From positions 1 through 60,658 of the forward strand of contig JAAYRL010000017.1 of the NCBI GenBank assembly GCA_012518795.1: a DNA stretch of 60,658 nt. The letters are read 5' to 3'. The position numbers and the translations under genes are program-made. The notes under the pieces are model-generated. The model did not search any database, was not told the DNA's origin, and saw only the letters and a program-made list of their open reading frames with translations. Of the stretch, positions 1 through 60,658 are shown piece after piece. Every line of letters starts with the position of its first letter. Position 1 is the stretch's first letter. The DNA is from Clostridiaceae bacterium. Lineage in GTDB: Bacteria > Bacillota > Clostridia > Saccharofermentanales > DTU023.

Positions 1-476
1 AAGACGGTTACGAAGTTTATTTACCTGTTGCCGATACGGTCAAGCTTTGGCAGAATTTATTACAGGAAAGGATCAAGCCTTGCGGTTTGGGAGCACGTGA
101 TGCTTTAAGACTGGAGGCAGGATTGCCCTTGTATGGACATGAACTGAGTTCAGAAATTAATCCTTTAGAAGCCGGCTTGAGTAAATTTGTTGAATTAGAG
201 CGTGATTTTGTCGGCAAAGCGATGGCGGACAAACAGCAAAGGCAATTGATTGCGCTAATTTCTCAAGATAAATCGATACCGCGCGACGGTTATAAAGTTT
301 TTGTTCAAGACCAAGAAATTGGCTATATTACATCCGGCAGTTTTTCGCCGACTTTAAATAAAGGTATTGCCTTTGCATTAGTTACAAAGGACTTAGCAAA
401 AGATACCACAGAAGTTGAAGTTGCAATCAGACGTAAAAAACATACTTATAGAATTACAACAACACCTTTTGTATAA
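1..476 (+). CDS. gcvT: Glycine cleavage T protein (aminomethyltransferase), C-terminal part
   Basis: The reading frame is already open at base 3, so the gene is cut by the window edge. What remains is about the last 157 residues of a protein usually near 360. GcvT transfers the methylene group from the aminomethyl-lipoyl arm of GcvH to tetrahydrofolate and releases ammonia. The fragment carries the family's C-terminal signature: a CGLGARDALRLEAGLPLYGH stretch, then the small beta-barrel with an ITSGSFSPTLNKGIA segment, where GcvT proteins normally have TSG.xSPTL. The gene is followed 39 bases later by gcvH, and the P-protein genes come next, so the identification is firm. Any glycine riboswitch would lie upstream of the window and cannot be seen. 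Confidence 0.95.
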   Translation, partial: DGYEVYLPVADTVKLWQNLLQERIKPCGLGARDALRLEAGLPLYGHELSSEINPLEAGLSKFVELERDFVGKAMADKQQRQLIALISQDKSIPRDGYKVFVQDQEIGYITSGSFSPTLNKGIAFALVTKDLAKDTTEVEVAIRRKKHTYRITTTPFV

Positions 477-515
477 ATGTATTAATAGTTTAAATTAATT
501 ACTACGGAGGGATAT

Positions 516-893
516 ATGGCAGAGTATAGAGATGATCGTTATTATGTCGATACGCATGAATGGATCTTGTTGGACGATGATACCGCAACAATCGGAATAT
601 CGGATTTTGCTCAAGAAGAGCTGGGTGATATTGTTTATGTAGAAGTTGATTCAGTTGGTGAAGAATTGGAGAAAGGTGAAATTTTTGGCAGTGTTGAATC
701 GGTCAAAGTTGCATCGGATCTTTTCATGCCGGTCGACGGAGAAGTGATGGAATTCAATGAGGATCTGGAAGAAGAACCGGAATTGATTAATGAAGATGCA
801 TATGCTGCTTGGATTATCAAAATAAAAGTGACCGATCCTGCACAAATAGAAGATTTGTTAGATGCAAAAAAATACCAAGATTTAGTCGAATAA
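516..893 (+). CDS. gcvH: Glycine cleavage H protein
   Basis: This 125-residue lipoyl carrier shuttles the aminomethyl intermediate between the P protein, T protein and lipoamide dehydrogenase. The length is normal for the family (about 125-130). The N-terminus has the typical YVDTHEW segment. The lipoyl-attachment lysine is Lys64 in GSVESVKVAS, followed by the SDLFMPVDGEV turn that is conserved in H proteins. An ACGGAGGG ribosome binding site precedes the ATG. It lies second in the gcvT-gcvH-gcvPA-gcvPB order. The lipoamide dehydrogenase (L protein) is not in the window. Confidence 0.97.
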   Translation: MAEYRDDRYYVDTHEWILLDDDTATIGISDFAQEELGDIVYVEVDSVGEELEKGEIFGSVESVKVASDLFMPVDGEVMEFNEDLEEEPELINEDAYAAWIIKIKVTDPAQIEDLLDAKKYQDLVE

Positions 894-997
894 TTTAAGA
901 CATTTAGTTTTGTTGGTTAAAGATAATAAAGGTTTTTAATTTTCCTTTTTATTCGATCTTAAATTAACAGAACATTCATTATCGATCGGAGAAATAT

Positions 998-2353
998 ATG
1001 AGCGGATATATACCTATCAGCAGGGAGAAACGTGCTGAACTATTAGAGTCGGTCGGATTAAAATTAGAAAATCTATTTGATGTGATTCCGGATGAAATCA
1101 AAATCAAAGATGTGAATTTTTCCGGTTTAAATGCTAAAGGCTTGAGTGAACAGGAAATCATCGCTCAATTAACCAACTTAGCTGAACGCAATCAAAGAGT
1201 TGATCAATACGATTCATATTTAGGTGCAGGTTTTTATGATCATTATTCTCCGGCAGTTATTGATCATATAATTAATAGGCAGGAATTTTTAACTTCTTAT
1301 ACACCGTATCAAGCTGAAATGTCACAAGGAACCCTCCAAGCTATCTTTGAATGGCAAAGCTACATCTGTCGCTTAACCGGCCTCGATGTTTCAAATTCCT
1401 CCATATATGATGGTGCCTCTGCAGCAGCTGAAGCTCTACTTTTAGTGTGTCGTCAGACAAAAAAATCTAAAGTATGGATTTCTGAGGGCTTGAATCCTGA
1501 ATATTTAGCAACAATCAAAACATATTTTCATGCTGCCGGTCTGGAAGTTGAAGTAGGTGCCTTGAATGAGTATGGTACTGCTGCCGGAACTTATCCTGCA
1601 GGTGATGATTATGCAGGTTATCTGATTCAAAGTCCGAATTTCTTCGGTATCGTTGAAGATATGAGGGAGTTAGTAAAAAAAGCGGAACAAAATCAAGCTT
1701 TATCTGTTGTGTCTTGCGATTTAATCAGCCTTGCAATGTTTAAATCACCCGGAGAAGTCGGGGTAGATATTGCATGTGGCGAAGCGCAACCGTTGGGGAT
1801 TCCTTTGAATTTCGGCGGACCGGCTGTCGGTTTTTTAGCAGCAAAACAAAAATTGATGCGCAAGATGCCGGGCAGAATTGCCGGACAGACTACGGATACT
1901 GAAGGGAAAATAGCTTATGTTCTAACTTTACAAGCTCGTGAACAGCACATTCGTCGTGAAAAAGCTACTTCTAATATCTGCACAAACCAGGCTTTACTGG
2001 CAACTGCAGCTACAATATATCTAGCTCTAAATGGCAGTGCCGGTTTGAAAGAAGTGGCGGAACAATCTGCAGCCAAAGCTATTTATTTGCACGGAAAATT
2101 AATCCAGACAGGTTTATTTGAAGCAGTTTATGACAAACCGTTTTTCAGAGAATTTGCAGTTAAATTAAAACATGGCGGTTCGCTTGATTTGTTAAATAAG
2201 AAATTATTAGAACATCGGATAATTGGCGGTTTGGCATTATCTGATGAGATATGGTTGTTGGCAGTAACTGAGAAAAAATCAAAAAAAGCAATGGATGACT
2301 TTGTTGCCTTGGTATCAAATTTGATTCGTGATGAAAACGTATTGGGGGACTGA
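998..2353 (+). CDS. gcvPA: Glycine dehydrogenase (decarboxylating) subunit 1
   Basis: This 451-residue protein is the N-terminal-half subunit of the split P protein (about 445 residues is usual). Together with GcvPB it forms the PLP-dependent glycine decarboxylase that loads GcvH. It has the family's opening MSGYIPISREKRAELLESVG and a YLGAGFYDHYSPAVIDHI segment. Further on are the GPAVGFLA and ARFQHIRREKATSNICTNQ-like motifs (here ARxQHIRREKATSNICTNQA with E for F). This half lacks the catalytic lysine, which is in GcvPB. The gene ends one base before the gcvPB ATG, so the two are translationally coupled. The split arrangement is typical of Bacillota, archaea and Thermotogales rather than Enterobacteria. 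Confidence 0.97.
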   Translation: MSGYIPISREKRAELLESVGLKLENLFDVIPDEIKIKDVNFSGLNAKGLSEQEIIAQLTNLAERNQRVDQYDSYLGAGFYDHYSPAVIDHIINRQEFLTSYTPYQAEMSQGTLQAIFEWQSYICRLTGLDVSNSSIYDGASAAAEALLLVCRQTKKSKVWISEGLNPEYLATIKTYFHAAGLEVEVGALNEYGTAAGTYPAGDDYAGYLIQSPNFFGIVEDMRELVKKAEQNQALSVVSCDLISLAMFKSPGEVGVDIACGEAQPLGIPLNFGGPAVGFLAAKQKLMRKMPGRIAGQTTDTEGKIAYVLTLQAREQHIRREKATSNICTNQALLATAATIYLALNGSAGLKEVAEQSAAKAIYLHGKLIQTGLFEAVYDKPFFREFAVKLKHGGSLDLLNKKLLEHRIIGGLALSDEIWLLAVTEKKSKKAMDDFVALVSNLIRDENVLGD

Positions 2354-2354
2354 C

Positions 2355-3821
2355 ATGAAACATCAAACAAATTTAATTTTTGATCTGCCACAAACCGGAG
2401 AAAACAAAAATCGCATTTTGCAAAAATGTGATGTAATTAAGCCGAATTTTCCGGAATTCTATGGTGAGGATCTCTTGCGACAAGAAGATTTAGATATACC
2501 GAATTTGTCTGAAATTCAGGTGTTGCGTCATTATACCAATTTGTCTGCGAAAAACTATGGTGTTGAAAACGGACCTTACCCTTTAGGTTCCTGTACGATG
2601 AAATATAATCCGAAAGTCAATGAGAATATGGCAAATTTGCCCGGATTTAAAAATACGCATCCGCTCCAACCGGTAGAAACGGTGCAAGGCAATTTAACTT
2701 TGCTTTATAATTTGGAACAACAGTTGAATGCTATTCTAGGCATGGATCATTTTACTTTTCAGCCTTCGGCGGGAGCTCATGGCGAGTTGACCGGAATTAT
2801 GATGATTAAAGCCTTCCATGAAGCAAATGGAAATTTGGAACGGACAGTTATGTTAATCCCCGATTCGGCTCATGGAACCAATCCTGCATCAGCTGCTATG
2901 GCGGAATTCGAGATTAGAGAAATTAAATCAAATGCAAGTGGTTTAGTCGATGTCGAAGATTTGAAACAAAAAATTGATGACAAAGTTGCAGGCATCATGT
3001 TAACTAATCCCAATACTTTAGGTTTATTTGAAAAAGATGTTAAAGAAATTACCGGTTTAGTTCATGCTGCCGGCGGTTTATGTTATTACGACGGTGCGAA
3101 TGCCAATGCTATTTTGATGCAAACCAGGCCGGGTGATATGGGATTTGATGTTGTACATCTCAATGTGCATAAAACATTCGGCACACCACATGGTGGCGGT
3201 GGTCCCGGTGCAGGTCCGGTCGGAATCAAGAAAATTTTGGAGCCCTTTTTACCAAAACCGGTGGTTAAAAAAATAGATAATGCCAATCAGCCAAAATATG
3301 TTTTGGACTATGACCGTCCGCAGTCAATTGGCAAAGTTCGGGCATTTACCGGATCTTTTTCGGTTTATATCAAAACCTATGCCTATATTTTAGCCTATGG
3401 TAAACAGGGTTTAGCTGAAGTTTCGGAAGCTGCTGTTGCCAATGCGAGATATCTTTTGGAACGCGTGCGTGATTCGTATCACGTTCCTTATCAAGAACCG
3501 GCAATGCATGAATTTATTATTACTGCAGCTTGGCAAAAAGAGAAGTACGGCGTGATAACAACTGATATTGCTAAACGTTTGATTGATTACGGCTATCATC
3601 CGCCTACAGTATATTTCCCTTTGATTGTCCAAGAAGCCATGATGGTAGAACCGACAGATACGGAAACTTTAGAAGGCTTGGAAGGCTTGGCAGATGCTTT
3701 CAATTCAATTGCTGAAGAAGCGGCTGAGAATCCTGATCTGTTGAAAAATGCACCGCATGATATGCCAATTACCAGACCGGACGAAACCAAAGCAGCCCGC
3801 AATCCGATTTTAAAAGCCTGA
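2355..3821 (+). CDS. gcvPB: Glycine dehydrogenase (decarboxylating) subunit 2
   Basis: This is the PLP-binding subunit of split glycine decarboxylase (488 residues from the chosen start). The Schiff-base lysine is Lys273 in HLNVHKTFGTPHGGGGPG, followed by the glycine-rich loop. YPLGSCTMKYNPK and DSAHGTNPASAAM are also family hallmarks. An in-frame ATG exists at 2328, but it lies inside gcvPA. The ATG at 2355 has a GGGGG ribosome binding site just upstream (2344-2348) and gives the usual N-terminus, so I chose it. The gcvPA stop (2351-2353) and this start are separated by one base. The operon ends here and runs into palindromic repeats. Confidence 0.97.
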   Translation: MKHQTNLIFDLPQTGENKNRILQKCDVIKPNFPEFYGEDLLRQEDLDIPNLSEIQVLRHYTNLSAKNYGVENGPYPLGSCTMKYNPKVNENMANLPGFKNTHPLQPVETVQGNLTLLYNLEQQLNAILGMDHFTFQPSAGAHGELTGIMMIKAFHEANGNLERTVMLIPDSAHGTNPASAAMAEFEIREIKSNASGLVDVEDLKQKIDDKVAGIMLTNPNTLGLFEKDVKEITGLVHAAGGLCYYDGANANAILMQTRPGDMGFDVVHLNVHKTFGTPHGGGGPGAGPVGIKKILEPFLPKPVVKKIDNANQPKYVLDYDRPQSIGKVRAFTGSFSVYIKTYAYILAYGKQGLAEVSEAAVANARYLLERVRDSYHVPYQEPAMHEFIITAAWQKEKYGVITTDIAKRLIDYGYHPPTVYFPLIVQEAMMVEPTDTETLEGLEGLADAFNSIAEEAAENPDLLKNAPHDMPITRPDETKAARNPILKA

Positions 3822-3833
3822 TTTTCTATGTGC

Positions 3834-4080
3834 CATGCACACTATTTAAGGTTGAACCGCTGGATTTATCGGATAAGCTTGGAAAGTGTGCATGGCGGGC
3901 CTGAAAAAGCCGATTTAATCAAAGGGCATGCACACTATTTAAGGTTGAACCGCTGGATTCTCGGATAAGCTTGGAAAGTGTGTATGGCGGGCCTGAAAAA
4001 GCTGATTTAATCAAAGGATCTGCACATTATTTAAGGTTGAACCGCTGAATTTATCGGATAAGCTTGGAAAGTGTGCACAC
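3834..4080 (+). repeat. Three tandem 92-93 bp palindromic repeats
   Basis: Three head-to-tail units begin near 3834, 3927 and 4019; the last is cut short at about 4080. Each has a left arm GCACACTATTTAAGGTT, a loop of about 21 bases, and a right arm AAGCTTGGAAAGTGTGC. The outer 7 bp of the arms pair perfectly and the inner part pairs imperfectly. A tail of about 36 bases follows, containing GAAAAAGCYGATTTAATC. There are no unique spacers, so this is not a CRISPR array. The same architecture, with related arms and tail, recurs at 60412-60658. The array fills most of the 413-base gap between gcvPB and gapA and could also end gcv transcripts. Confidence 0.9.
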
Positions 4081-4132
4081 AAAAAATCATTTTAAGAAAT
4101 ATAGAAATAAAGCTTCGCAATTGCAAAATAGT

Positions 4133-4161
4133 TTGAAAAGCAATGCATAATCAGGTAGAAT
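4133..4161 (+). promoter_or_regulatory. Sigma-A promoter of gapA
   Basis: TTGAAA (4133-4138) and TAGAAT (4156-4161) are separated by exactly 17 bases, close to the housekeeping consensus. They lie about 75 bases before the gapA start. Confidence 0.75.
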
Positions 4162-4222
4162 TAATAAGGTTAATACCATAAGATTGAAATAATGCATAGC
4201 ATTATTTTTATGAAGAATTTAG

Positions 4223-5311
<1,089 letters not shown>

Positions 5312-5362
5312 TATTATTAATAATTAATAATATTTTGAATAACTATCTAATAGATATTAAAT

Positions 5363-5392
5363 AAGAGCTGTCCTACAAAGACAGCTCTTTTT
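5363..5392 (+). terminator. Rho-independent terminator after gapA
   Basis: A perfect 10-bp stem (AAGAGCTGTC / GACAGCTCTT) with a 7-base loop is followed by a short T run. It lies 52 bases after the gapA stop, between gapA and the convergent aldo/keto reductase gene. Confidence 0.92.
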
Positions 5393-5459
5393 AATGTGCG
5401 CTGATTATGATTTTATATGTGGTCCGATCATACTATTAATTGCTTGTGCTTGTATTTAG

Positions 5460-6275
5460 TTAGAAATCGAAAGTAACCGGATCGAATGAAGTTCTTTCTC
5501 CGGTATGTAGAGCATTGATTGCTTCAATTTCTGATTCGGTTAATTCGAAATCAAATATTTCCATATTTTCTGATTGTCTTATTGGGTTTTTGGAACGAGG
5601 AATGACTATTACATTACTTTCAATATTCCAACGTAAAACAATTTGTGCCGGAGTTTTATTATATTTTTCAGCAATTTTGATGATGACATCACTAAGGAAA
5701 TTACCTCGTCTTAAAGGTGCCCAAGCAATTGGTACAATGTTTTTTGTCTGTAATGCAGGGATTAATTCCGATTGTGTTATCAAGGGATTACGTTCAATTT
5801 GGTTACTCATAGGTTTAATATTTCCGGTCTTTTCAATAATAGCTATGTGTTTCAAGGTAAAATTACTGAGCCCGATAACTCTCACCAATCTTTCTTCGTA
5901 AAGTTTTTCAAATGCTTTCCAAGTTTCGGCAGTACGTTGCGGATTTTGTCCCGGCCAATGAATTAACAATTGATCAACATAGTCAACCTGGAGATCTTGA
6001 CAGGATTGTTTGAAAGATTTTAAAGTTTTTTCATAACCTTGATTCAGGTTATCAATTTTTGTCGTGATTAATAATTCTTCGCGTGGAACATTTAATCTTT
6101 TGCATGCTCTACCTAAAGATTTTTCATTGTGGTACATTTGAGCCGTATCAAAATGACGGTAACCATTTGCATAGGCAGATTCAATTACTTGATCCATCAT
6201 CTCATCTTCGATTTTGTAAACTCCCAAGCCAACTAAAGGCATTTCAACATTATTATGAAATTTAATATTTTGCAT
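5460..6275 (-). CDS. Aldo/keto reductase family oxidoreductase
   Basis: This is a 271-residue NADPH-dependent reductase of the AKR superfamily (prostaglandin F synthase / 2,5-diketogluconate reductase-like group, about 270-280 residues). The catalytic tetrad is visible: Asp43 and Tyr48 in HFDTAQMYHN, Lys73 in TTKID, and His106 in LLIHWPG. The cofactor-binding end is VIPRSKNPIR. The substrate is unknown and may be a small aldehyde or methylglyoxal-like carbonyl (inference). An upstream in-frame ATG at 6293 exists, but ACGGAG sits just before the ATG at 6275, so I chose the latter. It is transcribed toward gapA and away from the sugar operon. Nothing in the sequence ties it to either. Confidence 0.9.
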   Translation of the reverse strand: MQNIKFHNNVEMPLVGLGVYKIEDEMMDQVIESAYANGYRHFDTAQMYHNEKSLGRACKRLNVPREELLITTKIDNLNQGYEKTLKSFKQSCQDLQVDYVDQLLIHWPGQNPQRTAETWKAFEKLYEERLVRVIGLSNFTLKHIAIIEKTGNIKPMSNQIERNPLITQSELIPALQTKNIVPIAWAPLRRGNFLSDVIIKIAEKYNKTPAQIVLRWNIESNVIVIPRSKNPIRQSENMEIFDFELTESEIEAINALHTGERTSFDPVTFDF

Positions 6276-6860
6276 AAAATTTCTCCGTTCCAAAGAATCA
6301 ATAAAGAATTCTCAAACTGTTCAACAGCAGTCAAAATTGATGTTAAGTTAAGATTTCATAACAACTATTTGAAGTTATTGAATTAGTATTTGGCTATATT
6401 TATTCTACACCTTGTTAAAAACATTATTCAAATAGTAATTGTTCGGCACCGATAATACCGAAAACAATATGATTATGTTGATGTGTTGATGGGACTCGAT
6501 AAAAAGGAGCACGAAAACCCATGGAGCAATGCAGGTTAATTTTTTCTGTGTAATCAATATTTTTAAAATGAATTTATAATATATGGACATCCGAAAGGTT
6601 TACATGGGTTAATGTTTTTCTGCAATTTAAATGGTAAAAATGTATGCAATAAAATCATCCAAACAATAAATATTAGACAAAACACACAAAATAATCTGAA
6701 CTGAATATACTTTACACACAAAAAAATAAAAATAATAAAATCTAGCTTGCTCTTTTTCGACTAAGAAAATAGAATAATTATTAAAGTGGCTTTAATAATT
6801 AACTAAGAACATAAATATAACATTGAATTTACTTTCATATTATTAATAAAGGACGTAAGC
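6276..6860. other. AT-rich divergent intergenic region
   Basis: This gap of about 585 bases separates the start of the aldo/keto reductase (-) from the start of the sugar operon (+). It is very AT-rich and I see no convincing coding region. A 61-codon frame on the - strand (6405-6590) has no ribosome binding site and no recognisable composition. The one clear structure is the inverted repeat at 6775-6801, listed separately. A weak operon promoter may be formed by the TTTAAT/TAATAA sequence in the right arm of that repeat and TATAAC at 6816-6821. Confidence 0.6.
6775..6801. promoter_or_regulatory. Perfect inverted repeat, candidate operator of the sugar operon
   Basis: TAATTATTAAAG, a 3-base centre (TGG), then CTTTAATAATTA gives 12-bp perfect arms. 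It lies 60 bases before the first gene of the operon and overlaps a possible -35 region. The size and AT-rich form fit the operators of ROK-family repressors such as XylR and NagC, and the operon encodes a ROK protein. That this protein binds here is inference. Confidence 0.55.
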
Positions 6861-7700
6861 ATGAAAAAATCTATCAATTATTGGTCATTTAAGAGACAAC
6901 ACCCTATTGAAGCAATGAAAATTGCCAAGGATGCGGGTTACGATGGCATAGAATTGACCATAGATACTTCTACCGGGCTTACTCCAGATACATCTGTAGA
7001 TGAGTTGCACTTAATTCGCGAAAAAGCAGAAAAAATAAATCTGGCTATACCAAGTGTTGCTTGCAGTATACATTGGCAATATTCGCTTGTATCTGATGAT
7101 CCGTCAGAAAGACAACAAGCCTATGAGATTGTAGTAAAACAAATTAAATTTGCTAGTATATTGGGTTCAGAAACAATATTGCTTGTTCCAGGAAATGTCG
7201 CTAATATTTTTGTGCCTGATAGTCCGGTAGTAGATTATGAAAAATGTTGGACTAGAGCACTTTCAGCACTTGATTTACTAAAACATGTTGCTGAAGAACA
7301 TGATGTTCAGATCGGTGTTGAGAATGTTTGGAACAAGTTTTTACTATCTCCTCTTGAATTTAAACACTTTTTAGATGAAGTAAACAGTGAATATGTGGGT
7401 ATGTATTTTGATGTTGGTAACGTGATAGCATCAGGATTTCCTGAGCAATGGATCAGAATATTGGGTAAATATCTTCAAAAAGTACATTTTAAAGATTTCA
7501 GATCAGATCCGGGTGGGTTAAATTGTTTTGTTGATTTGCTTGCAGGTGATGTAAATTGGCCTGCAGTTATGCAGGCACTGCAAGATGTGAATTATGATGG
7601 TTGGGTTACTGCAGAAATGACTCCATATCAATATGCTTCAGATCAAATAATTTATAATACAGCGGTTTCTATGGATAGAATAATAAATCAAGATTTTTGA
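6861..7700 (+). CDS. Sugar phosphate isomerase/epimerase-like TIM-barrel protein
   Basis: This 279-residue protein is of the xylose-isomerase-like / AP-endonuclease-2 fold (IolE, IolH and L-ribulose-5-P 3-epimerase relatives). The opening MKKSINYWSFKRQHPIEAMK and the GYDGIELTID segment form the first strand and helix of the barrel. Likely divalent-metal ligands are the Glu in IGVENVWNKFLL, the Asp in YFDVGNV, the His in KVHFKDF, and the Glu in VTAEMTPY. These proteins isomerise, epimerise, dehydrate or cleave keto-sugars; the reaction here cannot be told. AAAGGACG precedes the ATG. It is the first gene of the operon, and a second protein of this fold is encoded at 8946, with a dehydrogenase between them. 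Such trios occur in inositol and 3-keto-glycoside pathways. Confidence 0.85.
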   Translation: MKKSINYWSFKRQHPIEAMKIAKDAGYDGIELTIDTSTGLTPDTSVDELHLIREKAEKINLAIPSVACSIHWQYSLVSDDPSERQQAYEIVVKQIKFASILGSETILLVPGNVANIFVPDSPVVDYEKCWTRALSALDLLKHVAEEHDVQIGVENVWNKFLLSPLEFKHFLDEVNSEYVGMYFDVGNVIASGFPEQWIRILGKYLQKVHFKDFRSDPGGLNCFVDLLAGDVNWPAVMQALQDVNYDGWVTAEMTPYQYASDQIIYNTAVSMDRIINQDF

Positions 7701-7893
7701 ATTATATTTTGTGCTTGTATCGATTTCAGATGAATAATATCTGATTTTACAGCAAGTTATTAGTTGATAAATAAAAATTTTGGTTGCACCATTCGATTGA
7801 TCCCAATGTGGTTACGGGAGATAAAACTAACAGTCATCAATGTACCACGACCTTGATGAATAAAATTAAACAAAGTAGGAGGAAAATAATCAA

Positions 7894-8889
7894 ATGTTTA
7901 AAATTGCAATAATTGGCTCAGGCTATATAGCAAAGCAACATGCTGAAGTTATTAGCAAATTCAAAGATGCGAAATTAGTAGCAATCATCAATCCCAATCC
8001 CCGAAACGCTAAAAAAATAGCGGATCAATTTGCTTGTAATTATTATTCTGATCTTGCCGGTGCTTTTGCAGCTGAAAAAATGGACGTTGTAGATATTTGT
8101 GTACCGACATATCTACATGAAGAATATGTAGTAGAGGCTGCTGATCTAGGTTGCCATGTGTTATGTGAAAAACCGGTTGCATTGAGTATTGATTCTTATG
8201 ATCGAATGGTGAAAGCTTGCGCAGATGGAAACGTACGTTTTATGGTAGCACAAGTGGCGCGCTGGTGGCCGGAGTTTGTGACAATTAAAGAATATCTACA
8301 AAACAATCAACTAGGAAACCTTAGAATGATTTATGAAAAACGTTTATGTCAATTGCCTGATTGGAGTAATTGGCATTCTGATCCTGAGAAGAGTGGTGGT
8401 GGACTTTATGATCTTAATATCCATGACATTGACTTTTTGATGAGTGTTTTTGGCAAACCGGATACGGTATATGCTGTGGGTTGGCAAACGGAAAGAGAAG
8501 CTTGGATGCATGTTGCAACTTCTCTTGCTTGGAATACCGGCTTGAAAGCTGTAGTTGAAACTTCCCTGCAAATGGAGGGAGATTGGCCATTTTCAGTCGA
8601 GTTTCGAGCAACCGGTAGTGAAGGAACTTTGCATTATGAATTTACTGCGGGAGTTAATATTTTGGATGCAGAGCCTACCTCCAGATTTACAATGTATCCG
8701 AAGGATAGTGATGCAATGGAACCATCTGTACCTGCTATAGATATGTTTGAAAGTGAAATTAGAGAGTTTCTTGATTCAATTAAAGAGGAAAGAGAAGCAT
8801 CTGTTACAATTGCACAAGTTCGTGAAGTTCTACAAGTCATAGAAGCTACACAGAAATCTTTAGAAACAGGTGAAGTGATCAAATTGTGA
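7894..8889 (+). CDS. Gfo/Idh/MocA family NAD(P)-dependent oxidoreductase
   Basis: This 331-residue protein has the two-domain layout of the family. The N-terminal Rossmann domain has IIGSGYIAKQHAEVI at residues 5-19, and the family's CEKPVA motif is near residues 91-96. The C-terminal alpha/beta substrate domain contains YDLNIHDIDFLMSVFGKP, where the His-Asp pair usually contacts substrate. Members oxidise or reduce a secondary alcohol on sugars or inositols, often at C2 or C3. An AGGAGG ribosome binding site lies 9 bases upstream. The 193-base gap before the gene contains a short inverted repeat (TCATCAA at 7834-7840 and TTGATGA at 7853-7859). With its two TIM-barrel neighbours it may make and process a keto-sugar intermediate (inference). 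Confidence 0.9.
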   Translation: MFKIAIIGSGYIAKQHAEVISKFKDAKLVAIINPNPRNAKKIADQFACNYYSDLAGAFAAEKMDVVDICVPTYLHEEYVVEAADLGCHVLCEKPVALSIDSYDRMVKACADGNVRFMVAQVARWWPEFVTIKEYLQNNQLGNLRMIYEKRLCQLPDWSNWHSDPEKSGGGLYDLNIHDIDFLMSVFGKPDTVYAVGWQTEREAWMHVATSLAWNTGLKAVVETSLQMEGDWPFSVEFRATGSEGTLHYEFTAGVNILDAEPTSRFTMYPKDSDAMEPSVPAIDMFESEIREFLDSIKEEREASVTIAQVREVLQVIEATQKSLETGEVIKL

Positions 8890-8945
8890 TTCAATTATTT
8901 GGTCAGATAAATTAGTTATTAAATAATTAAAACAAAGGAGGATTT

Positions 8946-9776
8946 ATGTTAAAAAATTTTGCAGTTAGTACTAATACTTATCACGGCTTTTCTGTAGATG
9001 AAGCCTTGACTGGTATTTCAAATGCTGGTTTTTCATTTGTAGAACTTGCTGCAGTTCGTAATTGGACTGAGCACGTAATGCCGGAAATGTCAGCTGCTGA
9101 GATCGAGCAAGTAAAAAAGCAACTTTCTCAATTGAATTTAAGTTGTCTTGCTGTGAGTGGACATTGTAACCTTACCGACAAGGAAAGGCTAAATGATTTT
9201 AGGCGAAATATGAAATTAGCTAATGATTTGGGAGCAAAATATATCATTTCTTCAACCGGAGAAGCTCACTTTGGAGAAGATGAGCAATTTACCGATGATG
9301 TACTTATTAACAATATTAAGGACTTATTGCCCGATTTAGAAAAATATGATCTGCAACTTGGTATTGAAGTACACGGAGAATATGGAACGGGTGAAGATGT
9401 TGCAAGAATTGTTAAAGGTGTCGGTAGTGAAAGAGTAGGTATAAATTTCGATACTGCCAATGTAGTCTTTTATGGTAACGTTGACCCGGTTTCTGATCTT
9501 AACGCCTGTCTTGAGTATGTTAATTTTATTCACTTAAAAGATAAGATAGGGTTTGATAATGTGTGGAATTTCCCGGCAGTGGGTAGTGGCGAGTTGCCTC
9601 TCGTTAAAATATTGCAAATTGTTGATTCCGTATCTAAAGAAATTCCTGTATCGATTGAAATAGAATTTACTGAAGATTTTACGATGAGAGATAAAATTGC
9701 CGGTGAAGTTGATGTTGTAAATAAGTCTGTTCAAGATTCATTTGCCTATTTAAAAGAGCAAGGCTTTGTCGGCTAA
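8946..9776 (+). CDS. Sugar phosphate isomerase/epimerase-like TIM-barrel protein (second copy)
   Basis: This 276-residue protein has the same fold as the product at 6861 but is clearly divergent from it. The opening is FAVSTNTYHGFSVDEALTGI, with GFSFVELAA as the first barrel repeat. Candidate metal ligands are the Glu in LGIEVHGEYG, the Asp in INFDTANV, the His in FIHLKDKIG, and the Glu near the C-terminus in VSIEIEF. Candidate functions are epimerisation, ring isomerisation or elimination on a keto-sugar. AAAGGAGG precedes the ATG. It lies between the dehydrogenase and the importer genes, which suggests that it works on the imported compound. Confidence 0.85.
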   Translation: MLKNFAVSTNTYHGFSVDEALTGISNAGFSFVELAAVRNWTEHVMPEMSAAEIEQVKKQLSQLNLSCLAVSGHCNLTDKERLNDFRRNMKLANDLGAKYIISSTGEAHFGEDEQFTDDVLINNIKDLLPDLEKYDLQLGIEVHGEYGTGEDVARIVKGVGSERVGINFDTANVVFYGNVDPVSDLNACLEYVNFIHLKDKIGFDNVWNFPAVGSGELPLVKILQIVDSVSKEIPVSIEIEFTEDFTMRDKIAGEVDVVNKSVQDSFAYLKEQGFVG

Positions 9777-9853
9777 ATTGTAGGATTAAGATTTGGAAGA
9801 ATTTAAATAAAACTAAAAAAACAAACAAAAATTGGTTTATAGAGGAGGAATTT

Positions 9854-10975
9854 ATGAAAAACAAAACCAAGAAATTGTTATCTATTGTCTTATGTATGAT
9901 CATTCTTTTTGCGATGTCTGCTTGTGGTTCAAGTAAAAAAGATCCTGAACCTAAAGAAACAGAAGCTGCTGAAGAAGCTGTTAAGGAAAAGGAAACTGAT
10001 GCGGATGCTACTGAAGCTGAAAAGGATAGTACTGAGGATGAAGATGAAGAATCAGCTGAAGCTGAAGAGTCTAGTGATGATTTAACATTTGGTTATATAG
10101 CATATCAAATGTCGGATATTTGGAATGAGTATTCTTCAAAAGCTTTTGAGTATGCTGCAAAACAGCATGGAGTTGAAGTTGTAGTTTTAGATTCCCAAAA
10201 TGATATTGCGCAATCAGTATCTGCTATGGAATCTTTAATTCAGCAAGAAGTGGACGGGATTTCAATATTCCCAATTTCACCAGAACAAGCAGCTCAGTTG
10301 ATTAAAATGGCTAATGAAGCAGATATTCCAATTACTGTCGAGAATATTGATGTTGCCGATGTTGTAGATGAATCGCAATATGTTGCTGCAGTAGGTTGTG
10401 TATATGGTGATATAGGATATTCTGCAATTGAGTGGTTAAGTCAGAATGTTGAAGATGCTAAAGTGTTTTATTGCGCCGGTGCAGTAGGTGGTGGTGTATT
10501 TGAAGCTTATAAAGTAGGTGTAGATCAAGCGCTGGAAGATTATTCAGATTCAATTGAAATGGTTGGTATGTTAAATGCAGAGGCTTGGTCAACAGAAGAT
10601 GGCTTGAATTTAACCACGAATTTTATCAATTCCGGAGTAGAATTCAATTGTATTTTTGCTAATAATGACCAAATTGCTCAAGGATGTTATCAAGCTTTAG
10701 TAGAGGCAGGTATGGAAGATACACCTGTTGTTTCCACAGGCGGTTCTCCTGATGCCTATAAATTCTTAGAAGATGGCATAGAAACAGCTAATATGACTGC
10801 ACCTGTTTCAATTCAAGGTGTTCAGACTTTCAAAAATTTACATGATTATGTTATCTCAGGAACAATTCCTGCCGAAAAATTTCAGAGTGTTCCGGTCATT
10901 CCGGTAGCAGCAGATGATTTATCTGAATGGATCGATTGGTCAGATTTTGAGGGTGCATACGATTTTGTATATTAG
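9854..10975 (+). CDS. Sugar ABC transporter substrate-binding lipoprotein
   Basis: This 373-residue protein is the extracellular binding component of a ribose/galactose-type importer (periplasmic-binding-protein 4 family, RbsB-like). The signal peptide ends in a lipobox, AMSAC, making Cys24 the lipidated residue. Residues about 31-76 form a low-complexity linker rich in Glu, Asp, Ala and Ser, a likely flexible tether. The binding domain starts at about residue 79 (LTFGYIAYQMSDIWNEYSSK) and contains IQQEVDGISIFPISPEQA and a typical hinge. AGAGGAGG precedes the ATG. It is followed by a stable hairpin and then the ATPase and permease genes. The ligand is unknown. Confidence 0.93.
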   Translation: MKNKTKKLLSIVLCMIILFAMSACGSSKKDPEPKETEAAEEAVKEKETDADATEAEKDSTEDEDEESAEAEESSDDLTFGYIAYQMSDIWNEYSSKAFEYAAKQHGVEVVVLDSQNDIAQSVSAMESLIQQEVDGISIFPISPEQAAQLIKMANEADIPITVENIDVADVVDESQYVAAVGCVYGDIGYSAIEWLSQNVEDAKVFYCAGAVGGGVFEAYKVGVDQALEDYSDSIEMVGMLNAEAWSTEDGLNLTTNFINSGVEFNCIFANNDQIAQGCYQALVEAGMEDTPVVSTGGSPDAYKFLEDGIETANMTAPVSIQGVQTFKNLHDYVISGTIPAEKFQSVPVIPVAADDLSEWIDWSDFEGAYDFVY

Positions 10976-10998
10976 TCTGATGTATTGTTTTTGTTGAA

Positions 10999-11028
10999 TG
11001 TTGCGCTGATTGTATTACCAGCGCAACA
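10999..11028 (+). promoter_or_regulatory. mRNA hairpin between binding-protein and ATPase genes
   Basis: A perfect 10-bp stem (TGTTGCGCTG / CAGCGCAACA) with a 10-base loop lies in the 85-base gap. No T run follows, so it is probably not an efficient terminator. Hairpins at this place often stabilise the upstream mRNA segment and raise the level of the binding protein over its membrane partners. That role here is inference. Confidence 0.6.
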
Positions 11029-11060
11029 AAATACTAGATACATAGAGGTGCAATAATTCA

Positions 11061-12569
11061 ATGAATAATATGAATGTTCCCTTAATTACTTTACGTAGTA
11101 TATCTAAAGAATTTCCTGGTGTTTGTGCACTTTCAGATGTATCTTTAGATCTTTACTCAGGGGAAATACATTGTATAGTTGGAGAAAATGGTGCTGGGAA
11201 GTCAACATTGATGAAAATACTCTCCGGTGCATATTCACCGACTTCTGGTCAGATTGTGCTAAACAACGAAATTTATGATGAATTAGACCCTGAAACAGCT
11301 CAAAATCTAGGCATTCAAATTGTGTATCAGGAAAACGATTTAGTTCATTCAATGAACGCTGTTGAAAATATATTTATAGGTAGAGAAAAAACGAAAAAAT
11401 TAGGTTTTGTAGACAAAAAATCCATGTATTCCGAGGCAAAAAAGATAATGCAGGAATTTGATATTGAGATTGATTTATCTGTGAAAATTGAAAATATGTC
11501 GGTATCGGATCAGCAATTTGTAAAAATTCTCAAAGCTTTGGTTAATAATAGTAGACTTTTAATTTTAGATGAACCTACTTCAATGTTTAACATAGAGGAT
11601 TCGACAAAAGTATTGGAGTTAGTAAAGAAAATTGCTAATCAAGGAATAAGTGTGGTATACATTTCGCATTTTTTACAAGAAGTTTTGGATATCGCCGACA
11701 GGATTACTGTTTTACGTGATGGAGTTGTTGTTAAAACCTATGAAGAAGTAAAAAATATTACGATGGGTGATTTAACATTGCATATGGTAGGACGTCCCAT
11801 CGACAAATTTTATCAAAGAGATAAAATTAAAATTTCAGAAGAAAAACGCTTAGAAGTATGCGACTTAAAATTAAATAAAAATTCACCGGAAGTTAATTTT
11901 TTTGTAAAAAAAGGTGAGATTGTAGGTATCTATGGATTGGTAGGTTCCGGCAGAACTGAGATAGTTCGTACAATATCCGGCGCCGATCGTTTCTATTCCG
12001 GTACGATCAAAGTAGACGGAGTATCTGTAAACATTAATAGTCCTAAAGATGGAATTGCAGTAGGTATTGCTCATATTACTGAGGATCGGCAACAACTCGG
12101 TTTAAATTTGTGTCACAGCGTTCTGGAAAATTTATTAATAGTCAAGCTGCAGCAAATGCGAAAATCTTTGTTATACGATTATAAAAAACAAGGTTCGCGA
12201 GTACAATCTATTATAGATAAACTGAAGATTAGAACTCCTAATTTGCTGCAAAAGGTAATCTATCTATCTGGTGGCAATCAACAAAAGGTTGTTTTAGGTA
12301 AATGGCTGATAACTGATGCGCAGATATATATATTTGACGAACCTACACGTGGAATAGATATTAATGCAAAATACGAGTTTTATGAATATATGACAGAGCT
12401 GGTGAAGCAAGGTAAAAGTGTTATTATGATCAGTTCTGATATGCCTGAGATTATTTCTATGAGTGATAGAGTTCTGGTTGTACGTGACGGTTCTATTAAA
12501 GATGAATTTACGCAAGATGAAATTAATGAGCAAAATATAGTATGTAGTGCATTGGGGGTAGCAATATAA
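11061..12569 (+). CDS. Sugar ABC transporter ATP-binding protein, two nucleotide-binding domains
   Basis: This 502-residue protein is of the RbsA/MglA/XylG type, with two ABC domains in one chain. The first domain has Walker A GENGAGKST (residues 41-49), an unusual signature region MSVSDQQFVKI, and Walker B LLILDEPT. The second domain has the degenerate P-loop GLVGSGRTE and the signature SGGNQQKVVLGKWL, with IYIFDEPTRGID. This asymmetry is normal for the family. It drives import by the permease encoded directly after it, with which it shares one base (TAATG). Ribose-type systems usually transport monosaccharides, deoxysugars, inositols or AI-2-like molecules rather than long oligosaccharides. 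Confidence 0.95.
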   Translation: MNNMNVPLITLRSISKEFPGVCALSDVSLDLYSGEIHCIVGENGAGKSTLMKILSGAYSPTSGQIVLNNEIYDELDPETAQNLGIQIVYQENDLVHSMNAVENIFIGREKTKKLGFVDKKSMYSEAKKIMQEFDIEIDLSVKIENMSVSDQQFVKILKALVNNSRLLILDEPTSMFNIEDSTKVLELVKKIANQGISVVYISHFLQEVLDIADRITVLRDGVVVKTYEEVKNITMGDLTLHMVGRPIDKFYQRDKIKISEEKRLEVCDLKLNKNSPEVNFFVKKGEIVGIYGLVGSGRTEIVRTISGADRFYSGTIKVDGVSVNINSPKDGIAVGIAHITEDRQQLGLNLCHSVLENLLIVKLQQMRKSLLYDYKKQGSRVQSIIDKLKIRTPNLLQKVIYLSGGNQQKVVLGKWLITDAQIYIFDEPTRGIDINAKYEFYEYMTELVKQGKSVIMISSDMPEIISMSDRVLVVRDGSIKDEFTQDEINEQNIVCSALGVAI

Positions 12570-13513
12570 TGAGAAAAGCCAAAGCGATCTTAAACGATCA
12601 AAGAATACTATTGGCTATTGTGATATTACTGATGGTCATAATAGTTGGAACGATCAGTCCTAAATTTGTTCAGTTAAGCAATATAATGGCTATATTCCAA
12701 CAAGTTTCGGTTTTAGGTGTCTTAACAATGTGCATGTCTTTGTTAATCATTAGTGGAGGAATAGATTTATCTCTCGGTAATATGATGGCACTTTCTGCTG
12801 TAGTTGTTGCATCGTTATTAATGCAAGGAAAAAGCTTGTTGTTGGCGGTAACTGCCGGTGTTCTTACATCTACGGTTTGTGGTTTGTTTAATGGTCTTAT
12901 TATCACCACTTTTCAAACTATCCCTCTAATTATTACTCTAGGTACAGGTCAAATTTTTAATGGTATTTCTTTATTGATTGCGGGTGGTTCTTTCCTGCAA
13001 TTTGAAAATAAACTTAATTTTTTGCGAGAGATCAAATTATTTAATTATATTCCTCTAATGGTAGCTATTATGCTTCTCTGTGTGGGATTTATGGGAGTTC
13101 TCGTCAATAAAACTAAATTTGGCAGGCGTGTTGTAGCAATTGGTGGTAACGAAAAGAATGCTTATTTATCAGGCATAAACGTAAAGCTATATAAAATTAT
13201 TGCCTATACATTAAGTGGTGCAATGGTTTCAATTGCCGGATTAATTCTTGCTTCTAGATTAAACTCAATTACGGCCAATGCAGGTTCTGGATATGAATTA
13301 GATGCTATGGTGGCATGTGTTATGGGAGGTGTTACACTGGATGGAGGACGAGGTACAATTATTGGTGCATTCCTAGGTTGTCTTTTAACAGGGGTGATTT
13401 CTAATGCACTAGATATTTTAGGAGTTCATGCTTATGTAAAAATAATTATTACCGGTGCCATTATTGTTACAGCTGTGGTACTTAGCAATATATCATCTTT
13501 AAAAAGAGAATAA
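12569..13513 (+). CDS. Sugar ABC transporter permease, RbsC family
   Basis: This 314-residue membrane protein is the homodimeric channel of the ribose-type importer. Many hydrophobic segments are visible, starting at about residue 13 (LLAIVILLMVIIVGTISPKF). The family features are SGGIDLSLGNMMALSAVV in the first third, the cytoplasmic coupling segment NKTKFGRRVVAIGGNEKNAYLSGI, and YELDAMVACVMGGVTLDGGRG further on. Its ATG overlaps the stop codon of the ATPase gene, indicating coupled translation. The length is normal (about 310-325). Confidence 0.95.
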   Translation: MRKAKAILNDQRILLAIVILLMVIIVGTISPKFVQLSNIMAIFQQVSVLGVLTMCMSLLIISGGIDLSLGNMMALSAVVVASLLMQGKSLLLAVTAGVLTSTVCGLFNGLIITTFQTIPLIITLGTGQIFNGISLLIAGGSFLQFENKLNFLREIKLFNYIPLMVAIMLLCVGFMGVLVNKTKFGRRVVAIGGNEKNAYLSGINVKLYKIIAYTLSGAMVSIAGLILASRLNSITANAGSGYELDAMVACVMGGVTLDGGRGTIIGAFLGCLLTGVISNALDILGVHAYVKIIITGAIIVTAVVLSNISSLKRE

Positions 13514-13629
13514 AATTTGTACTGCAACGAAATTTTTTACATGGGCTAGATATTGGTAGAGTATATTTATAAGAAACATAAATACAAAGTGATTTAAGTA
13601 ACAATATTTATATGATATGGAGTTAAAAA

Positions 13630-14580
13630 ATGAATTTGATTGAAACAATACAAGGTTCATATGTAGAAAAATTTTATCCATCAGGATGGGATTTTGCCAA
13701 AATTGATCAATGTGTAGGGAATGGTGTAGAAGATGCTTCTATGCGACAAGAGTTCTGGCATGAAGATTTTAAACCTATTGCTTGTGAATCATTAGATGAG
13801 TTTGGTGTTTTGATGGGGCATGAAATAGCTATGGAGATTAAGAATACTTATGATAGTAAAATAAAGTTAGCACTTATCTTGCCTGTAGGTCCGATGGGAA
13901 TGTATAAATGGGTTGCTTTTTTTGTAAAGCAATGGAAGATAAATTGTGATCATGTCTACACATTCAATATGGATGAGTGGAGTGACAAAGCCGGGAATAC
14001 TTTAGAAGGAAGTAAAAATGGTTCTTTCCAATATGCGATGGAAAAAGGATTTTTTGATTTGTTAGAAGATAGAACAGTTCCGAGTAACCAAAGATATTTT
14101 GCAACTAAAGAATCCTTGCCCACGTATTCAGAAAAAATACATGCTATTAAAGACAGCGGTGGCAGATTAGTTACAGTGTATGGTATAGGAAGAGCTTTTC
14201 ATATAGCATTTTGGGAACCTCATTTTGCTGAAGATTATGAAACAGATGAAGACTGGTTAAAAGCAGAATATAGAATAGGTGCTGAATTACATCCATTAAC
14301 TTTAGAACAAAATGCAATTACAAGTTATAAGAGTAGAACTACTTTGATGTCAGCCTATGCAAATACAGTAGGACCGGGGCTTTATTACAAATCAGATAGA
14401 ATGATTGGTGGTTGTGACGGAATTTTAGGACGGGGTATGCAATGGCAAGGTTTATCTTTTTGGGTGACTTTAAGACATGGTCCCACTCGTTGGGCTACTT
14501 CGACTTATGTTCCTACCAAACCAGGTGTTTTATATTATTTGAAAGATCTGGCTGGTCCACTGGAACCGGAAAGTAATTAA
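13630..14580 (+). CDS. Divergent glucosamine-6-phosphate deaminase (NagB)-like protein
   Basis: This 316-residue protein is of the glucosamine-6-phosphate isomerase / 6-phosphogluconolactonase fold. It is longer than E. coli NagB (266). Recognisable elements are LPVGPMGMYKW (phosphate-loop region), FNMDEWSD (matching the NMDEY motif, which holds the proton-shuttling aspartate of NagB) and GIGRAFHIAFWEPHF. In the last, NagB proteins have G.GxDGHIAFNEP. The histidine is kept, but the following motif positions differ: Asp is replaced by Ala and Gly by Phe. Either the chemistry or the sugar differs from classical GlcN6P deamination. Given the deacetylase and kinase downstream, an amino-sugar phosphate is a reasonable substrate (inference). 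An ATGGAG site lies 8 bases upstream. Confidence 0.75.
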   Translation: MNLIETIQGSYVEKFYPSGWDFAKIDQCVGNGVEDASMRQEFWHEDFKPIACESLDEFGVLMGHEIAMEIKNTYDSKIKLALILPVGPMGMYKWVAFFVKQWKINCDHVYTFNMDEWSDKAGNTLEGSKNGSFQYAMEKGFFDLLEDRTVPSNQRYFATKESLPTYSEKIHAIKDSGGRLVTVYGIGRAFHIAFWEPHFAEDYETDEDWLKAEYRIGAELHPLTLEQNAITSYKSRTTLMSAYANTVGPGLYYKSDRMIGGCDGILGRGMQWQGLSFWVTLRHGPTRWATSTYVPTKPGVLYYLKDLAGPLEPESN

Positions 14581-14612
14581 GTATAAAAAATGTTTTTAAG
14601 CATATAATTATG

Positions 14613-14651
14613 TTACAGTTATACTGTTGATAATCAATAGTATAACTGTAA
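14613..14651. promoter_or_regulatory. 39-bp near-perfect palindrome before the ROK gene
   Basis: TTACAGTTATACT (14613-14625) and AGTATAACTGTAA (14639-14651) are perfect inverted arms. The 13 bases between them continue the symmetry (TTGAT A ATCAA), with only one G/T mismatch. The whole gives 19-bp arms around a single central base. It lies just before the ROK regulator start and 32 bases after the NagB-like gene. It could be an autoregulatory operator or a terminator/processing hairpin. No T run follows, which favours the operator reading. Confidence 0.65.
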
Positions 14652-14671
14652 TGATAAGAGATGGTGTTTTA

Positions 14672-15895
14672 TTGAAAAGTAATATTAATCAGCTGAATCA
14701 AGAATTCATTAGAAATCGAAACTTAAAAAGAGTTTTAAGAAAAATCATTGAAAAAAGAACTGCTACGATTAAAGATTTAGCGAGTGAATTAGATTTAAGT
14801 GTCCCTACAATTATTTCTGTTATAGATGATTTTTTAAGTCTAGGCTTAATTGAAGATTGTGGTTTGATTTCTACCAAAAATGGTAGAGGGAGAAAACCGA
14901 TATGTTATTGCTTAAATGCAAATTATAAATATATTGTATCAGTTGATCTGGGGCGAAAATCTATTTATATTGGTTTGGCAAATCTTTGGGGAGAATTGAT
15001 AGATGCCGATGTATCTATCCTTGATACAGAACTCCAAGATGTAGCATTTGTAGAAAAAATCATTTTTTTAATCAATAAAATTATTGAAAAAAACGATATT
15101 GGAGTTCGCAAATTGGCTTCAATCGTAGTTGGTAACGCAGGTGTAGTAGACGAAAATACCGGAGAGATCTCGTATGCTGCCGGTAATGCAATTTGGGATA
15201 GTCAACCATTAAAATTACACTTGCAGGCAAGATTTCCTTGTGATGTGGTTGTGAAAAATGATGTCAATACGTCAACGATTGGTGAGTTGAAATATGGTAT
15301 AGCAGTTGCTGAAGAAAATTTTGCTTTTTTTAGATTTGACGTAGGTGTAAAAGCGGGAATTGTAATTAATGGTAAATTGTTTGAGGGATCTAATGGAGCT
15401 GCTGGAGAAATAGGTTTTTCTGTTACTTCAATGATGAAAGATGCTTCCCGTGGAGAAAGCAGGTTAGAGAACGAAATAACTGTTGATAAGTTGTGTAAAA
15501 AAATCTCTGTGTTGATAGAAAAGAATTTTAATAGTCCATTGTTTATTTTATGTCATGAAAACAATAAAACAGTAACTCCTGAATTGCTTGGTGAATTTTA
15601 TCAAAAAGATCATATAGTGAATAATTCTTTATCTAAATATATTATTGTTTTAGGCAACTTAATTATTAATTTCACGGCTGTTATCGACTTGCCGATTATT
15701 ATACTTGGTGGGGACATAGTAGATTTTGGAAATGATTTTCTCGCTGATTTACAAAAATATGTAGATAAGAATTGTTTTTTTGCACCTGAGATTAAATATT
15801 CTTCAATTAAAGAACATAGCGGTCTTCTGGGCGCTACATATATTGGCATCAATATGTTTGTCGAATCTATAACACAAGAATTAAAAAATATTTAG
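14672..15895 (+). CDS. ROK family transcriptional regulator (XylR/NagC-like)
   Basis: The N-terminal winged helix-turn-helix (about residues 20-75, with TATIKDLASELDLSVPTIIS) is followed by the ROK sugar-kinase-like domain starting at SVDLGRKSIYIGLANLWGE. The GSNGAAGEIGFS segment matches the ROK signature. The cysteine cluster that normally follows it (CxCGxxGCxE) is absent, so the structural zinc seems lost, as in some repressor-type ROK proteins. I chose TTG at 14672 because GAGATGGTG lies before it and it gives the usual 400-residue length (407). ATG at 14651 and TTG at 14627 are alternatives, but both fall in the palindrome and lack a ribosome binding site. It probably represses this operon and releases DNA on binding a pathway sugar (inference). 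Confidence 0.88.
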   Translation: MKSNINQLNQEFIRNRNLKRVLRKIIEKRTATIKDLASELDLSVPTIISVIDDFLSLGLIEDCGLISTKNGRGRKPICYCLNANYKYIVSVDLGRKSIYIGLANLWGELIDADVSILDTELQDVAFVEKIIFLINKIIEKNDIGVRKLASIVVGNAGVVDENTGEISYAAGNAIWDSQPLKLHLQARFPCDVVVKNDVNTSTIGELKYGIAVAEENFAFFRFDVGVKAGIVINGKLFEGSNGAAGEIGFSVTSMMKDASRGESRLENEITVDKLCKKISVLIEKNFNSPLFILCHENNKTVTPELLGEFYQKDHIVNNSLSKYIIVLGNLIINFTAVIDLPIIILGGDIVDFGNDFLADLQKYVDKNCFFAPEIKYSSIKEHSGLLGATYIGINMFVESITQELKNI

Positions 15896-15908
15896 AAAGG
15901 TCTAGATT

Positions 15909-16619
15909 ATGAGAGTTTTAGCTATCGGTTGCCATCCGGATGATTTAGAAATAGCTTGTTTTGGAACGTTACGTAAATATGTAGAACAAGGTGCCAGTGT
16001 TTTTGTTTGTCATGTAGCAAACGGTGATCAAGGACATGTTGAAATTTTACCTGAAAGATTAGCTGTGATTCGAGCGCAAGAAGCTGTTGATGCGGGTAAA
16101 TTAATTGGAGTTGAAGAAGTTTATAATCTTGGAGTTTCTGATATGCAAGTTGATTCGCATGATCAATCTATATTAGATGATTTAGCGGATGTCATAAGAA
16201 TTACCAGACCTGATGTCATAATAACCCATAATGATCGTGATTACATGCAAGACCATGTTGAAACTAGCAGATTGGCAACAAATGCTGCTTTCTTATCTGG
16301 TCTTCCGCATAGATCGATAAATGAATCAGTATATAAAAGCTTTATACCTACATTTTTTATGGATACATTAGCTGGCGTTGATTTTGAGCCGACTCATTAT
16401 GTGGATATTACTGAGCAAATTGATTTAAAGTTACAAGCTTTAGCTATGCATGAATCCCAAGTAAAGTGGATGTTGGATCATGACAAAATTGATTTCTTGG
16501 ATATGGTAAAAACATGTTCAAAATATAGAGGATATCAATGTGGAGTCCCTTATGCAGAAGGTTTCAGACCATATAATGTATATCAGCGTCACAGTGCAAA
16601 GAATTTACTGCCCTATTAG
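15909..16619 (+). CDS. PIG-L family (LmbE-like) zinc N-deacetylase
   Basis: This 236-residue protein has the family's N-terminal metal motif HPDD (His9, Asp12) in AIGCHPDDLEIACFGTLRK. The second metal histidine is in NDRDYMQDHVETSRLATNA. The family removes acetyl groups from N-acetylglucosamine attached to another group, such as GlcNAc-inositol (MshB), GlcNAc-malate (BshB), GlcNAc-PI, or chitobiose. Here it is embedded in a sugar operon, so a catabolic deacetylation of an imported N-acetyl amino sugar or its glycoside is likely (inference). AGAAAGG lies before the ATG, 13 bases after the ROK gene. Confidence 0.88.
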   Translation: MRVLAIGCHPDDLEIACFGTLRKYVEQGASVFVCHVANGDQGHVEILPERLAVIRAQEAVDAGKLIGVEEVYNLGVSDMQVDSHDQSILDDLADVIRITRPDVIITHNDRDYMQDHVETSRLATNAAFLSGLPHRSINESVYKSFIPTFFMDTLAGVDFEPTHYVDITEQIDLKLQALAMHESQVKWMLDHDKIDFLDMVKTCSKYRGYQCGVPYAEGFRPYNVYQRHSAKNLLPY

Positions 16620-16701
16620 GTTTATATAAATCTCAAAAAATAAATTAGCAATGATTTAAAATCTTAAAAGCAAAGAACCATAAGTGATGGCTGCATTAAG
16701 T

Positions 16702-16717
16702 ATGCTTAATTAAGCAT
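16702..16717. promoter_or_regulatory. 16-bp palindrome before the PfkB gene
   Basis: ATGCTTAATTAAGCAT is perfectly self-complementary. It lies 61 bases before the kinase start, in the only sizeable gap (159 bases) in the downstream half of the operon. It could be an internal operator. Such short AT-rich palindromes also arise by chance, so confidence is low. Confidence 0.3.
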
Positions 16718-16778
16718 GTATTTCTATGTGAAAAATTTATCATAGATAAATTATCAATGTTTTAAAGGAGTGTTTTGT

Positions 16779-17804
16779 GTGAAAAAAGGAATCACTGTAG
16801 CAGGTAATTTACTTGTAGATCATAATAGAGAAGTTGACTTTTATCCTGAGCATTCTTCTTTGGTAAAAATTAACAAGTCCTATAATACATTAGGTGGAGC
16901 TGTATGTAATTCCGGAATTGCATTAGCAAAATTAGATCAGGATTTACAGGTGAATGCTCTAGGTATAATTGGTGATGATGCTGATGGTCATGAAATTTTA
17001 ACCACAATGCAGAAATATCCTAATCTTGATTGTAGTCAAATTATTTTTGGACAGTCTGATACATCTTATACTGATGTAATATTAGACATGACAAATAATA
17101 CACGTACTTTTTTTTCTTATGCCGGTACGAATGCAGAACTTGGACCGGAGCATTTTGATTTTGATGCTATTGACTCTGATATTTTACATATCGGATATAT
17201 TTTATTACTTGACCGATTGGATGTTTCAGATTCCCAATATGGTACAAAAATGGCTAGAGTTTTATATGAAGCTCAGATGGCCGGTTTAAGAACATCCATT
17301 GATGTTGTTACAGAACAATCAGATAGATTTTCAACAATAGTTCCTCCTGCCATAAAATATACGAATTTTTGCATTATAAATGAAGAAGAGGCGGCGAGAA
17401 CAGTTAAAAGAAGTGTTCGCGATATTAGTGGCAATTTAAAAGTAGAAGAATGTAAAAAAGTATGTGAAGAATTATTTGAGCTCGGTGTTCAGGATTGGGT
17501 AATTATTCATGCTCGTGAAGGAGGAATTGGACTAGACAATAACGGTAATTTTTTCGCGGAAGCTTCCTTAAATATTCCGCCAGAAGACATAAAAGGCACA
17601 ACTGGTGCCGGTGATGCTTTTTTAGCAGGTGCATTATATGGTGCTTGGAAAGGATATGATATTGAAAAATCTCTAAAACTAGCAATTGGTACATCAAATG
17701 CATCACTTATTGAATCCGGTCCTACTGAAGGCATAAAATCCGAAAAGGAAATTTGGAAATTTTATAACAGCATGGAAAAAGAGCAATGGGAAGGTTTCAA
17801 TTAA
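16779..17804 (+). CDS. PfkB family carbohydrate kinase
   Basis: This is a ribokinase-fold sugar kinase of 341 residues. The N-terminal GNLLVDHNREVDFYP and LGGAVCNSGIALAKL segments form the sugar-binding region. The C-terminal PfkB signature GTTGAGDAFLAGAL holds the anion hole and catalytic Asp. The substrate specificity cannot be read. The translation start is GTG at 16779, preceded by AAAGGAG with 8-base spacing. A GTG at 16770 overlaps the ribosome binding site and was rejected. It probably phosphorylates the deacetylated or rearranged sugar before the NagB-like and dehydrogenase steps (inference). Confidence 0.9.
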   Translation: MKKGITVAGNLLVDHNREVDFYPEHSSLVKINKSYNTLGGAVCNSGIALAKLDQDLQVNALGIIGDDADGHEILTTMQKYPNLDCSQIIFGQSDTSYTDVILDMTNNTRTFFSYAGTNAELGPEHFDFDAIDSDILHIGYILLLDRLDVSDSQYGTKMARVLYEAQMAGLRTSIDVVTEQSDRFSTIVPPAIKYTNFCIINEEEAARTVKRSVRDISGNLKVEECKKVCEELFELGVQDWVIIHAREGGIGLDNNGNFFAEASLNIPPEDIKGTTGAGDAFLAGALYGAWKGYDIEKSLKLAIGTSNASLIESGPTEGIKSEKEIWKFYNSMEKEQWEGFN

Positions 17805-17824
17805 TAGTTAAAGAGGCAAACAAA

Positions 17825-19039
17825 ATGAAAGGGGTAATTATCGGTGCTGGAAGTGTTGGGAGAGGTTTTATAGGGGAACTGCTTTCTGATGCTAATTTTG
17901 AAATATGCTTTATTGATATTGATGAAAATATCATTGATGGAATTAATTTAGATAATTCATATCCACATATTACGGTTTCTAACGACAAGAAGAAATTAAA
18001 GTGGATTAGAAATGTAAGAGCCATTAATTCTCAAAATGAATCATCAGTAATCAGAGAAATAGCAAATGCAAATTTAATTATTACTTCACTGGGTGTAAAT
18101 GCACTTTCTAATATTGCACCCTTATTAGCTAAAGCTATCTTACATAGAATTAACACTACAGGCAAAGCAATCAATATCCTATTGTGTGAAAACTTACATA
18201 ATGTTGATCAATATATGCAACAATTGTTACTTCAATATATTGAGCCGGATTTACATTCTGTTTTTCTACAAAAGGTAGGTCTTCTTGCAACAGCCATTGG
18301 TCGTATGATACCTCTGGCTACGGAAGAAGATAAAAAAATTCATCCTGCTGTAATTAAAGTAGAGCCATATAAATTTTTACCGTATGACGGTTTTGCAGCC
18401 AAAACGGGCATGCCGAAAATACAAAATTTAATATGGGATAAGAGTGTAGATTTTAATTATTATTCAGATAGAAAACTGTATATACATAATTTTGGACATT
18501 GCTTGACGGCCTATTTGGCCAATTATTTCGGATATGAATATATTTGGCAAGCAATACAAAATAATGAGATAAGATATTATGTAAGAACAGCTATGCTTGA
18601 GGTAGCCATTGCATTATCATTGCAATATGAAAAATCTATTTTACCTATTTTGGATCATGTTGATGATTTAATTTTTAGATTTGCAAATAGAACACTTAAT
18701 GATACTTGTGAAAGAGTAGGTAGAGATCCACAGCGTAAACTTAAAGCGGGAGATCGATTTTTAGGCGCTCTACAAATGTGTTTGGAAAACAAGGTAAAAG
18801 CTGATTTTGTGTTAGGTGGTGTAGCAATAGGTTTAGTTGTTTTAGCAAATAGCTGTAAATTATCCGACGTAAATGACATCAAGCTTTATTTGGAGCAGGA
18901 ATGTCCTCTGATATTTGATGACAAATATAAAAGAGAAAAGAGTTTATTATTTGCTTCTTTCAAATTTTTTCAAAATAAATTTGATACTAATTCATTTTTT
19001 CATTTATTGGAACAACATAGCATTAAAGGCGTTATTTAA
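17825..19039 (+). CDS. Mannitol-1-phosphate 5-dehydrogenase-like protein
   Basis: This 404-residue protein belongs to the long-chain polyol dehydrogenase family (MtlD and relatives). The N-terminal Rossmann motif is VIIGAGSVGRGFIGELL. The catalytic lysine/asparagine/histidine region of the family is visible as KLYIHNFGHCLTAYLANYFG. The protein is slightly longer than MtlD (about 380), and the middle part is divergent. It would interconvert a ketose phosphate and a polyol phosphate, or a related hydroxy/keto pair, with NAD(H). AGAGG lies 8 bases before the ATG at 17825, 20 bases after the kinase gene. An in-frame ATG at 17786 lies inside the kinase gene and was rejected. It is the last gene of the operon. 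No clear terminator follows. Confidence 0.82.
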   Translation: MKGVIIGAGSVGRGFIGELLSDANFEICFIDIDENIIDGINLDNSYPHITVSNDKKKLKWIRNVRAINSQNESSVIREIANANLIITSLGVNALSNIAPLLAKAILHRINTTGKAINILLCENLHNVDQYMQQLLLQYIEPDLHSVFLQKVGLLATAIGRMIPLATEEDKKIHPAVIKVEPYKFLPYDGFAAKTGMPKIQNLIWDKSVDFNYYSDRKLYIHNFGHCLTAYLANYFGYEYIWQAIQNNEIRYYVRTAMLEVAIALSLQYEKSILPILDHVDDLIFRFANRTLNDTCERVGRDPQRKLKAGDRFLGALQMCLENKVKADFVLGGVAIGLVVLANSCKLSDVNDIKLYLEQECPLIFDDKYKREKSLLFASFKFFQNKFDTNSFFHLLEQHSIKGVI

Positions 19040-19186
19040 AAGCTTTGTATTGTTATAAATTCATCCTTGTATTACTGGTTACGGTTGTTTTATGAAAAAT
19101 GCTGTAAATTATCATTAATCAGATCATTAATCAGATTAATAAATTTAATCAAGTTTTGTTAAAAACAAATTGTCAAGGGTGATTTT

Positions 19187-19633
19187 ATGCGTAAATTAAT
19201 GATTTATTATACAGTGCCTTTTTTAATTCCTCAGGAAGAAAAAGAGTCTTATGAAGATTATCTTGATTATGCTGCCATAGCGAAGCGTGACGGTATTCCT
19301 TTTGAGATGATAAGTTTTCAAGATTCGCCCGGCAGATTTTTGACAGATTCTGTAATTTACGAAAAATTATCTGAAATAGGTGATGATGCTTTCCCGATTA
19401 CTGTTTTAAATGATGAATTTGTAAAATGTTCATCCTTGCCAACCAAAAAAGAATTTGCGGTGTGGTTCGAAAGCCTGGAAACGATAAGCTTTGATAGATT
19501 GGTTGAGGAGGCAAGTAAAATAGAGCATCATCATTTTCCCGGTGAGGAAGAAATTATGAACAGTTGTTCAGGCGGATGCTTGTCCTGTGATCCAACTTTA
19601 TGTGGCTTATATGATTTAAATTTTGATAACTGA
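19187..19633 (+). CDS. ArsD-like metallochaperone domain protein with C-terminal cysteine cluster
   Basis: This 148-residue protein resembles ArsD over residues about 25-95. The order GIPFEM..., SPGRFLTDSVIYEKLSEIG, DAFPITVLNDEFVKC and PTKKEFAVWF follows the ArsD pattern (partner helix, then the valid-value strand, then a Lys/Tyr region). The N-terminal CCxxTGVCGP motif of ArsD, which binds arsenite, is missing. Instead the C-terminus has five cysteines in CSGGCLSCDPTLCG (residues about 128-141). No ArsA, ArsB or ArsR is nearby. It may be a thiol or metal-binding protein of the same thioredoxin-like fold (inference). GGTGAT precedes the ATG. The call to the ArsD family rests on pattern similarity only. 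Confidence 0.55.
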   Translation: MRKLMIYYTVPFLIPQEEKESYEDYLDYAAIAKRDGIPFEMISFQDSPGRFLTDSVIYEKLSEIGDDAFPITVLNDEFVKCSSLPTKKEFAVWFESLETISFDRLVEEASKIEHHHFPGEEEIMNSCSGGCLSCDPTLCGLYDLNFDN

Positions 19634-19667
19634 TGAACTGATGGCGAGTTTTTAAATGAACTTAATT

Positions 19668-19717
19668 TAGTTCTACTTATAATCCGTTTTTATAGTTCTA
19701 CTTATAATTCATTTTTA
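19668..19717. repeat. Two-copy 25 bp direct repeat
   Basis: TAGTTCTACTTATAAT followed by TCGTTTTTA-like sequence occurs twice in a row (19668 and 19693) with three differences or so. It lies in the 217-base gap between the ArsD-like gene and hpf. Function unknown. Confidence 0.6.
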
Positions 19718-19739
19718 GGTATCTAGCTATATTAATCTC

Positions 19740-19768
19740 TTCCAAAGCGCTTTATTTTTGTATATAAT
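19740..19768 (+). promoter_or_regulatory. Possible hpf promoter with cre-like site
   Basis: TATAAT at 19763-19768 makes a good -10 box, 83 bases before the chosen hpf start. The -35 region is poor (TTCCAA), but it overlaps AAAGCGCTTT (19744-19753), which has the symmetrical core of a catabolite-responsive element. Binding by CcpA is speculative. Confidence 0.4.
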
Positions 19769-19850
19769 ATACATATTAGATCTATTAAGACATCTGCAAG
19801 TAATAAAAACTTTATTCTGCGTGAGCAGAATGCGGAAGGGAGTACATAAA

Positions 19851-20393
19851 ATGAAAATCAATATAGTAGGACAAGGTGTAAAAATTACGGATCATTTAGA
19901 AAACATGATAAAAAGCAGATTGGATAAATTTCATCGCTATTTTGATGACAGAACAACTGCTGAAGTCAAATTACAGCCTGTTCAAGAACAACTAAAAGTA
20001 GAGATTACTTTGAATATTGATCGTCATTATTATCGGGCAGAAGCTGTTGCACCGGATGCACTTTCGGCTATGCAAGTTGCGGTAGATATTATGGAAGGTC
20101 AAATCCGCAAGCATAAAAGCAGAATCAAAAGGCAGCGTAAACAATTCGGTTATATGAAACAATATTTAACTGAGGAAGCATTTGAATCCGATATTCAAAA
20201 TGAAGAACATTCGAGTATCTCGCGGCGTAAATCTTTCCAAATTTTACCTATGGATCCGGATGAAGCAACTCTACAAATGGAAATGTTAGGTCATGACTTT
20301 TTTGCTTTCCTCAATGTGGATACCGGCATGGTAAATCTTGTCTATAAAAGACATGATGATGCGGATTACGGTTGGATAGAGTTTGAATACTAA
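19851..20393 (+). CDS. hpf: Ribosome hibernation promoting factor, long form
   Basis: This 180-residue protein has the N-terminal S30AE/YfiA domain (MKINIVGQGVKITDHLENMI, then LKVEITLNIDRHYYRAEAVAPDALSAMQVAVDIM without a break). A basic linker follows, then the C-terminal dimerisation domain (about residues 125-180), ending FLNVDTGMVNLVYKRHDDADYGWIEFE. The long form joins two 70S ribosomes into inactive 100S dimers in stationary phase. The ATG at 19851 has AAGGGAG with 8-base spacing. An open frame continues upstream to 19758 but has no site and no homology. A strong terminator follows at 20481. Confidence 0.95.
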   Translation: MKINIVGQGVKITDHLENMIKSRLDKFHRYFDDRTTAEVKLQPVQEQLKVEITLNIDRHYYRAEAVAPDALSAMQVAVDIMEGQIRKHKSRIKRQRKQFGYMKQYLTEEAFESDIQNEEHSSISRRKSFQILPMDPDEATLQMEMLGHDFFAFLNVDTGMVNLVYKRHDDADYGWIEFEY

Positions 20394-20480
20394 TGTTAAT
20401 TAATTTTGAATACTAATATGAATCAATATAGTTTAAAATAAATTAATATAGATTAAATATCAGATTATTTTATTTCATTT

Positions 20481-20510
20481 AAAATCGCCTCCGCTGAGGC
20501 GATTTTGTTT
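20481..20510 (+). terminator. Rho-independent terminator after hpf
   Basis: AAAATCGCCTC / GAGGCGATTTT is a perfect 11-bp stem with a CGCT loop and ends in GTTT. It lies 87 bases after hpf and 47 before pcrA. The A-rich left arm could let it act in both directions. Confidence 0.9.
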
Positions 20511-20557
20511 ATGTCAGTATGCTAGAATAAGAAGGAAACTTTTTGCTTGGAGTGTAT

Positions 20558-23077
20558 ATGAACAAGTCGGAAATTCAATCGAAAATATTAAACAAGGCTG
20601 AATTGGAAGAATTATTTACGGACGATTTAAATCCGATTCAAAAAGAGGCAGTTTTACATAAAAACGGACCTTTATTGATTTTGGCAGGGGCAGGTTCGGG
20701 AAAAACCAGAGTGATTACCTATCGTATCGCTTATCTGGTTAAGTTTTGCAATATTTGGCCAAGTGAAATACTGGCAATTACTTTTACTAATAAAGCTGCC
20801 AACGAAATGAAGGAACGAGTCGAGCAATTATTAGGTTTTAAGAGCCGAGGAATTTGGATCGGTACTTTCCATGCGATGATGTTGCGTATACTTCGTCAAC
20901 ATGCGGATCGCATCGGTTTTGAAGCAAATTTTACGATTTTAAATACTGATGATCAACAACGTGTGATTAAAGAAATCATGACTGAGTTAAATATTAACGA
21001 TGATCTTTTGAATGTACGCTATGTACAAAATCGAATAAGTAAAGCTAAAAATCGTATGCAGACTTGGCAGGAACTGGAACGGGAATCCGGTTATGATAAG
21101 CTGCGCAAGCAAATTGTCGAAATCTATAGGCGATATCAAGTAGCTTTGAAACGTGGTAACAGCATGGATTTTGACGATATTTTGGTTTATGCGGTAGAAC
21201 TGCTGCAGCAGAATCCGGATGTTCTGGATGCTTATCAGACGAGATTCAAACATATTTTGGTTGATGAATATCAAGATACAAATCATGTGCAGTATTTATT
21301 GGTGAAATTATTATCCGGCAAATATAAAAATATTTGTGTGGTAGGTGATGATGATCAATCGATCTATAGTTTTCGTGGTGCTAATATAGAAAACATTCTT
21401 AATTTTGAAAAAGATTTTAAAGATAGCAAAGTCATTAAATTGGAACAAAATTACCGCTCGACTCAGATGATTCTTGCTGCTGCGAATTCAGTTATTAAAC
21501 AAAATGCAGGTCGTAAGCAAAAGCGTCTCTGGACAGAAAAAGTTGAAGGAGATCCGATTATCTTTTATTTGGCAAAAAATCAATATGAAGAGGCTCGTTA
21601 TGTGGCAACAGAGATCAGACGCTTAACCAATCGGAGAAAAGACCCGATCTTGGCAGGTAATATCGGAATACTGTATCGTGTGAATGCACTTTCCAGAAAT
21701 TTGGAATTTGCTTTAAGAGAACAAGGTATTAAATATAACATTTATGGTGGTTTGCGCTTTTATGATCGTAAAGAAATCCGAGATTTTTTAGCTTATCTGC
21801 GTGTGATATTTTCAGATAATGATGAATTGGCGATTGCTCGGATAATTAATGTGCCACGCAGAGGTATCGGTGATTTAACAATAGAGCGTTCACGTAATAT
21901 TGCCCACAGAGAGAATTTATCTTTGATGCAAGTACTTGCAAACGCCGATAAATTTCCGGAATTATCACGTACTGCCAATAATATCCAGCAATTTGTTCGG
22001 ATTATTGCCGAATTACGTACAATAATGTTTGATAATCAAATTTCTTTTCCGGAATTTGCTCGGACTATACAAGAAAAAAGTGGTTTGTTACAGGAATTAG
22101 TTGAGCAAAAAGAAGGAGGCCAGAAACAAGCTATTAGCAGAATCGAAAATTTACAGGAAATTCTGTCTGATACAATTGAATTTAATGAAAGAATCAAACA
22201 TGAAATTGAACAATTCAAATTAGTGGATGATGATTTTGATCAAGCAGCAGTTCCCCGATTAGCTCAAGATAATCTCGACATTTATCGTCAGGACTTAAGT
22301 CTATATTCATTGACAGAAGGATTTTTGGAGCAGACAGCTTTGTTTTCTGATTTAGATCAGGATGAAGCAGAAAACACCGTACGTTTGATGGCTATTCATA
22401 GTGCAAAAGGTCTGGAATTTGATGCTGTGTTTTTAATCGGTATGGAAGAAGGATTGTTTCCGGGCTATCGTTCGTTTGAAACACCTGAACAAATGGAAGA
22501 AGAGCGTCGTTTGGCCTATGTTGGAATTACCAGAGCCAGGCGATATTTACATATGACAGCTACCAGATCTCGTTTACTATACGGTCAGACTAAATATAAT
22601 TTAGTTTCCCGTTTTATGTCTGAAATTCCGGATGAATATATTAGAGAAATAGGCGGCAGCAGGCAAACCAATATTGACAGTAATCCCGGCATGCGAAGTT
22701 TCGACAGGAATTACGAGACGAGAAATTTCAGTAGCAATGATTCCGATTTACGAGTTTTTAGAGGTAGAGGCAACTATTCCGGTACATCGATTCCTGATAA
22801 AACCTACTATTCGAATCATAGCCCGGGCAGAAAATCCAAAATTTTGGGTTCGTTCGGTTTAAGAGATAAGCAACAAGCAAATTTTAATAAGCATAATAAA
22901 CTGGATTTAAATAATATTTCAATCGGACAATCTTTTAAGCATAAAAAGTTCGGTACAGGTATAATTGAGAAGATAGATTATGTAGCTAGTGATGCTATCT
23001 TGACTCTGAATTTTAATGGTCAGGTAAAACGCATGATGGCAAGTTCGGCACCTCTCAAAAAAATTGATGAATCGTAA
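20558..23077 (+). CDS. pcrA: ATP-dependent 3'-5' DNA helicase PcrA/UvrD
   Basis: This 839-residue superfamily 1A helicase is used in nucleotide excision repair and in clearing RNA polymerase or recombinase from DNA. All motifs are visible: Walker A LAGAGSGKTRV (about 42-52), ITFTNKAANEMKER, GTFHAMMLRILR, motif II VDEYQDTNHVQ, motif III VGDDDQSIYSFRGA, LEQNYRSTQMI, and AIHSAKGLEFDAVFLIGMEEGLFP. The C-terminal 60 residues (GQSFKHKKFGTGIIEKID onwards) form the Tudor-like RNA polymerase-binding domain of PcrA. I chose ATG at 20558 with TGGAG before it. TTG at 20543 with GAAGGA upstream is a real alternative and would add five residues. It forms a pair with dgt, 12 bases downstream. Confidence 0.95.
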   Translation: MNKSEIQSKILNKAELEELFTDDLNPIQKEAVLHKNGPLLILAGAGSGKTRVITYRIAYLVKFCNIWPSEILAITFTNKAANEMKERVEQLLGFKSRGIWIGTFHAMMLRILRQHADRIGFEANFTILNTDDQQRVIKEIMTELNINDDLLNVRYVQNRISKAKNRMQTWQELERESGYDKLRKQIVEIYRRYQVALKRGNSMDFDDILVYAVELLQQNPDVLDAYQTRFKHILVDEYQDTNHVQYLLVKLLSGKYKNICVVGDDDQSIYSFRGANIENILNFEKDFKDSKVIKLEQNYRSTQMILAAANSVIKQNAGRKQKRLWTEKVEGDPIIFYLAKNQYEEARYVATEIRRLTNRRKDPILAGNIGILYRVNALSRNLEFALREQGIKYNIYGGLRFYDRKEIRDFLAYLRVIFSDNDELAIARIINVPRRGIGDLTIERSRNIAHRENLSLMQVLANADKFPELSRTANNIQQFVRIIAELRTIMFDNQISFPEFARTIQEKSGLLQELVEQKEGGQKQAISRIENLQEILSDTIEFNERIKHEIEQFKLVDDDFDQAAVPRLAQDNLDIYRQDLSLYSLTEGFLEQTALFSDLDQDEAENTVRLMAIHSAKGLEFDAVFLIGMEEGLFPGYRSFETPEQMEEERRLAYVGITRARRYLHMTATRSRLLYGQTKYNLVSRFMSEIPDEYIREIGGSRQTNIDSNPGMRSFDRNYETRNFSSNDSDLRVFRGRGNYSGTSIPDKTYYSNHSPGRKSKILGSFGLRDKQQANFNKHNKLDLNNISIGQSFKHKKFGTGIIEKIDYVASDAILTLNFNGQVKRMMASSAPLKKIDES

Positions 23078-23089
23078 CGGAGAAAGCAT

Positions 23090-24232
23090 ATGCAGATTAT
23101 TCCGCGCAAACTTAAACAACAGAGAGAATTGGCTCACTTGAGCAAATATGCTACGGCCAGTCTTAACACGCGAGGACGTCAAAGGCAGGAAGCAGATTGT
23201 CGGATCAGAAGTCCTTTTGAACGCGATGTTGGTCGAATTTTGTACTCGGTTGATTTCAGACGTTTAAGGCAAAAGACCCAAGTTTTCTTTAATCCTCGTA
23301 ATGATCATATCTGTACGCGAATGGAGCATGTTTTATATGTGAAATATATTGCATCAACTATTGGCAAAGCGTTAAATCTGAATGTTGATTTGATTGAAGC
23401 AATTGCCTTAGGTCATGATATCGGTCATACTCCTTTCGGCCATACGGGTGAAAAAGAATTGCAAGCATGTTTAGATAAATACAATGCGGATTTCAGTTTT
23501 CAACATGAATTACATAGCTTGCGTGTGGTTGATGTTTTAGCCCAGCGCAAACCAAATCAAAACGGGCTTAATTTAACCTTTGAAGTTCGAGACGGTATCG
23601 TTTCACATTGCGGGGAAAAATATAACGAGTATGAATTAAAACCAAATCGGGAAAAAACAGAATCAGAATTAATTCCCGGAGCTCAAAAACATAAACCTCC
23701 GGCAACTTTAGAAGGTTGTGTAGTGCGAATGGCTGACAAAGTCGCATATGTAGGACGTGATATTGAAGACGGAGCAAGAGCAGGTCTGATGAGTTTTAAT
23801 GCTTTGCCGGTAGCTATCAAAACCGAACTTGGCACAACGAATGGCGAAATCATTAATACGCTGGTTGAGGATATCATTGAGCATAGTTACGGTCATGATG
23901 CTGTCATAATGTCACAAGCTAAGGGACAGGCAATGGAAGAACTTCTGAATAACAATATGCGCTATATTTATCGTTCGGATCGGATTCAGCGTTATGATTT
24001 TACCGTGCGCAATATAGTACGAGGCTTATTTGAAATTTTTCTCGAATATGCACACAAGCCGGACCAATTGGCAAAAGAGTCGGAATACAACATGATGTTT
24101 CGTAATTTCAAAGAATATCTTGAAAAACATCCTGAACCGAAAGCTGAGATAATTCGTAAAGTTACAGACTATATAGCAGGAATGACCGATCATTTTGCTC
24201 AAACCTGCTTTAATCAAATTTTTCAAATCTAA
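23090..24232 (+). CDS. dgt: Deoxyguanosinetriphosphate triphosphohydrolase-like HD protein
   Basis: This 380-residue HD-domain enzyme hydrolyses dNTPs to nucleoside and triphosphate. The metal-binding HD residues lie in RMEHVLYVKYIAS and ALGHDIGHTPFGHTGEK. The conserved N-terminal SPFERDVGRILYSVDFRRL segment and KTQVFFNPRNDHI are present, as is ADKVAYVGRDIEDG further on. The length fits the short, type 2 group found in Bacillota. The gene begins 12 bases after pcrA with GGAG in the gap. In many Clostridia dgt precedes dnaG and rpoD, but not here. Confidence 0.93.
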   Translation: MQIIPRKLKQQRELAHLSKYATASLNTRGRQRQEADCRIRSPFERDVGRILYSVDFRRLRQKTQVFFNPRNDHICTRMEHVLYVKYIASTIGKALNLNVDLIEAIALGHDIGHTPFGHTGEKELQACLDKYNADFSFQHELHSLRVVDVLAQRKPNQNGLNLTFEVRDGIVSHCGEKYNEYELKPNREKTESELIPGAQKHKPPATLEGCVVRMADKVAYVGRDIEDGARAGLMSFNALPVAIKTELGTTNGEIINTLVEDIIEHSYGHDAVIMSQAKGQAMEELLNNNMRYIYRSDRIQRYDFTVRNIVRGLFEIFLEYAHKPDQLAKESEYNMMFRNFKEYLEKHPEPKAEIIRKVTDYIAGMTDHFAQTCFNQIFQI

Positions 24233-24360
24233 GCTCTAAGGTAAATAAAATTAGATTTTGTAAATTTAACATAAGAACAAAATCGAGAAATCTATCTCGA
24301 TCAAAATAATATTAAAAGGTAATATTTCAAGATTTTAAAAGGTTAATTTGAGGTGATAAT

Positions 24361-25104
24361 GTGAAAGATGATTATCCCGTAACATTCTTCGCAATGTTGT
24401 ACAGAATGAAATATATTGAGCGCTGGGGCTTGATGCGTAATACGGAAAAAGAAAATTTAAAAGAACACACTTTTGATGTTGCATTACTTTCTCATGCTTT
24501 GTGTGAAATACGCCAAGTCTATTTTCCGGAAGAACAGCCACAACTGAATTCAGGCCAGGTTGTTTTGTATGCTCTTTACCATGATGCAAGTGAAATCATT
24601 ACAGGTGATTTGCCTACACCGGTCAAATATTTTAATTCGCAAATGCGTTCTCAATACTCCAATGTCGAAAATTATGCAATTACACATTTACTAAATATGC
24701 TGCCTGAAAAGCTGCAACAACAATATGCTGAATATTTTCCTTGTGATGTAAATATTTTATCGAAAAATTCTAATTCGAACGAAAACGAGATTTCTGCAAG
24801 TAATGAATATTCTATAAATCAATCAAATTCTGCTGATATAGAAATTTCTGAAATTATTGAAGATAAGGGAATTTCCGAAAGGAAATATCTGCAAAAAATG
24901 CTTAAGCAAGCGGATCGGTTAGCGGCATATATTAAATGTATTATTGAAATAAAACAAGGTAATACCGAATTTGCAGATGCAGCAGAAGCAACTAAAGCAA
25001 AGTTGCTTAAGGACAGTTCGCCGGAATTACAATGGTTTATTAAGAATGTTTTGCCGGCTTATCAGCTAAATCTGGATCAATTGCAAGGAATGCAATCCGA
25101 ATAA
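24361..25104 (+). CDS. YfbR-like HD-domain 5'-nucleotidase
   Basis: This 247-residue protein opens with AMLYRMKYIERWGLMRNTEKENLKEH, which matches the YfbR/YfdR pattern RW.LMR....EN..EH, where the histidine starts the metal site. The HD pair is in ALYHDASEIITGDLPTPVKYF. E. coli YfbR (199 residues) dephosphorylates deoxyribonucleoside 5'-monophosphates. Here a Ser/Asn/Glu-rich insert of about 45 residues (roughly 135-180) explains the extra length, and KQADRLAAYIKC resumes the domain. The start is GTG with GAGGTG 5 bases upstream. With Dgt upstream it suggests a local interest in nucleotide-pool cleaning (inference). Confidence 0.88.
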   Translation: MKDDYPVTFFAMLYRMKYIERWGLMRNTEKENLKEHTFDVALLSHALCEIRQVYFPEEQPQLNSGQVVLYALYHDASEIITGDLPTPVKYFNSQMRSQYSNVENYAITHLLNMLPEKLQQQYAEYFPCDVNILSKNSNSNENEISASNEYSINQSNSADIEISEIIEDKGISERKYLQKMLKQADRLAAYIKCIIEIKQGNTEFADAAEATKAKLLKDSSPELQWFIKNVLPAYQLNLDQLQGMQSE

Positions 25105-25163
25105 ATTCAATATTGAATTTCATATTTCTATAAGACATATTTGAGATAAAAGTTTTTTCAATA

Positions 25164-25325
25164 ATAAACCGTCTGAGCGAGAGATTGCTGGAAAAATTCT
25201 AAAAAACTTGGCGAAATTAACGTTAGTGAATCGCATGTTCGAGGGCGTAAGCCCGAGTTTGCGATTCATAGGTAATGAGCCTTAGTTTTTGAATTTTTAT
25301 CAGCACATGAGATCAGACGGTTTAT
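25164..25325. repeat. Dispersed structured element, copy 1 (nested inverted repeats)
   Basis: This 162-bp element has perfect 13-bp outer arms (ATAAACCGTCTGA / TCAGACGGTTTAT). Inside is a second pair (TGCTGGAAAAATTC with GAATTTTTATCAGCA), then AAAACT/AGTTTT, and then a perfect 9-bp stem TGAATCGCA / TGCGATTCA. The innermost hairpin is GGGC-GTAA-GCCC, a GNRA-type loop. The core is shared with 42215-42377, but the outermost arms are different there and still pair. It occupies the 385-base gap between the YfbR-like gene and the dockerin gene. The rest of that gap is plain AT-rich DNA. Confidence 0.85.
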
Positions 25326-25489
25326 CTATTGAAATGAATATTTTATTACAAAACAATCTCTGATTTTGACTATTATTGCAACCAGTTTACAGACATAATA
25401 AATCTGTATCACGTACCGATTATCCTGTTATTAAGAGCTTTTCAACATGTTAAAATAATTTTTATAAGAACAACTGTTTGGAGTAGCTG

Positions 25490-27547
25490 ATGGATAGAGA
25501 ACGTGCCAAAAATATCAGTACAATTATTATTGTTGTCTTTTTGTTAAGCATAATTCCTTTCACTTTGCTTCTGAATCGAGAAACTGTAGCCGAATTAAAT
25601 TTTCCGATTGAAGCGAAGGTTATTGCTGTGCCCAGCCTTAATATCAGAAAAACTCCGGATTTATCGCAAAATGCGATTGGTTCAATTCCTACCGGGCAAG
25701 AGATTCTTCTTTTAGAACAGACTGAAGGTCAAGCGATTAACGGCGATACAAATTGGTATAGAATCGACTTCAAAAATCAGGATGGTTATGTTTCTGCTCA
25801 ATATGTTGAATTTGCACCTTGGGATATTGATTTACCTCCGACGGCAAATGATCAGGATTTTGAAAACTATCTTGAAGAGCAGGGTTTTCCTTATTCTTAT
25901 CGAGCCGGACTACATAAATTACATGAAAAATATCCGAATTGGATTTTTAAACCGATTAAATTAAATGTTGATTTTGACTCTGCAGTTAATGGACAATATA
26001 AACCTGACAGTTCAATTAATTTTGTTCCTGCTACATCAGAAGATGCTTTAAAGTCAACCTCATCTGCGGATTTTAATAAGGAAACTAATGAATGGATTCA
26101 GAAAGAATATGGTTGGGTTGCCGCGAGCAAAGAAATAATTGCTCATCAACTTGATCCGAGAAATTTTTTAGATGAACAGCATATCTTTCAATTTGAAAGT
26201 TTGAGCTATAATCCGGATGTTCAAAATTGGCAAGGTATTCGCAATCAACTGGCAGGAACATTTATGGATTCCGATGAATATGCCAATATTTTCTATAATG
26301 CAGCAGTGACTTCAGCAGTATCTCCTTATCATTTGATAGCCAGGGTCATCCAAGAAGTTTCACCTAACGGTTCCGGTTCTTCAAGCGGTACTTATCCCGG
26401 AGTTGAAGGTTATTACAATTTCTATAATATAGCTGCTTATGGCGCCGATCCGATCTACGAAGGTTTAAAATTCGCTCGAGACGGTTACCCAAAATATCCT
26501 GCCGTTAATGAGCGAATTCTGATTCCTTGGAATACACCTGAAAGATCAATTAAAGGAGGAGCTATCTTTTTAGGTAATGATTATATCAACAATTTGCAAA
26601 ACACTCTGTATTTTCAAAAATTCGACTTAAGACATGGTCCTGATTATTGGCATCAATATATGGCCAATGTATTTGCCCCGCAAAGTGAATCACGCACAAT
26701 TTATAATGCTTATGCAAGAGAAGGCAGTCTTACTGAACCGAAGGAATTTTTAATTCCGATTTTTACTTCGATTCCTGATTTACCCATACCTTACCCGACC
26801 GGAGGTTCGGGTACCCCGAATAACTGGTTGCGTTCAATCTCAATTGACGGTGCATTATTACCGGGTTTTCAAAGTTCTACCTATTCATATCAGTTGGAAG
26901 TAGATGCACCGAATTCTGAAATTACAATAGATGCAATCCCATACAATCCTTATGCCGGAGTTACCGGTCGAGGATCTTATTTTTTAAAAGAAGGTAAAAA
27001 TCCGATTTTAATTACGGTTACTGCAACTAACGGTGAAATTCGTAATTACGAAATAATTATTAATTACCATGGCGAAACAATGGCGGAAGTTCCGCGAGTT
27101 GAGAGTACGGTCTATCAAATCCAACAGGATGGCAACATTTACGGTTTAGATCCTGCACAAAATTTAAATTTGGTAGAAAATGCCTTGAGTAATATTACGA
27201 CTACAGACCAATATTCGTTGAGCATAGTGGATTTGTCCGATCAGGAAGTAACTCAAGGTTCAATTGCTACCGGGTATAAATTATTGCAAAAACAAAATGA
27301 TAATGTGGTAGGAAAATATACCTTTGTCGTATTGGGAGATGTGAATTGTGACGGTGATGTTGATATTTTAGATGTAGATTCAATTTATCGATACATCACA
27401 GGTTATTTGAATTTGAATGATGTGCAGCTGCTTGCTGCAAATGTTTTGCAAGATTCGGAAGTGGACATTTTAGATGCAGATCAGATTTACCGTTCTGTAT
27501 TTGGTTACATAAAAGTTTCTCAATATTTAGAACCGTTATCCGAGTAG
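25490..27547 (+). CDS. Dockerin-bearing SH3/glucosaminidase cell-wall hydrolase
   Basis: This 685-residue extracytoplasmic protein is modular. Residues about 9-28 are a membrane segment or uncleaved signal. A bacterial SH3 domain follows at about 38-108 (SLNIRKTP, NWYRIDF, GYVSAQYVEF). A beta-N-acetylglucosaminidase-like domain (GH73-related) spans about 115-420, with the likely catalytic Glu in LIARVIQEVSP and YYNFYNIAAYG after it. A cadherin-like beta-sandwich is at about 445-535. A type I dockerin is at about 618-680, where two Ca-loop modules read GDVNCDGDVDILDVDSIYRY and then VLQDSEVDILDADQIYR; the second has lost some loop residues. It should cleave peptidoglycan glycan strands while docked to a cohesin. 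The next gene encodes a cohesin. Confidence 0.88.
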   Translation: MDRERAKNISTIIIVVFLLSIIPFTLLLNRETVAELNFPIEAKVIAVPSLNIRKTPDLSQNAIGSIPTGQEILLLEQTEGQAINGDTNWYRIDFKNQDGYVSAQYVEFAPWDIDLPPTANDQDFENYLEEQGFPYSYRAGLHKLHEKYPNWIFKPIKLNVDFDSAVNGQYKPDSSINFVPATSEDALKSTSSADFNKETNEWIQKEYGWVAASKEIIAHQLDPRNFLDEQHIFQFESLSYNPDVQNWQGIRNQLAGTFMDSDEYANIFYNAAVTSAVSPYHLIARVIQEVSPNGSGSSSGTYPGVEGYYNFYNIAAYGADPIYEGLKFARDGYPKYPAVNERILIPWNTPERSIKGGAIFLGNDYINNLQNTLYFQKFDLRHGPDYWHQYMANVFAPQSESRTIYNAYAREGSLTEPKEFLIPIFTSIPDLPIPYPTGGSGTPNNWLRSISIDGALLPGFQSSTYSYQLEVDAPNSEITIDAIPYNPYAGVTGRGSYFLKEGKNPILITVTATNGEIRNYEIIINYHGETMAEVPRVESTVYQIQQDGNIYGLDPAQNLNLVENALSNITTTDQYSLSIVDLSDQEVTQGSIATGYKLLQKQNDNVVGKYTFVVLGDVNCDGDVDILDVDSIYRYITGYLNLNDVQLLAANVLQDSEVDILDADQIYRSVFGYIKVSQYLEPLSE

Positions 27548-27561
27548 TACAAGGAGTAAAT

Positions 27562-28986
27562 ATGAACAAATATATAAAACGGTTATTTTTATTATTAATA
27601 AGTTTATTGTATCTCGGAGTTTTGACGATCCGTCCGGTTTATGCTGCGAGTGCAGAATTTGTTATATCGGCGGAAAATGTGACTCCCGGTGAAAATATAA
27701 CAGTTTCAATTGTCAATCATAGTGGTATTGCGGTTACATCAGGTCAATTTGATATAGTGTATGATCCTGAACGTTTTGAAATTGTTGGAGCAACTTTATT
27801 CCAAGAAAGTGTAATGCCGGTTTATCTCAAAGAGGGAAGAACGGATATTTTCAGAATCTCCACATTACCTTTTGCACCGAATAATGCATATAGCGATGAG
27901 ATTATTACTTCAATTACTTTTAAATTAAAAGATTCGGCAGCCGGACAAGCAACTTTTAAATTAGAAAACTCGAAAATAGGTTATGGTGGTATTGATGAAA
28001 ACGTTCAAAATCTGCCGGTTAGTGGAAAGGATTTAGGGGTGAACATTCTCAACCCTGAACCCGGAGATTCGGTTGATCCGGGAGTGGAAATTCCTGAAAA
28101 ACCGGATCCGGATCCGCCACAACAACCGACAGAAACAGATCATTTACAACCGGAAGAACCTGAACCGAGCGAATCAGTTGAATCGAGCGAATCAACTGAG
28201 CCGAGTGAATCAACTGAGCCAAGCGAATCCACTGAACCGAGTGAATCAACTGAGCCAAGCGAATCCACCGAGCCGAGCGAATCAACTGAGCCAAGTGAAT
28301 CGACTGAGCCAAGTGAACCAATTGAGACAATTCAATTGATTGAACTGATCGAGTCAACTGAATCAGAAAAACCGATGGAGACTTCCCAACCGGACAGATC
28401 TGATAATTCGGATAACGTTATGAATAATCCGTCAGACAATGAAAACAAAGAAACTAATACAACAAGTTCGGATATTTTGGCAATTCAAACTGCCGATACA
28501 ACACAAGATGAAATAAAAATTGTTTCTACTTTAGCAGCCCCCGTTGTCACGGAAACAACAACTGCTCCGATTACCGAGCCTGCGATGAGCATGACTGCAG
28601 TTCAATCTATGGAAACTATCCCGACAATTGCTTTGGTTGCAATCACTTCAGGTGAAACCGAAGAAGTCATCCAAAACAATACTCAAACTACAACTGAACA
28701 AGATCAAGTGATTACTACTAAAACTGAACCGACGACGAGTGCTACAACTGTAAAACTGGTTCCTACAACTGTACAGCAAATTGTAGAAAATAGTCAAAAT
28801 ACTGAAATTAATACAATTAATACAAAAGAACAGAAACAAGCTAAACAAGAACACGCTTTCAAATTGACAGGTAATGAATTAAATCTTCATAATAAACTGA
28901 TGATGGGCGGCTTGGCTATCACAGCAGTAGGATCCTTAGGAACTCTGATATTTTTAATTATCAAAAATAATCTTAGACTAAGGTAG
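27562..28986 (+). CDS. Single-cohesin membrane-anchored surface protein (scaffoldin-like)
   Basis: This 474-residue protein has a signal peptide (residues 1-29, ending VYAAS) and one cohesin-like domain at about 31-160. Family features are VSIVNHSGIAVTSGQFDIVY, YDPERFEIVGA, and SITFKLKDSAAGQATFKLEN. A long linker follows, with eight or so PSESTE hexapeptides and then a Thr-rich tract. It ends in a hydrophobic helix (about 446-468) and a short basic tail. No LPxTG is present, so anchoring would be by the membrane helix rather than sortase. AAGGAG precedes the ATG, 14 bases after the dockerin gene. The pair probably fixes the hydrolase at the cell surface (inference). Confidence 0.8.
   Translation: MNKYIKRLFLLLISLLYLGVLTIRPVYAASAEFVISAENVTPGENITVSIVNHSGIAVTSGQFDIVYDPERFEIVGATLFQESVMPVYLKEGRTDIFRISTLPFAPNNAYSDEIITSITFKLKDSAAGQATFKLENSKIGYGGIDENVQNLPVSGKDLGVNILNPEPGDSVDPGVEIPEKPDPDPPQQPTETDHLQPEEPEPSESVESSESTEPSESTEPSESTEPSESTEPSESTEPSESTEPSESTEPSEPIETIQLIELIESTESEKPMETSQPDRSDNSDNVMNNPSDNENKETNTTSSDILAIQTADTTQDEIKIVSTLAAPVVTETTTAPITEPAMSMTAVQSMETIPTIALVAITSGETEEVIQNNTQTTTEQDQVITTKTEPTTSATTVKLVPTTVQQIVENSQNTEINTINTKEQKQAKQEHAFKLTGNELNLHNKLMMGGLAITAVGSLGTLIFLIIKNNLRLR
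28165..28320 (+). repeat. Tandem 18-bp coding repeats (PSESTE)
   Basis: About eight tandem 18-bp units encode PSESTE hexapeptides inside the cohesin gene. Third-base changes (GAG/GAA, AGC/AGT) distinguish the units, so the array is not freshly expanded. It gives a stiff, negatively charged, potentially O-glycosylated spacer between cohesin and membrane. Frames on the opposite strand here are artefacts of the repeat. Confidence 0.9.
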
Positions 28987-29004
28987 GAAGGCTATCTGTT
29001 CTTA

Positions 29005-29454
29005 ATGAATAAAACGGCAGTGGAGAAATTCCGTCGACGTGAATTTATTTTATATTTAATCAGTGGAATAATTGTTACGTTAACAAATTGGATAACCTAT
29101 TTTCTATTAGAAAATTTGGTTAAATTTCCTAGTTGGCGAATTTCAAATTTTATTTCAATCGGTTTTTCAATTTTGGTTGCGTATCTTTTGAACCGAATTT
29201 TTGTTTTTCGATCTGAACAAAGTATTTTTCCGGAAATATTCAAGTTTTTTGCCACAAGATTTTTGATTTCTTTTATTTTTGAGCATGGTTTAATGGAACT
29301 TTTGCTGACTGTAATCGGTTTTGATCCGAGAATATACATCTTCGGTTATGAATTACAAATCGTAAAAGTCTTGGGTTCAGTTTTTGTAGTTTTAGGAAAT
29401 TATTTCGTTAGTAAGTATCTGGTATTCGGAAAAAACAATGAAAAAAGGAATTAA
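29005..29454 (+). CDS. GtrA family membrane protein
   Basis: This 149-residue protein has four hydrophobic helices, as in the GtrA/DPMS family of small translocases and helpers for lipid-linked sugars. The family pattern is visible: YLISGIIVTLTNWITYFLLE at the start, then YLLNRIFVFRSE after helix two, and NYFVSKYLVFG at the end. Proteins of this family flip or help flip polyprenyl-phosphate sugars for cell-surface glycosylation. A neighbouring Ser/Thr-rich surface protein is suggestive, but no link is shown. The stop lies 5 bases before the FolC start. GGAAGG lies 14 bases before the ATG, a rather long spacing. Confidence 0.88.
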   Translation: MNKTAVEKFRRREFILYLISGIIVTLTNWITYFLLENLVKFPSWRISNFISIGFSILVAYLLNRIFVFRSEQSIFPEIFKFFATRFLISFIFEHGLMELLLTVIGFDPRIYIFGYELQIVKVLGSVFVVLGNYFVSKYLVFGKNNEKRN

Positions 29455-29458
29455 AGTA

Positions 29459-30988
29459 ATGACCGTAAAAGTATGTAAAAAAAGATATAAGAGTAGAAAA
29501 ATTGAAGGTATATATTGGTCTTTAGAAAAATCACTTGAATATTTGGCTGAAGCCAGAAAATTAGGGATCAGACCCGGTTTAGAAAGAATTGAAGAATTAT
29601 TAAAACGCTTGGGAAACCCGCAAAATGCTTGTCAGGTAATTCACATTGCAGGCACTAACGGCAAAGGTTCAATCAGTTCCATGTGTGCTTATATTGCAGC
29701 AAATTCAGGTTTACGTACAGGTCTTTTTACTTCGCCGCATTTAACAAATTTCAACGAACGGATTCGAATTATTGATGGACATGAAGGAATTCAAAACTTA
29801 TACAAAGATCCACGGTCATCAGAAATCAGTGATGACGATTTCGCGAAAACTTTAATGTTAATCGCTTATGAAATAGAAATAATGAGTGTCAAAGGTTTTG
29901 ACAGGCCAACCGAATTTGAAATGATTACTGCTGCTGCCTTTGTATATTTTGCAGAAATGAATTGTGATTTAGTTATCTTGGAAACAGGTATGGGCGGCAG
30001 GCTTGATTCTACTAATGTTGTTGAAAAACCAATTGCAACGATTATTTCAGCCTTGAGTTATGAACATACAGGTAGATTAGGCAGTAAGATATCACAAATA
30101 GCCTCGGAAAAAGCCGGAATTATGCGACCGAATGTACCTGTTTTTGTGTATAATCCTTTTGATACGGAACTGTCGGAAGCGGATGCATCTATTGTCAAAC
30201 AAACATTAACAGAGCAAGCTGCCAAAATCGATGCACCGTTGTCAATAGTCAGCAGGTCGGATATTGAATATCAATCGTCTTATTTAACAGGTCAAACTTT
30301 TAGCTATAAAGCGTCCGAACCCTTTCATATCCAATTAAGTGGTGACTATCAAGCCCAAAATGCAGCTTTGGCGATCGAAGCATGTCGTTTAATTATTAAA
30401 GATGAAAAATTGATTCAGAGTGGGATTTCTTTAGCAAAATGGGCGGGACGTTTGGAATGTATTTCACAGTCGCCTTTTATTTTGATTGACGGAGCTCATA
30501 ATCAACAAGGAGTTTACGGTTTAAATCAACATTTGGAAAAATTCCTCAAAGGTCGTAAGTTAGTAATTTTAATGGGCGTTTTACACGATAAAGATTATAA
30601 AGCAATGCTGGAGATTATTTGCAGTTCCAAGCTTTATGATATTGTTGAAATTATTTGTACTTGTCCGGATTTCCCACGTGCTCTTCAGGCAAAGAGCTTA
30701 GCGTTAGAATTTGCAAAATACTACAATCGGGAGAATTCACGTAATAATTCTCGAGAAGATTCAAGGAACCAATATGAAATTAAGGAATTGACTGAGCTGG
30801 AATCGAAAGATATTCCTCTGTATAATGATAAACAAATTTGGTTTACATCTGACAGAAAAATGGCAACTGAATTTGCTTATGAATTAGCATACAAAAAACG
30901 TTTACCCCTGGTAACATTTGGTTCGATTTATTTAATAGGCGAAGTCAGACCATATTTGCTTGATTTGTTGGAGGGATTAGATAATTGA
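29459..30988 (+). CDS. folC: Folylpolyglutamate synthase / dihydrofolate synthase
   Basis: This 509-residue ATP-dependent ligase adds glutamate to folates (and often to dihydropteroate). The P-loop is IHIAGTNGKGS (about residues 62-72). The omega-loop region LFTSPHLTNFNERIRI, LETGMGGRLDSTNVV, and the C-terminal DGAHNQQGVYGL are all present. It is longer than usual (about 430) because of a charged Asn/Arg/Glu insert near residues 415-440 and an extended N-terminus. I chose ATG at 29459, which has AAAAGGA upstream; ATG at 29438 overlaps the GtrA gene. The folate genes folB-folK lie some 14 kb downstream. Confidence 0.92.
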   Translation: MTVKVCKKRYKSRKIEGIYWSLEKSLEYLAEARKLGIRPGLERIEELLKRLGNPQNACQVIHIAGTNGKGSISSMCAYIAANSGLRTGLFTSPHLTNFNERIRIIDGHEGIQNLYKDPRSSEISDDDFAKTLMLIAYEIEIMSVKGFDRPTEFEMITAAAFVYFAEMNCDLVILETGMGGRLDSTNVVEKPIATIISALSYEHTGRLGSKISQIASEKAGIMRPNVPVFVYNPFDTELSEADASIVKQTLTEQAAKIDAPLSIVSRSDIEYQSSYLTGQTFSYKASEPFHIQLSGDYQAQNAALAIEACRLIIKDEKLIQSGISLAKWAGRLECISQSPFILIDGAHNQQGVYGLNQHLEKFLKGRKLVILMGVLHDKDYKAMLEIICSSKLYDIVEIICTCPDFPRALQAKSLALEFAKYYNRENSRNNSREDSRNQYEIKELTELESKDIPLYNDKQIWFTSDRKMATEFAYELAYKKRLPLVTFGSIYLIGEVRPYLLDLLEGLDN

Positions 30989-31956
30989 ATTGGCAAAAAC
31001 AATATCAGTTTTTTGAAAAATTAACAGCCGATCAGGTAGGGTTATTTGCGACACCGCGAGAATTGGAACAAGCTCTGAAAACCTACAATCACGCTTTGGA
31101 TTTGCTGAAATCCGGTAAGCAGGCGCAAGCGATTTCATTGCTGAAAACGGTAGCTGATGATTTTCCCATGTTCTCATATGCTTCACATCTTTATGGCACC
31201 GTCATGGCTGCACAAAAAGATTTTAAACAAGCGAATGATTATTTCAAAAAGGTTGCCCTGTTAGATATTGATCAAGATCAAGCTGATTTGTTGCAACAGC
31301 AGATGAAACTTGTTGCTCATGAAATAAATTTGCTTGAACATCAAGAAAATTTGCTGAAAAAACGCAATACTGCATTTAGTTCAGTTAAGAAAGAAATTTC
31401 AATTGCTGATATTTTAGAAAAAGCACCACGTAAAAAACATGTTCCGGGTGCCAATCAAGAAGAAATAGCTTTAATCAATCGTCGATTAGGCAATGAAGAT
31501 CCGGCAGATTTATCCGGAGAGTTAGCTTTAGAAAATCGGAGAGCGAATTTAAAGTTTGCTGCAATTGTAATTGCAATTGGGGGAATCGTTTTTTTGATTT
31601 TTTATTTTGGTATTCGACCGATTATTTTAAGTTCTCGTACTGAATATGATCAATCTTATAAGCGTTTGCAATGGTTGGAACAGGAAATGGAATTCAGAGC
31701 TGAACAAGGTCAAACGGAAATCGAATTATTATTGACAGACTATCAAAAGAAATATTCTACCGCCGAGTCGGATAATGCAACCGGAAAAACAGATAAAGCT
31801 GATCTAACTGACCCAACTGACCAAGATACTTCTGATATAACAAATCAAGAATCAGATCAAAATACAATACAAGAATCTGCAGAGGATACTGCGATAGAGT
31901 CAGCAGAAGAAACGACGCAAGAATCTGCGATCGAAACCGGAGAAACGGAAGAATAA
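30985..31956 (+). CDS. TPR-containing single-pass membrane protein
   Basis: This 323-residue protein has no name I recognise. Residues about 25-95 look like two tetratricopeptide helix pairs (YNHALDLLKSGKQAQAISLL, then SHLYGTVMAAQKDFKQANDY). Residues about 190-212 form one membrane helix (FAAIVIAIGGIVFLIFYFGI). A coiled-coil-like stretch and a 70-residue Thr/Glu/Asp/Ser-rich acidic tail follow. The TPR part is therefore probably cytoplasmic and the acidic tail outside (inference from positive residues before the helix). The start is TTG, overlapping the folC stop codon, with GGAGGG 9 bases upstream. It ends one base before the threonine-synthase-like gene, so the two are coupled. Confidence 0.75.
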   Translation: MNWQKQYQFFEKLTADQVGLFATPRELEQALKTYNHALDLLKSGKQAQAISLLKTVADDFPMFSYASHLYGTVMAAQKDFKQANDYFKKVALLDIDQDQADLLQQQMKLVAHEINLLEHQENLLKKRNTAFSSVKKEISIADILEKAPRKKHVPGANQEEIALINRRLGNEDPADLSGELALENRRANLKFAAIVIAIGGIVFLIFYFGIRPIILSSRTEYDQSYKRLQWLEQEMEFRAEQGQTEIELLLTDYQKKYSTAESDNATGKTDKADLTDPTDQDTSDITNQESDQNTIQESAEDTAIESAEETTQESAIETGETEE

Positions 31957-31957
31957 A

Positions 31958-33487
31958 ATGCAATATCAATCAACAATCCAAGCGAGTAGAAAATACACAT
32001 TTTCTCAAATGCTGCGTGAAAGTGTACCAATGCATGGAGGTCTTTTTGTACCTTGCGAGTTGCCTCAGCTTGATCAAAAATTCCTGAATCAACTTAAACC
32101 ACTCTCTATTCAAGATAGAGCTATTCGAATACTGGGATTATTCGCTCCTGAACTGTCTGAAATACAAATTAATCAAATATGTCAAACAGCATTTAATGCA
32201 GCAAACTTTCAATCAGAGTTGCTTTACCAAGTAAAGCCGCTCAATCCGTATGTAACAAACCCTTTATTTTTGTTTATGGAGCGTGGACAAACTAGTTGCT
32301 ATACGGACTTAACTCATGCATTCAGTTTAGCTTGTCTGCAAACTGTGCTTAAAGAAAATGAGCAATGGTTTATAGTTGCCGGGGAATCGCTACAAAGTAT
32401 TAAAAGCTTGGTTGCACTACACCTTAATAATTCAGCATGGCAACCTGTTTTAATTACTGATAATAAAGCGACTAATAATTATATCCTTAAAGAAATCCAA
32501 CATATCCATAATGTTGTTGTTCAATCTCAAGATTGCTTACCTTTAAAGTTATATACGGCAAACGGTAGAGTTCAGGATGTGGAATATTTTACACAAAATC
32601 TGTTTTATCAGGAAAAATTACGTTTAGGACTTAAGGAGCAAAATAAATTTGTTGCTGCAGTGGGAAGTTTGTCTTTTACGCATCATTTAGCACTGATCAT
32701 AATATTATTATCAGCTTATCTTGATTTATTGAATCAAGAATTAATTGATGAAAGAGAAGATTTTGGTTTTGCCTTCCCCAATATGAATCTTGATTTTTTA
32801 TATGCAGGTCAACTTTTACAAAGCATGGGTTTACCGATTTCGGACTTGATTGCAGCTTCTAATAATAATCGGGCAATTGATGATTTTCTGCGTCAGGGGA
32901 AATATAAACTGAAACGTAGATTTTCACGTACGATTACACCGGCTCTTGACCAAATCTATATACCTAATTTGGAACGTATTTTATTCGAGGTAACAGAGCA
33001 CGATTGTCAAATTACGTATCAAATAATGAATGAATTATTTAAATCTGAGCGGATTAATTTAGTGCCTGAAATTAAGCAAAAAATATCTGATTTGGTTCAG
33101 TCCGGCTATGCAGGCAATAATCAAATTGTAGAACAAATCAGGGATTGGTATCTAAGGACAGATTATCTTTTTGATCCATATACAGCTTTGACCTTGGCCG
33201 TATTAGAACGTTTTGAACAAAATTCATCAAAAACAAAAAAAATGATTGTACCTGTGACTGAAAGTCCCTTATTATCTGTTCAAGTTTCAGCCGAAGCAAT
33301 TTTTGAACAAGATAAGAAAGAAAATAGAAATTACAATCAATTATTAGAAGAAGTATCAGAAGAATCCGGTATTGAAATTCCTTTTGCTGCTCTTTCCGAC
33401 GAACAAGCACCGGAAGTTGTCAATCTAGATCTCGAACAGATGAATGAGCGTGTTCAAGCAGATTTATTGAAGGTCGGTCAAGATTGA
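31958..33487 (+). CDS. Threonine synthase homologue lacking the PLP lysine (pseudoenzyme)
   Basis: This 509-residue intact frame follows threonine synthase from end to end. It opens like ThrC (YQSTIQASRKYTFSQMLRES, then HGGLFVPCELPQL). The ThrC motif FHGPTLAFKD, which carries the PLP-bound lysine, reads here ERGQTSCYTD, so the lysine is Thr116. The SGDTGxAA phosphate loop reads AGESLQSIKS. The C-terminal half is much better kept: GLPISDLIAASNNNRAIDDF, then TPALDQIYIPNLERILFE and DPYTALTLAVLE. The frame is unbroken and shows no sign of decay, so it is probably a functional non-catalytic protein rather than a pseudogene (inference). It overlaps the convergent EFR1 gene by 10 bases. Confidence 0.82.
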   Translation: MQYQSTIQASRKYTFSQMLRESVPMHGGLFVPCELPQLDQKFLNQLKPLSIQDRAIRILGLFAPELSEIQINQICQTAFNAANFQSELLYQVKPLNPYVTNPLFLFMERGQTSCYTDLTHAFSLACLQTVLKENEQWFIVAGESLQSIKSLVALHLNNSAWQPVLITDNKATNNYILKEIQHIHNVVVQSQDCLPLKLYTANGRVQDVEYFTQNLFYQEKLRLGLKEQNKFVAAVGSLSFTHHLALIIILLSAYLDLLNQELIDEREDFGFAFPNMNLDFLYAGQLLQSMGLPISDLIAASNNNRAIDDFLRQGKYKLKRRFSRTITPALDQIYIPNLERILFEVTEHDCQITYQIMNELFKSERINLVPEIKQKISDLVQSGYAGNNQIVEQIRDWYLRTDYLFDPYTALTLAVLERFEQNSSKTKKMIVPVTESPLLSVQVSAEAIFEQDKKENRNYNQLLEEVSEESGIEIPFAALSDEQAPEVVNLDLEQMNERVQADLLKVGQD

Positions 33488-34401
33488 ATCAGAAAAAATT
33501 GATTATCAGCTCTGTCTGAATAATTTTTTTCCAACATTTTTACATGTGAGATAAAATCAGCATCCGAAAAAAATTTGGCATTTGCGGGACATATTTTGAT
33601 GCATGCTTGGCATTTAATACAAATTCCCGGAATTGAACTGACATCATCAATTTCAATAGAACCCATCGGACATACTCCGGCACAAGCTTTACAATCAATA
33701 CATAAACTAAGATCAGTATTCGGTTTGGCTTTTAAAAAAAAGGCCGGCTCACCATCTATGCCGAGCGGTGTATAATAAGGTCCAACCGGATTATGTCCCG
33801 GTAAATCAAGATCGGCAGGTTTCGATTTGATTTTGGTTTTCTGATTATTGAGTATCATTTGGCCTGAATAATTTTGTTCGGAATTGGAATCCGGGCTTTT
33901 AGTTTTGTGTTTTGTCTCTAAAATCTGTTTAGTTACGTCTTTAATAAATTGTTGAATTTCTTGCAGATCCTGTTGATCCGGTCTGTTCTTAGCGATTTGC
34001 TCGGAAAAAACATGTTGGCTGACAATTGCAGCAGCCGCTACAGCTTTAAAATTTTGTTTTTCCAATTCGATTTTAAGCTCCATTAAAGCTTCATCAAAGT
34101 TACGATTGCCAAATACTGAAATTAATACGACGGGAGTATGTTCTCCTATAAACAAGCTCTGAACAAAGGGTAAAATTTTATTTGGTATGCGCCCGGCATA
34201 AACCGGCATTGCGAAAATCACAAAATCTTGTTCGGTAAAATGATATTTATGCAATCTTTGTTGAGGTAAAGTAAAATCAATCTTGTTATTTGAAACAGCT
34301 AATTGGTTTGCAAGTCCATCTCCAACAAGACAAGCTATCTTTTTGGTACTGCCTGTAGGACTGAAAAATATGGTATAAACATTTTTGATGTTCATCTGCA
34401 T
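33478..34401 (-). CDS. EFR1-type flavodoxin/ferredoxin fusion protein
   Basis: This 307-residue protein joins an N-terminal flavodoxin-like domain (FFSPTGSTKKIACLVGDGL as FMN phosphate loop, FAMPVYAGRIP next) to a C-terminal pair of 4Fe-4S clusters. The cluster motifs are CIDCKACAGVCPMGSIEI and CIKCQACIKICPANAKFF, both with the CxxCxxCxxxCP pattern. Such proteins are common in anaerobic Clostridia and move electrons between flavin and ferredoxin partners; the specific partner is unknown. AAAGGAC lies 6 bases before the ATG. A -10 like TATAAT lies on this strand at 34436-34431, about 30 bases upstream. Confidence 0.92.
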   Translation of the reverse strand: MQMNIKNVYTIFFSPTGSTKKIACLVGDGLANQLAVSNNKIDFTLPQQRLHKYHFTEQDFVIFAMPVYAGRIPNKILPFVQSLFIGEHTPVVLISVFGNRNFDEALMELKIELEKQNFKAVAAAAIVSQHVFSEQIAKNRPDQQDLQEIQQFIKDVTKQILETKHKTKSPDSNSEQNYSGQMILNNQKTKIKSKPADLDLPGHNPVGPYYTPLGIDGEPAFFLKAKPNTDLSLCIDCKACAGVCPMGSIEIDDVSSIPGICIKCQACIKICPANAKFFSDADFISHVKMLEKNYSDRADNQFFLIQS

Positions 34402-34553
34402 TTTTGTCCTTTCTGATTTTTTATTCGTAAATTATACAACAAATGAACAGATGTATATGAAAACTAATAATATGTTTCCAATTAATACAATTATTTCTAA
34501 CCTTGAAATTTGTTCTGTTTAATTACAGCAAAAATCGTTATCAATAAAAATTA

Positions 34554-34562
34554 TGCTATACT
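34554..34562 (+). promoter_or_regulatory. Possible extended -10 promoter for the carboxypeptidase gene
   Basis: TGCTATACT has the TGn extension and a -10-like TATACT at 34557-34562. No good -35 is present at 17 bases. It lies 131 bases before the start at 34694. An imperfect hairpin (CTATCT/AGATAG) follows at once. Confidence 0.35.
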
Positions 34563-34693
34563 ATCTAAGTTAAGATAGGTTTATTTAATTTTATTAAAAT
34601 TGAATGTCTTTTAGCAATTGTTTTTTCTAATTATTAAATTATTAAATTATAAATTGCAGAATTGCAGAAATTTTAAATTGTTTGGTGGTATTT

Positions 34694-36226
34694 ATGAAAA
34701 AATCGATAAGAGTATTTCCCGAAATCAGCAAAATATTTACTTTGATTTTGGTTTTGATGTTTTGTGTACAATTATTTACGCCAACTGTCTTAGCTGAAGA
34801 AAATGCGGGACAAGTTGAGATTTCGATTCAACCGGATGAAACAATAAAAGTAGTTACTGACGACGGAACTTGGCTTTTCCCACGCAAAGTTGTGGCAACA
34901 CCGACCGGCGGTAGAGAAAAACATGTTTATCCCACTTTGGATCAAGTTGCAGCATCGAATTATATTGTTGCAGATTTGGAAACGGAAGAAGTTATACTAG
35001 GATATCGTGAAGATGAGATAGCCTATCCTGCCAGTATGACTAAAATTATGACGGCTTTGACTGTTATTGAATCTCCGGATTTTGATTTGAATAAACCGGT
35101 TGTTTTTTCCGAATATGCCGTAGCATTACCTTCGCCTGTTTCTGCCAGAGCAGGTTTTGTTGCAGGAGAAGAAACTACGACGGAAAATGCTTTATATTTA
35201 ATGATGGTTCTATCGGCAAACGAATGTGCCAGAGCACTTGCAGAAACTTATGGAGGCACAGAAGAAAATTTTGCCAATATGATGAATGAACTGGCAGCCA
35301 GTATCGGTTGTGAGAATACACATTTAGTTGATGCAGCCGGGTTCGGCTTAGAAGATCATCATTTCACACCGCGTGACTTGGTAAAAATAATCAAAAGAGC
35401 GATGACTCATGATATTTTTCGCAAATTAGTAACGACCAGAGCCTATGCTTCCGAGCCTACAAGCTACAATCCTTATACAGCATGGACAATGGCTATAAAC
35501 AGCAATTATTTAATGTTGCAAGGTGATTTTAATTTAAGCTCGGAATATTTACATACTTTTGATGGTGTTAAAACCGGAAATACAGATATTGCCGGGAATT
35601 GTTTATCTGCTACGGTTCATACATATGACGGAAGACATCTTTGCGGAATTATCTTTAACGGAAGTTTAGCCGATCGTCCCGGAGAGTTTTTCAGTGTTTC
35701 GGTTCTCTTACGTACCTTGTTGGAAGAGGGTGCTAAAGCAGCTGATTGTCCGACTGAAAAAGAGGCATATCAATTTTTGGCTGATAATCCTCAAATAGCA
35801 AAGGAAGTTGGCGGTTTCCAAGATCTATGTCATATTTCTCAGCTTTACGAAGAGGGGCAATTGTCTGAGGAACAAATTGCTGCTTTAGTGGAATATACGA
35901 ATCAGGAGAAAGGTATTGTTTCGGAAGAACCATCTCAAGCTGATGCTACAGAAGAAGACAGTGGAGAACAAGCGGCTCAAAAGGGTGAAACGGATCCAAA
36001 CACACAGAATCGAGAACAATCAGCTGATGCTGATAATGAAGACTCTGCATCTCAGGCAAACAATTCTTTCTTATCTTTTTTAGGGCAGAAAAAAATGCAG
36101 TATCTTTTATTAGGAATGTGGATTTTGTTGTTTTTAGTAATTATTGTGCTGATAATCCATACAATCCTAAAATCCAAGTCGGAAAAAACTGCCTCGAGAG
36201 AAAACATAAGTAAAACAGAGCAATAA
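34694..36226 (+). CDS. D-alanyl-D-alanine carboxypeptidase (DacA/DacF type)
   Basis: This 510-residue penicillin-binding protein trims the terminal D-Ala from peptidoglycan stem peptides. A signal segment is at about 12-33. The serine active-site motifs are SMTK (Ser114, Lys117), SAN (174-176) and KTG (293-295), in the usual order. After the catalytic domain come an acidic Gln/Glu/Ser-rich linker (about 410-465) and a C-terminal membrane helix (about 470-495) with a basic tail. That anchor replaces the amphipathic helix of classical DacA. I chose ATG at 34694 with GGTGG 5 bases before it; TTG at 34682 is an upstream alternative. Confidence 0.93.
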   Translation: MKKSIRVFPEISKIFTLILVLMFCVQLFTPTVLAEENAGQVEISIQPDETIKVVTDDGTWLFPRKVVATPTGGREKHVYPTLDQVAASNYIVADLETEEVILGYREDEIAYPASMTKIMTALTVIESPDFDLNKPVVFSEYAVALPSPVSARAGFVAGEETTTENALYLMMVLSANECARALAETYGGTEENFANMMNELAASIGCENTHLVDAAGFGLEDHHFTPRDLVKIIKRAMTHDIFRKLVTTRAYASEPTSYNPYTAWTMAINSNYLMLQGDFNLSSEYLHTFDGVKTGNTDIAGNCLSATVHTYDGRHLCGIIFNGSLADRPGEFFSVSVLLRTLLEEGAKAADCPTEKEAYQFLADNPQIAKEVGGFQDLCHISQLYEEGQLSEEQIAALVEYTNQEKGIVSEEPSQADATEEDSGEQAAQKGETDPNTQNREQSADADNEDSASQANNSFLSFLGQKKMQYLLLGMWILLFLVIIVLIIHTILKSKSEKTASRENISKTEQ

Positions 36227-36266
36227 CTTGAAAAACGAAGGTTGCTTGCTGTATTTAACAAAAAGC

Positions 36267-36295
36267 TTGACAACTCAAAATTGCTTAGGTATATT
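36267..36295 (+). promoter_or_regulatory. Sigma-A promoter of rplM-rpsI
   Basis: A perfect TTGACA (36267-36272) is followed after 17 bases by TATATT (36290-36295). This near-consensus promoter lies 61 bases before rplM, as expected for a ribosomal protein operon. Confidence 0.88.
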
Positions 36296-36356
36296 CATAA
36301 AGCATGTTTTTTGTAAAATAGTATTTTAAATATAATTTCGATTGGGAGGAAAATTC

Positions 36357-36785
36357 ATGAAAACATACGTTGCGAAACCATCAGAAATTGAACGTAAGTG
36401 GTACGTAATTGATGTTGCAGACCAAATTTTAGGTCGTGTTGCAACAGAGATTGCAACTGTTTTGCGTGGTAAACATAAACCTGAATATACACCGTTTTTA
36501 GATACCGGCGATTACGTAATTGTTGTTAATGCAGATAAAATCAAAGTCAGCGGTAATAAAGAAAAAAATAAAGTATATCGTAGACATAGTGGCTATCCGG
36601 GTGGTCTAAAGGAAGTTACTTTAGATGAAGTCAGAGCAAAACATCCTGAAAGAATAATTAAACAAGCTGTTAAAGGTATGTTGCCGAAAAACGCTTTGGG
36701 TCGTCAAATGCTGAAAAAGTTAAAAGTTTATGCAGGACCTGAACATAATAATCAAGCACAAAAACCTGAAGTTTGGGAAATATAG
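36357..36785 (+). CDS. rplM: 50S ribosomal protein L13
   Basis: This 142-residue protein is of normal length. It contains [20 protein letters not shown] at the N-terminus, [22 protein letters not shown] in the middle (L13 signature), and [20 protein letters not shown] near the end. ATG at 36357 has GGGAGGA upstream. An in-frame ATT/ATG further upstream (36342) lies before the ribosome binding site and was rejected. It is followed 16 bases later by rpsI, the standard pairing in bacteria. Confidence 0.98.
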
Positions 36786-36801
36786 CGAAAGGAGCGATTA
36801 A

Positions 36802-37200
36802 ATGGCAAATCAAGATTTTTATTATGGAACCGGTCGTCGTAAACGGGCAATAGCAAGAGTTCGTCTATACCCCGGTACAGGCAATATTGAAATTAACGGT
36901 AAAGAATTTGAAGATTATTTTGATATCGCAACTTTGCGTTATATTGTGATGCAACCATTGAATGCTACAGGTTCAAGCAATAAATTTGATATTAAAGTCA
37001 ATGTTCACGGCGGCGGAATTTCCGGTCAAGCCGGCGCAGTACGTCACGGTATCTCAAGAGCATTGGTTGAAGCAGATTCAGATGAATATAAAGCAACCCT
37101 TAAGAAAAACGGTTTCTTGACCAGAGATTCCAGAGTAAAAGAACGTAAAAAATACGGTCTTAAGAAAGCTCGTAAAGCATCTCAATTCTCCAAACGTTAA
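36802..37200 (+). CDS. rpsI: 30S ribosomal protein S9
   Basis: This 132-residue protein has [19 protein letters not shown] at the N-terminus and the [18 protein letters not shown] signature. The invariant basic C-terminal tail ends in [11 protein letters not shown], which reaches the P-site tRNA. AAAGGAG precedes the ATG. A terminator follows 36 bases later, closing a two-gene operon. Confidence 0.98.
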
Positions 37201-37235
37201 TAGGCTTTTTAGTTCAATTATTAATACGAAAATGG

Positions 37236-37265
37236 AAGGGAATGGTTCAATACATTCCCTTTTTT
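37236..37265 (+). terminator. Rho-independent terminator after rpsI
   Basis: AAGGGAATG / CATTCCCTT is a perfect 9-bp stem with an 8-base loop, followed by a run of T residues. Confidence 0.93.
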
Positions 37266-37438
37266 GTGTATGACGATGCAGTTTTGCTAAATTCCCTTTA
37301 CCTTCAAGTTAATAGACCGCACTTGTCTAAAGTAACAAGCAAATAATAAATGTTTTGACTTTACTGCAGTTTTAATAGAAAATTAAACAGCTTATAGTAA
37401 ACAGCTTATAGTAAATTTTAAAATGGAGTTTAGGATTT

Positions 37439-38371
37439 ATGCCAATACAAATTGTTGAAGGTTTACCTGTAATTAAAAAATTGGAAGAGGAAAGAGTCTA
37501 TACGATTGAAAAATCGCGTGCTTTGACTCAAGATATTCGTCCGCTTAAAATTTTGATTCTGAACTTGATGCCAAAAAAGGAAGAAACTGAATTACAGCTT
37601 TTACGCTTGCTCGGCAATACTCCCTTACAAATAGAAGTTGATTTTATGTATACGGCAACTCATGAAAGTGTTAATACCAGAATGAGTTATCTGCAAAAAT
37701 ATTATGTAACTTTAGATGAGGTTAAAGATCGTTTCTTCGACGGATTAATTATTACCGGAGCGCCGGTTGAACATTTGGAGTTTGAAGAAGTCGATTATAT
37801 TGATGAGCTTGATCAGGTTATGGAATGGGCTCAAACTCACGTTTTTGCTCGTATGTTTGTATGCTGGGGTGCACAATATGCTATCCATTATTATTATGGG
37901 ATAAACAAAATTGAGCTGCCGGAGAAATTTTTCGGAATTTTTGAATACGAAAAAATAATGAAAACAAATCCTCTGGTGAGAGGTTTCGATGAGTTTTATA
38001 AAGTGCCGCAATCGCGTCATACCAGAATAGATTATGAAAAAATACATGAAGTTGAAGAGTTGGATATTTTAACCGGACATCCCGAATACGGTCCGGATAT
38101 TGTATCCACTAAAGATTTGCGTGATCTTTTTATTTTTGGTCATTTGGAATATGATCGCAATACATTAAACAATGAATATATAAGAGATCTTGAGCGAGGC
38201 GATGAAATTCAAATGCCGAAAAATTATTTTCCGAATGATGATCCCAGTCAGAAACCAATTTTTATTTGGAGAAGTCATGCATACATTTTATTTAACAACT
38301 GGATTAATGAAACATATCAGAATACACCATATGATTTGACCGAAATTAAAGAAAACCACAAACCGCGTTGA
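37439..38371 (+). CDS. metA: Homoserine O-acyltransferase MetA, probably acetyl-CoA type
   Basis: This 310-residue MetA-family enzyme activates homoserine for methionine synthesis. The nucleophile is Cys142 in VCWGAQYAIHYYYG, and His235 and Glu237 follow in FGHLEYD. Residue 111 is Glu (ITGAPVEHLEFEEV). In MetA of known structure, Glu here goes with acetyl-CoA use and Gly with succinyl-CoA, so an acetyltransferase is predicted. GGAG precedes the ATG. The 170-base upstream gap shows no S-box or other riboswitch that I can recognise. It does contain a 14-base direct repeat (AAACAGCTTATAGT, twice) close to the start, which might be a regulatory site. No methionine gene is adjacent except metG, 11 kb away. 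Confidence 0.94.
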   Translation: MPIQIVEGLPVIKKLEEERVYTIEKSRALTQDIRPLKILILNLMPKKEETELQLLRLLGNTPLQIEVDFMYTATHESVNTRMSYLQKYYVTLDEVKDRFFDGLIITGAPVEHLEFEEVDYIDELDQVMEWAQTHVFARMFVCWGAQYAIHYYYGINKIELPEKFFGIFEYEKIMKTNPLVRGFDEFYKVPQSRHTRIDYEKIHEVEELDILTGHPEYGPDIVSTKDLRDLFIFGHLEYDRNTLNNEYIRDLERGDEIQMPKNYFPNDDPSQKPIFIWRSHAYILFNNWINETYQNTPYDLTEIKENHKPR

Positions 38372-38583
38372 AAAGATAACAATAAAACTTAAATTACATA
38401 ATTCTGATAGAGCTGCAAAACTAATTATTATCAAGAACTGTGTCTTCAGATAATTGCAGAAAATCGTGTGATATGGTAATCTTTTCTATCGAGAAATAAA
38501 GATAACATAATACGTGTTTCCGTGAAGATTGATGACAAGATATATTATTAACGGATACGCCAATAAATAGCAGGAGGAAGTTT

Positions 38584-40122
38584 ATGGCTTCGCAAGTAGA
38601 ACATTTAGAGAATAGTATGGTAAAAGTAACGGTTGAAGTATCGCAAGAAGATTTTAAAAGTGCTTTAGAACAAGCTTTTAGGAAAAATGCGAAACGATTT
38701 ACCATCCCGGGTTTCCGTAAGGGTAAAGCTCCAATGAAATTAGTCACGAATTATTATGGTGAAGGAGTTCTTTATGATGATGCGATAGACATTGCAATCC
38801 AACCTGCCTACGATAAAGCTTTGGCTGAACTTGAGATTGAACCTTTTTCACAAGCTGACATGCAAATTGAAGAAATCGGTTCAGATAAAGGCATGACTTT
38901 TATTTGTACTTTTGCGATTAAACCGGAAGTCAAATTGGGTGATTATAAAGGCGTAGTAGCTTATAAGCCTGATACAACAGTTGATGAAGATTTGATTGAT
39001 CAAGAAATTGAACGTGCCAGAGAACAAGTTTCACGTTTGGTGCCGGTTACGGATCGTGCTGTGGAAGACGGCGATACGGTTCTAATTGACTATTCGGGTT
39101 CTAAAGATGGTGAATTGTTCGAAGGCGGACAAGCGGAAAAATATGAATTGGTTATCGGCAGCAAATCTTTCATTCCCGGTTTTGAAGAAAAATTAATCGG
39201 TCATGAGATTGGTGATGAATTTGATATTGATTTAACATTCCCGGAAAAATATCATGCGGAAGATCTGGCAGGACAAGATGTTATTTTCTCCATAAAAATT
39301 CATGAGATTAAAGTTCGCGAATTACCTGAATTGGATGATGATTTTGTTAAGGATGTTACCGAAGATTGCGATACCGTAGAAGAGTATCGTGAAAGCATTA
39401 AAAGTCGTTTGACTGAATCAAGTGAAAAACATGCTAATGATACTTTCAAGGGTCATGCAGTTGATGCGGCAGTAAAAAATGCTGAAGTTGACATACCGCA
39501 TGTTGTGATACATGAAGAAATGCATCGCATGTACGATGATCAGGCACGTCAAATGCAAATGCAAGGTTTTAGTATGGAGCAATATCTGGAAATGTTAGGG
39601 CTGGAGCAACAGTCTGTCATGGCGCAATTGCATAGACCTGCTGAACAAAAAGTCAAAACCGGTTTAGTTCTTGATGCGATTTTTGAAACGGAAAATCTTG
39701 AAATTACAGATGAAGATCGTGATAAACAAATACAAAAAATTGCGGATATGTACGGCATGGAATTTGAAGATCTGAAAAAGAACTTTGAATCAGATACTGC
39801 ACGTGAAATGTTGGATTCCGATTTGAAAAAAGAACTTGCGATGGATTTGATTGTCGAATATGCTGAAGCAACCGATATTGAACCTGAGCCGGAAGTTGCG
39901 GAACATGCTCACGACCACGAACATGGCGAAGACTGCGATTGCGGTCACGACCATAGTCATGACCGCGAATCGGATACCGAAGCTGATTCTATTGATGAAC
40001 CTGATAATTCAGATGACTCTGATATCACAGAAGAAGCAAAAAATGAAGATGCTATAGATAATAAAGAAGATGCTGATAATAAAAAAGATAATAAAGAAAA
40101 TGTTGATAATAAAGAAGAATAA
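38584..40122 (+). CDS. tig: Trigger factor with His/Asp/Glu-rich C-terminal tail
   Basis: This 512-residue ribosome-bound chaperone and prolyl isomerase is longer than the usual 430-450 residues. The N-terminal ribosome-binding domain contains the GFRKGKAP signature. The FKBP-type PPIase domain (about 160-245) has DGDTVLIDYSGSKDGELFEGG and FIPGFEEKLIGHEIGDE. The C-terminal chaperone domain runs to about 435. The last 70 residues are extra: EHAHDHEHGEDCDCGHDHSHD and then Asp/Asn/Lys/Glu repeats. The His/Cys part may bind metal ions, as in SlyD tails (inference). AGGAGGAAG precedes the ATG. It is followed by clpP and clpX, the standard order. Confidence 0.96.
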   Translation: MASQVEHLENSMVKVTVEVSQEDFKSALEQAFRKNAKRFTIPGFRKGKAPMKLVTNYYGEGVLYDDAIDIAIQPAYDKALAELEIEPFSQADMQIEEIGSDKGMTFICTFAIKPEVKLGDYKGVVAYKPDTTVDEDLIDQEIERAREQVSRLVPVTDRAVEDGDTVLIDYSGSKDGELFEGGQAEKYELVIGSKSFIPGFEEKLIGHEIGDEFDIDLTFPEKYHAEDLAGQDVIFSIKIHEIKVRELPELDDDFVKDVTEDCDTVEEYRESIKSRLTESSEKHANDTFKGHAVDAAVKNAEVDIPHVVIHEEMHRMYDDQARQMQMQGFSMEQYLEMLGLEQQSVMAQLHRPAEQKVKTGLVLDAIFETENLEITDEDRDKQIQKIADMYGMEFEDLKKNFESDTAREMLDSDLKKELAMDLIVEYAEATDIEPEPEVAEHAHDHEHGEDCDCGHDHSHDRESDTEADSIDEPDNSDDSDITEEAKNEDAIDNKEDADNKKDNKENVDNKEE

Positions 40123-40218
40123 ACAATAAAATATAAAGTAGTTAATGATGTTGAAGAGGTTCATTAAAAATGTATTGAATGATTGTAAAGATACAATCAA
40201 GAAAGGAACCAAAAAGAA

Positions 40219-40809
40219 ATGCAAAACAACTTAGTACCAATGGTAATCGAGCAAACTAATCGCGGTGAGCGGTCTTATGATATTTTTTCCAGATTGTTAA
40301 AAGAAAGAATTATAATCTTGAGCAATCAAGTAGACCATGCTTCAGCCAGTTTGATAATGGCTCAATTATTGTTTTTAGAAGCAGAAGATCCGAATAAAGA
40401 TATTCAATTTTACATTAATAGTCCGGGCGGTGAAGTATCTTCCGGTTTAATGGTTTATGATACAATTCAGTATATTAAATCAGACGTTCAAACAATTTGC
40501 ATGGGTATGGCAGCAAGCATGGGTGCTGTGCTTCTATCTGCAGGAACCAAAGGCAAAAGATTCATTCTCCCGAATGCCGAAGTAATGATTCACCAACCAT
40601 CAGGTGGTGTACAAGGTCAAGCTTCGGATATTGAGATTACAGCAGAACATATTATTAAAACCAGAAATCGTCTTAATCAAATTTTAGCCGAAAGAACCGG
40701 TCAACCGCTTGAAACGATTGAAATAGATACTGATCGAGATAGATGGCTTGATGCGGAAGAAGCTGTTGAATATGGGATAGTAGACCATGTTATGGAGAGC
40801 AGGGTATAG
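40219..40809 (+). CDS. clpP: ATP-dependent Clp protease proteolytic subunit
   Basis: This 196-residue serine peptidase forms the ClpXP and ClpAP/CP barrels. The catalytic triad is Ser100 ([14 protein letters not shown]), His125 ([10 protein letters not shown]) and Asp174 ([12 protein letters not shown]). The opening [20 protein letters not shown] is typical. GAAAGGA precedes the ATG. The gap after tig is 96 bases and shows no clear CtsR operator. clpX starts 5 bases after the stop. Confidence 0.98.
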
Positions 40810-40814
40810 AAAAA

Positions 40815-42116
40815 ATGTCTGACTTCGATGATAAATTCAACAAGGATTCCAAATTTGGAGAACATTTTCCTCCGTTAAAATGTTCTTTCTGTGGCAAAGA
40901 TGAAACACAGGTCAGCAGATTAATTGCGGGACCCGGTGTTTTTATTTGTAATGAATGTGTCAGATTATGTGATGAAATTTTGGGCGATGAAATATTTTTT
41001 CCGAGTAAAACTGAACAAGATGAATATGAAGAAAAAGTTTTGTTGAGTCCGGTTGAAATTAAAGACGAATTAGATAAATATGTAATCGGACAGGATTTAG
41101 CGAAAAAGACCCTCGCAGTTTCGGTTTATAATCATTACAAAAGAGTTTTCAGGCCTTTGGATATTGATCCGGATGATGATGTTGAACTTTCCAAGAGTAA
41201 TATCTTAATGTTGGGACCTACCGGGAGTGGAAAAACTTTGTTGGCTCAAACTTTAGCTAAAATTCTGGATGTGCCTTTTGCAATTTCTGATGCAACAGCT
41301 TTGACTGAAGCAGGTTATGTCGGTGAAGATGTTGAGAATATTTTGTTGCGTTTAATTCAGAATGCCGACTACGATATCGAAGAAGCCGAACAAGGTATAA
41401 TTTATATCGATGAAATTGATAAGATTACGCGCCGTTCCGATAATCCCTCGATAACCAGAGATGTCAGCGGTGAAGGTGTTCAGCAATCTTTGCTCAAAAT
41501 AATTGAAAGTACGATTGCCAATGTTCCCCCGCAAGGTGGACGCAAACATCCGCATCAGGATTTTTTGCAAATTGATACAACCAATATTTTGTTTATTTTA
41601 GGCGGTTCTTTTGATGGTTTAGAAAAAACAATCATGAATAGAATTGGTAGAAAATCGATAGGTTTCGGTGCCAATATTGAAGGACACGAAGCAAAAGAAA
41701 CCGGAGAAATTTTAACACACGTTATGCCTGAGGATCTTTTACGTTTCGGTTTAATTCCCGAATTTGTCGGTCGTGTTCCGGTAATTGTAACGCTCGAAGG
41801 TTTGGACAAAGCTGCTTTAATCAGAATTCTTCAAGAACCGCGCAATGCTCTGCTTAAGCAATATCAAAAGCTCTTACATTATGACGGTGCAACTTTGGAA
41901 TTTACCGAGAAAGCGATTGAAGCTATTGCTGATAAAGCACTTGAATTAAAAACCGGTGCTCGTGGCTTACGCTCAGTTCTTGAAACCATGATGCTTGACA
42001 TCATGTACGAAGTTCCCTCAAAAGGTAATGTCGAAAAAGTAATTATCAGAGAAAGTACGGTTTTGGAAGGAACCAAGCCGAAATATATTTATAAAAAAGA
42101 CGAACAAACAGCATAA
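40815..42116 (+). CDS. clpX: ATP-dependent Clp protease ATP-binding subunit
   Basis: This 433-residue AAA+ unfoldase feeds substrates to ClpP. The N-terminal zinc finger has Cys23, Cys26, Cys45 and Cys48. Walker A is GPTGSGKT (about 134-141). The GYVGED pore loop, [10 protein letters not shown] Walker B, RKHPHQDF loop and IGFG loop (ClpP contact) are present. The start is ATG, 5 bases after clpP. The last gene of the tig-clpP-clpX unit, it is followed by a structured repeat element rather than a simple terminator. Confidence 0.98.
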
Positions 42117-42214
42117 AATAAATATAGTTGATTATGGGTTTTATTTGCTGAACACTTTTAATAAATTTTATGCTGATTAATTATCTACTTGATACTTTTG
42201 ACGAAATTATTTAG

Positions 42215-42377
42215 AAAAATCACTTAGAGATACATTTGCTGGAAAAATTCAGTAAAAACTTGGCGAAATTGTCGTTAATGAATCGCATGTTAGAGGGCAT
42301 AGCACGAGTTTGCGATTCATAGGCAATGAGCTTTAGTTTTTAGAATTTTTATCAGCTTGTATGAATAAGTGATTTTT
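42215..42377. repeat. Dispersed structured element, copy 2 (nested inverted repeats)
   Basis: The core (about 42236-42356) closely matches the core at about 25185-25304, including TGCTGGAAAAATTC, AACTTGGCGAAATT, AATCGCATGTT, TTTGCGATTCATAGG and AATTTTTATCAGC. The outer arms are different from copy 1 but pair perfectly here: AAAAATCACTTA (42215-42226) with TAAGTGATTTTT (42366-42377). The innermost GGGC/GCCC hairpin of copy 1 is degraded. It fills the 301-base gap between clpX (+) and the HAD gene (-), which converge on it. Confidence 0.85.
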
Positions 42378-42417
42378 AGCTAAATAATTTCAGGATAAGT
42401 AAATAGAGTTGATAAAT

Positions 42418-43215
42418 CTAATTTTTCAGATAATCTAATATATATTGATAAGGATCGTCAATCACAATATCTGCATCGGCTTGAATTTCAGGATCTGAAT
42501 TTGACATAGCTGCAGAAAAGCCGGCAAGTTTTAACATTGTTTGATCATTGGTATTATCGCCGAATGCCATAACATCTTTCATTGTGAAATTTTTTAAACC
42601 GGATAATTTACTCAAAGCTTTACCCTTATCACTATTGGTGAAATCTATCCAGTCGAAACCTGATCTGGCCACTTGGCAAAGATGCCTGAATTTTTCTTTG
42701 AAATATGAAAAATATTCTTCGGCTCCATTATTGTGATTCGATTGCATTGAAACTTTAACAATCGGGTCTTTAATTTTTTTAATATCTTCTAACTGATCAA
42801 GAAATACAACGCCCGGTTCATCGGACAGCCAATCACGAATTGCCGGATCACGCGGGCTGGTATAGATATTATTTGTAGTTGAAACAAAATAATTGGCACC
42901 CTCAATTTGTAGAATGTCCTGACAGATTTGTAGGGGATCCGGTTGGGTCAATGGAATTTCAGCGATTAATTCATCTTTTTCGATAACTACACTGCCGTTA
43001 GCGGCAATATAAATAATTTCTTGTATCAGTTCAGGAGCGAGAACAGTTAAAGCACTATATTGTCTACCGGAAACAAAGCTGAACAGGATTCCCTTTTTTT
43101 GCATTAAACGGAATATTTCAAAAAAACGGAGATCAAGATCATTTTTACCTTCAGGAACCAAAGTACCATCAACATCACAAGCAATCATTTTAAATTTTCT
43201 TTCAGTCCATTTCAT
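42418..43215 (-). CDS. HAD superfamily Cof-type sugar phosphatase
   Basis: This is a 265-residue hydrolase of the Cof/YbiV group (HAD subfamily IIB). Motif I is ACDVDGTLVPEG, with the nucleophile and acid/base aspartates. FSFVSGRQYSALT matches motif II. The C-terminal KGKALSKLSG and VMAFGDNTNDQTMLKLAG carry the motif III lysine and motif IV aspartates. These enzymes remove phosphate from sugar phosphates or flavin and PLP intermediates; the substrate here is unknown. GGAGGA lies 12 bases before the ATG. An internal ATG at 43188 is an alternative start. It is transcribed toward clpX. Confidence 0.9.
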   Translation of the reverse strand: MKWTERKFKMIACDVDGTLVPEGKNDLDLRFFEIFRLMQKKGILFSFVSGRQYSALTVLAPELIQEIIYIAANGSVVIEKDELIAEIPLTQPDPLQICQDILQIEGANYFVSTTNNIYTSPRDPAIRDWLSDEPGVVFLDQLEDIKKIKDPIVKVSMQSNHNNGAEEYFSYFKEKFRHLCQVARSGFDWIDFTNSDKGKALSKLSGLKNFTMKDVMAFGDNTNDQTMLKLAGFSAAMSNSDPEIQADADIVIDDPYQYILDYLKN

Positions 43216-43534
43216 AAAATATAGTATTCCTCCCGCTGATCCTTTGCCAAATTTTCTTTATGATATACAAACTTTGTTAAATGCCAAACTTTTGGTACAT
43301 ATGCCGTAAAATTGAACAAGCGTTCTCGGAAATTACTAAGTTTTATTAAGACAAATGGTGAGTTTTGTTAAATTTTTCAGACAATTTGCATCGCTTTACA
43401 GACTAATAATTTCTCTAAAAATATTTCTTGTAGATTTAAAATAGTGAAAATCCTATTTTTATTACTCTTTGTAAAAATATCATCTGATATCGGATTAATA
43501 ATGATATAAGATTAAAAGAAAACAGGAGTTTATC
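43216..43534. other. AT-rich divergent intergenic region
   Basis: This is a 319-base gap between two divergent starts. I see no coding frame, no strong inverted repeat and no consensus promoter. TTGTAA at 43469 and TATAAG at 43505 are too far apart to form one promoter. Confidence 0.5.
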
Positions 43535-44941
43535 GTGAAATTACCGCAACTTGAAGTTTATGCTATTGAAAAAACAGGTCGTAAATCAGCATATGGCTAT
43601 TTACAACAGGATGGCAGCAGAGTGATTTTGAAGCCGAAAAAGGATTTTTCCGATCAACAAGTAATCCGTTATCTTTATGAAATTCAGATGCAGGGGATAC
43701 CTCATATCTGGGGAGAAACGAAGTATCAAGAAGAAGAATACCTAATTGCATCTTGGATTGATGGTGAACAGATAAGTGCCGTCAATTTATCGAACGATAG
43801 AATTAATCAATTAATTTTTGATGTACTTGCTTTAATTGATAGATTGCGGGTAATCACCGGAATGTACTGGTTTTTTCTTGATCTGAAACCACAACATATA
43901 ATTTTAGATTCAGCCGGACGAATCAGTTTAATAGATTTTGAACATGTTGTAGTGTGCAAAGAGAAGAATATTTTGGTAGAGAACCTTAATCAGCTTGGCA
44001 TTTCACCGATCTACAGTTCTGCAGAGCTGAAGACAGGACAATTTTCTCAACAACACCATGAATACGCATTGGCGTTAATTTGGTTGAGCCTATTGAGTAA
44101 AAAGTCTATTGAGGATTTAACAATTAAAAACAGAAAAAGAATTTTACGCCAACTTGATCCACATATTAGGTTGAGAATAGAATCCGGTTTAAGAGGTGAG
44201 GGTATTCGCAAAAAATCAAAGGGGTCAAATGCTAATTCGAAAATTGTTGAAAACCTAACAAGTGAAGAAGTCATGGAAAATACTTCGACAATTGTGGCAT
44301 ATGAAAATGATGTTTCGCAAACTACTGAAAATGGTGATTCGCATACAACTTGTCTTGTTGATTCGACAACAGCACAGAATACTTTGCAACATAAATTGCA
44401 AAGTACAGCTCAAAATATTCCTGAGCAAAATGTGATTCAAAATAGCATTCTGCAAATAGTACAAAAACACATGCAAGATAATTTACTGATAGTTTCAGAA
44501 GATTATATCTGTGGTTATAAAGAACATAGATTTTTCGAATGTTATGATTCGAAGAAACAAGAAATTGTGATGCTTACAAATATAAAATCGATTATGCTCT
44601 GTGACTGTCATGCTTTACCGATTTTGGTTAATCTAAAATTGGCTTTTCTTAACTTTGGGAATGGTGTACCTGCTACATCTGAAATATTCCAAGAAATTAA
44701 TTTGTTTTCTCATGAATTACAGACTATAAATCTATTGACTAAGAATTTAGCTTCTCATATAGTTAAAAAGTACTTTATAACTGACTTGTATATATCAAAT
44801 GAGTATCTGAATTTATGTGGTTTTCCGACTTGCAGAAATTTTGATGCTCGACAAATTCAAGAATACAAATCAGGTGAATTTGCAATTAATTCAAAATTAA
44901 GAGATAAAATTTCAGAATATAAACACAGATTATGGAGATAA
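43535..44941 (+). CDS. Protein-kinase-like fold protein of unknown function
   Basis: This 468-residue protein has an N-terminal half that looks like a eukaryotic-type kinase. A beta-3 lysine is at Lys33 (VILKPKK), and the catalytic-loop segment FFLDLKPQHIIL includes Asp116 and Lys118. The metal Asp134 is in LIDFEH (DFE instead of DFG), and GISPIYSSAELK replaces GTPxYxAPE. The HRD histidine is Leu, and the loop asparagine is His121. A Gly-rich loop is not obvious. Residues about 215-310 are a polar, probably disordered stretch. The last 150 residues are a second domain I cannot name. AGGAG precedes the GTG start. The folB-folK gene follows after 4 bases. It may be an atypical kinase or a pseudokinase. 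Confidence 0.6.
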   Translation: MKLPQLEVYAIEKTGRKSAYGYLQQDGSRVILKPKKDFSDQQVIRYLYEIQMQGIPHIWGETKYQEEEYLIASWIDGEQISAVNLSNDRINQLIFDVLALIDRLRVITGMYWFFLDLKPQHIILDSAGRISLIDFEHVVVCKEKNILVENLNQLGISPIYSSAELKTGQFSQQHHEYALALIWLSLLSKKSIEDLTIKNRKRILRQLDPHIRLRIESGLRGEGIRKKSKGSNANSKIVENLTSEEVMENTSTIVAYENDVSQTTENGDSHTTCLVDSTTAQNTLQHKLQSTAQNIPEQNVIQNSILQIVQKHMQDNLLIVSEDYICGYKEHRFFECYDSKKQEIVMLTNIKSIMLCDCHALPILVNLKLAFLNFGNGVPATSEIFQEINLFSHELQTINLLTKNLASHIVKKYFITDLYISNEYLNLCGFPTCRNFDARQIQEYKSGEFAINSKLRDKISEYKHRLWR

Positions 44942-44945
44942 GTTT

Positions 44946-45713
44946 ATGTATCAGATTATTTTAAAAGACTTGCAATTCAATTCACACATCGGTGTATTTG
45001 ATTTTGAAAAAGAACAAGGTCAAAAATTTGCAGTTGATTTGATTTTGGACATGGGATATGTAGAGGCAGCGGAGCAAGATGATCTGAATAAAACAGTTAA
45101 TTATGCTGCAATTTTCAAATTGTTGGAAAATTATTTTGCAAGATCAAGAGTCGATTTGCTGGAATATGCCTGTGGGGAGATTATTCAAGAGATTTTAGAA
45201 TTTGATTCAAGAATCCTCGGGGTTGACCTGACATTAAAAAAACCGCAAGCTCCGATTGAAGGTGATTTTGCGTATATGGCAGTCAGACAGCAACGAAAAC
45301 GCTATAATCTGGTTTACTTGAGTATTGGCAGTAATATGAATGATCCTGTTAAACAGGTAGATGATGCGGTGGAATATTTGCAGCAAATTCCGGGAATCAG
45401 TCATTTCAGATGTTCTAGCTATATCGCGACAAAACCGTGGGGCAAAACGGATCAGCCGGATTTCATCAATGCTGCTACAGAATTTATTTATCAAGGTACA
45501 CCGTTTGAGTTATTGCGTGCCTGTCAACAGATTGAAAATAATATGGGCAGAACCAGAGTTGAAAAATGGGGACCACGTTTAATAGATATTGATATAATCT
45601 TTTTTGGCGATTTAGAAATTAATCATCCTGAATTAATAATTCCTCATCCATATTTCCGAGAAAGAGATTTTGTGATGGACCCGATTATGGAATTGAAACG
45701 ACAAGCGAAATAG
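44946..45713 (+). CDS. folB-folK: Bifunctional dihydroneopterin aldolase / HPPK
   Basis: This 255-residue fusion covers two successive folate steps. Residues 1-115 are FolB: ILKDLQFNSHIGVFDFEKEQ at the start, then TVNYAAIF and the LLEYACGEIIQEI helix. Residues about 124-255 are FolK: VYLSIGSNMNDPVKQVDDAV, then ATKPWGKTDQPDFINAA and GPRLIDIDIIFFGD (the HPPK signature), ending in IPHPYFRERDFVMDP. Together they turn dihydroneopterin into the pyrophosphorylated pterin used by FolP. FolB-FolK fusions are common in Bacillota. Other folate genes (folE, folP) are not adjacent. GAGATAAG lies before the ATG. Confidence 0.95.
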   Translation: MYQIILKDLQFNSHIGVFDFEKEQGQKFAVDLILDMGYVEAAEQDDLNKTVNYAAIFKLLENYFARSRVDLLEYACGEIIQEILEFDSRILGVDLTLKKPQAPIEGDFAYMAVRQQRKRYNLVYLSIGSNMNDPVKQVDDAVEYLQQIPGISHFRCSSYIATKPWGKTDQPDFINAATEFIYQGTPFELLRACQQIENNMGRTRVEKWGPRLIDIDIIFFGDLEINHPELIIPHPYFRERDFVMDPIMELKRQAK

Positions 45714-45769
45714 TGAAATACGATGATAGATGATAAACTATGATTTAAATTCAGTTGGAGGAAATAATA

Positions 45770-46570
45770 TTGAGCGAAAAATTTACATTGTATGGCTATA
45801 ATAATCTTACAAAAAGCTTAAGTTTTAATATTTATGATGTATGTTATGCCGCTACAAAACAGGAAAAAGAAGATTATACAGCTTATATAGACGAGCAATA
45901 TAATTCCGAACGCCTAACCTCAATCTTATTAGAAGTTACAAAAATGATCGGAGCCCATGTCCTGAATATTTCGAAACAGGACTATGATCCTTCAGGTGCA
46001 TCTGTAAATATTTTAATTGCTGATGATAAATTAGAATATGATTTAATTGACAGTTCGAATAATTTGGGTACAGTTGACGGTCAACGTTTAATTCATGCTC
46101 ATTTGGATAAAAGTCATCTCACGGTTCATACATTTCCTGAAAGTCATCCGAACAAAAATATTTCCACTTTCAGAGTGGATATCGATGTTGCCACTTGCGG
46201 TAAAGTATCACCACTCAATACTTTGGATTTTTTAATTTCGCAATTTGAATCTGATATTATGACTTTGGATTACCGGGTCAGAGGCTTTACACGTGATAAA
46301 GACGGTCAAAAAATATTTATTGATCACGACATTACTTCAATTCAAGATTATATAAGTAATCAGACTTTGGAAGCTTACGATGCTACAGATATTAATGTGT
46401 ATCAAGCGAACATATTTCATACAAAAATGAAAATAAAGGATATTGATTTGCCCCATTATTTATTTAATAAAGATTATGCAAATTTATCCACAGAGAAAAA
46501 AGAAGCAATCTATATGTCTTTGAAAAAAGAAATGCTCGAAATCTATAGTGGAATAAATATCTACGGTTAG
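45770..46570 (+). CDS. speD: S-adenosylmethionine decarboxylase proenzyme
   Basis: This 266-residue protein supplies decarboxylated SAM, the aminopropyl donor for SpeE. It has the long bacterial form (E. coli-like, 264 residues). The start TLYGYNNLTKSLSFNIYDVC matches the family. Self-cleavage should occur before Ser115 in LDKSHLTVHTFPESHP, giving the pyruvoyl cofactor. GGAGGA lies 7 bases before TTG at 45770, which gives the usual N-terminus. TTG at 45755 lies before the ribosome binding site and was rejected. It is the first gene of the polyamine set. Confidence 0.95.
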   Translation: MSEKFTLYGYNNLTKSLSFNIYDVCYAATKQEKEDYTAYIDEQYNSERLTSILLEVTKMIGAHVLNISKQDYDPSGASVNILIADDKLEYDLIDSSNNLGTVDGQRLIHAHLDKSHLTVHTFPESHPNKNISTFRVDIDVATCGKVSPLNTLDFLISQFESDIMTLDYRVRGFTRDKDGQKIFIDHDITSIQDYISNQTLEAYDATDINVYQANIFHTKMKIKDIDLPHYLFNKDYANLSTEKKEAIYMSLKKEMLEIYSGINIYG

Positions 46571-46623
46571 ATGTTTTTACTTGGTGTCAAGCGACTGAAT
46601 ATAGTTTAGTGGAATAAATATTA

Positions 46624-48093
46624 ATGATAAGAGAGTATCAATTAAATCAAGAAAAAGCACCTCTATATAATGCTTTGTCGGAATATCGCAAACAGAGAAT
46701 GGTTTCATTTGATGTGCCGGGGCATAAGCAAGGCAGAGGCAATCCCGAGCTGACTGAATTTTTAGGGAAATATGCGATGTCGGTTGACGTCAATTCAATG
46801 AAAATGCTTGACAACTTAATCCATCCTGTCGGTGTAATAAAAGAAGCACAAGAATTGGCTGCCGATGCATTTGGTGCGTACTCGGCATTTTTTATGACTA
46901 ACGGCACTACTTCCGCTGTTCAAGCGATGGTGTTGGCTACGGTTAATCCGGGTGAAAAAATTATCATGCCGCGAAATGTGCATCGTTCAGCAATTAATGC
47001 TCTGATTTTGGCACGGGCAATTCCGGTTTATGTAGATCCCGGAGTTAACGAAAAATTAGGTATTCCTTTAGGAATGTCAATCGAAAATATCAAAAAGGCA
47101 ATTCAGGAAAATCCGGATGCAAAAGCAATCTTGGTCAATAATCCGACATATTACGGAATATGTCCTAATTTAAGAGCAATTGTTATGCTGGCGCATCAAG
47201 CCGGTATGAAAGTATTGGTAGATGAAGCTCACGGCACACATTTTTATTTTGAAAAAAGCGGACCGGTTTCTGCAATGGATGCCGGTGCGGATTTGGCAGC
47301 GATCAGCACTCATAAAACAGGGGGGTCTTTGACTCAAAGTTCTATTTTGTTAAGTGGGCCGGGAATGGCTGATGAACAAGGCTATTTGAGACAAATTATC
47401 AACTTGACGCTGACTACGAGTTCTTCTTATCTTCTATTGTCTTCACTCGATATTACAAGAAAATATCTCGCGCTTCAGGGTGAGAATATTTATCAGAGAG
47501 TATTGGAATATGCGCATTATGCCAGAAAAGAAATTAATAATATCGGTGGCTTTTATGCTTTCGGCAAAGCTGAAATCGATCATGATGCATTTTATGATTT
47601 TGACAATACCAAATTATCGATTCATACACGGGATATCGGTTTGGCAGGAATTGAAGTCTATGATATTTTACGTGATGAATATCAGATTCAGGTTGAATTT
47701 GGAGATTTAGGCAATGTTTTAGCAATTCTTTCGATCGGTGATCGCCCAGTGGCAATAGAAAGACTTTTAGCTGCATTATCCGATATAAAAAGACGTTACG
47801 GGAAAAAAGCCGATCAAATAACAGTAAATGAATATAATCAACCGAAAGTTGTGATGTCTCCTGCAGAAGCTTTTTATGCAAAATCAAAACAAATTCCATT
47901 AGATCAAACTATTGGAAAAGTTTGTACTGAATTCGTGATGTGCTATCCGCCCGGAATTCCGATTTTGGCACCGGGAGAAGAAATAACTGCAGAAGTACTT
48001 GAATATATTAATTATGCTAAAGAAAAAGGCAGCTCAATGACAGGTGCCGAAGATCTTGCAACAGAAAAACTCAATGTAATTGATCAATTGTAA
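46624..48093 (+). CDS. speA: Arginine (ornithine/lysine) decarboxylase, fold type I
   Basis: This 489-residue PLP enzyme is of the short Orn/Lys/Arg decarboxylase group, like B. subtilis SpeA. The PLP lysine is Lys231 in ISTHKTGGSLTQSS, and DEAHGTHFYF holds the cofactor Asp. FMTNGTTSAVQAMV is the usual phosphate region, and the VPGHKQGRG start is also typical. Arginine is the likely substrate, because agmatinase is encoded downstream in the same run. The gap from speD is 53 bases and holds no good ribosome binding site, although TGGAATAAA is present. Confidence 0.93.
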   Translation: MIREYQLNQEKAPLYNALSEYRKQRMVSFDVPGHKQGRGNPELTEFLGKYAMSVDVNSMKMLDNLIHPVGVIKEAQELAADAFGAYSAFFMTNGTTSAVQAMVLATVNPGEKIIMPRNVHRSAINALILARAIPVYVDPGVNEKLGIPLGMSIENIKKAIQENPDAKAILVNNPTYYGICPNLRAIVMLAHQAGMKVLVDEAHGTHFYFEKSGPVSAMDAGADLAAISTHKTGGSLTQSSILLSGPGMADEQGYLRQIINLTLTTSSSYLLLSSLDITRKYLALQGENIYQRVLEYAHYARKEINNIGGFYAFGKAEIDHDAFYDFDNTKLSIHTRDIGLAGIEVYDILRDEYQIQVEFGDLGNVLAILSIGDRPVAIERLLAALSDIKRRYGKKADQITVNEYNQPKVVMSPAEAFYAKSKQIPLDQTIGKVCTEFVMCYPPGIPILAPGEEITAEVLEYINYAKEKGSSMTGAEDLATEKLNVIDQL

Positions 48094-48116
48094 CCTGAGA
48101 TTTCAGGGAGGATTTT

Positions 48117-48980
48117 ATGACTATGTGGTTTACTGAAAATCATACAAAGGATGTCTATTTTGCATTTAAAGCAAAACAGCTGTTCTCAACCAGAAGTGAT
48201 TTTCAACAAATTGATATATATCAAACTAAAGATTTTGGCAAAGTTCTTGTGATGGATGAACGAATTATGCTGACCGAAAAAGATGAAAAAATATATCACG
48301 AAATGATTGTTCATGTACCGTTAGCCGTTCATCCGGATGCAGAAGATGTGCTGATTATCGGTGGTGGTGATGGCGGGGCATTACGTGAATTACAACGTTA
48401 TCCCGGTATCAAAAGCATTGATATGGTCGAAATAGACTCAGCAGTTCCGGAAGTAGCACAACGTTTTTTGCCTGAAATAACGGGAGATTTTCTAGATTCA
48501 CGCTTTACACTGATGATTGCTGACGGTTTGAAATATGTCAGAACTACTGAGAAAAAATACGATTTAATTATTGTCGATTCAACGGATCCGTTCGGACCTG
48601 GTGAAAGTTTGTTTACTCGAGAATTTTACGGTAATTGTTTTGATATTTTATGTGCTGACGGTCTGTTGATTAATCAACATGAAAGCCCTTATTACAAGTC
48701 AGATGCACGTGAGGTTAAATCGATATATGAGAAAACGAATACAATCTTTCCGATTGTCAAATTATATCAGGCACATATTCCGACTTATCCGTCAGGTCAT
48801 TGGTTATTCGGATTTATGTCGAAAAGATATGATCCGTTAGAGGATTTGCAAGCTGAAAGATGGTTGAAACTGGGATTAGATACCTATTATTATAATTTAG
48901 CTTTGCATCGTGGAAGCTTTGCTTTACCAAATTATGTCCTGGATTTAATTGGCAAAAAACAAAATATCGCAAATAGTTAA
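48117..48980 (+). CDS. speE: Spermidine synthase
   Basis: This 287-residue aminopropyltransferase joins putrescine with decarboxylated SAM. The opening WFTENHTKDVYFAFKAKQLF and the GKVLVMDERIMLTEKDEKIY segment are characteristic. The SAM-binding region is VLIIGGGDGGALRELQRYPG, and the DSTDPFGPGESLFTREFY loop holds the catalytic Asp. GGGAGGA precedes the ATG. It lies between the decarboxylase and agmatinase genes. Confidence 0.97.
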   Translation: MTMWFTENHTKDVYFAFKAKQLFSTRSDFQQIDIYQTKDFGKVLVMDERIMLTEKDEKIYHEMIVHVPLAVHPDAEDVLIIGGGDGGALRELQRYPGIKSIDMVEIDSAVPEVAQRFLPEITGDFLDSRFTLMIADGLKYVRTTEKKYDLIIVDSTDPFGPGESLFTREFYGNCFDILCADGLLINQHESPYYKSDAREVKSIYEKTNTIFPIVKLYQAHIPTYPSGHWLFGFMSKRYDPLEDLQAERWLKLGLDTYYYNLALHRGSFALPNYVLDLIGKKQNIANS

Positions 48981-49051
48981 AGTAGTATAACTTATCGATA
49001 AGAAGTTGATCATTAACAAGAAACAATAATACAATAATTAATGGAGAAAAT

Positions 49052-49915
49052 ATGTTAACCAACCATACAAAATTTTTCGGATATGACTATAGTTTAGAAC
49101 AAGCTGATCTGGCAATATTTGGAGCTCCTTTTGACAGCACAACTTCAAACAGGCCGGGAACGCGTTTTGCACCTGCTTTGATGCGACTGGATTCGATTAA
49201 TTTAGAAACCTATAGTCCATATCAAAAAATTGATCTTACGGAGATAAAAGTTGCCGATATAGGTGATTTGGAATTGGCTTTCGGCAATGCCGAAAAAGTA
49301 TTGGCAGATATTTATACACAAACAAAAGAAATTTTGGTTTCTGCTAAAATACCGATTATGCTTGGCGGTGAACATTTACTGACTCTGGGGGCAGTGAGGG
49401 CCGTCTATGAAGCATACCCTGATTTGAACCTGATTCATCTGGATGCCCATGCCGATTTACGCGAAGAATATCTGGGTGAAGAATTATCTCATGCTACAAT
49501 AATGCGACATTGCTGTAATCTGCTGCCGCCAAAGACCATTCATTCTTTCGGTGTCAGATCCGGCTTGCGTGAAGAATTTGAATTTGCCGCGGAAAATTTA
49601 AATTTTCATCCTTTTGAATTAGATCATATGCAAGATATAGCAAACATAGTCAGAGATAAACCGATCTATGTGACAATTGATCTTGATGTTTTAGATCCTG
49701 CCTTTTTCCCGGGAACCGGAACCCCTGAACCGGGAGGGGTAACTTTTAAGGAATTACTGGATAATCTTCTGTACTTAAGGAACTTGAATATAGTCGGTTT
49801 TGATATCGTAGAATTATGTCCGCCGGAAGATTTAACAGGAATTTCCTCTGCTGCAGCCTGCAAAGTCTTGCGTGAGATGTTAATAATTGCAGGAAATGCT
49901 AAAAATAGCTTATAA
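49052..49915 (+). CDS. speB: Agmatinase
   Basis: This 287-residue ureohydrolase converts agmatine to putrescine and urea. The binuclear manganese site motifs are LGGEHLLTLG, LIHLDAHADLREEYLG, and YVTIDLDVLDPAFFPGTGTP. EEYLGEELSHATIMRH is typical of agmatinase rather than arginase. AATGGAG precedes the ATG. It completes the arginine to agmatine to putrescine to spermidine route encoded in this cluster. Confidence 0.96.
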   Translation: MLTNHTKFFGYDYSLEQADLAIFGAPFDSTTSNRPGTRFAPALMRLDSINLETYSPYQKIDLTEIKVADIGDLELAFGNAEKVLADIYTQTKEILVSAKIPIMLGGEHLLTLGAVRAVYEAYPDLNLIHLDAHADLREEYLGEELSHATIMRHCCNLLPPKTIHSFGVRSGLREEFEFAAENLNFHPFELDHMQDIANIVRDKPIYVTIDLDVLDPAFFPGTGTPEPGGVTFKELLDNLLYLRNLNIVGFDIVELCPPEDLTGISSAAACKVLREMLIIAGNAKNSL

Positions 49916-49975
49916 TATAATATTGTGATTGAAGCTTAATGATTGTTGATAAAGCTCATCTATGAGGAGGTCATT

Positions 49976-51604
49976 GTGACAAAAGATACTTTTTATATTA
50001 CTACACCCATTTATTATCCGAGTGGTCGTCTGACTATCGGTAACTCATATACAACGGTAGCTGCCGATACAATTGCCCGATACCACAGACTGCGCGGTGC
50101 TGATGTAATGTTTTTGACCGGAACGGATGAACATGGTCAAAAATTACAGCAAGCTGCCGAAGAAAATGGTCTCAAGCCTCAAGAATACGTAGACAAAATG
50201 GTTGTTGGAATTAAAGATTTATGGCAACTTTTGAACATTTCATATGACGAATTTATTCGTACGACTGACGAACATCATGTTAAAGCTGTACAAAAAATAT
50301 TTACCAGATTATATGAACAAGGTGATATCTATTTAGATGAATATGAGGGAAATTATTGTACACCTTGTGAATCTTTTTGGACTGATTCTCAACTGGTCGA
50401 CGGTAAATGTCCGGATTGTGGACGAGAAGTACATAAGATGAAAGAGGAATCTTATTTCTTCAAAATGTCGAAATATCAGGACCGGCTTTTGGCACATATT
50501 GAATCACATCCCGATTTTATCCAACCAGCCAGCAGAGCAAAAGAAATGGTCAATAATTTCTTGAAACCGGGACTTGATGATCTTGCTGTTTCGAGAACTT
50601 CTTTTGATTGGGGGGTGCCGGTACCGTTCAATGAAAAACATGTAATTTATGTTTGGTTTGATGCGGTTTGCAATTATATTACTGCAATGGGTTATCCGGA
50701 CAAGCCTGATAATATGAATAAATTCTGGCCGGCCGATATCCATTTGGTAGGCAAAGATATCGTCAGATTTCATACGATTATTTGGCCGATTATTTTGTTG
50801 GCATTGGATGTTGAACTTCCGAAGCAAGTCTTTGGCCATGGTTGGCTTTTGATGAAAGGCGGCAAGCTTTCCAAGTCGAAATTAAGTGAAAGTGAAGAAC
50901 GCTATATTGTAGATCCGGTTGTTCTAAGCAAACTATATGGTGTTGATGCAATCCGTTACTTTTTATTGCGTGAGATTGCTTTCGGTGCTGATGGGAATTT
51001 TTCCAATGAAGCGATGATACTGAGAATCAACAGTGACTTGGCAAATGACCTGGGCAATTTATTGTCACGTACAATCAGTATGATCATGAAATATTTTCCC
51101 GAGGGTTTACCTGAAACGGGTGAAACCGATCCCTTAGATCAAGAAATTAGAGATTTAGCGGATCAGGTATACAGGAATGTAGAGGAAAGTTTTACTAAAC
51201 TCTTCTTATCCGATGCATTGACTGCAATTTGGGATCTGATCGGACGCTGCAATAAGTATATTGACCAAACAATGCCTTGGGCTTTGTCAAAAGATGAAAC
51301 GAAGCAAGCCCGCCTGGCAGAGGTTCTTTATACATTGGCGGATACTTTGCAACGTATAGCGATTATGATTGCACCTTTTATGCCGCAAACTTCAGATAAA
51401 ATGTTTGCAGGTTTAGGTTGTGATCTGAAATATAGCAATGAATGTAATATCACTTGGGATATGGCAGGCAAATCTGCACAGTATCCGCGCGGAATAAAAG
51501 CTAAAAAAACAGATGTTCTGTTCCCGCGCATTGATGAAGCTGAAAACATGGAGAAATTCAAAAAACTGTCTGCTGATCTTGATGCCAAATTAGCAGGCGA
51601 ATAG
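49976..51604 (+). CDS. metG: Methionyl-tRNA synthetase, short form
   Basis: This 542-residue class I synthetase charges tRNA-Met. The opening FYITTPIYYPSGRLTIGNSY carries the HIGH-equivalent. The zinc knuckle region has CTPC and CPDC pairs. KMSKS reads KLSKS in MKGGKLSKSK. There is no C-terminal tRNA-binding (EMAP-like) domain, so it ends about 100 residues before the long form. The chosen start is GTG at 49976, with GAGGAGG 5 bases upstream. TTG at 49943 is rejected, because the ribosome binding site lies after it. No T-box leader is seen. Confidence 0.96.
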   Translation: MTKDTFYITTPIYYPSGRLTIGNSYTTVAADTIARYHRLRGADVMFLTGTDEHGQKLQQAAEENGLKPQEYVDKMVVGIKDLWQLLNISYDEFIRTTDEHHVKAVQKIFTRLYEQGDIYLDEYEGNYCTPCESFWTDSQLVDGKCPDCGREVHKMKEESYFFKMSKYQDRLLAHIESHPDFIQPASRAKEMVNNFLKPGLDDLAVSRTSFDWGVPVPFNEKHVIYVWFDAVCNYITAMGYPDKPDNMNKFWPADIHLVGKDIVRFHTIIWPIILLALDVELPKQVFGHGWLLMKGGKLSKSKLSESEERYIVDPVVLSKLYGVDAIRYFLLREIAFGADGNFSNEAMILRINSDLANDLGNLLSRTISMIMKYFPEGLPETGETDPLDQEIRDLADQVYRNVEESFTKLFLSDALTAIWDLIGRCNKYIDQTMPWALSKDETKQARLAEVLYTLADTLQRIAIMIAPFMPQTSDKMFAGLGCDLKYSNECNITWDMAGKSAQYPRGIKAKKTDVLFPRIDEAENMEKFKKLSADLDAKLAGE

Positions 51605-51669
51605 TAATAAGACTGTATAAAACAAGGATTGATATTGGCTGATTAAAGTTATTGAGGCAGGTGCTCAAA

Positions 51670-52494
51670 TTGTCTAATTTAACGTGGTTTGATACACATT
51701 GTCATTTGCAGGATAAGGCTTTTGCTGCAGACCGGGCTCAAGTTTTCCAAAGAGCAAAAGAAGAAGGCGTGGAATATATTTTGTTATCCACATCTTATTT
51801 GGAAGATTCGAGAGCAGCGGCGGAACTTGCATTACAATATGAAAATGTATATTGTTCGATGGGTTTTCATCCACATGATACGAAAAGGTGGAATGCAAAT
51901 TCTGCGCAGAAGCTGAAAAATCTTTATCAGAAAACAGAAATTCAGGCAAAAAAAATGGATAGAGCAAATCCGATTGTTGCTATAGGAGAAATCGGACTTG
52001 ACTATTATAGAGATCTTTCGCCACGCAATGTTCAGCAACAAGTATTTCGTGAACAACTGTTATTAGCTTATGAATTGCAGTTGCCGGTCATAATCCATGA
52101 AAGAGAAGCTTTTCAAGCCAGTTATGAAATATTGCGCTGGGCATATGAACAAGGATTTTTGCAAAAAGAAGCCGGTGTAGCACATTGTTTTTCTGGTAGC
52201 TGGGAGAGTGCACAATTGATGTTGGCTTTAGGTTTTGTAATTGGACTGGATGGTCCGGTTACCTATAAGAATGCTAAACGACCAAAAGAAATTGCCCGGA
52301 AAATTTCTTTGGATAAATTATTATTGGAAACCGATGCTCCATATTTGACACCCGAACCCAAGCGTGGCAAACGAAATGAATCAGCTTATTTACCGTATAT
52401 AGGACAGGAAATTGCTACATTACGTTCAGAAGAGCTTAAAATAATTGCTGAACAGACTACAGCTAATGGGAAAAGGGTATTCAATATTAAATAA
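51670..52494 (+). CDS. tatD: TatD family metal-dependent DNase/hydrolase
   Basis: This 274-residue TIM-barrel hydrolase usually follows metG in Bacillota, as here. The metal ligands are His-x-His in DTHCHLQD, Glu in IGEIGLDYYRDLSP, His in LPVIIHEREA and His in VAHCFSGSWESA. The LLETDAPYLTPEPKRGKRNE end is typical. The start is uncertain. TTG at 51670 follows AGGCAGG with 8-base spacing. TTG at 51652 or GTG at 51661 would add 3-6 residues. Confidence 0.94.
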   Translation: MSNLTWFDTHCHLQDKAFAADRAQVFQRAKEEGVEYILLSTSYLEDSRAAAELALQYENVYCSMGFHPHDTKRWNANSAQKLKNLYQKTEIQAKKMDRANPIVAIGEIGLDYYRDLSPRNVQQQVFREQLLLAYELQLPVIIHEREAFQASYEILRWAYEQGFLQKEAGVAHCFSGSWESAQLMLALGFVIGLDGPVTYKNAKRPKEIARKISLDKLLLETDAPYLTPEPKRGKRNESAYLPYIGQEIATLRSEELKIIAEQTTANGKRVFNIK

Positions 52495-52506
52495 GAATGG
52501 AATGTT

Positions 52507-52941
52507 ATGAATAATCAAAACGAAAAAAAAGAATATAATATTGCAGCGGTACCTGCAACTGAAGTTAAACAATATACGTTCGGTTCTGAAAATGAATTGG
52601 AAAAAAGCAATCAAGTAAAACAGAATCCGCGCAACAGAAAGCGAAGATCGTCAAATAAACGTAATCAACAAAACAAAAACCAAACCGGAAAAAGAACTGC
52701 CGGACGCCAGACGGCGAAAACGGATAGTAGTGATAATACAGGAAAACCCGTTGGGAAAACGACATCCGGTAAGCAGCAAGTTTTTCAGAAACAACGCAAA
52801 AAAAATAAAAGCAAAAGAAATCTGCAAAGCAGTGTACAAGTGAAGCTGATTGAAACAGCTGCTGATGTCAAAAAAGACAATCAAAGAATCGAAAAAGAGA
52901 TTATGCTGGACATTAAAGAAATCAGCAGAATTGAAATTTAA
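52507..52941 (+). CDS. Highly basic, low-complexity protein of unknown function
   Basis: This 144-residue protein has no family I recognise. Residues about 38-108 are dominated by Lys, Arg, Asn, Gln, Ser and Gly and look disordered. The only ordered-looking parts are a short start (YNIAAVPATEVKQYTFG) and a C-terminal helix (IEKEIMLDIKEISRIEI). Such composition suggests nucleic-acid or ribosome contact (inference). It begins 12 bases after tatD with AATGGAATG upstream and stops 28 bases before the rpmH promoter. Its codon use does not look unusual. Confidence 0.6.
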   Translation: MNNQNEKKEYNIAAVPATEVKQYTFGSENELEKSNQVKQNPRNRKRRSSNKRNQQNKNQTGKRTAGRQTAKTDSSDNTGKPVGKTTSGKQQVFQKQRKKNKSKRNLQSSVQVKLIETAADVKKDNQRIEKEIMLDIKEISRIEI

Positions 52942-52968
52942 AACCTTAAATACCGGAAATTGTTATAT

Positions 52969-52997
52969 TTGACTTGCAAGTAACCAACTTGTATAAT
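52969..52997 (+). promoter_or_regulatory. Sigma-A promoter of rpmH
   Basis: TTGACT (52969-52974), 17 bases, then TATAAT (52992-52997), 41 bases before the rpmH start. It is one of the strongest promoter matches in the window. Confidence 0.9.
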
Positions 52998-53037
52998 CTT
53001 AAAGCTGAACGAACAAGACTTTGGGAGGTGATTAAAA

Positions 53038-53175
53038 GTGCCAAAAAGAACATATCAGCCCAAAAAACGCAAACGTAAACGCGTTCATGGTTTCCGTAAA
53101 CGCATGCGCACTTCTGGTGGTAGAAGAGTACTTAAAAACAGACGTGCCAAAGGTAGAAGAAAGCTCTCTGCATAA
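53038..53175 (+). CDS. rpmH: 50S ribosomal protein L34
   Basis: This 45-residue, very basic protein begins with GTG (read as Met) after GGGAGGTG. It starts [20 protein letters not shown] and then has [20 protein letters not shown], the invariant L34 pattern, ending in KLSA. It opens the rpmH-rnpA-yidD-yidC-khpB-mnmE-mnmG-rsmG cluster. Confidence 0.97.
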
Positions 53176-53258
53176 TAGCTGAGTTATGAAGCTTTCTTCG
53201 TATTTATACACCTGAATTATATTTCAGTATAAAACAGTCTAATGTTAAGGTGGTCAGC

Positions 53259-53612
53259 ATGAAACGAACAGAGATGCTGAAGATGAATTATGAATTTAAC
53301 CGCGTGTTTCGTAAAGGGATATATTACAATACAAAATATCTTACTCTCTATGTTCGACCACGTAATGATAACCGCTTGATGTTAGGAATAACTGTTTCCA
53401 AACAAGTTAAAGGAAGTGTGAAACGAAACCATGTTAAACGCTGGTTGCGTGAAATGTATCGAGCTACCGAGTCTGAAATATGTACCGGAAATGATTTAGT
53501 TATCGTCGGTAGATTTTTGCCACAAGATACGAATTATCACAAATTACTACTTGTATGGGAAAAATTGATCAAAGAAGCCAAGATATATTGTCCGAAAACT
53601 GCATATGTTTAA
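53259..53612 (+). CDS. rnpA: Ribonuclease P protein component
   Basis: This 117-residue basic subunit assists the RNase P RNA in maturing tRNA 5' ends. The family signature is KGSVKRNHVKRWLREMYR (the RNR motif) and the N-terminal FNRVFRKG is also typical. I chose ATG at 53259 with AAGGTGG 5 bases before it; the GTG at 53250 lies inside that site. It follows rpmH after 83 bases. Confidence 0.96.
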   Translation: MKRTEMLKMNYEFNRVFRKGIYYNTKYLTLYVRPRNDNRLMLGITVSKQVKGSVKRNHVKRWLREMYRATESEICTGNDLVIVGRFLPQDTNYHKLLLVWEKLIKEAKIYCPKTAYV

Positions 53613-53628
53613 TAAGTGAACCTGAACA

Positions 53629-53868
53629 ATGTTGGGAAAATGGACGATAAAACTAATCAGATTATATCAGAAAAGAATTTCACCTACGAAGCCGCCGCGC
53701 TGTAGATATTTCCCAAGCTGTTCACAATATGCGATAGAAGCAATTCAAACTTGGGGATTTATCAAAGGGATCTTCTTATCGATTTGGCGAATACTGAGAT
53801 GTAATCCATTCAGTCGGGGAGGATACGATCCTGTTCCGACCAGAAAAAGCAAAAACAGTGATACTTAA
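53629..53868 (+). CDS. yidD: Membrane protein insertion efficiency factor YidD
   Basis: This 79-residue protein has the family pattern [19 protein letters not shown], then [16 protein letters not shown], then [17 protein letters not shown], with the conserved cysteines. It assists YidC/Sec at the membrane. It lies between rnpA and yidC as usual. The ribosome binding site is weak (GTGAACCTGAA). Confidence 0.95.
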
Positions 53869-53880
53869 AGGAGTATGTTA

Positions 53881-54900
53881 ATGCCAAATCTACCTGTCAT
53901 GATGGGAATCATGGATCCGCTCTATAATTTATTCGGTTGGGTTCTCAGAAATATGTATGCCTGGTTAGAAAACTATGGATTGGTAATCATAGTTTTTACT
54001 ATTTTATTAAATGTTATTTTAATTCCATTCGGAGTTAAATCTCAAAAAAGTTTGTTGAAACAACAGGGCTTGCAAGATGAGATTAATGAAATTAAACGTT
54101 TATATCCGGACGATCCGCAAATGCAACAACAACTGCAAGCTGAATTATTTAAGCAAAACGGCGTTTCGCTTGCCGGGGGCTGTTTGCCCTCGTTTTTGAG
54201 ACTGATATTCATTTTGCCTGTTTTTAGAATATTTCAACAACCTTTACATTATATCGGTGGAGTAAGTCTTGAGAATATTGCGAAAATCGGTGAATATTTG
54301 ACGAACAATAATTTAGTTGGTGAAACTGCCGCAAAAATGATGCAACGTTCGGATATTCCGATTCTTTCTGTCTTGCAGAACAATGCCGGAGCTTTAGGAG
54401 ATGTTGTTGATAAAGGTTATCTCAAGCTAAATCAATTAATTGATTTAGATTTCTTCGGTATAAATCTCGGTATGACACCATCATGGAAACCGGCTGAAGT
54501 TTTCGGCGATGACTGGCGAGTCTATTTACCACTTTTAATTTTGCCTTTACTTACAATCATTGCTATGGTTGTTCAGATGGCTTTGACTCGCAAAACATCA
54601 CAAGTAAAAGTAGTAGATAAAGCTGAAATCGAACGTGCTAAACAAAACCCTGCCAGAGCAGCGCAATCTCCGCAGGACAAGTCAAATACGGGAATGATGA
54701 AAGGCATGAATTTCTTCATGATTGCGATTATGATTTGGACGATGTTTACTTTGCCGTCGGCAATGGGAGTGTACTGGTTTGTTAATAGCGTAATGGGTAT
54801 AGCTCAATCATTATTTATCTATTATTTTTATACAAAACCTTTCAGACTTGCTCTGGGACAGAACAATCAGAGTTATAATAAAAGGAGAAGTGTAAGATGA
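53881..54900 (+). CDS. yidC: Membrane protein insertase YidC/SpoIIIJ
   Basis: This 339-residue insertase has its first membrane helix at about residues 27-48 (GLVIIVFTILLNVILIPFGV), then a cytoplasmic hairpin (KSQKSLLKQQGLQDEINEIK) and several further helices. Positions of the LPSFLRLIFILPVFRIFQQP and PSAMGVYWFVNSVMGIAQSL segments match the family. It lacks an obvious lipobox. ATG at 53881 has AAAGGAG with 7-base spacing. The ATG at 53875 is one base from the site and was rejected. The khpB start overlaps its stop. Confidence 0.94.
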   Translation: MPNLPVMMGIMDPLYNLFGWVLRNMYAWLENYGLVIIVFTILLNVILIPFGVKSQKSLLKQQGLQDEINEIKRLYPDDPQMQQQLQAELFKQNGVSLAGGCLPSFLRLIFILPVFRIFQQPLHYIGGVSLENIAKIGEYLTNNNLVGETAAKMMQRSDIPILSVLQNNAGALGDVVDKGYLKLNQLIDLDFFGINLGMTPSWKPAEVFGDDWRVYLPLLILPLLTIIAMVVQMALTRKTSQVKVVDKAEIERAKQNPARAAQSPQDKSNTGMMKGMNFFMIAIMIWTMFTLPSAMGVYWFVNSVMGIAQSLFIYYFYTKPFRLALGQNNQSYNKRRSVR

Positions 54901-55619
54901 CACAAACAATAGAAGTTTCTGCACGCACGATTGAAGATGCGATCAAAAAAGGAATAGCAGAACTTGGCATCTCAGAAGCAGATGCACAAATCGAAGTTAT
55001 AGAAGAAGGAGACAGTGGCGGATTATTCGGTTTTGGTCGCAAAGATGCAATCGTTCGTATTTCCGCAATTGAAGAAACTGAATCAAGTGAAAAAGATTTC
55101 CCGATAGATGATGAAATTACTGAAATTACCGAAGTTACTGAAGTAAGTATAGAAGAACAAGAGGAAATTGAGCAATCTGCGGTAAAGTTTATTGCATCAA
55201 TCATGCAAAATCTCGGTATCCATGGCAAAATGTCATCTTATTTTGATGAAGAAGGTACTTTGCATCTTAACATTGTAGGTCAAAATGTAGGCGGAGCCAT
55301 CGGTCGCAGAGGTGAAACGCTTGATGCTTTGCAGTATTTGACAATTTTAGCTGTCAATAAAAATCGTGAAGAATATACCAGAGTTTCTTTAGATATTGGT
55401 GGTTACCGTGAACGTAGAGTCAAGAATATGGCACAAAATGCAAGGCGTTCCGCCGATCGTGTTTTGCGCACAGGCAAAAAATACACGTTGAAACCGATGT
55501 CTCCTGCAGAACGCAGACAAGTCCATATTGCTTTGCAAGATTATGAAGGTGTTAAAACATATAGTGAAGGTAAAGAACCCGAACGTTGCGTAATAATTGC
55601 TCCGGATAGCGAAGAATAA
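54897..55619 (+). CDS. khpB: RNA-binding protein KhpB (Jag/SpoIIIJ-associated)
   Basis: This 240-residue protein has the three standard parts. A Jag N-domain (1-50, with ISEADAQIEVIEEGDSGGLF then GFGRKDA) comes first, followed by an acidic linker. A KH domain follows (about 105-165, with GGAIGRRGETLDALQYLT), then an R3H domain (about 180-235, with MSPAERRQVHIALQDYEGV). It binds RNA and influences cell-wall growth and division in several Bacillota. The ATG overlaps the yidC stop (ATGA). Confidence 0.95.
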   Translation: MTQTIEVSARTIEDAIKKGIAELGISEADAQIEVIEEGDSGGLFGFGRKDAIVRISAIEETESSEKDFPIDDEITEITEVTEVSIEEQEEIEQSAVKFIASIMQNLGIHGKMSSYFDEEGTLHLNIVGQNVGGAIGRRGETLDALQYLTILAVNKNREEYTRVSLDIGGYRERRVKNMAQNARRSADRVLRTGKKYTLKPMSPAERRQVHIALQDYEGVKTYSEGKEPERCVIIAPDSEE

Positions 55620-55633
55620 GCAAACGATTTTTA

Positions 55634-57091
55634 ATGAAGAATAAACAATTAATGGATAATATTAATCATCAATCTCAAACAACAGCGGCCACGATAGCCG
55701 CTGTTTCTACACCTGCAGGGGTCAGCGGGATCGCAGTAATAAGGCTGAGCGGAAATGAAGCCGGTCGTATTTGCGATCAGCTTTTCAAACCGCTGAGTAA
55801 ACGATTCAAACCAGCTTTGCAAATGCAACCCTATACGGTAGGCGTAGGTTATTGGTATGATGCTGAGCAAAAACATATTATTGATCAAGTAGTTTTAACA
55901 TATTTTGCTGCGCCCAATTCATATACCGGTGAAGATCTCTATGAAATTTCTTGCCATGGGGGACAATATATAAAACAAGCTATCTTGGAGAGTCTCTTCG
56001 TTCTAGGTGCAGTCCCTGCTGAACCCGGAGAGTTTTCACGTCGGGCATTTATCAATGGGAAACTGGATTTGACTGAAGCGGAAGGTGTTATGGATATGAT
56101 TTCCGCTGAATCGAGTCGTCAGAATCAAGTGGCATTGCAACAGTTGCGCGGTCAACTTGCAAAGGAAATCCAGTCCGTACGGGAAAGCTTGTATCAGATT
56201 ATGGCTCAAATAGAGATGATCATTGAATTTCCGGAAAATGAAGATACGCCCGAACAAAGAGCAAAAATTTTAGCCGCAGTCAAGCGGGTTGAGCGGACTT
56301 TAAGTGATGCAGTTGCCAGTTTTACTCAAGGCAGGATAGTGCGTGAAGGCTTACATGTTGTAATTTCCGGCAGACCGAATGTCGGAAAATCTTCATTGCT
56401 CAATCAGATTTTAGGCGAAGAAAAAGCGATTGTGACTGCAATTCCCGGTACAACCAGAGATATTATTGAGGCACAAATTATTTTGCATGGTTTATCTGTT
56501 GTATTGACGGATACTGCAGGTTTGAGAACGACAGACGATATTGTTGAAAAAGAAGGTATAGAACGTGCTTATCAAGCAATTGAAAAAGCAGATTTAATTA
56601 TTTATATTTTTTCACCGGAAAATGAAGAATTATGGTTTGAAGATTTAAGAGAAATTCAAAATCTGCTTGAACGCAATAAAAAGATTGTCTTGATTGCCGG
56701 CAAAAAGGATTTACCGGATCATAAAAAGTTATCAGATTGGCTCGAACAACATGTTTCAGCTTTGGAGCAAAAACTGGATATCTTAGATTTTTCTAAATTT
56801 GAAGATAAAAAAGCTGAAACAATTAAAAAATATATTTTAAATTTCTTTGAAAGTTTGGGTGACTCTGAAGGTGACTCAATTATGATTACCCATTTGCGTC
56901 ATCATCGTATTTTGCAAAAGACACTGGAACAAGTTCGTCAAGCTCAACAAGCTTTTGAACAAGAAATTCCTTTAGATTTAATTTCCGGTTTATTACAAGC
57001 TGCTGCGGAAGAATTGGCAGAGTTGACCGGAGATCAAGTATCGGAAGAGTTAATAGAAACCATTTTCTCAGCTTTTTGTGTAGGGAAATAA
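55634..57091 (+). CDS. mnmE: tRNA modification GTPase MnmE
   Basis: This GTPase of about 485 residues works with MnmG on U34 of several tRNAs. The N-terminal folate-binding domain starts at AATIAAVSTPAGVSGIAVIR. GTPase motifs are GRPNVGKSS (G1) and DTAG (G3). The G4 motif is unusual, IAGKKDL instead of NKxD. The C-terminal cysteine motif is FCVGK (usually CIGK). ATG at 55634 has no good ribosome binding site; ATG at 55652 is an alternative that would give the more usual N-terminus. It is followed by short tandem repeats and mnmG. Confidence 0.95.
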   Translation: MKNKQLMDNINHQSQTTAATIAAVSTPAGVSGIAVIRLSGNEAGRICDQLFKPLSKRFKPALQMQPYTVGVGYWYDAEQKHIIDQVVLTYFAAPNSYTGEDLYEISCHGGQYIKQAILESLFVLGAVPAEPGEFSRRAFINGKLDLTEAEGVMDMISAESSRQNQVALQQLRGQLAKEIQSVRESLYQIMAQIEMIIEFPENEDTPEQRAKILAAVKRVERTLSDAVASFTQGRIVREGLHVVISGRPNVGKSSLLNQILGEEKAIVTAIPGTTRDIIEAQIILHGLSVVLTDTAGLRTTDDIVEKEGIERAYQAIEKADLIIYIFSPENEELWFEDLREIQNLLERNKKIVLIAGKKDLPDHKKLSDWLEQHVSALEQKLDILDFSKFEDKKAETIKKYILNFFESLGDSEGDSIMITHLRHHRILQKTLEQVRQAQQAFEQEIPLDLISGLLQAAAEELAELTGDQVSEELIETIFSAFCVGK

Positions 57092-57107
57092 ATGGACAAG
57101 CAAGTAA

Positions 57108-57166
57108 ATGTGAAGTCAGATTACATAATGTGAAGTCAGATTACATAATGTGAAGTCAGATTACAT
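57108..57166 (+). repeat. Three tandem 20-bp repeats between mnmE and mnmG
   Basis: ATGTGAAGTCAGATTACATA occurs three times head to tail (57108, 57128, 57148), with only the last base of the third copy different. Each unit begins ATGT and ends ACAT, so each can fold on itself weakly. The near-identity suggests recent expansion. Confidence 0.95.
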
Positions 57167-57203
57167 CTTGAAATATATTTTGAGATATAGGTAAAACTGT
57201 TTT

Positions 57204-59144
57204 ATGAAAAAATCAGATTTAAAATCAGATATTTGGTATGCAGGTAAATATGATGTAATAGTCGTCGGAGCCGGTCATGCCGGAGTAGAAGCTGCTTTTG
57301 CTGCAGCAAGATTAGGCATGAAAACAGCTCTTTTTACAATGACCTTGGAAAGCATTGCCAATTTACCATGTAATCCCAATATTGGCGGTACGGCTAAAGG
57401 TCAACTGGTACGTGAGATAGATGCTTTAGGTGGAGAAATGGGCAAAGCGGCGGATTTGCATACAATTCAATTCCGTTTGCTCAATTCTTCAAAAGGTCCT
57501 GCCGTTATTTCATCACGTGCACAAATCGACCGTAAAGCTTATCAAGCTGAAATCAAACATCGTTTGGAAAAACAACCGAATCTATATTTAATTCAAGCTG
57601 AAATCGTTGATTTGATCTATGAAATTTCGGAAAAGGATTCTAGATTTGAAATATGCGGTGCAATAGCCAAAGACGGTATGCACTATTCAGCTCATAAAGT
57701 AATTATAGCAAGCGGAACTTTTTTGGAAAGCAAAGTAATTATTGGTGATGCTATTTATGACAGCGGTCCGGACGGGTTATCGGCTGCCAAAGGTTTGAGT
57801 AATGCTTTTCGTGAATTGCAAATTCCGCTCAAACGCTTTAAAACAGGCACTCCGGTTAGACTTAACGGGCGTTCGATTGATTACAGTCAATGTGATATTC
57901 AGGGTAACGATGACATTTCATTGCCTTTCAGTTTTGAAAATGAAGCTGATCCGAATTGGGAACCGAAAGCGAAATTACCTTGTTATATGACTTGGACCAG
58001 TAAAGCAACTCAAGAGCTTTTTATGGATAATATTGACAGATCGCCGCTTTACAGCGGAGTAATCAAAGGTCCGGGTCCGCGTTATTGTCCTTCTTTAGAA
58101 GATAAGTACGTAAAATTTCCGCATCATGAAACACATCATGTTTTTCTTGAACCAACCGGACTGGGTACGGATGAGTATTATGCTGCAGGACTTTCCAGTT
58201 CAATGCCGCAAGATGTGCAACATAAAATGTTAAAAACAATTACCGGTTTGGAAAAAGCTGAAATCATGAGGATAGGATATGCAATTGAATATGATTTAAT
58301 AGATCCTACTTCTTTACAATTATCATTGGAATCAAAAACGGTAAAAGGTTTGTATTTTGCCGGACAGGTCAACGGATCATCCGGTTATGAAGAAGCTGCG
58401 GCAATGGGTTTAATTGCCGGAATCAATGCAGCGAGGGCAATTACTGATCAGGAGCCTATTATCTTGAAACGTTCAGATGCTTATATCGGAGTTTTAATTG
58501 ATGATTTAGTGACGAAAGGTACCAATGAACCATATCGTATGATGACCGGTCGTGCCGAGTATCGTTTAATCTTACGCCAAGATAATGCGGATCGTCGCTT
58601 AACTGAATTAGGCTATCAAATAGGCTTAATTTCCGAAGAACGTTATCATGCATTTCAAGCAAAAATAAAGCGAGTTGATGCCGAGATTGAACGTTTCCAC
58701 CAAACAAGAATTCCATATGCCGGAGCATTGAGTGAATTGTTGGCGAAGAAAAACAGTGCAATCAAAACCGGTAATGTCAGTCTGGCTGAGCTACTGCGGA
58801 GACCGGAAATAAGCTACGCGGATTTGGCACCTGTTGATCCGGAGCGACCGAATCTTAATTATGCCGAAAGTTTCAGTGTTGAAGTAGAAATAAAATATGA
58901 GGGCTATATCAAGGTTGAACGGGAAAGAATTGAACGTTTTCAAAGAATGGAAAAACGGAAAATACCTGAAAATATGGATTTTATGGCAATTTCCGGTTTG
59001 AGAGAAGAAGCAAAGCAAAAACTGACCGCTTTGAGACCTTTATCGGTTGGTCAGGCAAGCCGTATTTCCGGAGTTTCACCTGCGGATATTTCTGTATTGT
59101 TGGTAGCAATTGAAGAACAAGCACGCAGACAAAATGAAACATAA
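57204..59144 (+). CDS. mnmG: tRNA uridine-5-carboxymethylaminomethyl modification enzyme MnmG
   Basis: This 646-residue FAD protein (GidA) is the partner of MnmE. The dinucleotide motif is [57 protein letters not shown] and [18 protein letters not shown] are family signatures. The C-terminal [20 protein letters not shown] and [14 protein letters not shown] are also typical. The gap before the ATG has no strong ribosome binding site. The length is normal (about 630-650). Confidence 0.97.
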
Positions 59145-59279
59145 ATAGACCTCAAATATCCAATAATGTTTTTATGCAGAATTAAAATACCCGTATTAAA
59201 AAACAAATTGGAGACAAAAGTCTATAAACAGAATCCAATATTCTCATAGATGGAATATAAAATTTATTGGAGATAAATT

Positions 59280-60017
59280 GTGGCAGATCAACTAAAACAA
59301 AATTTGTATAGAGAATTTGAAAACATATTAAGTTATAGTGAATTTGTTTTCTCTGAACAGACAAAAAAGCTTTTTGTGCAATATTTTTTTGACTTACTTA
59401 AAAAGAACAAAGTGATGAATCTGACTGCAATTACCGATCCGTCAAAAGTTGCAGAATTACATTTATTTGATAGTCTGTCCTTATTGTCAGTTTTACCTTC
59501 GCATTCAGATTTGAAATTAATTGATGTCGGGACAGGAGCCGGTTTACCGGGGATTCCGCTAAAAATTGCCCGACCGGAAATAAATCTTTGCTTGCTGGAT
59601 GCGACAAGAAAACGTCTGAATTTTTTAGATGAATGCTTAACAAGCTTGGGTTTACGAACGAACACTCAAACGGTTCATGCCAGAGCGGAAGATGCTGCCA
59701 GAAAACCTGAATTGCGTGAGAAGTTTGATGTAGCAACTGCCAGAGCTGTTGCGCCACTCAATACTTTGGCAGAATACTGTCTTCCTTTTGTTAAACTTGA
59801 CGGGTTTTTTATTGCGATGAAAGGGCAAGCCGATTCGGAAATTGAACAAGCGGAAAAAGCAATTAACTTATTGGGCGGTGACATAGCTGATATTTTTAAA
59901 TTGAAGTTACCAATCAGTGGTGCCGAGCGTAGCCTGATCATGATTCAAAAAATTGCTTTCACGCCAAAACGTTATCCGCGTAAAGCCGGTATACCGAAAT
60001 CTGACCCAATAGTCTGA
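59280..60017 (+). CDS. rsmG: 16S rRNA (guanine527-N7)-methyltransferase RsmG
   Basis: This 245-residue enzyme (GidB) uses SAM to methylate G527 of 16S rRNA. The SAM-binding motif is LIDVGTGAGLPGIPLKI. NLTAITDPSKVAELHLFDSL before it is typical, as are VHARAEDAAR and ATARAVAPLNTLAEYCLPF after it. The GTG start has TTGGAGAT upstream. A 32-bp tandem repeat begins in its last codons. The usual next genes (parA/parB or noc) are not seen before the window ends. Confidence 0.96.
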   Translation: MADQLKQNLYREFENILSYSEFVFSEQTKKLFVQYFFDLLKKNKVMNLTAITDPSKVAELHLFDSLSLLSVLPSHSDLKLIDVGTGAGLPGIPLKIARPEINLCLLDATRKRLNFLDECLTSLGLRTNTQTVHARAEDAARKPELREKFDVATARAVAPLNTLAEYCLPFVKLDGFFIAMKGQADSEIEQAEKAINLLGGDIADIFKLKLPISGAERSLIMIQKIAFTPKRYPRKAGIPKSDPIV

Positions 60018-60160
60018 TTTTATCTAATTCATCTGCTCTAAGAGTCTAATTTTATCCAATTCATCTGTTCTCAGAGCCTAGTTTTATCCAATTCATCTGC
60101 TTTAAGAGTCTAATTATATCCAATTCATCTGTTCTAAGAGCCTAATTATATCCAATTTAA
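60011..60160 (+). repeat. Nearly five tandem 32-bp repeats after rsmG
   Basis: The consensus unit is AGYCTAATTWTATCCAATTC followed by ATCTGYTCTAAG. Units begin at 60011, 60043, 60075, 60107 and 60139 (the last incomplete). The first one overlaps the rsmG stop codon. Each has a TTATCCAAT-like core (ATATCCAAT in the last two), one to two bases away from a DnaA box. There are no spacers and no coding frame. The next 150 bases are very AT-rich and contain a short palindrome, AGTGATT-TG-AATCACT (60189-60204). Confidence 0.92.
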
Positions 60161-60316
60161 TTGTAAAACATCAAAAAATATAATTAATAGTGATTTGAAT
60201 CACTGCATAGCTATTATTTATTTCGTAAACTTAGTGTGAAATAAAAAAGAAGATTCAAAAGATAACAATATATTATCGTTTCGCATTGGTAATCTCCCCC
60301 GATTATCTGAACGCTG

Positions 60317-60347
60317 GAAAGCCGTAGAATTATGTTCTACGGCTTTC
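60317..60347 (+). terminator. Strong hairpin, probable terminator downstream of rsmG
   Basis: GAAAGCCGTAGAA / TTCTACGGCTTTC is a perfect 13-bp stem with a 5-base loop. The following bases (ACTTGTATT) are only moderately T-rich, so termination is likely but not certain. It lies 300 bases after rsmG. Confidence 0.65.
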
Positions 60348-60411
60348 ACTTGTATTACGGATATACCCTTTTAAATTTTTTGCGAGATAAAATTTGCTTT
60401 TCTAAGTTAGG

Positions 60412-60658
60412 CTTGCACACTTTTTAAACTTGTACCGTGGAAATCGAATCTAACCTTAAAAAGTGTGCATGATCAGCTCGGGAAAGCCGATTTTATAGAA
60501 AGTCATGCACACTATTTAAACTTGTACCATAGAAATCGAATCTAACCTTAAAAAGTGTGCATGATCAGCTCGGGAAAGCCGATTTTACCATAGAACTTGC
60601 ACACTATTTAAGCCTATGCAGCGAAAATCCAGGATAACCTTAAAAAGTGTGCATGGTC
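60412..60658 (+). repeat. Second array of 92 bp palindromic repeats, running off the window
   Basis: Units begin at 60412, 60504 and 60596. The first two are 92 bases long and the third is cut by the window end. Left arms read GCACACTTTTTAAACTT or close variants, and right arms read AACCTTAAAAAGTGTGC. The reverse complement of the right arm (GCACACTTTTTAAGGTT) is almost the left arm of the units at 3834. The tails share GTGTGCATG and AAAGCCGATTT with that first array. The two arrays are thus one family. Confidence 0.9.

What the first reader, a model, noticed from the sequence alone, without database searches (positions are those of the whole stretch)
25490..28986. Adjacent dockerin-glucosaminidase and cohesin-anchor genes: a minimal docking pair
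The first protein ends in a type I dockerin after SH3, glucosaminidase-like and cadherin-like modules. The next gene, 14 bases on, encodes one cohesin on a long PSESTE/Thr-rich stalk with a C-terminal membrane helix. No carbohydrate-active enzyme genes lie nearby. Cohesin-dockerin pairing is classically used to build cellulosomes; here the cargo would be a peptidoglycan hydrolase tethered to the cell's own surface. The second dockerin loop is degenerate, which may mean a single-mode or weaker fit.
Basis: partly seen in the sequence, partly recalled or inferred. Interest (0 to 1): 0.7.

Follow-up and report, generated by a model that had tools for sequence, protein, structure and literature searches.

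The report
Docking pair for a wall-cutting enzyme
Two neighbouring genes encode a peptidoglycan-cutting enzyme ending in a dockerin plug and a membrane-anchored protein carrying the matching cohesin socket; the pair is the only one in its genome and is kept together across many clostridial lineages, so the lock-and-key known from cellulose-digesting machines is probably also used, one-to-one, to hold an enzyme that trims the bacterium's own wall.

Summary
Gene 25490-27547 encodes SH3, a SagB-type glucosaminidase (catalytic Glu conserved), cadherin-like, an X-like module and a type I dockerin. Gene 27562-28986 encodes a signal peptide, one cohesin, a Thr/Glu/Ser/Pro stalk and a C-terminal membrane helix. 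The 94%-complete genome holds exactly one dockerin and one cohesin. In 188 genomes of the order, 91 have a dockerin and 77 have exactly one. In 64 of those 77 a cohesin follows directly on the same strand, and in most of these the dockerin sits on or beside the glucosaminidase. The pair also occurs in other families of the class. The window dockerin models as a type I dockerin (TM 0.93 to 2ccl_B); a close relative's cohesin models as a cohesin. Cohesin-recognition residues are kept identical in both dockerin repeats within proteins (79% versus 23% shuffled), in the window too, which argues against the suggested single-mode fit. Dockerin-lacking relatives usually carry an uncleaved membrane anchor instead. 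Best explanation: a dedicated non-cellulosomal cohesin-dockerin pair holds a SagB-like glucosaminidase at the membrane, functionally like S. aureus SagB-SpdC. Binding itself was not shown.

The parts
25490..27547 (+). Dockerin-bearing SagB-type glucosaminidase gene (685 aa)
25490..25597 (+). N-terminal hydrophobic segment: signal peptide with a possible TVA/E cleavage site, or signal anchor (undecided in this species)
25634..25810 (+). Bacterial SH3 domain (SH3_3), residues 49-107
   Evidence: 42.1 bits
26000..26743 (+). SagB/AtlA-type glucosaminidase module, residues 171-418; catalytic Glu289 codon at 26354-26356
   Evidence: PDB 6fxp, 6u0o E=3e-12; NF052642 63.7 bits, residues 186-409; E289 invariant
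26831..27061 (+). Cadherin-like beta-sandwich domain, residues 448-524
27110..27325 (+). X-like module in front of the dockerin, about residues 541-612; no similar solved structure listed
27332..27493 (+). Type I dockerin: repeat 1 from Asp617 (27338), repeat 2 from Asn651 (27440)
27562..28986 (+). Cohesin anchor gene (474 aa)
27562..27648 (+). Signal peptide (ends VYA), by inspection
27640..28062 (+). Single cohesin domain (PF00963 match 27658-27990)
28063..28890 (+). Thr/Glu/Ser/Pro-rich stalk with six PSESTE units
28897..28968 (+). C-terminal transmembrane helix, followed by a short basic tail KNNLRLR
29005..29454 (+). GtrA-family membrane protein, next in the conserved gene order
29438..30988 (+). 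FolC-like ligase, next in the conserved gene order

Best explanation
A dedicated, non-cellulosomal cohesin-dockerin pair. The glucosaminidase is exported; its C-terminal type I dockerin binds the single cohesin of the neighbouring protein, which stands on an extended stalk and is fixed in the cytoplasmic membrane. This holds a SagB-like endo-N-acetylglucosaminidase at a set height above the membrane, where it can cut new glycan strands. It works like S. aureus SagB held by its membrane partner SpdC, but uses a modular calcium-dependent plug. Shown: domain identities, one dockerin and one cohesin in the genome, conserved adjacency, symmetric recognition residues, conserved catalytic Glu, membrane helix. 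Inferred: binding, membrane tethering, action on nascent strands.
For: One dockerin and one cohesin in a 94%-complete genome, adjacent. In the order, a cohesin directly follows the dockerin in 71 of 91 dockerin genomes and 64 of 77 single-dockerin genomes (domain gap 108-247 nt, median 151), and 71 of 78 profile-detected cohesins lie directly behind a dockerin; 61 of 73 such dockerins sit on or beside the glucosaminidase. The same pair occurs in other families of the class. Both domains match solved dockerins and cohesins. Within-protein repeat symmetry at recognition positions 10/11 is 79% versus 23% shuffled, 0 of 5000. Most dockerin-bearing enzymes have an AxA-type cleavage site after the hydrophobic segment, while dockerin-less ones at the same synteny mostly look like signal anchors. 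SagB similarity; the proposed role of SagB-SpdC in releasing nascent peptidoglycan (PMC10581084).
Against: No binding measured; co-folding a natural read-through chain of the L005 pair was inconclusive (pTM 0.46). In genera g20/g21 a cohesin-like partner persists next to a glucosaminidase without dockerin, so the partner may do more than dock. The window enzyme's N-terminus could itself be an uncleaved anchor. Rare exceptions: G019, some g20 genomes, and a second copy in G384 (L106) have a dockerin without a recognised downstream cohesin. Loop 2 of the window dockerin has lost calcium ligands.
Confidence: 0.75

Rival explanations
1. The glucosaminidase is already anchored by an uncleaved N-terminal helix, and the cohesin protein is an activator or positioner rather than the tether.
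For: Partner kept next to dockerin-less, apparently membrane-anchored glucosaminidases with the same gene order; S. aureus SagB works with a membrane partner that orients it (PMC10581084); the window N-terminus is ambiguous.
Against: Most dockerin-bearing relatives have a plausible signal peptidase site (VQA, TQA, VYA, VHA); dockerin repeat symmetry implies selection for cohesin binding.
Confidence: 0.15
2. The pair is a relic of a lost cellulosome.
For: The second dockerin loop is degenerate; the organism is a clostridial relative.
Against: The sole dockerin in most genomes of the order is tied to the wall hydrolase; loops are intact in most relatives; no polysaccharide-degrading CAZymes nearby; in the class sample the genomes richest in dockerins and cohesins (f27, f51) gave no SagB-dockerin match.
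Confidence: 0.04
3. The cohesin and dockerin bind other partners (another protein of the cell, a host or a neighbour cell) and adjacency only reflects a common operon.
For: Rare dockerins without a cohesin next door, and cohesin-like domains without a dockerin.
Against: No other dockerin or cohesin in the genome; adjacency kept even where the dockerin has moved to another protein, as in the RCC1-repeat protein of L074.
Confidence: 0.06

Closest known systems
S. aureus SagB-SpdC peptidoglycan release complex
   Same: SagB-like glucosaminidase paired with a membrane protein; proposed to cut nascent glycan near the membrane (PMC10581084)
   Different: SpdC is a polytopic membrane protein without a cohesin and SagB has no dockerin (own knowledge); here the coupling is a cohesin-dockerin module and the partner has one membrane helix on a stalk
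Clostridium perfringens cohesin/dockerin glycoside hydrolase pairs (NagJ, NanJ, NagH)
   Same: Non-cellulosomal one-to-one cohesin-dockerin joins; the GH33 and NagJ cohesins are the best structural matches of the modelled orthologue
   Different: There both partners are glycoside hydrolases (PMC12997984); here the cohesin partner is a membrane anchor and the cargo a wall hydrolase
Dockerin-bearing cell wall hydrolases of the Ruminococcus champanellensis cellulosome
   Same: A wall hydrolase carrying a dockerin (PMC6403190)
   Different: Those join a multi-enzyme scaffoldin; here there is one cohesin, one dockerin and no scaffoldin
Cellulosome anchoring scaffoldins such as ScaE of R. flavefaciens
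   Same: Single cohesin on a surface-anchored protein
   Different: ScaE is sortase-anchored and binds a scaffoldin (PMC2930009); this one is a membrane-helix protein with no scaffoldin in the genome

Membership tests
Type I dockerin | Two F-hand calcium repeats with the Dockerin_1 fold | tested here: met
   PF00404 25.5 bits over cut-off in the genome search, 19.8 below it in hmmscan; model matches 2ccl_B TM 0.93
Type I dockerin | Calcium ligands complete in both loops | tested here: not met
   Loop 1 DVNCDGDVDILD complete; loop 2 NVLQDSEVDILD lacks position 3 and has Asn at 1. Loops are complete in most relatives, so this is a lineage trait; I read it as a dockerin with one weakened loop
Cohesin | Cohesin domain by profile and fold | tested here: met
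   PF00963 27.2 bits over 24.1; leave-out profile 72 bits; fold tested on the orthologue L005 only
Cohesin | Calcium-dependent dockerin binding | not testable with these tools
   Fused co-fold inconclusive, pTM 0.46
Cellulosome | Scaffoldin with several cohesins and several dockerin-bearing CAZymes | tested here: not met
   One cohesin and one dockerin in the genome
SagB (NF052642) | Score above the curated cut-off | tested here: not met
   63.7 bits versus 425: homologous catalytic module, not SagB itself
SagB/AtlA-type glucosaminidase fold family | Homologous catalytic domain with conserved catalytic Glu | tested here: met
   6fxp/6u0o E=3e-12 with Glu aligned; E289 invariant in 8. Not recognised by PF01832 at E<=0.01
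SagB-SpdC complex | Partner is a CAAX-protease-like membrane protein (own knowledge) | tested here: not met
   The adjacent partner is a cohesin with one C-terminal helix; three CAAX-protease-family (PF02517) genes lie elsewhere in the genome, relation to SpdC unknown

The most novel reading that the evidence does not exclude
Holding a wall glucosaminidase at the membrane is an ancient, possibly ancestral, use of cohesin-dockerin pairing in Clostridia, and the cellulosome is a later expansion of this one-to-one housekeeping lock.
Probability: 0.12. Interest if true: 0.85.

Novelty: new variant of a known kind. Interest (0 to 1): 0.64.

Why it matters
Cohesin-dockerin pairing is known almost entirely from polysaccharide-degrading complexes. 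A conserved one-to-one pair serving the cell's own wall would give a function to many of the solitary cohesins and dockerins of non-cellulolytic Clostridia (here 162 and 167 of 391 class genomes carry a dockerin or a cohesin), offers a modular counterpart to SagB-SpdC, and makes the ancestral role of cellulosome parts testable.

Tried and rejected
Whole-protein hmmscan of the cohesin genes mostly fails, so genome-search PF00963 and a custom profile were used. Co-folding dockerin and cohesin as one natural read-through chain (L005, same frame) gave good domains but no reliable placement. Cellulosome membership rejected (one dockerin, one cohesin). Search for the X module among solved structures found only the dockerin part. 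No Rfam match in 24900-29100. Promoter and terminator scans were no better than shuffles. Ten literature searches found no description of this pair, in open-licence papers only.

Full report
Observation. The two genes are at 25490-27547 and 27562-28986 on the plus strand, 14 bases apart. Protein 1 carries SH3_3, a region matching S. aureus SagB (6fxp, 6u0o; E 3e-12) with the catalytic Glu aligned at residue 289, Cadherin-like, an X-like module and Dockerin_1. Protein 2 carries a signal peptide, one cohesin, a stalk rich in Thr, Glu, Ser and Pro with six PSESTE units, and a C-terminal membrane helix without a sortase motif. Whole-protein hmmscan misses the cohesin, but the genome-level PF00963 search passes its cut-off (27.2 vs 24.1), and a profile trained only on relatives below 35% identity gives 72 bits.

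Structure. AlphaFold2 of the window X+dockerin region is confident (pLDDT 92, pTM 0.87) and matches type I dockerins (2ccl_B TM 0.93, rmsd 1.0; 4uyp_B). In the orthologue L005, dockerin gene and cohesin gene share a frame, so a read-through chain of natural sequence could be folded. Its cohesin part matches cohesins, best the C. perfringens GH33 and NagJ cohesins 2vo8 and 2jh2, but pTM 0.46 leaves the docking undecided.

Dedicated pair. The genome (1.87 Mb, 94% complete) has one dockerin over cut-off and one cohesin, these two. It also has one strong match to the glucosaminidase profile and none to PF01832.

Conservation. The pair is followed by GtrA and FolC genes and preceded by a 5'-deoxynucleotidase gene. 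Four close relatives and three at about 33% identity from metagenome-assembled genomes keep dockerin enzyme then cohesin anchor (one contig ends inside the anchor gene). Of 188 genomes of the order, 91 have a dockerin and 77 exactly one. With a cohesin profile from the paired loci plus PF00963, 71 of the 91 and 64 of the 77 have a cohesin directly downstream on the same strand (domain gap 108-247 nt, median 151). 71 of the 78 cohesins found by the profile lie directly behind a dockerin. The profile was built from such neighbours, so this last number leans towards adjacency; the independent PF00963 search gave 50 genomes with adjacency, and 39 of 45 genomes with one of each. Of the 13 single-dockerin genomes without an adjacent match, four dockerins lie at contig ends (G011, G018, G179, G056; G011 by its coordinates) and three have a divergent neighbour of the same layout (G039, G044, G045). 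That leaves G019 and five genomes of genus g20. Of 73 paired dockerins, 61 lie on or beside the glucosaminidase. In two f4 genomes (L073, L074) the dockerin sits on a separate RCC1-repeat protein between a glucosaminidase gene and a cohesin-like anchor gene. Outside the order the pair occurs in families f11, f17, f28, f34, f50 and f68; in f58 (L104) the enzyme has a dockerin and a cohesin-like gene lies divergently beside it.

Dockerin faces. Across 38 dockerins the two repeats of one protein agree at recognition positions 10 and 11 in 79% of cases, against 23% when repeats are shuffled between proteins (0 of 5000 shuffles). Positions 14, 17 and 18 behave likewise, while positions 4, 7 and 15 agree far less. 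That is the pattern expected if both faces are kept for one cohesin. The window dockerin has I-L/I-L, D/D and Y-R/Y-R at these positions. Its second loop has lost ligand position 3 and has Asn at position 1, so calcium binding there may be weaker, but the recognition face is intact. This argues against the suggested single-mode fit without disproving it.

Anchor or plug. At the syntenic locus of genera g20 and g21 the glucosaminidase lacks a dockerin, while the partner keeps a cohesin-like domain, a membrane helix and the GtrA/FolC neighbours. Most of those enzymes start with a long hydrophobic segment that looks uncleaved, whereas most dockerin-bearing enzymes have an AxA-type site (a crude motif scan with exceptions on both sides). 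In L109 the enzyme lacks the dockerin and the partner lacks a recognisable cohesin. The conserved unit is therefore glucosaminidase plus membrane partner, with the dockerin as the usual link.

Mechanism. The simplest reading is that the cohesin anchor holds a secreted glucosaminidase near the membrane. S. aureus SagB is held and oriented by SpdC and is proposed to release nascent peptidoglycan (PMC10581084). The same logic is likely here by homology of the enzyme and by topology; action on nascent strands is inference. The stalk could set the reach into the wall; this too is inference.

Known context. Dockerin-bearing wall hydrolases are known inside a cellulosome (PMC6403190), and one-to-one cohesin-dockerin joins between hydrolases are known in C. 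perfringens (PMC12997984). Solitary non-cellulosomal cohesins and dockerins have been surveyed before (Peer 2009, cited in PMC4081043; the paper itself is not held here). I found no paper on a dedicated pair for a SagB-like enzyme. Absence from an open-licence library is weak evidence of novelty.

Limits. Related sequences are not independent, so the tallies show conservation rather than numbers of separate origins. Binding, calcium dependence, localisation and activity are untested.

Noticed in passing
window 25141-25345 and 42236-42356: Palindromic intergenic repeat (13-base perfect inverted arms at 25164-25176 and 25313-25325) with about 15 similar copies elsewhere in the genome, a MITE- or REP-like element just upstream of the glucosaminidase gene.
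   Followed up: partly
L083, L085, L086, L111-L130: Syntenic glucosaminidases without dockerin, mostly apparently membrane-anchored, next to a partner that (by PF00963 or by eye) keeps a cohesin-like domain plus cadherin-like part and membrane helix, with a tail ending PRRV in those read.
   Followed up: partly
L074 1380-4352 (minus strand) and L073 1764-4559: RCC1-repeat proteins ending in a dockerin, placed between a dockerin-less glucosaminidase gene and a cohesin-like anchor gene.
   Followed up: no
L064, L065, L068, L069: Glucosaminidase modules with apparently permuted order (the C-terminal half precedes the N-terminal half) yet still dockerin-bearing and followed by a cohesin gene.
   Followed up: no
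L023-L049 and L051-L053, downstream genes: Cytoplasmic tails of the cohesin anchors end in lineage-specific motifs (DEDEL/DEI/EEI in the window family, PPPIKRI or KIRRVD in f4), suggesting an unknown cytoplasmic contact.
   Followed up: no
window 43535-44941: One ORF with a weak protein-kinase-like N-terminal half and a GTP cyclohydrolase I C-terminal half, next to a FolB-HPPK fusion gene.
   Followed up: no
L109 1259-4006 (minus strand) and the gene after it: Glucosaminidase with peptidoglycan-binding-like repeats instead of a dockerin, and a downstream membrane protein lacking the cohesin: possible joint loss.
   Followed up: no
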